Positions 1 to 22,917 of a DNA stretch of 22,917 bases are shown here, piece by piece. The notes beneath the pieces were generated by a model. The model saw only the letters and a program-made list of their open reading frames with translations. It had not been told where the DNA came from and did not search any database. Positions within the stretch are counted from its first letter, which is position 1. Each line of letters opens with the position of its first letter. Origin of the DNA: a virus. Location of the stretch: positions 1-22,917 of the IMG/VR virus record IMGVR_UViG_3300010935_000177; one strand, given 5' to 3'. The translations under genes and the position numbers were made by a program.

Positions 1-375
1 TACGAAGATACCTATAAGGCCTACTGGTACTGGGATGATCCAGAAGATGACAGACAAGACTGGGATAACTGCGATATAACGCACTGGATGCCACTGCCAG
101 CAGCACCTGCCACAGCACCAAGTGTCGGCAAAGAGCCTGAGCCTGTAAGTTTTCTAGACGGCGTTGCAGTACACCCAAACTATCAAGCTAAGTGCGACCG
201 AATACGCGAAGAGTATGGCGATACCAGAGCAGCCCATGCACGACAGCAGGCGCTTGAGGAAGCTGCGCAATCCGTCGAGAAATCAACGTTGACAAAGATT
301 GAAAATCCCCATATGCAAATGTTTATTGTCCAGATGATGATGGGAATCGCTACACATCTAAGAAGCATGAAATGA
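1..375 (+). CDS. DUF551-like phage protein, 5' end outside window
   Basis: The reading frame is open from the first base, so the true start lies upstream and only the last 124 codons are visible. The stretch reading DITHWMPLPAAP near residues 26-37 matches the signature end of the DUF551 domain (typically THWMPLP followed by prolines), found in many phage and prophage proteins of unknown function. Before it the sequence is rich in Tyr, Trp and Asp, as in that domain. After it comes a charged, probably helical tail. An in-frame ATG at 88 exists but would cut through the DUF551 signature, so it is unlikely to be the start. The stop overlaps the next start as ATGA at 372-375, which implies translational coupling. 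Confidence 0.7.
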   Translation, partial: YEDTYKAYWYWDDPEDDRQDWDNCDITHWMPLPAAPATAPSVGKEPEPVSFLDGVAVHPNYQAKCDRIREEYGDTRAAHARQQALEEAAQSVEKSTLTKIENPHMQMFIVQMMMGIATHLRSMK

Positions 376-971
376 AGACCACGCTAAACCAGATTCGCGA
401 GAACCGGCCATGCAGGTCTAGCTGGGTAAAGCTGCTAGCCTATTTGGGCAAGACGAAAGCCGATGACGATCCGTTGGACATCGCAACAGTCCTCGACACC
501 AATGGCATTGAAGATGCCTTGTGGTGTCTTCGGGCCGTTCAAGGCCGAGACCGTGAAATCCGGTTGTACGCAGTTTGGTGCGCACGCCAAGTGCAGCACC
601 TAATGAATGATCCACGAAGCATAGCGGCACTAGACGTCGCTGAGAGGTTTGCAATTGGCGAGGCGACTAAAGCCGAGCTAGCTGCGGCAGGGGCTGCGGC
701 AAAGGAAGCAGCAGGAGATGCAGCAAGGATTGCAACAGGGGTTGCAGCAGGGATTGCAGCAGGGATTGCGGCAGGGATTGCAACAGGGATTGCGGAAGAC
801 TCTGCGGAAAGGGCTATGGCAGTGGCTACAGCATGGGCTGCGGAAGACTCTGCGGCATGGGAGGCATCATGGGCTGCGGCATGGGCTGTGCAGGAAAACC
901 GCTTGCGTGAATTGTGTGCAGAGTGTGAATCAGACAAGCACGCGCCCGCACCACAAGGAAAGTGGGAATGA
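372..971 (+). CDS. Ala-rich conserved phage protein with a 12-base tandem repeat
   Basis: This 199-residue protein has a conserved-looking N-terminal half. That half includes DALWCLRAVQGRDREIRLYA at about residues 49-68, then RQVQHLMNDPRSIAALDVAERFA. Similar sequences occur widely in phages and prophages, sometimes labelled putative immunity protein, but the activity is unknown to me. From about residue 100 to 175 it is extremely alanine-rich. Part of that is six tandem 12-base units (720-791) reading AARI, ATGV, AAGI, AAGI, AAGI and ATGI, followed by AEDS and AAW-type segments. The low-complexity region is probably helical and likely varies in copy number between relatives. It starts in the ATGA shared with the preceding gene and ends in an ATGA shared with the next. 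Confidence 0.8.
   Translation: MKTTLNQIRENRPCRSSWVKLLAYLGKTKADDDPLDIATVLDTNGIEDALWCLRAVQGRDREIRLYAVWCARQVQHLMNDPRSIAALDVAERFAIGEATKAELAAAGAAAKEAAGDAARIATGVAAGIAAGIAAGIATGIAEDSAERAMAVATAWAAEDSAAWEASWAAAWAVQENRLRELCAECESDKHAPAPQGKWE
720..791 (+). repeat. Six tandem 12-base units inside a coding gene
   Basis: The unit is approximately GCAGCAGGGATT. It is repeated six times with one or two substitutions per copy, and one following unit (792-803) is degenerate. Because 12 is a multiple of three, gain or loss of copies keeps the frame. In the sense frame it encodes an Ala/Gly/Ile tetrapeptide. In the +1 frame it encodes a Gln-Gln-Gly-Leu tetrapeptide, which creates a spurious Gln-rich open frame over the same bases. 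Confidence 0.85.
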
Positions 972-1297
972 AACTGAATTGCTTGTGGTACGCGCTCGAC
1001 CGATGGCACAGCGAGGGAGGCGCGCTGGTGCTGGTGGCTTCTCGACATTGGTGCATTCCGCACGTCCAGTACCGCGATAACCAAGGGGTGCTCACTGAGT
1101 ATCGACCGTACTCCGATCTGCCCGCGCCCTGCTGGTCTCTGTTTGGCTTTGATGGCTACGTTCACGAGGTGGATGCCTCTGACCATCGAGCGCCGCAGCA
1201 CGCGCTGTGCACACTGGTCGGCACATTGCTGCTGTTGGTGATGGGCGGCGCGTGGGGTGTGCATCGGCTTGCTGCAAGGCGACCGCGTTGGCGATAG
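968..1297 (+). CDS. Small conserved phage protein with a C-terminal membrane segment
   Basis: The protein is 109 residues if it starts at the ATG at 968, which overlaps the previous stop as ATGA and has AAGGAAAG just upstream. A GTG six bases earlier is less likely. The N-terminal part is soluble-looking (LNCLWYALDRWHSEGGALVL, then VASRHWCIPHVQY). Residues 79-98 form one hydrophobic segment (ALCTLVGTLLLLVMGGAWGV) followed by a basic tail rich in Arg. That is typical of a single-pass protein with its basic end in the cytoplasm. I know similar sequences among phage hypothetical proteins but no function. It closes the first small operon; 143 bases separate it from the AAA+ gene. Confidence 0.7.
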   Translation: MKLNCLWYALDRWHSEGGALVLVASRHWCIPHVQYRDNQGVLTEYRPYSDLPAPCWSLFGFDGYVHEVDASDHRAPQHALCTLVGTLLLLVMGGAWGVHRLAARRPRWR

Positions 1298-1440
1298 ATT
1301 TTTACCGTGCAAACGAGGATGTTCTCTAGGCTGACCATAACGCCGCGACCACCTGTTACCGAAGGCACTGGGGCGATAACCAGAAGTGCCGCTGTATGTC
1401 GGTCTTGATTGACCTGTTAAACAAAAAACTTGGAGCCGTA

Positions 1441-2427
1441 ATGAAACCCTCTTCTATCCGCAAGGCACTGCCACGCCTGATCGCCAAACAACGCCCGCCA
1501 TTCATCTGGGGCGCACCTGGCGTAGGCAAATCCGACGTTATCCGTCAAGTCGCCGAAGACATGAAACTCGAACTGCGCGATGTGCGTCTCTCGCTGCTTG
1601 ACCCGATTGATCTCAAAGGATTTCCCGTAGTCGACACCGCCAAGAAACAAATGAAGTGGCTGCCAGCCGACTTCCTGCCTACCAAGGGCAAGGGTATCCT
1701 GTTCCTGGACGAACTTAACGCCGCGCCTCAGTCGGTGCAGGCAGCCGCCTACCAACTGATCTTGAACCGCAAGATCGGTGACTACGAGCTTCCTGTGGGC
1801 TGGGCCGTGATCGCCGCGGGCAACCGCGCTGGTGACCGCGCTGTGGTTCATGCCATGCCCTCAGCGCTGGCCAACCGCTTCGTCCATCTGGACTTCGATG
1901 TCAGCGTCGACGACTGGAGCATCTGGGCCATGGTCAACGAGATACACGACGACCTGCGCGCCTTCATCCAGTTTAGGCCCAACCTACTGCACAGCTTTGA
2001 CCCGGCCACCAACCCGCGCGCCTTCCCAACACCGCGCAGCTGGGCCTTCGTCAACGACATCTACAAGGACGGCCACACGCCGGACGAAGAGTTCGAGCTG
2101 ATCAAAGGCACCGTGGGCGATGGCGCCGCGGCTGAGTTCTCCGGCTTCGTGCGTCAGATCAAGGACTTGCCCAAGATCGACGCTGTGCTGCTCGACCCCG
2201 AAGGCACCCGGGTGCCAGCCAACCCAGCGGGAATGTACGCGATGTCGACAGCGCTCGACGCCAAAGCCAGCATCACCAACCTGGAGCGCATCATGAAGTA
2301 CATGAGCCGCCTGCCGGTGGAGTTCCAAACCGTGTTCATGCGCTCGGCTATCCGACGCGACGAGAAACTCACAGGAACGAAGGCGTTCCAGAGCTGGGGT
2401 ATCGCGAATCAAAGTGTTTTAGTCTAG
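1441..2427 (+). CDS. MoxR-type AAA+ ATPase
   Basis: This 328-residue ATPase is predicted to couple ATP hydrolysis to remodelling of a partner protein. Walker A is GAPGVGKS at residues 24-31, Walker B is ILFLDE at 86-91, and a sensor-1-like IAAGN lies at 124-128. The SALANRF segment soon after supplies an arginine-finger-like residue, and the C-terminal part is helical. This arrangement is typical of the MoxR branch of AAA+ proteins, which usually pair with VWA-domain partners such as the one encoded at 4213-5295. I chose the ATG at 1441 because GGAG sits five bases upstream. The ATG at 1396 has no visible Shine-Dalgarno, though it would add 15 residues. The stop codon lies within the AGGAG that serves the next gene. 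Confidence 0.9.
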   Translation: MKPSSIRKALPRLIAKQRPPFIWGAPGVGKSDVIRQVAEDMKLELRDVRLSLLDPIDLKGFPVVDTAKKQMKWLPADFLPTKGKGILFLDELNAAPQSVQAAAYQLILNRKIGDYELPVGWAVIAAGNRAGDRAVVHAMPSALANRFVHLDFDVSVDDWSIWAMVNEIHDDLRAFIQFRPNLLHSFDPATNPRAFPTPRSWAFVNDIYKDGHTPDEEFELIKGTVGDGAAAEFSGFVRQIKDLPKIDAVLLDPEGTRVPANPAGMYAMSTALDAKASITNLERIMKYMSRLPVEFQTVFMRSAIRRDEKLTGTKAFQSWGIANQSVLV

Positions 2428-2436
2428 GAGCAAACC

Positions 2437-3261
2437 ATGAACCACGATAACGCCATGCTGGTGCAGCTCTCAATATCCCAGTGGACTGCCCGCAAACAAG
2501 ACAAAAAAGTCTCCAAAGAAGTCGAGAGCGTGCACGGTGCGCACAACGCCGGACGCTTCAACAAAGACCTGGTTAACCGCGAGCTGCTGGAACCGATCAC
2601 CAAGATCGTCACCAAGGCACGCGACTACCACTACAACATGACGCTGCCCTGGAAAGACAACGGCGAGCGCCTGCTGCCCAGCAAGCTGTTCATGCAGTAC
2701 ACCGGCAACATCCGCAGCCTCAAAGCTGAGTTCGCCAAAGCTGTGGACAACATGGTGGCGGCCTACCCGGCCGAAGTCCAAGCCGCACGCAACCGTCTGG
2801 GCAGCATGTACGAGCCCGGTGACTACCCTGACTCGTGCGATGTCAAGCACAAGTTCAGCCTGGAGGTTGAGTTCACCCCGATACCTCACGTCGCCGACTT
2901 CCGCCTGGACGTCTCGGCCGAAGCCCAAGATGAGCTCAAGGCCTCGCTGACCCAGGGCATCGCTATACGCCAAGCTGGTGCGGTCAAGGCTACCTATGCC
3001 CGGGTGCGCGACGTGGTCTACAAGATCGCTGAGCGGCTCGGTGATGATCAGGCGATCTTTAAAGACAGCTTGATCAACAACGCCATCGAACTCTGCACCG
3101 TGCTCGACGGCCTGAACATCACTAACGATCCGGCCATCACAGCGCTGGCGGTGCGCATCAACAATGAGCTGATCCACTCGCCAAGCGTGCTGCGTAATAA
3201 CTCGCACGTGCGGGCCCGAGTAGCCCTGGCAGCCAACGACATCCTGAACAGCCTGCCGTGA
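2437..3261 (+). CDS. Unknown protein of the MoxR/VWA cassette, possibly DUF3150-like
   Basis: The protein is 274 residues, with no signal peptide, membrane segment or catalytic motif that I recognise. It is mixed charged and largely helical, with a conserved-looking core around residues 60-110 (YHYNMTLPWKDNGERLLPSK, then YTGNIRSLKAEF). The C-terminal half is mostly amphipathic helices. Position directly after a MoxR ATPase and ahead of a VWA protein is typical for DUF3150-type proteins in other mobile elements. That family assignment is inference from context, not from a diagnostic motif. AGGAG lies six bases before the ATG at 2437. The gene ends in a GTGA overlap with the next one, so the products are probably made in coordinated amounts. 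Confidence 0.75.
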   Translation: MNHDNAMLVQLSISQWTARKQDKKVSKEVESVHGAHNAGRFNKDLVNRELLEPITKIVTKARDYHYNMTLPWKDNGERLLPSKLFMQYTGNIRSLKAEFAKAVDNMVAAYPAEVQAARNRLGSMYEPGDYPDSCDVKHKFSLEVEFTPIPHVADFRLDVSAEAQDELKASLTQGIAIRQAGAVKATYARVRDVVYKIAERLGDDQAIFKDSLINNAIELCTVLDGLNITNDPAITALAVRINNELIHSPSVLRNNSHVRARVALAANDILNSLP

Positions 3262-3473
3262 CAGACGATGACGAAATCGAGCTAGTGTGGCGGGCATTAC
3301 AACAGCTGTCCAATGAACAGGACATCTGGCACAAAAACCTCGTCATGTACCGCCGCATGGACCGCGGCCCCCGTATCTGGTGGTGGCGTGCGGCCAAAAA
3401 ACAAGCCGAACTCGGCGTTCCGGCCATGCAGACGCTGCTGACTCGGGTCATCACACTAAGGATCACATCATGA
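3258..3473 (+). CDS. Small charged unknown protein, GTG start
   Basis: This 71-residue protein starts at GTG 3258 inside the GTGA overlap with the preceding stop, and ends in an ATGA overlap with the following gene. It begins acidic (TDDDEIELVW) and then becomes basic and Trp-rich around residues 38-48 (GPRIWWWRAAKKQ). No family is recognised. Tight coupling on both sides within the MoxR/VWA cassette is the main support that it is a real gene. Confidence 0.65.
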   Translation: MTDDDEIELVWRALQQLSNEQDIWHKNLVMYRRMDRGPRIWWWRAAKKQAELGVPAMQTLLTRVITLRITS

Positions 3474-4216
3474 CTTATTCAATCAGCACCCACGGCATGA
3501 GCTGTATCTACAGCCTGGCCCAGGCCGCGAAGTTCTGGAGCGAACAGCCGGTCTGGAAAGGAAGGTCCGCTTCGTGGAAGCCGCTCGACTCTACGCGCAT
3601 GCCCCACAAGCGCATCGTCAAGCTGGCTGATGACAAGGGCTATGAACTCACGCTCTATGGCACACCAATGGTGACTTACTTCGCTGATGGCCGCGTTGCA
3701 TTGCGCTGCTACGACTCCTTTTCTTCAATGACGTTTGCCTGGCGGGTGTGTCCCCCAGGCTGTAGGCCCACAAGCCAGAAAGGTAGGATGTATTGGGAGG
3801 TTGACACCCCCGAAGGCAAACGCTTTTACAAAGAGGACACGATACCCCTGATGCTCACGCCTACCGGCGATGGGGCACAGCTCTGGCGCTTGACAACTGA
3901 GCCACTAACTGAAAAAGAATGGCACTACGACCCCAAGCTCGGCGCCCAAGCGCGCAAAATCATCAAGCCCTACTGCCAGTGGCACAACGTCATGGTGAGA
4001 CTCACAGGTGCCATGCCCCCCGGTGCAACCTGGTCTGGGCAGCGTAAACAAGCCGCTCGAGCACTGATAGATGACCCCGACAACGTAGAGCTATACCCCC
4101 AGATCGCAGAATCACTCGGTTACCCTGCCGACGCCCGCAAATATGCGTATCTTGAGTTCGGCGCTCGGTATCAGACCGACGCCCCTCATGATCACTTACC
4201 AAAGGGTTCAATATGA
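3470..4216 (+). CDS. Conserved unknown protein of the MoxR/VWA cassette
   Basis: The 248-residue protein starts at ATG 3470, which overlaps the previous stop as ATGA and follows a CTAAGGA Shine-Dalgarno. An open frame extends further upstream but inside the previous gene. The N-terminal half reads like a beta-rich domain: WKPLDSTRMPHKRIVKLADD, then YELTLYGTPMVTYFADGRVA and LRCYDSFSSMTFAW. The second half contains WHYDPKLGAQARKIIKPYCQ and a helical C-terminus. I associate similar proteins with phage MoxR/VWA modules but know no assigned activity. It ends in an ATGA overlap with the VWA gene, so it is likely co-translated with it and may be a partner or substrate adaptor (inference). Confidence 0.75.
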   Translation: MTYSISTHGMSCIYSLAQAAKFWSEQPVWKGRSASWKPLDSTRMPHKRIVKLADDKGYELTLYGTPMVTYFADGRVALRCYDSFSSMTFAWRVCPPGCRPTSQKGRMYWEVDTPEGKRFYKEDTIPLMLTPTGDGAQLWRLTTEPLTEKEWHYDPKLGAQARKIIKPYCQWHNVMVRLTGAMPPGATWSGQRKQAARALIDDPDNVELYPQIAESLGYPADARKYAYLEFGARYQTDAPHDHLPKGSI

Positions 4217-5295
4217 ACAACCAAGTCGCCCAGCAGCTCACCCGAGCGCGCACCTCTCTGGTGCTGGACCAGCCCTTTCTGGGCATGCTGGCCCTGCGCT
4301 TAGCGATGGTGGAGGACCCCTCCATCAAGTCCGCCGCAGTTGATGGGCGCAGCCTGTTCTACAACCCCGACTTCATTGCCAGACTTTCCCCAGCCAAAAC
4401 CATCACCCTGGTAGCGCACGAAGTCGGCCACTGTATGTTCGACCACATCGGTCGACGCGGTGACCGTAATCACCGTAAGTACAACCAGGCGGGTGACTAC
4501 GTCATCAACGCCACGCTCAAAGACGCTGGCTTCGAAGAGATCGATGACTGGCTGTTCAACCCGGCGTTCGCGGGCATGAGCTCCGACCACATCTACGCCC
4601 TGTTGCCTGACAACGAAGAAGGTAACGACCCACTCGACGACTGCCGAGATGGTGATGCCGAGAGCGCTGAAAGCGACGCGATCGAGTGGAAGATCGCCAC
4701 GATCCAGGCTGCCGAGGCGGCTAAAGCCATGGGCAAATTACCCGCCAGCATGCAGCGCTTTGTCGAAGAGCTAACCGCTGCCAAGGTCGACTGGCGCGCG
4801 ATCCTGCGCCGCTTCGTCACAGAAACATCAAAAGATGATTACTCGTGGCAGCGCCCGAACCGACGTTTCCTGAACCAGGGTTTCTACCTGCCCACGCTGT
4901 ACAGTGAGTCAATGGGGGAAATTATTATCGCCATCGACACCTCAGGTTCCATCGACCAGACCACGCTCAACGCTTTTGGCAGCGAAGTCAAGGCCATCGT
5001 ACAGAGCAGCCGACCCGCGAAGACCACAGTCATTTACTGCGACTCAGCCGTGAACCACGTGGACGAGTTTGGCCCGAACGACGACCTGGTGTTCAAGATG
5101 CACGGCGGCGGTGGAACGAGCTTCATCCCTCCGTTCCTGCACGTAGCCGAGAAGGGCATACAGCCGGTGTGCATGTGCTACCTCACTGATATGTACGGCG
5201 CCTTCCCCCAAGGGCCACCAGACTTTCCTGTCCTGTGGTGCGCAACAACTGACATCATCGCACCTTGGGGCGAGACCGTCAGATTGGAGATTTAA
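4213..5295 (+). CDS. VWA-domain protein with N-terminal zincin-like HExxH motif (DUF2201/VWA-like type)
   Basis: This 360-residue protein has two parts. Residues 1-150 resemble a metallopeptidase-like domain with HEVGH at 69-73, a motif that in zincins supplies two zinc ligands and the catalytic Glu. A linker precedes SWQRPNRRF at about 211-219, typical of DUF2201/VWA-like proteins. The C-terminal domain carries a MIDAS metal site: DTSGS at 242-246, a glycine-rich turn with GGGGTSF around 298-304 (Thr302), and Asp326 in YLTD. All MIDAS residues appear intact, so metal-dependent ligand binding is plausible. In MoxR systems the VWA protein is usually the partner of the AAA+ ATPase, here encoded at 1441-2427. 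Whether the HEVGH site is catalytic cannot be judged from sequence alone. Confidence 0.88.
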   Translation: MNNQVAQQLTRARTSLVLDQPFLGMLALRLAMVEDPSIKSAAVDGRSLFYNPDFIARLSPAKTITLVAHEVGHCMFDHIGRRGDRNHRKYNQAGDYVINATLKDAGFEEIDDWLFNPAFAGMSSDHIYALLPDNEEGNDPLDDCRDGDAESAESDAIEWKIATIQAAEAAKAMGKLPASMQRFVEELTAAKVDWRAILRRFVTETSKDDYSWQRPNRRFLNQGFYLPTLYSESMGEIIIAIDTSGSIDQTTLNAFGSEVKAIVQSSRPAKTTVIYCDSAVNHVDEFGPNDDLVFKMHGGGGTSFIPPFLHVAEKGIQPVCMCYLTDMYGAFPQGPPDFPVLWCATTDIIAPWGETVRLEI

Positions 5296-5297
5296 TC

Positions 5298-5723
5298 ATG
5301 AGCTATCTAAGCGAAGTCGCATTCGTCGTGAGAGGGTCACAGGAGGTCATGGTGCCGATACTCGTGAACTTCCGGCTTACTTACCCCAACGCCAGTGAAG
5401 CAAAGGCTGCTCTCGGCGACTGCACCTACAGCAGCGATGACGGCCAGCTAACCATTCGCTTCAGTGACAGCAGCACGAAGTGGTATGACAGCTACGAAAG
5501 CGTCAAAGCGCTCACCGCCCTGTACAACGCCTTTAAAGAGACAGCCGAAACCGAGGCGAGCGACATCAATGGTGGCTTCATGCGTATTGGGGAAGAGGAC
5601 ACAGACATCGAATCCTACCACTATGGAGCCGACCCTTATGACCTGGTGCAGCTGAACCGCTCAATCGAGATCGACTGTGGCGAAGGCGGCAGCATAGAGG
5701 CCGTGCTGGGCGCTCCGACATGA
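5298..5723 (+). CDS. Small acidic unknown phage protein
   Basis: The protein is 141 residues. I place the start at ATG 5298, two bases after the VWA stop, because GGAG lies eight bases upstream. An alternative upstream start at 5265 would overlap the VWA gene by 31 bases with no better signal. The protein is acidic overall and looks like a small alpha/beta fold: strand-like LTYPNASEAKAALGDC and QLTIRF, then a helix at VKALTALYNAFKETAETEA. No family is recognised. It ends in an ATGA overlap with the next gene. Confidence 0.7.
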   Translation: MSYLSEVAFVVRGSQEVMVPILVNFRLTYPNASEAKAALGDCTYSSDDGQLTIRFSDSSTKWYDSYESVKALTALYNAFKETAETEASDINGGFMRIGEEDTDIESYHYGADPYDLVQLNRSIEIDCGEGGSIEAVLGAPT

Positions 5724-5956
5724 ACCTCGTTTGTTTGCCAGCAGACTCCCCTGGCAGCTTCGTCGTTCAGGACGAGACTATTGCGTTTCCTGGGATTCAC
5801 CTGATTAAACACGGCAACTCCCAAGCATCAGAGTTCTTCCTCCTCCAGCACCAGCGGGCTGAGCAGTATTACACCAATGCGCAGCTCACAGCGATGAGGG
5901 CATTTGCTATGAACCAGATTGCTCTGATGAAGATCACCAGGAGATTAACGACATGA
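5720..5956 (+). CDS. Small unknown protein, paralogue of the next gene
   Basis: This 78-residue protein has ATGA overlaps at both ends. Its last 29 residues, beginning YYTNAQLTAM and ending IALMKITRRLTT, align without gaps to the last 29 residues of the neighbouring product (5953-6174). About nine positions are identical, including T, Q, two Ala, Leu and the IT-x-RL ending. The N-terminal part is beta-rich (FVVQDETIAF) and only loosely similar. Function is unknown. Confidence 0.65.
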   Translation: MNLVCLPADSPGSFVVQDETIAFPGIHLIKHGNSQASEFFLLQHQRAEQYYTNAQLTAMRAFAMNQIALMKITRRLTT

Positions 5957-6174
5957 AGATTGAAATCTTCGGCGTACACCCTGATACATCATGCTGGCAC
6001 GTCCTCGTCGACGAGGGAACCGTCGGCTATATTCAGGGCCTCCCCTGGAAATTCAGCTGGGTCACACGCTCGTACGCCTACGACGACTTCACCCCTACCC
6101 AACGAGCTGAAATCTGCGCCGTCGCCGACCAGAAAGCGACGCTCCTTAACATCACCCACAGGTTGCTGAAATGA
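5953..6174 (+). CDS. Small unknown protein, paralogue of the previous gene
   Basis: This 73-residue protein overlaps its neighbours by ATGA on both sides. The C-terminal helix (FTPTQRAEICAVADQKATLL, then NITHRLLK) matches the end of the preceding product, suggesting an old tandem duplication. The N-terminal half has a beta-like pattern (CWHVLVDEGTVGYIQG) and many aromatic residues (WKFSWVTRSYAYDDF). No motif gives a function. Confidence 0.65.
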   Translation: MKIEIFGVHPDTSCWHVLVDEGTVGYIQGLPWKFSWVTRSYAYDDFTPTQRAEICAVADQKATLLNITHRLLK

Positions 6175-6899
6175 CCACCATCATCGAAGAAAACTGCTGC
6201 ACCGAATGCGGTACCGAGCTCGAACCCAGCCAGGTCGGCCTGTGCGAAGACTGCGACGAGCACCGCCCTCGGCCGTTCTCCGAGCTCTCGGAGGAAGCCA
6301 AAGAGCATGCACGTAAGGAGTACACCTCTGGTGACTACCCTGGTTACGACTGGTGGGACTACACCTACGAGGACGCGGTGCGCATGGCGAAGATTCTCGG
6401 TATCGAGATTAGCACCACGGCGTACACTACGAGCCGAGGCGAAACTTACCATACCCCTGACATTTCGTTCTCCGGGTTCTGCAGCCAGGGCGACGGTGCC
6501 TGCTTCGAAGGCAGCTACAGCTTCAACCCCGGCTGCGTCAAAGAGATCATCTCTGAGACCAATAACGCAGAACTGATCTGCATTGCCACCGAGCTCTATA
6601 CCATGCAGCTGGCACGCCGGATGCAGGGGCTGGAATACTTCTCGGCATCGATCAGCACATCAGGGCGCTACTCGCACTCAGGGACGATGAGTGTGACAGT
6701 GAATATCGAAGACGATGAGGACAATGAGCTCGGAATTCAGAATCTCGAAAACGAAGTCACTCAGCTCATGCGCGGCTTCGCGGATTGGATTTACAAGCAG
6801 CTCGAATCTGAGAATGACTGGCACTACTCAGACGAGTACGTCGACGAAAGATTAAACGAAAGCGATATGGCTTTTGATGCTGACGGCTCGGAAATCTAA
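6171..6899 (+). CDS. Conserved phage protein with N-terminal zinc ribbon
   Basis: The protein is 242 residues. Cysteines 10, 13, 25 and 28 form a C-x2-C...C-x2-C zinc ribbon. Then comes FSELSEEAKEHARKEY (residues 36-51) and a strongly conserved-looking core: YEDAVRMAKILGIEI, followed by ISFSGFCSQGDGACFEGSYS at about 98-117. This core is shared by many phage proteins of unknown function; some relatives have been labelled antitoxin of a toxin-antitoxin stability system, a name I would not rely on. The C-terminal third is acidic and includes DWIYKQLESENDWHYSDEYV. It is the last member of the tightly coupled series that began with the VWA gene. An 81-base gap separates it from the homing endonuclease. 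Confidence 0.8.
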   Translation: MTTIIEENCCTECGTELEPSQVGLCEDCDEHRPRPFSELSEEAKEHARKEYTSGDYPGYDWWDYTYEDAVRMAKILGIEISTTAYTTSRGETYHTPDISFSGFCSQGDGACFEGSYSFNPGCVKEIISETNNAELICIATELYTMQLARRMQGLEYFSASISTSGRYSHSGTMSVTVNIEDDEDNELGIQNLENEVTQLMRGFADWIYKQLESENDWHYSDEYVDERLNESDMAFDADGSEI

Positions 6900-6980
6900 G
6901 TTAGAATGGCGCATCCCTCGAAAGATTACCAGTCCTTCGAGAGACACTTCAAACAACTTTGTCATTGGAGGACAAGCGTC

Positions 6981-7493
6981 ATGAGCCAGGCAATTCTAAC
7001 CCAAGCGCGACTTAGAGAGCTCTTCGATTACGACCCCGAGACGGGGGTCATGACGCGGCGCATCAGTACGGCCCCACGCGCCCAAGCCGGGCAGATCGTC
7101 GGCACCCCCGACGGAAGCGGTTACCTTCGAATCTCCATCGGCGGGAAAAAGTTCAGACTGCACCGCCTGATTCACATGTACGTGCATGGCGCTTGGCCTG
7201 AGCACGACATCGATCACCGTGACCGCAACCGATCAAACAATCGGCTGCTAAACCTACGTCCGGCCACACGCGCGGAAAACTGCCAAAACTCCGGCATCCC
7301 TGCACACAACACGTCGGGATTCAAAGGAGTCAGCTGGTCAAAGACTATGCATAAGTGGGAGGCGCGTATCTCAGTAGCTAACCACGGAAAAGTGCTCGGC
7401 TACTTCAAGACACGTGAACTCGCGTCCGCTGCCTATCAGACAGCGAAACTTATCTACCACCCAACCGCCCCCGTGGCCCAACAAGGAGCCTGA
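6981..7493 (+). CDS. HNH-AP2 homing endonuclease
   Basis: This 170-residue protein is a typical free-standing phage homing endonuclease, predicted to cut a DNA target in related phages and spread its own gene. The HNH_3-type nuclease region spans about residues 58-101, with His61, the HDIDHRD segment at 75-81, Asn91 and LNLRPATRAEN. An AP2 DNA-binding domain follows at 112-165 (SGFKGVSWSKTMHKWEARI, then YFKTRELASAAYQ). I chose ATG 6981 because GGAGG lies nine bases upstream. An in-frame ATG at 6906 would add 25 residues with no Shine-Dalgarno and no homology-like sequence. Its last codons contain the AAGGAG that serves the downstream nuclease gene, so the element is neatly fitted into the transcript. 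Confidence 0.9.
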   Translation: MSQAILTQARLRELFDYDPETGVMTRRISTAPRAQAGQIVGTPDGSGYLRISIGGKKFRLHRLIHMYVHGAWPEHDIDHRDRNRSNNRLLNLRPATRAENCQNSGIPAHNTSGFKGVSWSKTMHKWEARISVANHGKVLGYFKTRELASAAYQTAKLIYHPTAPVAQQGA

Positions 7494-7494
7494 C

Positions 7495-8208
7495 ATGGCG
7501 ACAACCCCCAAAGCAACCTCTTGGTCATTCAGCAAACTTTCCGACTTCACCCGTTGCAAGCTCGCGTTCAAAATCAAGCACCTTGACAAAGTCCCTGAGC
7601 CAGAGCGCGTCCTGCCGAAGGGCAAGTCAGAATTCCCTAATGATCGTGGTAGCCGAATTCACGAATCAATCGAAACTTACATCCGAGGGGACCACGACGC
7701 CTTGTGTGACGAGGCGCACAAGCACTTCGGGCCCCATATTGATCTACTGCGAGCCATGTACGCCGACGGCACCGTCGAGATGGAGCAGGAATGGGGGTTC
7801 GGCAAGGACTGGGGGATCGCCCCCTGGACCGACGCTTGGCTTCGCATGAAACTCGACTTCCTCGTCCACCTCTCCAAGACAGATGCATGGGTCGGCGACT
7901 GGAAATCGGGGAGGCACTTCGGCAACGAGGTAGCCCACGCGAGTCAGCTCAACCTCTATGCGCTGTCGACGTTCCTGCGTTACCCTGAGCTCGAAGTCGT
8001 CACGGTCGGTGACTACTACATTGACCACGGGGTCTCCACAGAACGCACTTTCACGCGTGACCAGTCTCTACGCTTTAAACGTGGGTTCGACACCCAGGGC
8101 AACGCCATCACAAACTGTGAGGTGTGGCCCGCAAACCCAAACCGTTTTTCCTGCAGATGGTGCCCCTGGGGCGAGACAGGGCACTGCACAGTCAGCGCAA
8201 AACAATGA
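7495..8208 (+). CDS. Cas4/RecB-like PD-(D/E)XK nuclease with probable Fe-S cluster
   Basis: The 237-residue nuclease has a conserved His56 (RIHESIE), Asp121 in KLDFLV, the catalytic D-W-K at 135-137 (VGDWKSG), and the QLNLY helix at 151-155. These are the core motifs of RecB/Cas4-family exonucleases. Four cysteines sit where Cas4 and AddB bind a 4Fe-4S cluster: Cys21 near the N-terminus, then Cys220, Cys223 and Cys231. The expected role is DNA end processing in phage replication or recombination, next to a SNF2 helicase and polymerase. The start at ATG 7495 follows AAGGAG by six bases and lies one base after the homing endonuclease stop. The open frame extends upstream but only into the previous gene. 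Confidence 0.88.
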   Translation: MATTPKATSWSFSKLSDFTRCKLAFKIKHLDKVPEPERVLPKGKSEFPNDRGSRIHESIETYIRGDHDALCDEAHKHFGPHIDLLRAMYADGTVEMEQEWGFGKDWGIAPWTDAWLRMKLDFLVHLSKTDAWVGDWKSGRHFGNEVAHASQLNLYALSTFLRYPELEVVTVGDYYIDHGVSTERTFTRDQSLRFKRGFDTQGNAITNCEVWPANPNRFSCRWCPWGETGHCTVSAKQ

Positions 8209-8387
8209 ACACGTTTCTCCGAAAGGCGGGGGGACATTAGCCCAGCAGCGCCGGGGTGCGTCCTGACCTGCTGAGCGGCGCTAGCGGCCGCCTTGACTTT
8301 GGACCTCATCGCTAGCCCGTACTCCCAGCCTGCCCCAGCCAGGTAACGCACACGCTGGGACTTTCATTAACTACCAACGGATCAAAC
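8209..8387 (+). other. GC-rich structured intergenic region
   Basis: There is no convincing gene in these 179 bases. There is a G6 run at 8228-8233. Two competing inverted repeats follow: CAGCAG (8243-8248) with CTGCTG (8268-8273), and AGCGCC (8247-8252) with GGCGCT (8277-8282). A perfect 8-base palindrome, CGCTAGCG, lies at 8279-8286. A TTGACT at 8293-8298 could be a -35 element but lacks a good -10 partner. No T-tract follows, so a simple intrinsic terminator is unlikely. The region may hold a promoter for the next operon or a regulatory RNA structure. Confidence 0.4.
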
Positions 8388-8807
8388 ATGAGTAAAACAT
8401 CAAATGCAGTGCTACGTGGGGGAGTGGCGCCAATAAGCGAACAAGAGGCTAACGGCCTCGCAAAAACGATAAACGCAGGCGTAGCAACCCGCGCCACAAA
8501 AGAAGGTATGGAGGATGTGCGCAAAGCAATCGCTTCTATGGACGCTACTTACATAGAATTCGACGCCAAGATGCAACGCATGGTAAAGCAAGAAGTAGCC
8601 TTGGCAGAACGTGCCAAAATCATGACGCAGTCCCTTAAGAATTACGTTGGCCAAATTACTGACGGTATGGCCCGTATGGATAAAGTAGTTGGCCATGACT
8701 TTGAGGCGCGCTTACTTTTGCTAGAACGCTTTGTGGCCGCAGCTCAAGCGCTTACTGCTCTTGAAAAAGACCAAAGACTACAAAAGATCGCAGGGGCATT
8801 ACGATGA
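8388..8807 (+). CDS. Small helical unknown protein ahead of the helicase
   Basis: This 139-residue protein is predicted to be mostly alpha-helical, with heptad-like stretches from about residue 36 to 135 (for example FDAKMQRMVKQEVALAERAK, then HDFEARLLLLERFVAAAQAL). There is no signal peptide or metal motif. Codon use is more A/T-rich at third positions than in the flanking nuclease and polymerase genes. The ATG follows CGGATCAAAC, a weak Shine-Dalgarno. It ends in an ATGA overlap with the SNF2-type helicase, so it may be a helicase accessory factor. That is inferred from coupling only. Confidence 0.65.
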   Translation: MSKTSNAVLRGGVAPISEQEANGLAKTINAGVATRATKEGMEDVRKAIASMDATYIEFDAKMQRMVKQEVALAERAKIMTQSLKNYVGQITDGMARMDKVVGHDFEARLLLLERFVAAAQALTALEKDQRLQKIAGALR

Positions 8808-10213
8808 TCAAACCTTTTGCACATCAGGTGCGATCCATCAAGCACAACGACAAAACCGACATTGTCTTTGATTGCAGTGACCCGGGCACGGGCAAGACCT
8901 ATGTCCGAATTGCAGGCTTCGCCAAGCGCCGAGCAAAAGGCTCGGGGGCTTTACTCGTCCTCGCACCCCGCTCTCTGCTACGCAGCGTCTGGGTTAACGA
9001 CATCAAGAAGTTTGCGCCCCAACTCACTGTTTCCGTGGCTGACGCAGCTAACCGCGCCAAAGCATTTGATGAGAACGCCGACGTTTACGTGACAAATCAC
9101 GACGCGGTTAAATGGGTGGCCACTCAGAAACCAGCCTTCTTCAAGAAGTTCTCCGAGCTGGTGATCGACGAGTCAACCGCCTATAAACACCATACCAGCC
9201 AGCGCAGCAAAGCTGTGGCCAAAATCGCCAAATACTTCAAGCACCGCTGCTGCATGACCGGCACACCCAACAGCAACACCATCTGCGACATCTGGCACCA
9301 GGTGCAAATCCTCGATGATGGTAAGCGCTTGGGTTTCAGCTTCTACAAATTCAGGGACAGTGTGTGCACCCCGCATCAAGTCGGCCGCATGGCTCAGGCC
9401 ATCAAGTGGGAGGACAAGGAAGGTGCTGAGGAAGCGGTCTTCGGTCTGCTGTCCGATGTTGTCATCCGCCATAAGTTCGAAGAGTGCGTCGACATTCCTA
9501 CCAACCATCAGTACCCGGTCGAATACGATCTCACTGCCAAGCAGATGCGCGCTTACTTCGAGCTTGAGGCCACGCAGATGCTGTTCCTCAAAGGCAAGCA
9601 GCCTGCCATGCTGGCGATCAACGCTGCGGCCGTGGCCACCAAGCTGCTACAGGTCGCGTCCGGCGCGGTCTACGACGGCCTGGGCGGCTACCAGGTAATC
9701 GACACCGCACGCTATGAACTGGTGCTCGACCTGGTTGAACAGCGTAAGCACAGCCTGGTGTTCTTTCTGTGGAAACACCAGCGCGACGCTCTGATCGCCG
9801 AGGCCGACAAGCGTGGTGTTACCTACCGCGTGATCGATGGCAACACATCCGACCGAGACCGCGACGAAATCGTGCAGGGCTACCAGAGCGGCATCTACCA
9901 GACCATCTTCGCGCACCCTAAGAGCGCGGCGCACGGCCTGACGCTGACCCGCGGCACGGCCACAATCTGGAGCTCGCCGACCTATGACCTGGAAATTTTC
10001 AAACAGGGCAGCAAACGCCAGCACCGGATTGGCCAGGCCAACAAGACTGAGACGATCGTGATCATCGCCAAGAACACCATTGAGCAGAAGGTTTACGACC
10101 TTATGCTCGCCAAGGACGCCCGCATGACCAACCTGCTGGGCCTATTTGAAACCCTGAACGTGTCGGCTGCAAAGCCGGAGGTTCGCAAAAAGAAAGAAGC
10201 GGAGATCGCATGA
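8804..10213 (+). CDS. SNF2-family (SF2) DNA helicase/translocase
   Basis: The protein is 469 residues with both RecA-like lobes. Motif I is DPGTGKT at 26-32. Motif Ia is LVLAPRSLL, and motif II is DEST at 122-125 rather than DEAH. Motif III is TGTPNSN around 152-158. Motif VI is QGSKRQHRIGQ at 401-411. QxxxRxHRIGQ is the hallmark of SNF2-type ATPases, which translocate on double-stranded DNA and do not always unwind it. It is short for the family but complete, as in other phage SNF2 proteins. A role in replication initiation, fork remodelling or recombination is likely given the neighbouring nuclease and polymerase. ATGA overlaps couple it to the genes on both sides. Confidence 0.92.
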   Translation: MIKPFAHQVRSIKHNDKTDIVFDCSDPGTGKTYVRIAGFAKRRAKGSGALLVLAPRSLLRSVWVNDIKKFAPQLTVSVADAANRAKAFDENADVYVTNHDAVKWVATQKPAFFKKFSELVIDESTAYKHHTSQRSKAVAKIAKYFKHRCCMTGTPNSNTICDIWHQVQILDDGKRLGFSFYKFRDSVCTPHQVGRMAQAIKWEDKEGAEEAVFGLLSDVVIRHKFEECVDIPTNHQYPVEYDLTAKQMRAYFELEATQMLFLKGKQPAMLAINAAAVATKLLQVASGAVYDGLGGYQVIDTARYELVLDLVEQRKHSLVFFLWKHQRDALIAEADKRGVTYRVIDGNTSDRDRDEIVQGYQSGIYQTIFAHPKSAAHGLTLTRGTATIWSSPTYDLEIFKQGSKRQHRIGQANKTETIVIIAKNTIEQKVYDLMLAKDARMTNLLGLFETLNVSAAKPEVRKKKEAEIA

Positions 10214-11124
10214 AGTTCATACCCCTCGTGGCGAAACTGGCAGCACAAAAAATTATATCGGAGTGCCCGATTACGCCCGAAATGTTTCGCGTAGATCAGG
10301 TGTTTGTGCTCTCCCCCGCAGTAGCCTTGGAAGTAGAGAAAATGTCTGTGAACGATAAGGTGTTCATCCATCCTCGCGACCTCCATCTCCCATATCAAAG
10401 TATCTATGTGGAGCTGCCGCTGACCGACGAAGTTCGAGCTATGCGGCGAGGCACTACCGCCAACCCCATCAGCCGTGTAGGTGCGCTAATCACTGAAATG
10501 CCTGGGAACATCTTCTCGTTTTGGCCGAGTTGGGAATTTACTGACGGTAGTCTTGGATTCGGAATAACACAAGCCTTAGTGAATACGCCGAAAGAACTCA
10601 CTGAGATGAAGATGACAATGGTGTCTGGGAGAACAGACACCAGCATTAACCTAATTTTTCCGCCCGCCATGCCGCTGTTGAAGGCGGCCCTCAAGTCCGG
10701 CATGCGCGCTGAAGAATTTGCTGACAGATTTCAAGCATTTAAGCAAGCGAACCCACTGACTGTATCGGAAACATGCGAAGAAATTTGCCCGTTGCTGATA
10801 GCGTGGGCCACGCTTGTTAACTGTCGTACAGGGATAACAAAGACTCACGTCAAGCGCGTAAAGCCAAAAGCAGCAGGAAGACGCAGCGCCATCTTAAATG
10901 GCACCTCGTACACCATCGTTACCCTTAACGCCATTGAGAATATTAATGCCAATGGTGTAGTCTCTACTCGCACTGACCTGTCGGCGCACTATGTCCGTGG
11001 GCACTTTAAACAGCGGGCAACCGGGCTTTTTTGGTGGCAGCCCTTCATCCGAGGTAAGGGCGAGGTAAGGCGGCGAGACGCCTATTTCGTGCGAGAAACA
11101 GCAGCAGAAGGAGTGCCTTCATGA
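10210..11124 (+). CDS. Unknown protein inserted between helicase and polymerase genes
   Basis: The 304-residue protein has no recognised enzymatic motif. The middle is alpha/beta (IYVELPLTDEVRAMRRG, then FSFWPSWEFTDGSLGFG). The last 45 residues are basic and aromatic (SAHYVRGHFKQRATGLFWWQ, then GEVRRRDAYFV). This resembles a C-terminal R-GHF...W.P...G motif seen at the ends of some phage and plasmid proteins of unknown role, perhaps a nucleic-acid-binding tail. Base composition is visibly more A/T-rich than in the polymerase and helicase genes, hinting at a different origin. Even so, ATGA overlaps at both ends tie it to replication gene expression. Confidence 0.75.
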   Translation: MKFIPLVAKLAAQKIISECPITPEMFRVDQVFVLSPAVALEVEKMSVNDKVFIHPRDLHLPYQSIYVELPLTDEVRAMRRGTTANPISRVGALITEMPGNIFSFWPSWEFTDGSLGFGITQALVNTPKELTEMKMTMVSGRTDTSINLIFPPAMPLLKAALKSGMRAEEFADRFQAFKQANPLTVSETCEEICPLLIAWATLVNCRTGITKTHVKRVKPKAAGRRSAILNGTSYTIVTLNAIENINANGVVSTRTDLSAHYVRGHFKQRATGLFWWQPFIRGKGEVRRRDAYFVRETAAEGVPS

Positions 11125-13244
11125 CCTGGTCTTCCGCCCTCAAGAAACAGCCGACCCGACACCTGGCCAACCAGCCCAAGCTCTTTAGTCGCCCAGTCAT
11201 CCCACAGCACACACCTGACTGGGCGCGCCTGGTCAGCCTTGACTTTGAGACGTTCTACTCGGACGACTACACCCTCACCAAGATGTCCACCTCCGAGTAC
11301 GTCCGTGACCCGCGCTTCAAGGCTCAGATGCTGGGCATCAAGGTTGGCCTGGGCAAGACCCGAATCATTGCCGCCAAGAACATCCGGGCCGAGCTGGCCA
11401 AAATCAACTGGAGCACCCATGCTGTCTTATGTCACAACACGCAGTTCGATGGTTTTATTCTTTCTCATCACTACGGTGTGCATCCTGCTTATCTGTATGA
11501 CAGCCTTAGCATGGCTCGCGGCTTACACAATAATGACATCGGCGCTGGCCTTGATGAAGTATCTGTTTTCTACGGCGGCCACGGCAAGCTCAAAGGCCTC
11601 GAAGCCACGAAGGGCGTTCTGAACTGGGATAAAGCTCTGTTCGCCAAGACTGCCGTTTATTGCGCCAACGACGTAGACGAAATGTACCGCGTCTTCAAGC
11701 TCATGCTGCCCAAGATGCCATCCGATGAGATGGACCTCATCGACTTGACCTGTCGGATGTTCTGTTCACCCGTGCTCAAGGTTGACATCCCGCGTGTCGA
11801 AGCTGAGCTGGCACGCGAGCTCGATCAACGCGAGGTGCTGATGTACGAGGCGGTTGATCCCAAGCGCCACGACATCGGCGGCGACCTTTACGACAAGAAA
11901 GCACATGCCAAGTTCCTCAAGAACCCGGCGGAACGTGCTCTGGTGGGCGGGCCACGCGACATGCTGATCATCAAGCGCGTCATCGGCTCTAACGAGAAAT
12001 TTGCCGAGCTACTGCGCGCCGAGGGCGTCGAACCACCACTCAAGGTGTCACCAGCCTGGATGAAGCGCAGCAAGGAAGATCGCGAAGACGAGACCGACAA
12101 GTACGCCTACGCTTTCGCCAAGGACGACGCCAAGTTCACCGAGCTGCCCAATATGGTTGACGAGTGGGGCTTTGACTTGAACAAACCCTCTGACATCAAG
12201 CTCATGGCGGCCAAGCAGGAACGCCTGCAGGCCCTGGTCGATGTGCGTCTTGCTATCAAGTCCACAACGAACATCACCCGGGCGCAGCGTTTTCTGACCG
12301 CGGGGGCCGACGGCATGAGCTTGCCAGTGGGCTACGCCTACTACCGCGCGCATACCGGCAGATTCGGCGGCAACAACAAGATGAACATGCAGAACTTGGC
12401 ACGCGGTGGGGAACTGCGCCTGTCGATCATGGCGCCCAAAGGCCACATGATTGCGGTTGCTGACTCGGGCCAGATCGAAGCTCGTGTTAATGGCTGGCTC
12501 TGGGGGCAGGACGACTTGCTCGATGCCTTTAGAGCCGCTGACAACGGTACTGGCCGCGACGCTTACTGCAACTTTGGGGACTCCATCTACGGTCGAGAGA
12601 TCACCAAGGCCGACAAGCTGGAGCGCTTCGTTTCAAAAGTGGCAGTTTTGGGCTTAGGCTACCAAATGGGAGCACCCAAGTTCCAGGTCACCTTAGCCAA
12701 AGGTGCGCTGGGCGGTGCCCCGGTCTACTTCGAGCTCGACCGCTGCAAAGCGATTGTCAACACCTACCGCAACAAAAACCATCGCATTGTCGCGGGCTGG
12801 AAGAAGTGCGACACCATTATCGAAGACATGGCCGCTGGGCGCACCGGCAGCTATGGCCCGATCAGCTGGGAGGCCAACACCATCTGGCTGCCCAACGGTA
12901 TGTGCCTGAAGTACCCTGACCTGCGCAAACAGATCGGCGACAAGGGCTGGGACGAGTGGACCTATCAGAGCGGCAAAATGCGAAAAAAGATATACATGGG
13001 GCTGCTCAACGAGAACATCGTCCAGGCATTGGCCCGCATCATTGTCATGTGGCAGATGCTCCAGGCCAGCCGCAAGGATCGCGTTGTGATGACCACGCAC
13101 GATGAGTTCGCCTGCATCGCCAAGACAGCCCAAGCCGAGCGTTGTTTCGCCCGCATGACCCTGTGGATGAAGACTGCACCTGCCTGGTGCAGCGATCTTC
13201 CACTATCGTCTGAAGGCGTCATCGCTGTCAACTACAGCAAATAG
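11121..13244 (+). CDS. polA: Family A DNA polymerase with 3'-5' exonuclease domain (Leu762 type)
   Basis: This 707-residue replicative polymerase lacks a 5'-nuclease domain, as is usual in phages. The exonuclease domain begins at about residue 36 with SLDFETF (Asp and Glu of ExoI), and later contains HNTQFDGF and YCANDVDEMY. In the polymerase domain, motif A is VADSGQIEAR with catalytic Asp448. Motif B runs 502-514 with Arg502, Lys506 and Tyr514. Motif C is HDE at 660-662. Aligning motif B to E. coli Pol I (Arg754, Lys758, Phe762, Tyr766) puts Leu510 at the Phe762 position. Viral Leu762 polymerases have been described as a distinct group. The gene starts in an ATGA overlap with the unknown gene upstream and is the last of that operon, with 145 bases following. 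Confidence 0.95.
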   Translation: MTWSSALKKQPTRHLANQPKLFSRPVIPQHTPDWARLVSLDFETFYSDDYTLTKMSTSEYVRDPRFKAQMLGIKVGLGKTRIIAAKNIRAELAKINWSTHAVLCHNTQFDGFILSHHYGVHPAYLYDSLSMARGLHNNDIGAGLDEVSVFYGGHGKLKGLEATKGVLNWDKALFAKTAVYCANDVDEMYRVFKLMLPKMPSDEMDLIDLTCRMFCSPVLKVDIPRVEAELARELDQREVLMYEAVDPKRHDIGGDLYDKKAHAKFLKNPAERALVGGPRDMLIIKRVIGSNEKFAELLRAEGVEPPLKVSPAWMKRSKEDREDETDKYAYAFAKDDAKFTELPNMVDEWGFDLNKPSDIKLMAAKQERLQALVDVRLAIKSTTNITRAQRFLTAGADGMSLPVGYAYYRAHTGRFGGNNKMNMQNLARGGELRLSIMAPKGHMIAVADSGQIEARVNGWLWGQDDLLDAFRAADNGTGRDAYCNFGDSIYGREITKADKLERFVSKVAVLGLGYQMGAPKFQVTLAKGALGGAPVYFELDRCKAIVNTYRNKNHRIVAGWKKCDTIIEDMAAGRTGSYGPISWEANTIWLPNGMCLKYPDLRKQIGDKGWDEWTYQSGKMRKKIYMGLLNENIVQALARIIVMWQMLQASRKDRVVMTTHDEFACIAKTAQAERCFARMTLWMKTAPAWCSDLPLSSEGVIAVNYSK

Positions 13245-13389
13245 TTTTTTGATCCAGCTCCTCCTAGCCCAGTGAGCGCCGCGAATGGTGCAACAGATGG
13301 CCGGGGGGGGCTGTATCGAAATTAAACACACTGTGTTCTAATATCTTTTACAGAACGCACCTTAGAATCCATCACCAAAGGAGACAGAA
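13245..13389 (+). promoter_or_regulatory. Intergenic region with palindrome and possible promoter
   Basis: This gap contains a G8 run at 13303-13310 and a perfect 6+1+6 inverted repeat, AACACACTGTGTT, at 13325-13337. A -10-like TCTAAT at 13337-13342 abuts the palindrome, but the upstream -35 position is a poor match. An A/T-rich stretch continues to about 13350, and AAAGGAG serves the gene at 13390. A repressor or activator bound at the palindrome would overlap the promoter. This is the largest break within the plus-strand replication block after 8387, so a promoter here makes sense, but it is not proven. Confidence 0.4.
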
Positions 13390-13821
13390 ATGTCAGAAGT
13401 TCTCGGAAAACCCGCCCGCAAGACAACCGCCAAGGTCGCTGCGCCCAAAGCAAAACCGACCCTCGGCGCCGCCATCGACACGCTGTGGCAGCTGCGCGAA
13501 GACAAGAAGGCCGCGGCCAAAAAGGTCGACGACGTCGATGTCCAGATTAAAGCGCTGGAGGCTGACATGTTCGAGCTGCTTGACGCTCAAGACACTCGTA
13601 AGGCCGAGGGCAAACGCGCTTCGGTCTCCATCGGCGAAGCGGTCGTAGCCAACGTCGAAGACTGGCCTGCGTTTCACGCCTACATCGCCAAGAACAAGTT
13701 TTTCCATCTGCTGCAGAAGCGTGTCTCCGACCCCGGATACCGCGAGCTGCTGGGCCTTGGCAAGGTAGTTCCCGGGGTAAGCCCCTTCACCAAGCGGACT
13801 CTCTCTGTCCGTTCTCTTTAA
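13390..13821 (+). CDS. Coiled-coil phage protein of the replication region
   Basis: This 143-residue protein has a basic, Ala/Lys-rich N-terminus and a predicted coiled coil at about residues 28-68 (LWQLREDKKAAAKKVDDVDV, then QIKALEADMFELLD). A compact C-terminal domain follows, with GKRASVSIGEAVVANVEDWP, then FHLLQKRVSDPGYREL and a terminal PGVSPFTKRTLSVRSL. The layout recalls coiled-coil-plus-small-domain phage proteins such as the Gp157 type, but I cannot assign it firmly. AAAGGAG lies seven bases before the ATG. Location between polymerase and a putative ssDNA-binding protein suggests a DNA-metabolism role. Confidence 0.75.
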   Translation: MSEVLGKPARKTTAKVAAPKAKPTLGAAIDTLWQLREDKKAAAKKVDDVDVQIKALEADMFELLDAQDTRKAEGKRASVSIGEAVVANVEDWPAFHAYIAKNKFFHLLQKRVSDPGYRELLGLGKVVPGVSPFTKRTLSVRSL

Positions 13822-13847
13822 CGTCTAACCTTTAAGAAAGACATCAC

Positions 13848-14600
13848 ATGGCTACCAAAGCAAAAACCTCCACGGCTGTTGCCGTCAAAAAACCCAGTGC
13901 CGCCAACATCGTCTCCATTCAGGAAACGTTGAAAGCCCAGGCCGCTGGCATGGGCGAACGTACTGCGCCTGCTAGCGGCTCTGCCATCCGCGTGACGCAG
14001 GACAAGCAGTTCCTGCTGCCCGACGGTACCAAGACCCCAGGCCCTCTGGAGCTGGTGATCGTGGACTTCGTTTCAAAGAACTCGTTCTACGAAAGTGCCT
14101 ACGACCCAAAGAGCATCGCCCCTCCGGCCTGTTTCTCGATCGGTGCTAACCCACTGAAGATGACCCCCAGCAAGAACGCCCCACTGCCCCAGGCGGTAGA
14201 TTGCCAGAGCTGTCCGAACAATCAGTTCGGCTCTGACGGCAATGGCAAAGCCTGCAAAAACAGCCGCGTGATGGCTGTGTTGCCCCCCGATGCCGACGCT
14301 GACACCCCGATGTGGATTCTGGCCACCAGCCCGACTGCCAACAAGGGCTTCGACGGCTTCGTCACCAGCGTGGCGCGTGTATTCCAGACCCCGCCGATCG
14401 GTGTCGTGGCAACTGTCAGTTTTGACGACAGCGTGACCTACGCCAAGCTGGTGTTTAGCAATCCCCAGCCCAATGCGAACATTGGTAATCACTTCGGCCG
14501 CCAGGAAGAAGCAAGCGCCATGTTGGCGGTCGAGCCCGATGTCAGCAAGTTCGTCAAAGCTCCACCAGCACGTGGCGCTAAGACTGCAGCCCGTCGCTAA
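13848..14600 (+). CDS. Putative ssDNA-binding protein with four-cysteine motif
   Basis: The 250-residue protein has a low-complexity basic N-terminus (about residues 1-20) and a central beta-rich region (LELVIVDFVSKNSFYESAYD). Four cysteines (95, 119, 122, 136) sit in the context CFSIG...DCQSCPNNQFGS...GKACKNSR, a probable zinc-binding insertion. More strands follow, such as VVATVSFDDSVTYAKLVF, and the tail is basic and Ala-rich. Similar four-cysteine proteins are common in phage replication modules and are often thought to bind single-stranded DNA. The SSB role is inference from context and fold-like features, not from a recognised OB signature. Unlike classical SSBs, it ends basic rather than acidic. 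Confidence 0.7.
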   Translation: MATKAKTSTAVAVKKPSAANIVSIQETLKAQAAGMGERTAPASGSAIRVTQDKQFLLPDGTKTPGPLELVIVDFVSKNSFYESAYDPKSIAPPACFSIGANPLKMTPSKNAPLPQAVDCQSCPNNQFGSDGNGKACKNSRVMAVLPPDADADTPMWILATSPTANKGFDGFVTSVARVFQTPPIGVVATVSFDDSVTYAKLVFSNPQPNANIGNHFGRQEEASAMLAVEPDVSKFVKAPPARGAKTAARR

Positions 14601-14610
14601 CCCAGGGCGC

Positions 14611-14643
14611 GCCTACTCCCAAACGGGGGTAGGCAGCTACCCC
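14611..14643 (+). promoter_or_regulatory. Two mutually exclusive hairpins (switch- or attenuator-like)
   Basis: Three strands are visible. Strand 1 is GCCTACTCCC (14611-14620), strand 2 is GGGGGTAGGC (14625-14634), and strand 3 is CTACCCC (14637-14643). Strands 1 and 2 form a 10-bp stem (one G-T wobble) with loop AAAC. Strands 2 and 3 form a perfect 7-bp stem with loop GCAG. Both need the same GGGGTAG bases, so only one can form. The element ends 18 bases before the ATG at 14662. No long T-tract follows, only CTTTT just before the start. Confidence 0.5.
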
Positions 14644-14661
14644 AACTCAACCTAGGCTTTT

Positions 14662-14877
14662 ATGACTGTTCGTAGCCTTCACATCACAGAAGCTCTTGCT
14701 TCTTACCGACGCCTCGGCCGGATCGTTCACGAACTGACCCTGGAAGAAGTCACTGCCTGCCTCGATCTTGAGGTGGCCTCCCAACGGAGAGCATCCGTCG
14801 TTGACAAGCTAATCACCCGAGCATCTTCGCTCATCACCAAAAGCCTTCAGGAGAAATACCATGGCAAAAGCACCTAA
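14662..14877 (+). CDS. Small basic unknown protein
   Basis: This 71-residue protein is mostly helical and basic (LGRIVHELTLEEVTACLDLE, then SQRRASVVDKLITRASSL). There is no strong Shine-Dalgarno upstream; only TAGG precedes the ATG at 14662, and a pair of alternative hairpins lies just ahead. It overlaps the start of the Ala/Lys-rich gene by 17 bases, and its own coding sequence carries that gene's GGAG. Translation of this ORF could therefore regulate access to the downstream start. No family is recognised. Confidence 0.55.
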   Translation: MTVRSLHITEALASYRRLGRIVHELTLEEVTACLDLEVASQRRASVVDKLITRASSLITKSLQEKYHGKST

Positions 14878-15337
14878 GACAATCACCCGCGCTGACAAAA
14901 AACTGCAACTCGCTGGCCTCAAGACTGCGATGGCGCAGCACAACGCCAACATCAAGGGTATTAGCGCCGCGCTGAAAGACGCTGAGAAGGCCCGCAAGGA
15001 AGCTGACAAGCAAGCAGCTGCTGCTGCCAAGTCCATCGCTGCGGACATGGCTCTGGCCAAGAAAGCTGCTGATACCTTGATCGCCACTGCGGTCAAATCC
15101 AGCGCTGCCAAGACCAAAGAAGCTAATGCCATCACGACAGCTGGTGCCAAGGCATACGCTGCTGCTGCGGCTAAGGCCGAAAAGGCGACCGCTGCTGCGG
15201 TCAAGGGCACCGAGAAAATCAACGCACAGATCGCTGCCCTGGAAGCGATCCCACTGGCCAGTGCTGCACCAGCTGCCAAGAAGACCTCGCTCCGCGTGGT
15301 CAAGGCGCTGGAGGCTGAAGCTGACGACGCTGTATAA
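14861..15337 (+). CDS. Ala/Lys-rich helical protein
   Basis: This 158-residue protein is about 35 percent alanine and 15 percent lysine, with no tryptophan or cysteine. Almost the whole length is predicted helix or coiled coil (for example DAEKARKEADKQAAAAAKSI and AYAAAAAKAEKATAAAVK). A short C-terminal segment, LRVVKALEAEADD, breaks the pattern. The composition resembles histone H1-like or nucleoid-associated bacterial proteins and also some phage scaffold-like proteins. Neither can be claimed from composition alone. The ATG at 14861 follows CAGGAG by seven bases. Confidence 0.65.
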   Translation: MAKAPKTITRADKKLQLAGLKTAMAQHNANIKGISAALKDAEKARKEADKQAAAAAKSIAADMALAKKAADTLIATAVKSSAAKTKEANAITTAGAKAYAAAAAKAEKATAAAVKGTEKINAQIAALEAIPLASAAPAAKKTSLRVVKALEAEADDAV

Positions 15338-15356
15338 CGGCGCACGCAGTCTTTGG

Positions 15357-15381
15357 GGGTCCTACTGCTTCAATAGGACCC
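15357..15381 (+). promoter_or_regulatory. Perfect 8-bp hairpin between genes
   Basis: GGGTCCTA (15357-15364) and TAGGACCC (15374-15381) are exact inverted complements separated by a 9-base loop. There is no T-tract on the 3' side, so it does not look like an intrinsic terminator. It lies 10 bases before the GGAGG that serves the TTG-started exonuclease gene. It could be an RNA processing site, an mRNA-stabilising hairpin or an operator. Confidence 0.45.
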
Positions 15382-15399
15382 TGACAACCAGGAGGCAAA

Positions 15400-15954
15400 T
15401 TGAAACACATCATGTTTGACAACGAGACGCTCGGCACCGCTGCTGACGCCTGCATTATGAGCATTGGGGCGGTTAAGTTTGATCTTGACTCGGACCGTAT
15501 TGATGACGCGGGCTTTTACGCCAGCGTCTCGATCGAAAGTAACCTGGAGCTCAAAAGGCGCGTCCAGGAGGATACGCTTATCTGGTGGATGAACCAGGGC
15601 GACGACGCCAAGGGCGTGTTCAATGAAGCCAAGCAGACGCTGCGCACGGCGCTCGGAGCCTTGTCAGACTGGATCGGCGACGGTGACTACTATGTCTGGA
15701 GCAACGGGGCCGATTTTGATATGCCCATGCTGGTGCATGCCTTCGTCCAGTGCGGCATGGAAGTGCCGTGGAAGTTCTGGAACGGCAGGTGCTTCAGGAC
15801 CTACAAAAACCTGCCCGGTGCCAAGCTCATCCGCGTTCCGTTTACGGGGGTTAAGCACAACGCGCTGTTTGACGCGGTACATCAGGCGCAGACCGTGCAG
15901 GCGATCCAGCGCGTGCTGTTCACCGGCAAGAAGCACAGCATGGTGAAGGCATGA
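15400..15954 (+). CDS. DEDDh 3'-5' exonuclease (RNase T / DnaQ-like), TTG start
   Basis: The 184-residue protein carries all DEDDh motifs: DNE at 7-9 in MFDNETLG (Asp7, Glu9), NGADFD around 102-107 (Asp105 or Asp107), and HNALFD at 153-158 (His153, Asp158). This small single-domain type is common in phages and is often annotated as an exoribonuclease or RNase T-like enzyme. Whether the substrate is DNA or RNA cannot be told. I chose TTG 15400 because GGAGG is four bases upstream and the resulting N-terminus MKHIMFDNETLG is typical. The ATG at 15412 is 16 bases from that site and would leave only one residue before the ExoI Asp. It ends in an ATGA overlap with the next small ORF. Confidence 0.85.
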   Translation: MKHIMFDNETLGTAADACIMSIGAVKFDLDSDRIDDAGFYASVSIESNLELKRRVQEDTLIWWMNQGDDAKGVFNEAKQTLRTALGALSDWIGDGDYYVWSNGADFDMPMLVHAFVQCGMEVPWKFWNGRCFRTYKNLPGAKLIRVPFTGVKHNALFDAVHQAQTVQAIQRVLFTGKKHSMVKA

Positions 15955-16064
15955 GCCGCGGTATTCGAGCGCAGGCGTCGGCCAGCCGGCGCGAGAAGCG
16001 CGCCATCGTGAAAGCGATTGGCGCGCGCCAATTCAAGAAACTTTACAGAAAGGCTCAAGCATGA
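15951..16064 (+). CDS. 37-residue basic peptide, coupled on both sides
   Basis: The ORF encodes 37 residues beginning MSRGIRAQASASRREKRAIV and ending KKLYRKAQA. It starts in an ATGA overlap with the exonuclease stop (15951-15954) and ends in an ATGA overlap with the DUF6378 gene (16061-16064). It bridges exactly the gap between those two genes. The product is strongly basic (many Arg and Lys, few acids), compatible with nucleic-acid binding or a short leader peptide. No family is recognised. The double coupling is the main reason to believe it is translated. Confidence 0.6.
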   Translation: MSRGIRAQASASRREKRAIVKAIGARQFKKLYRKAQA

Positions 16065-16516
16065 GCAACATTGACGATACCCTCAAAGAGCGTGGCACTC
16101 GCTATGGCGAGTTTATTGACCACTCCGAAATCACCCAGAGCCTTAAAGACGCGCTGCACTCTGGCGCCAAATGGAACTACCTTGACGATGACATGAAAGA
16201 GTGCCTCGAGATGGTGGCCCACAAAATCGGGCGTATTATCAATGGCGACCCGAACTACATCGACTCGTGGACCGACATCATCGGCTACACACGCTTGGTG
16301 GAAAAGCGCCTGATCACTGACCATGCCACGGCCGAGGAGCTGATGCGGGGTGATCTGTTCCGCCAGGCGGCGGACAACGTCAGCATCGGTGAGGCGCCGG
16401 CTGGGGTCAAGCGCGAAAGCCCGGAAAAGACCGACTCGCTCGGACCGAAGCCGGCGTTCACTGCGCAAGAGATTCAAGACTTGGCAAACTTCTGGCGCTC
16501 TCTTGGCTACGCCTGA
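16061..16516 (+). CDS. DUF6378-domain phage protein
   Basis: The 151-residue protein shows the typical order of this family. First is TLKERGTRYGEFIDHSEI near residues 7-24, then a helix ending in LDDDMKECLEMVAHKIGRII at about 41-60. NGDPNYIDSWTDIIGYTRLV (61-80) follows. Conserved His, Lys, Asp and Trp positions could form an active or binding site, and the helical pattern recalls nucleotide-handling folds, but the biochemical role is not established. The C-terminal 60 residues are variable-looking and linker-like. It begins in the ATGA overlap with the 37-residue ORF. Confidence 0.85.
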   Translation: MSNIDDTLKERGTRYGEFIDHSEITQSLKDALHSGAKWNYLDDDMKECLEMVAHKIGRIINGDPNYIDSWTDIIGYTRLVEKRLITDHATAEELMRGDLFRQAADNVSIGEAPAGVKRESPEKTDSLGPKPAFTAQEIQDLANFWRSLGYA

Positions 16517-16898
16517 AAACACCTTTATCCAGTCAGTTCACCGGCTTCTGCCGGTTGAACTGTACCGGATCAAGAACAACAACATGTTCCACGCCGGGCA
16601 GCCCGACGTCTGGTATAGCGGCGACCGAGCCGATCTTTGGGTCGAATATAAATTTATTGCATTGCCCAAACGCGGCGACACGCTGATTGTGCCCGGGCTT
16701 TCCGAACTTCAGAAGAACTGGCTGAAATGCCGATACGCTGAGGGGAGGAATGTCGGGGTCATCATTGGATGCAAAGAGGGGGGCGTCTGGTTCCCCGGGG
16801 TCAGCTGGGAAGAGCCGCTGACCGCAGAATATTTTCGCGAAGTGGTTGTGCCACGAGCTACGCTTGCGGCCACCATTCAGATAATCACGCAAAAATAA
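16503..16898 (+). CDS. Small PD-(D/E)XK nuclease-like protein
   Basis: The 131-residue version starts at TTG 16503, overlapping the DUF6378 gene by 14 bases. Motifs fit a minimal PD-(D/E)XK nuclease: QPDVWYSG (Asp35), WVEYKF (Glu48, Lys50), then LSELQKNWL and a strand VGVIIGC. Phage proteins of this kind resemble VRR-NUC or Holliday-junction-resolvase-like enzymes, so cleavage of branched or replicating DNA is plausible. The start is uncertain: the frame is open further upstream, and the first ATG (16584) would leave only six residues before the catalytic Asp, so TTG is preferred despite a weak ribosome site. A terminator-like stem with CCGGC/GCCGG arms lies within its first 20 codons. Confidence 0.65.
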   Translation: MATPENTFIQSVHRLLPVELYRIKNNNMFHAGQPDVWYSGDRADLWVEYKFIALPKRGDTLIVPGLSELQKNWLKCRYAEGRNVGVIIGCKEGGVWFPGVSWEEPLTAEYFREVVVPRATLAATIQIITQK

Positions 16899-16902
16899 AG
16901 AA

Positions 16903-16923
16903 GCCCGGTTGTCTTACAAGGGC
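16903..16923 (+). other. Short imperfect hairpin between genes
   Basis: GCCC (16903-16906) pairs with GGGC (16920-16923), and TTGT (16909-16912) pairs with ACAA (16916-16919). A two-base GG bulge separates the stems and the loop is three bases. It follows the nuclease stop by four bases. There is no T-tract, so termination is not indicated. Confidence 0.25.
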
Positions 16924-16943
16924 CTTCGATACTTGAGGACCCA

Positions 16944-17171
16944 ATGTCTAAAAATGCCTTACTCACAATTGAGGAACAAGCCATGGCTGCTGGCCAGGGC
17001 TGGTGGCTAAGCCACGTGTTTGACCTGGCCAGCGACAAGTGGCGTGTCATGGTGCTGGGTATTCCCAGTGCCGAGGCCGCTGGCCAGATGGTCGTGGCGC
17101 GCGCGCGAAGCGGGGATGCGCTGTGCCAGAAAGCGCTGGGCTTAGTAATGAACTCTTACCAAGGAAAATAA
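16944..17171 (+). CDS. Small unknown phage protein
   Basis: This 75-residue protein follows a TTGAGGA Shine-Dalgarno. It has a Trp-rich strand-like segment (GQGWWLSHVFDLASDKWRVM) and a helical second half (IPSAEAAGQMVVARARSGDA, then QKALGLVMNSY). The pattern resembles small phage proteins of unknown function. No catalytic motif is seen. It sits 18 bases before the ligase gene and is probably co-transcribed with it. Confidence 0.7.
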   Translation: MSKNALLTIEEQAMAAGQGWWLSHVFDLASDKWRVMVLGIPSAEAAGQMVVARARSGDALCQKALGLVMNSYQGK

Positions 17172-17189
17172 ACAATTCTGGAAGCATAT

Positions 17190-18137
17190 ATGAAAATTAA
17201 GCCCCAACTCGCTGAGGACGCGATCCTTGACCAGGTACAGTTCCCCTGTATCGTTCAGACCAAGATAGATGGCGTACGCGCCATGAATCTTGATGGCACG
17301 CTAACTGGGCGTTCGCTGGACCCCTTCAAGGGTTTTGGCATCACAGAGTTTTTTAGTCGGCCGGAGTTTGTCGGGCTCGATGGCGAGATGACGCTCGGTG
17401 ACGAGCCCAACTGTAGAGGGCGCCTGTGCAGCCTGACCACGGGTGCTATGGGGCGCTTCAAAGGCGAGACGCAGATGGCCGACCTTCATTGGTGGGTGTT
17501 CGATCTGATCACACCAGAGACAGTCGCGCTTCGGTACGAAGACCGCCACGCTCAATTAGCCCGTAAGGTCATCAGCCTGAACCACCCCCGTGTCCACCTT
17601 GTTGCAAGCTATGTCGTCGACACAGCCGCACTTCTCGCCCGCAGCATCTCGGAATTTGCTGCTGCGGGGTTTGAGGGTACCATCATTCGCAACCCCCACG
17701 CACCATATAAGGCAGGCCGAGCCACACTTAAAGGCCGAGAGCTGTGGCGCGTCAAACCCTGGGCCGACTTCGAGATTCTGGTCACTGGTGTTACCGAGGG
17801 CCAGGAAAACCTCAACGAGAAGAAGACCAACACGTTGGGCCGATCTGAACGCAGCAGCGCTAAGGCAGGTCAGATACCCAATGGCCAAGTCGGCTCGATC
17901 CAAGGCACGATGGTCAAAGACTTCCATGACCCGATCACTGGGAAACTGCTGTTTGCCAAAGGCTTGCCGGTAACGGCAGGGTCGGGCGAGATGAGCGTGG
18001 CCGAAGCGCTCGACTACTTCGCGAACCCGTGGAAGATCGTCGGTCACTTCGCTAAGGTCAAGACCATGACATACGGGGTTAAGGATAAGCCCAGATTTGC
18101 GACTTACGTGTCCCACCGGCTTGCGGAGGACATGTGA
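17190..18137 (+). CDS. ATP-dependent DNA ligase
   Basis: The 315-residue enzyme is predicted to seal nicks using ATP. Motif I is KIDGVR at 25-30, with Lys25 as the adenylated residue. Motif III is LDGEM at 62-66 and IIIa is WVFD at 101-104. Motif IV is EGTIIRNP at 161-168, and motif V is WRVKP with Lys188. A short OB-fold-like region follows (VGSIQGTMVKDF). It has no extra N-terminal DNA-binding domain, as in small T7-like phage ligases. The ATG at 17190 follows TGGAAG, a moderate ribosome site. The partners in this window are the family A polymerase and the nucleases. Confidence 0.93.
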   Translation: MKIKPQLAEDAILDQVQFPCIVQTKIDGVRAMNLDGTLTGRSLDPFKGFGITEFFSRPEFVGLDGEMTLGDEPNCRGRLCSLTTGAMGRFKGETQMADLHWWVFDLITPETVALRYEDRHAQLARKVISLNHPRVHLVASYVVDTAALLARSISEFAAAGFEGTIIRNPHAPYKAGRATLKGRELWRVKPWADFEILVTGVTEGQENLNEKKTNTLGRSERSSAKAGQIPNGQVGSIQGTMVKDFHDPITGKLLFAKGLPVTAGSGEMSVAEALDYFANPWKIVGHFAKVKTMTYGVKDKPRFATYVSHRLAEDM

Positions 18138-18171
18138 TGACCACAGGCAACACATCCAAAGGAGAAACACG

Positions 18172-18390
18172 ATGAGTTTTAAACCGCAAGTCACCACGGG
18201 CTCTGACCCGAAGTTCTACGGCAACGCCCTGGCGTTTGCCACACGCGAAGAGGCCGAAGCCAATGCCAAAGACCTGTTCAGGCGATGGACGCTCTGCACC
18301 GGCTACCGGGCTGCCGAGTCCGACGAGCCTGCCACCCACACCTACGTGGACGGGGTGCTGGGGTATGCGGAGAAGGAAGCGACGGTATGA
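18172..18390 (+). CDS. Small conserved phage protein
   Basis: The 72-residue protein begins at ATG 18172, preceded by AAAGGAG eight bases upstream. The open frame extends further upstream but inside the ligase gene. The sequence PKFYGNALAFATREEAEANA, then RWTLCTGYRAAESDEPATHT and YVDGVLG, is a pattern I recognise from many phage and prophage hypothetical proteins. It is a small alpha/beta protein with no known activity. It ends in an ATGA overlap with the next gene. Confidence 0.8.
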   Translation: MSFKPQVTTGSDPKFYGNALAFATREEAEANAKDLFRRWTLCTGYRAAESDEPATHTYVDGVLGYAEKEATV

Positions 18391-18611
18391 CCATCATATT
18401 TAACGACATGCAGGAAGTGGTGAGGAATCACTACGCGGGGGGCGAGTTCGCCCACCTGCGTTCACACCAAGAGCTATCAGACTGTGGTGACGGCCTCTAC
18501 AAATTTCTGATCCTGGAAGCAGGGGACGCCGAAACAAGCGGTGACTTCTGGCGCATGCTAAAGACTGCCATCGAACAATTACGCAGTCTACAAGGCGAAC
18601 TCGATGCTTAG
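18387..18611 (+). CDS. Small acidic unknown protein
   Basis: This 74-residue protein starts in the ATGA overlap with the preceding gene and has AAGGAAG upstream. It contains two amphipathic helices (MQEVVRNHYAGGEFAHLRSH and DFWRMLKTAIEQLRSLQ) around an acidic middle. An upstream extension of this frame (from 18285) runs only through the previous gene. No family is recognised. Confidence 0.65.
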   Translation: MTIIFNDMQEVVRNHYAGGEFAHLRSHQELSDCGDGLYKFLILEAGDAETSGDFWRMLKTAIEQLRSLQGELDA

Positions 18612-18673
18612 CCCACCATCCCCTACCCACCAAAGCCCGCTCACGTAGCTGGCTCTGTCATTCCTGGAGTCCA

Positions 18674-19390
18674 ATGAATCATACATACCACCTGACCCGC
18701 GTCAGCGGGAACGCCAAGACGGGGCCGATTCCAGTGTCCACCACCAGCATGTCGACCTGCCCGACCTGCCCACTCAAGGGCAACGGGTGTTACGCTGAGA
18801 GCGGGCCGCTGCGCCTGCACTGGAACAAGGTCTCGAGCGGAGACCGAGGCGGCACGCTCACTGAACTGTGCGCCAGCATCCGCAAACTCCCACGCCAACA
18901 ACTCTGGCGCTGGGCACAAGCTGGGGACCTCCCTGGCGCTGACGACCTGATCGACGTGGCCGCCCTGGCCCAGCTCACTCAGGCCAATCAGGGCCGACGC
19001 GGCTTTGGCTTCACGCACTACGATGCTGAGATACCGGCCAATGCCGCCGCGCTTACAGCGTGCAACGCTGCCGGGTTCACCATGAACCTGTCAGCCAACA
19101 CGCTGGCTGACGCAGACCGGTTGGCCGCCACGGGTGCTGGGCCCGTGGTGGTCGGGCTGTCAATTGACCAGACCAAGCCGACGCGCACACCGGCGGGCAG
19201 GTTTGTGGCAGTATGCCCAGCTACCCAGCGCGACGATGTGACGTGTGCCACGTGCGGCATCTGCGCCCATGCGACACGGCGTGCCATCATTGGTTTCCCA
19301 GCCCACGGGTCTGGTGCCAAGAAGGCGCAAGTAATATTTTTCCAACCCCGGGCGCAAGCCCACAACGAAAGCAACTATGCTGTTATATAA
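18674..19390 (+). CDS. DUF7227-like phage protein with two cysteine clusters
   Basis: This 238-residue protein has six clustered cysteines. Cys29, Cys32 and Cys39 lie in TCPTCPLKGNGCYAESGP. Cys181, Cys191, Cys194 and Cys197 lie in CPATQRDDVTCATCGIC, with Cys181 leading the second cluster. Between them are barrel-like segments such as GFGFTHYDAEIPANAAAL and FTMNLSANTLADADRLAAT. The protein is widespread in phages as a hypothetical, and I believe it corresponds to the DUF7227 family. The cysteines suggest zinc or Fe-S binding, but no CxxxCxxC radical SAM motif is present. TGGAG precedes the ATG at 18674. The gene overlaps the next start by 14 bases. Confidence 0.8.
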   Translation: MNHTYHLTRVSGNAKTGPIPVSTTSMSTCPTCPLKGNGCYAESGPLRLHWNKVSSGDRGGTLTELCASIRKLPRQQLWRWAQAGDLPGADDLIDVAALAQLTQANQGRRGFGFTHYDAEIPANAAALTACNAAGFTMNLSANTLADADRLAATGAGPVVVGLSIDQTKPTRTPAGRFVAVCPATQRDDVTCATCGICAHATRRAIIGFPAHGSGAKKAQVIFFQPRAQAHNESNYAVI

Positions 19391-19589
19391 AACCACTTAT
19401 TCCGTCGACACCTCTGAGGACGGCACCGCGTTCGTCAACATTACCAAATGGGCGGGCTCCAAGACCGAGGCTACTAAGCACCGTGTCGAAGGCAAAAGCG
19501 TGGCCCACAAGAAGCCTGAGACCCAAACCGTAGAGGTGCCCACCAACAAGGCCGGTCTGCTGGCGTGGCTCAACGCAAACGTAGCATAA
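19377..19589 (+). CDS. Small unknown phage protein
   Basis: The 70-residue protein overlaps the end of the DUF7227-like gene by 14 bases, with AAAGCAACT as a weak ribosome site upstream. It has a strand-rich front (LLYKTTYSVDTSEDGTAFVN) and a basic middle, and ends in a helix (PTNKAGLLAWLNANVA). Similar short proteins accompany DUF7227-like genes in other phages in my memory, but no function is known. Confidence 0.65.
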   Translation: MLLYKTTYSVDTSEDGTAFVNITKWAGSKTEATKHRVEGKSVAHKKPETQTVEVPTNKAGLLAWLNANVA

Positions 19590-19611
19590 CCTGGCCAGGC
19601 GCCAGAGGGCT

Positions 19612-19887
19612 ATGTATTCAAACTTCCTGCTGGGCAACCTGCGCATCACCGACGGTGCGCGGGTCAGGCTCAAGCGTATTCCCTACGACCTGATCGCGCG
19701 CCACGCCATCAACGATCACGGGCTCATCACCAAGCGTGAAGCCCGCGGCAACGAGATGGCCATGGCCACGGTCGGCGAGATCATGTCCCGCTACCGCGTG
19801 GACCCCACCGACGCAAGCCTAGGCAACGTCGTCATCGTCACCCACGCCACGTGGGATGAAACCATTGTTAAATTGGAGACCGAATAA
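19612..19887 (+). CDS. Small unknown protein
   Basis: This 91-residue protein follows AGAGGG a few bases before the ATG at 19612. It is basic in its first half (NLRITDGARVRLKRIPYDLI), contains ARHAINDHGLITKREARGNE, and ends in strands (NVVIVTHATWDETIVKLETE). The stop overlaps the next ATG by one base (TAATG). No family is recognised. Confidence 0.65.
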   Translation: MYSNFLLGNLRITDGARVRLKRIPYDLIARHAINDHGLITKREARGNEMAMATVGEIMSRYRVDPTDASLGNVVIVTHATWDETIVKLETE

Positions 19888-20015
19888 TGCTTGCCTTCTT
19901 TACCATCGTCCGTGTTCTGCGCGCTGCATTCCTCGCCCTACGGGCTGCCGCAGGCATGCTCATCATTGGCCACGGCGTCTACCGCTGGTCAAAGAATCAG
20001 CGCCGTCTCGCCTGA
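19887..20015 (+). CDS. 42-residue membrane peptide
   Basis: The ORF starts in a TAATG overlap with the previous gene, with TTGGAG nine bases upstream, and ends at TGA 20013-20015. The peptide begins MLAFFTIVRVLRAAFLALRA and ends YRWSKNQRRLA. It has a hydrophobic stretch from about residue 2 to 31, interrupted by three Arg, and a basic C-terminus. This suggests an amphipathic or single-span inner-membrane peptide. It is the last gene before the terminator. It could be a small lysis- or membrane-related protein, but nothing in the sequence shows that. Confidence 0.55.
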   Translation: MLAFFTIVRVLRAAFLALRAAAGMLIIGHGVYRWSKNQRRLA

Positions 20016-20034
20016 CCACAGGGCGACGATCTTC

Positions 20035-20060
20035 ACCGGCTTCGGCCGGTTTTTTCTTTT
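20035..20060 (+). terminator. Intrinsic terminator of the plus-strand block
   Basis: ACCGGC (20035-20040) and GCCGGT (20045-20050) form a perfect 6-bp GC-rich stem closed by a TTCG tetraloop. A T-rich tract (TTTTTTCTTTT) follows immediately to 20060. This is a textbook Rho-independent terminator, 19 bases after the stop of the last plus-strand gene. Confidence 0.92.
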
Positions 20061-20233
20061 GGAATCTCTTGTATGGGGCGCGGGGCTCCACAAAGCGTAA
20101 GGGTGTAAACCACTTCTCCAATGAAAACTCTCTCTTATTACACTTTACACTTCTTATAATTGAATAAAATAAATAAGAGAGAGTATATAAAAGTTCCTAT
20201 ATAGAGTTTCGGGCAGAAATTAACGATTATTCG
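20061..20233. other. AT-rich convergent intergenic region with nested inverted repeats
   Basis: This region separates convergent genes and is much more AT-rich than its flanks from about 20120. A 13-base inverted repeat, ACTCTCTCTTATT (20127-20139) and AATAAGAGAGAGT (20172-20184), brackets 32 bases. GTGTAAA (20103-20109) and TTTACAC (20144-20150) form a second inverted pair, which crosses the left arm of the first. TTACAC is also directly repeated within 20138-20150. Two TATATA runs follow. On the minus strand the long stem is followed by TTTTC, so it may terminate transcription of the large minus-strand gene. It could also be a DNA-unwinding or origin element. Confidence 0.5.
20127..20184. 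repeat. 13-base perfect inverted repeat
   Basis: The arms at 20127-20139 and 20172-20184 are exact reverse complements with a 32-base AT-rich spacer. Each arm combines a CT dinucleotide run with TTATT. It lies between converging transcription units. Confidence 0.85.
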
Positions 20234-22917
20234 TTAGGCCCCGCCCGCTGTCGAAAACCCGCTCGTGACCAGTCGGCCGTACAGCGAGTGCAGCGGCATC
20301 GCGTTGAGCGCAGACTTGCTGCCGAACCCATCGCGCGCTGCGTCAACAATCTGCTCGAACGCTGGCCCGCCGAGCGAGGCCCAGTCATGCGCCGCATCGA
20401 CCCCGATTACCCCGATGCCACTGAGCCCAGCCCGCTGCCCCCCGAACATCACCCAGTCACCCGCGTTCATGCTGGCCATGTAAGGCGGCAGTGAACCGCC
20501 GCCCTGGATCAGGCCCTTGATAATGTCGGAGCTAATCATCGTGGGGATGAACAGCGCCAGGGCGCCGAGCGGGGCGATGTTGCCGTGGGAAAGCTCATTC
20601 GTCACGCGCTTGAGGATGGTCTGGTGGAAGCTGTAGCTGAACTGCTTCAGGTGAAACGCCGAGGCATAGTTCGGGTCGCTTGACCATGCAGGGCGTTGCG
20701 CAGCGTTCGGTGTCAGCACCGCGCCTTCGACCCAGCGGTTGAGCGCGTCGTGGATCGGCGCTATGCGCTCGCGGGCGTCGTCCAGCGTGATGCCCTTGAG
20801 CACCGCCAGCTGCTGCGGGCTCGTCACCAGCTTACCGTCGTCCATCGTGATCTGGCTGGGCTGCAGCCCCAGCTCCTTGAGCCAGCGCTCACTGTGAACC
20901 TTGTCCGGCAGCGAGGCGTGCGTCTCGATGAAGCGCACCGCCCACTTCGTAGCCATGATCCGGCTGCCCCGGTTCCACGCTTCCATGCCGTTGAAGGCGA
21001 ACATCTTGTCATTGAGCTTCTTGGCGCCCGGCGTCATGTAGGTCGAGCTGTACTCGTCCGACACGTGGTGCTGGAACATGGCGATCTCGCTGGCCCCGAT
21101 GTGCTCGGCCAGCTGGCGCCACTCGTCCTTCTGGCGCTCGGGCGGCATGTCCTTGAACGCATCCGCCCAGCCCCGGAACACTTCGCGCATGCCGTAGACG
21201 AAAGTCTCGTAAGCAGCCTGGAGCGGAGCGCCGCGCGCCACCACGGCCAGCGGATCAACGAACGAGCTGAACAGCGCCATGGGCAGTAGCCGGATGTTCT
21301 GGTACACCGCCATCCAGCTGTTGAAGGTGCGCATGCTGGGCGAGACGTCTTTACCGATCGTGCCCTCCATGGCGCCAACGCTCTGGGAGATGTCGCGCAT
21401 CCGGCGCGCCACCCACTTGACACGCGCCGCTTCGTCCTTGACCTCACCGCGCTTCATCATCTCCTTGGAGACACTACTGAGCTCGATGTTGATGCGGCCC
21501 AGCATCTTCTCCATCTTGATGCCGTTCTCGCCGAAACGGCGGAAGTATTCAGTGGCGTGTGCGCCCTGGCTGAAGTACCGGGTCAGCGTCAACGGCATGT
21601 CCTTGTCGAGGTACTTCTCGCGGTCGGCTGCTTCGAGCCACGGTAATGTGCGCATCTCCTGGCTGGCAAAGAACGGGGACAGCACGCCGTCCTCGCGCCC
21701 AGCAGGAAGGTGAGCGTCGACACCCTCCTTGTTTACCAGGCTCTGCCAGATGCGCGTCGCTGCTTTGTGCGGGTTGCGGGCGCCCATCTGGACAGCGTAC
21801 TTCGTCACCAGCATGTCGATGAACTCTTTCTTGTTCGCATTCAGCAGGTTCGGGTTCCACACCACAGGGTAGTAGTTTTCAACCTTGCCGATCTTCAGCC
21901 CCGCGTCCGTCATGTACTTGTGGAAGCGGTCCAACAGGTCGCGGATGTCCTTGACCGCCTCGCGCTGCTCCTTGTCGGCGATGGTTCTCGGGTCAGTTCC
22001 GCTCTGCAGGTACTTCTGCACAGCGTTTTTGTCCACATCGCTCATGGTCTCAAAGTGACGGTTGGACACGTTGGTGTACTGCTGCGCCACGTTGCGCCTG
22101 GCGTTAATCATACCGATCGCCTCAGACCCGTGGGCCTCTTCGCCCGGGTTCGTGAACATCATGGCGCTGAGCTTCCTGGCCGTGGGGCTGGGGCTCCTGC
22201 CTAGAATCTCGGCCGCCGGGAACACCAGCGAGGCCACACGCTGACGCAGCGCGTCAGTCTGGGCACGCAGCTTGAGGGCGTTTGTGCCCCGGTTCATGGC
22301 CTTGGCGATCACCTGCCCAGCCGCTGAGGGCTCACTCATTTTGCCGTTGTCAAAGGCCTGAAACAGCTCCAGGGCGCGTTCGGAGTCCCTGACCATGCCC
22401 AGCACATGCCGGAAGAACTTACCGATCTTCTGGAGCCACGTATGGGCCTTGGTATCGACCTGCAGCAGGCCTGCTTTCCAGAACTGGTAGGTGTAGCTCA
22501 GCCGCTCCTCGCCAGACCCCGGGCCATACAACTGGGCCTGGGCGTTGGGGTAGCCGTCCAGCAGGCTTTCGAGCTTGGCCAGGTGCTTGGGGTCGTTGAT
22601 CAGGGTCTCGAATGTGGTCTGCAGCTTCGGATTACTCTTGACAAAGTCCCTGAAGAACACGTGCATCGCCTCGTGGTACAGGGTGTTCATCGTCCCGGCC
22701 GCTGCCGTGGTGCTGATCTCAATCACGTTCTGCGCGTCAATGAACTCACCGGAGTACCCGGTGATGTCCTTGAAGGCGACGGCGATCTTCGGCCCGAGGG
22801 TCTTGAGGGCGTAGTTCTTGGCCTCGTCCATCTCGGCCTGGGTGGCGACTTTGGAGAACCCCGCGGATGCGCCGTCCTTCCAGCCGTCGTATTTTGCGTT
22901 GCCTGAGTGGCCCTGTT
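20234..22917 (-). CDS. Large virion-associated or polyvalent protein with HEAMH zincin-like motif, N-terminus outside window
   Basis: The frame is open to the right edge, with 28 further residues before the first in-window Met at 22831. The gene therefore starts outside and this is the C-terminal part, at least 893 residues. Counting from that Met, YHEAMH (His53, Glu54, His57) looks like a zinc metallopeptidase site, with GEER near 107-110 as a possible third ligand. The middle is long and charged, with helices. Near the C-terminus there are hydrophobic, membrane-active-looking stretches (PLGALALFIPTMISSDI) and a glycine-rich end. Such giant proteins are usually carried in phage particles and injected with DNA, or are multi-domain polyvalent proteins. 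The opposite orientation to the replication genes fits a separate late transcript. Exact identity is not recognised. Confidence 0.8.
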   Translation of the reverse strand, partial: QGHSGNAKYDGWKDGASAGFSKVATQAEMDEAKNYALKTLGPKIAVAFKDITGYSGEFIDAQNVIEISTTAAAGTMNTLYHEAMHVFFRDFVKSNPKLQTTFETLINDPKHLAKLESLLDGYPNAQAQLYGPGSGEERLSYTYQFWKAGLLQVDTKAHTWLQKIGKFFRHVLGMVRDSERALELFQAFDNGKMSEPSAAGQVIAKAMNRGTNALKLRAQTDALRQRVASLVFPAAEILGRSPSPTARKLSAMMFTNPGEEAHGSEAIGMINARRNVAQQYTNVSNRHFETMSDVDKNAVQKYLQSGTDPRTIADKEQREAVKDIRDLLDRFHKYMTDAGLKIGKVENYYPVVWNPNLLNANKKEFIDMLVTKYAVQMGARNPHKAATRIWQSLVNKEGVDAHLPAGREDGVLSPFFASQEMRTLPWLEAADREKYLDKDMPLTLTRYFSQGAHATEYFRRFGENGIKMEKMLGRINIELSSVSKEMMKRGEVKDEAARVKWVARRMRDISQSVGAMEGTIGKDVSPSMRTFNSWMAVYQNIRLLPMALFSSFVDPLAVVARGAPLQAAYETFVYGMREVFRGWADAFKDMPPERQKDEWRQLAEHIGASEIAMFQHHVSDEYSSTYMTPGAKKLNDKMFAFNGMEAWNRGSRIMATKWAVRFIETHASLPDKVHSERWLKELGLQPSQITMDDGKLVTSPQQLAVLKGITLDDARERIAPIHDALNRWVEGAVLTPNAAQRPAWSSDPNYASAFHLKQFSYSFHQTILKRVTNELSHGNIAPLGALALFIPTMISSDIIKGLIQGGGSLPPYMASMNAGDWVMFGGQRAGLSGIGVIGVDAAHDWASLGGPAFEQIVDAARDGFGSKSALNAMPLHSLYGRLVTSGFSTAGGA

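Follow-up and report, generated by a model that had tools for sequence, protein, structure and literature searches.

The closest described relatives of the genes considered here are the Schitoviridae core genes N4 gp24, an AAA+ ATPase, and gp25, a vWFA protein (PMC7650795), and the pair consisting of a MoxR ATPase and a metallopeptidase-vWA protein that Iyer et al. 2021 (PMC7824862) described in jumbo phages. Vibrio phage SBP1, which is N4-like, carries a homologous pair within one operon, upstream of the replication genes. NorQ/NorD and RavA/ViaA also represent a MoxR ATPase with a VWA co-protein (PMC13036017, PMC10585395), while the MoxR-vWA ternary conflict systems (bpMoxR, VMAP, iSTAND) combine MoxR, a peptidase-linked or peptidase-fused VWA, and a third component (PMC7159879, PMC12839542).

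The window analyzed in this study is the entire 22,917-nucleotide stretch of IMG/VR virus record IMGVR_UViG_3300010935_000177. Between positions 1441 and 5295, its plus strand encodes a MoxR-type ATPase, a DUF3150-like protein, and a zincin-VWA protein, the presence of the second between the other two distinguishing this locus from the N4-type pair. To our knowledge, published descriptions of NorQ/NorD and RavA/ViaA feature neither a DUF3150 protein nor a DUF2201 zincin, and the NCBIfam models returned no match between the window proteins and either pair.

Three core proteins of the locus

The MoxR-type ATPase (phrog_1297) is encoded at positions 1441 to 2427, together with its VWA partner. 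Its open reading frame opens at 1396, and 1441 is the preferred start because a GGAG motif lies immediately 5′ and homologue alignments begin there. The protein harbors an intact Walker A motif (GAPGVGKS, 1510-1533) and an intact Walker B motif (ILFLDE, 1696-1713) and exceeds the Pfam cut-offs for AAA_3 (32.9 against 27), AAA_5 (27 against 22), and AAA, in agreement with the first-pass annotation, which had recognized an intact MoxR-type ATPase. A Pfam search yielded no CbbQ_C match, in which respect the window ATPase differs from those of NorQ/NorD and CbbQ/CbbO, and its score against the bpMoxR profile of the ternary conflict systems (12.8) fell below the cut-off of 27.

The product of the last gene (4213 to 5295; 360 aa) carries a zincin domain (DUF2201_N; 176.9 bits, cut-off 23.2, E 8e-52) fused to a VWA domain (DUF2201; 90.4 bits, cut-off 26.4, E 1e-25), both Pfam families (PF13203 and PF09967) thus being represented in one chain. 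The HExxHxxxxH motif (HEVGHCMFDH, 4417-4446) and a full MIDAS (DxSxS as DTSGS, 4936-4950, with motif residues T302 and D326) are both present, which bears out the earlier reading of an intact MIDAS protein downstream of the ATPase. Across 196 VWA copies, the MIDAS was intact in 193, the remaining 3 showing a T-to-S change; the zincin motif was retained in the window and in all 145 phage or viral copies, and was lost in 7 of 50 plasmid or genome copies. Window MoxR and zincin-VWA are homologous to N4 gp24/gp25 and phrog_1297/phrog_1314 (PMC7824862, PMC7650795, PMC2784036). The label “HNH endonuclease” attached to phrog_1314 was discarded, the protein being a zincin-VWA by Pfam.

The gene at positions 2437 to 3261 specifies a 274-aa protein which is, on profile evidence, a divergent DUF3150 homologue. 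Alone, it scored 18.6 bits (E 0.0013) against DUF3150 (PF11348), below the Pfam cut-off of 24.9, and it is therefore referred to as DUF3150-like. Canonical DUF3150 was matched by 25 of 78 relatives (best 2e-12), and hhalign aligned the window family with plasmid DUF3150 over 228 columns (97.5%, E 7e-12); the match is to DUF3150 and not to a named domain of the ternary conflict systems. This homologue is conserved far beyond chance. Its AlphaFold model is very confident (pLDDT 95); a Foldseek search of this model against the PDB returned nothing significant, and its BFVD matches were solely other uncharacterized or DUF3150 phage proteins. Among named phage records, a DUF3150-like gene was detectable only in three near-identical cyanophage records of 65,014 bp. 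Where DUF3150 occurs without VWA and sufficient upstream sequence is available, a different AAA+ (PF00004) precedes it in 14/14 loci; DUF3150 therefore tracks AAA+ ATPases. No mention of DUF3150, or description of it as a constant third subunit, was found in the literature searched. The first-pass suggestion of an undescribed system is partly supported; the phage ATPase/VWA pair has already been published.

Conservation of the trio and its inserted genes

Of the 80 viral loci closest to the VWA query, 62 carry MoxR-DUF3150-zincin-VWA in this order on one strand, although these counts are not independent, as many viral contigs derive from one related group. Two more of the 80 contain a split open reading frame, and contig ends cut most of the remainder. 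The trio was also present in 6/6 plasmid loci and 43/65 genome loci, and recurs in the same order on Burkholderiales plasmids. The conserved unit thus consists of three genes, not five.

Two further genes separate the DUF3150-like and zincin-VWA genes, namely, P3 (3258 to 3473, plus strand; 71 aa, GTG start) and P4 (3470 to 4216, plus strand; 248 aa). Both are lineage local: P3 homologues were found only between DUF3150 and VWA in loci L082, L083, L084/L161, and L168, and P4 homologues only in L080 and L081, while comparison of both proteins to phage and plasmid collections revealed no homologue. Foldseek comparison of the P4 model with the PDB gave no significant fold match. Loci differ in the small genes that interrupt the core. 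No fusion joining two core proteins was found, and single-protein scans for close relatives returned none.

The first-pass annotation had viewed all five genes as a single system with three unknown partners, joined by a chain of 4-base overlaps, and had named in advance a lack of co-conservation in other phages as grounds for abandoning this idea. The overlaps, which constitute the evidence in its favor, do run from 2437 to 5295 (DUF3150-P3, GTGA; P3-P4, ATGA; P4-VWA, ATGA), but MoxR and DUF3150 are 9 bp apart. Moreover, P3 and P4 are each absent from close relatives that retain the trio, and co-conservation fails for both. Because these two genes are not conserved, the five-gene system is rejected as extremely improbable; P3 and P4 are local inserts confined to a few close relatives and are probably operon passengers. 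Among the intervening genes proposed as new components, only the DUF3150 homologue is a real third component.

Related cassettes on conjugative plasmids

Profile comparison ties the trio to uncharacterized cassettes of pCAR1 (IncP-7), R478 (IncHI2), Rts1 (IncT), and IncC plasmids, which contain the same three components. MoxR and DUF3150 are homologous to those of the window by profile, though plasmid DUF3150 exceeds the window protein in length (375 to about 478 aa) and displays 19% (pCAR1) and 17% (R478) identity to it. The plasmid VWA proteins (586 to 668 aa) resemble that of the window in combining an N-terminal HExxH with a C-terminal MIDAS, HExxH and DxSxS being present in 5/5 examined, but match general VWA models rather than DUF2201; their profile match to the window zincin-VWA is weak (75%, E 3e-5) and limited to the N-terminal 60 columns. 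The pairing of MoxR with zincin-VWA, previously treated as a unit, is real, and the trio is not phage specific, related cassettes being carried by conjugative plasmids. No fewer than 1117 plasmid records carry DUF3150 relatives, and 969 of these plasmids were typed as conjugative. pCAR1 ORF100-103 are reported to be conserved in SXT and R391 also (PMC2642839); the SXT literature searched does not name the trio.

The trio comes first in the replication operon of phages: DNA_pol_A lies downstream on the same strand in 32/32 cases (median, 4.1 kb), PDDEXK_1 occupies the trio strand in 31/31, and terminase is on the opposite strand in 25/26. On plasmids, the gene order is ssb-recT-exo-x-MoxR-DUF3150-VWA (Rts1 and pSC-KP443), MoxR-x-ssb-bet-exo-DUF3150-VWA (IncC), or MoxR-x-bet-exo-DUF3150-VWA (pVPS62).

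Proposed function of the trio

Since related trios adjoin DNA-recombination genes on numerous conjugative plasmids, the cassette probably represents a shared mobile-DNA tool. We tentatively propose, at somewhat less than even confidence, that MoxR, the DUF3150-like protein, and zincin-VWA work together as a single ATP-driven remodeller in mobile DNA elements, acting in replication or recombination. A predicted MoxR hexamer would hydrolyze ATP, the VWA protein would dock on MoxR and present a target via its metal (MIDAS) site, and DUF3150 would serve as a dedicated adaptor or structural subunit coupling the AAA+ ring to that target, which the zincin domain may clip in phages, whose copies never lose the motif. 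Nucleoprotein complexes would thereby be loaded, matured, or dismantled, most likely during replication or recombination of the element's DNA and not during particle assembly.

Several observations count against a single machine or this role. The window clade is placed differently in the MoxR and VWA trees, and N4-like and PA5oct-like phages carry the pair without DUF3150; in the pair-only phages examined, which occupy VWA-tree branches separate from the window, DUF3150 was not detected by Pfam profile or at the loci, and no remote DUF3150 was found among the gap genes. The Burkholderiaceae-type loci place the trio beside virB11/virB4 instead (41/49). Deletion of bet, exo, s067, s068, and s070 in SXT reduced transfer by 10-fold at most (PMC2791158), and no trio gene appears in a list of 32 genes for efficient conjugation of Rts1 (PMC10838148).

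It is possible, though rather unlikely, that the early-made trio inactivates a host defense or enzyme complex through ATP, and perhaps proteolysis, upon phage or plasmid entry. The location of the trio in an early phage operon, its sharing by phages and conjugative elements, the unbroken retention of the phage zincin motif, and the interruption of the core genes by variable small genes fit such counter-defense, but the PADLOC defense models returned only weak, AAA-level matches to MoxR and none to the non-ATPase window proteins, and the constant company of polA, ssb, recT, and exo suits DNA metabolism equally well or better. Less probable is a virion-assembly chaperone or protease, as proposed for jumbo phages by analogy to an archaeal virus (Iyer et al. 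2021; PMC7824862). A protease domain would fit structural-protein processing, and MoxR-VWA is reportedly needed for Acidianus virus tail assembly, as cited in PMC7824862, yet conjugative plasmids, which do not produce virions, harbor the same trio, and the phage trio lies on the replication strand, opposite terminase. It is very unlikely that the trio is a chaperone that inserts a metal or cofactor, as NorQ/NorD, CobS/CobT, or CbbQ/CbbO do: MoxR/VWA pairs of solved mechanism insert metal (PMC13036017) and the pCAR1 ATPase matches CbbQ_C, but the window ATPase does not, and no conserved client metalloenzyme was seen beside the cassette.

We favor ATP-driven remodelling of replication or recombination complexes, perhaps combined with proteolysis, over virion assembly, although gene-neighborhood evidence, from which we infer the function of the trio, is not equal to function. 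The phage-plasmid link itself argues against the published virion-assembly suggestion for the phage pair. DUF3150 carriers include IncC and IncHI2 plasmids, which spread drug resistance, and the link to phages offers a tractable route to the function of the cassette. It is conceivable, if doubtful at present, that the trio is a hitherto unrecognized, widely shared, ATP-driven and possibly proteolytic machine with which phages, conjugative plasmids, and integrative elements remodel recombination or replication complexes, and in which DUF3150 would represent a new class of AAA+ partner able to switch between MoxR and a second AAA+ ATPase.

Gene content of the cassette

The window is a virus record of 22,917 bases. 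The first-pass annotation described a five-gene system at positions 1441 to 5295, in which an ATPase and a VWA protein were linked by a chain of 4-base overlaps through three unknown partners. The cassette itself is real and its outer members are intact, as had been claimed: the ATPase (1441 to 2427) matches AAA_3/AAA_5 in Pfam and phrog_1297 in PHROGs and retains Walker A and Walker B, and the last protein (4213 to 5295) matches DUF2201_N, DUF2201 and phrog_1314 and retains the zincin motif and MIDAS. The phrog_1314 label "HNH endonuclease," which is also the product name of this family in many RefSeq phage annotations, was rejected, as the protein is a zincin-VWA protein. The ATPase open reading frame opens at position 1396; the start at 1441 is favored because GGAG lies just upstream and homologue alignments begin there. 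The overlaps hold for DUF3150-P3, P3-P4 and P4-VWA, but MoxR and the second gene (2437 to 3261) are separated by 9 bp. The product of this second gene matches DUF3150 below the Pfam threshold (E = 0.0013), and no Pfam match was obtained for P3 (3258 to 3473) or P4 (3470 to 4216).

A DUF3150-like third component

Searches by tblastn matched the VWA protein in 541 phage records and the ATPase in 814; for the 2437 to 3261 protein, the phage matches were limited to three cyanophage records, nearly identical to one another, but 42 plasmids also matched. In the six plasmids examined, its homologue was flanked on one side by an ATPase of the MoxR type and on the other by a VWA protein with DUF2201. 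Alignment-based scans yielded 65 genome loci and two sets of the best 80 viral loci, one by VWA and one by MoxR, in which membership of the MoxR-DUF3150-VWA trio was scored with HMMs made from alignments. The trio was present in the same order and strand at 62 of 80 VWA-derived viral, 6 of 6 plasmid and 43 of 65 genome loci, and the pair without DUF3150 at 58 of 80 MoxR-derived viral loci. The viral fractions, being drawn from only the 80 best matches per scan, apply to each query's neighborhood and not to all phages. The remaining VWA-derived viral loci were mostly contig-end cuts or split open reading frames, and locus L081 has DUF3150 placed further upstream. In the VWA tree, the window is sister to locus L080 (72% identity), and the main pair-only branches lie apart from trio loci. 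At three viral loci near the trio clade (L140, 5068 to 5748; L179, 4358 to 5014; L169, 5538 to 6233), the place of DUF3150 is taken by a different family of approximately 225 aa (MATVRMS...).

An AlphaFold2 model of the third component (69 sequences; pLDDT 95.2, pTM 0.88) matched nothing in the PDB at E < 0.001 by Foldseek (best 0.3), and its eight BFVD matches were DUF3150, uncharacterized or unnamed viral proteins; the predicted fold is thus confident, with no solved counterpart at the Foldseek sensitivity used. DUF3150 also occurs at 18 genome loci where MoxR and VWA are absent, 14 of which carry upstream of it a different AAA+ ATPase (PF00004, long N-terminal domain) resembling Ycf46, and the other 4 of which end close to or within the DUF3150 gene. 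Neighbors of these loci include RadC, SSB, UvrD and PDDEXK, and a DUF2201_N search of eight such genomes gave no match above the cutoff (0/8). DUF3150 tracks AAA+ ATPases.

P3 and P4 are local. Homologues of P4 are confined to L080 and L081 and those of P3 to L082/L083, L084/L161 and L168, and each is absent from some relatives that retain the trio; the P4 model (pLDDT 85) had no match in the PDB. Genes inserted between core genes elsewhere are likewise mostly locus specific (76 nonredundant of 87). The five-gene claim was accordingly too wide: P3 and P4 are two passengers, and of the three supposed unknown partners only the 2437 to 3261 protein is a conserved component, albeit a DUF3150-like one.

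Genomic setting in phages and plasmids

Across a set of 40 viral records, DNA_pol_A, where found, was downstream on the same strand in 32/32 cases, 29 of them at no more than 8 kb (median distance, 4.1 kb); PDDEXK_1 was on the cassette strand in 31/31 and the terminase on the opposite strand in 25/26, counts which overstate independence because many of these viruses are related. The same setting occurs in the window's own branch and its neighbors (L081, L082, L084, L088, L096, L117 and L168); in the window, PDDEXK_1, an SNF2-type helicase, DNA polymerase A and DNA ligase follow downstream on the same strand. The replication operon also includes an Rv2179c-like 3'-5' exoribonuclease (15400 to 15954; E = 2e-43) and DUF7227 (18674 to 19390; E = 2e-88). 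A short way downstream of the cassette lies a gene (6906 to 7493) which, judged by sequence, is HNH-type homing-endonuclease-like. On the opposite (minus) strand, an 865-aa protein (20234 to 22831) without a Pfam match bears a second zincin-like motif, HEAMH, and is possibly polyvalent or virion associated. The phrog_18326 protein (372 to 971) contains an alanine/glycine-rich repeat, IATGVAAGIAAGIAAG, which yields a spurious MQQGLQQGLQQG open reading frame in another frame (718 to 1080).

In plasmid pCAR1, ORF101 and ORF103 were identified in 2009 as a MoxR ATPase and a VWA protein, and ORF100 to ORF103 are conserved in R478, Rts1, SXT (from published accounts) and R391 (PMC2642839). The gene between the two is DUF3150 (pCAR1, E = 8e-92; R478, E = 4e-23). 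The gene order is ssb-recT-exo-x-MoxR-DUF3150-VWA in Rts1 and pSC-KP443, MoxR-x-ssb-bet-exo-DUF3150-VWA in an IncC plasmid and MoxR-x-bet-exo-DUF3150-VWA in pVPS62. Profile comparison related the window and plasmid families at 97.5% for DUF3150 (E = 7e-12), 95.8% for MoxR (8e-9) and, over the N-terminal region of VWA, 75% (3e-5). In each of the five plasmid VWA proteins, HExxH falls at about residue 60 and DxSxS lies at 416 to 505. DUF3150 relatives are carried by 1117 plasmid records, 969 of which are typed conjugative. Genes virB11 and virB4 (type IV secretion) lie downstream of VWA on the same strand at 41/49 plasmid or genome trio loci (L017 to L060).

Deletion of bet, exo, s067, s068 and s070 in SXT, which may include trio genes, changed transfer by at most 10-fold (PMC2791158), a list of 32 Rts1 conjugation genes includes no trio gene (PMC10838148), and the VWA gene in the Rts1 record (L253, 29030 to 32192) is interrupted by an IS2 transposase gene, such that the trio may be broken there. 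On these grounds, and as far as the SXT and Rts1 tests go, the trio seems not to belong to the core transfer machinery.

Proposed function

It is established for the MoxR family that hexamers act on targets via VWA partners; one such case is NorQ/NorD, in which a VWA-domain finger enters the ATPase pore (PMC13036017). MIDAS residues were full in 193 of 196 VWA proteins (T-to-S in 3), and the zincin motif was full in all phage and viral copies. Of 50 plasmid or genome copies, 7 have lost its HExxH (those of L011, L013 and five genome loci), with MIDAS intact. Since the zincin motif is lost in some copies that keep MIDAS, docking looks, from motif conservation, to be more basic than proteolysis, and proteolysis looks to be under selection in phages. 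The Walker B glutamate is replaced by aspartate (DD for DE) in L009 to L014, in MoxR of the plasmid type and in some of the viral MoxR proteins from trios; this DD type occurs in many trio ATPases and is absent from the window and every pair-only ATPase.

The pair has known counterparts in phages: N4 gp24 and gp25, core genes of N4-like phages (PMC7650795, PMC2784036), are of the same kind as the window ATPase and VWA protein, and a virion-assembly role was proposed by Iyer et al. (2021) for the MoxR and metallopeptidase-vWA pair of jumbo phages (PMC7824862). Virion assembly is nevertheless unlikely as the common function, because the trio also resides on plasmids, which make no virions. We infer instead that DUF3150 would serve as an AAA+ adaptor subunit and that the trio machine would act at the replication/recombination stage; the main rival, also plausible, is that the cassette would function in counter-defence.

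The cassette belongs among MoxR-VWA systems and comprises a known pair, an apparently undescribed third subunit and two passengers. Two features give it interest: DUF3150 in the role of a new AAA+ partner, and a distribution that covers phages and plasmids and probably extends to integrative elements.
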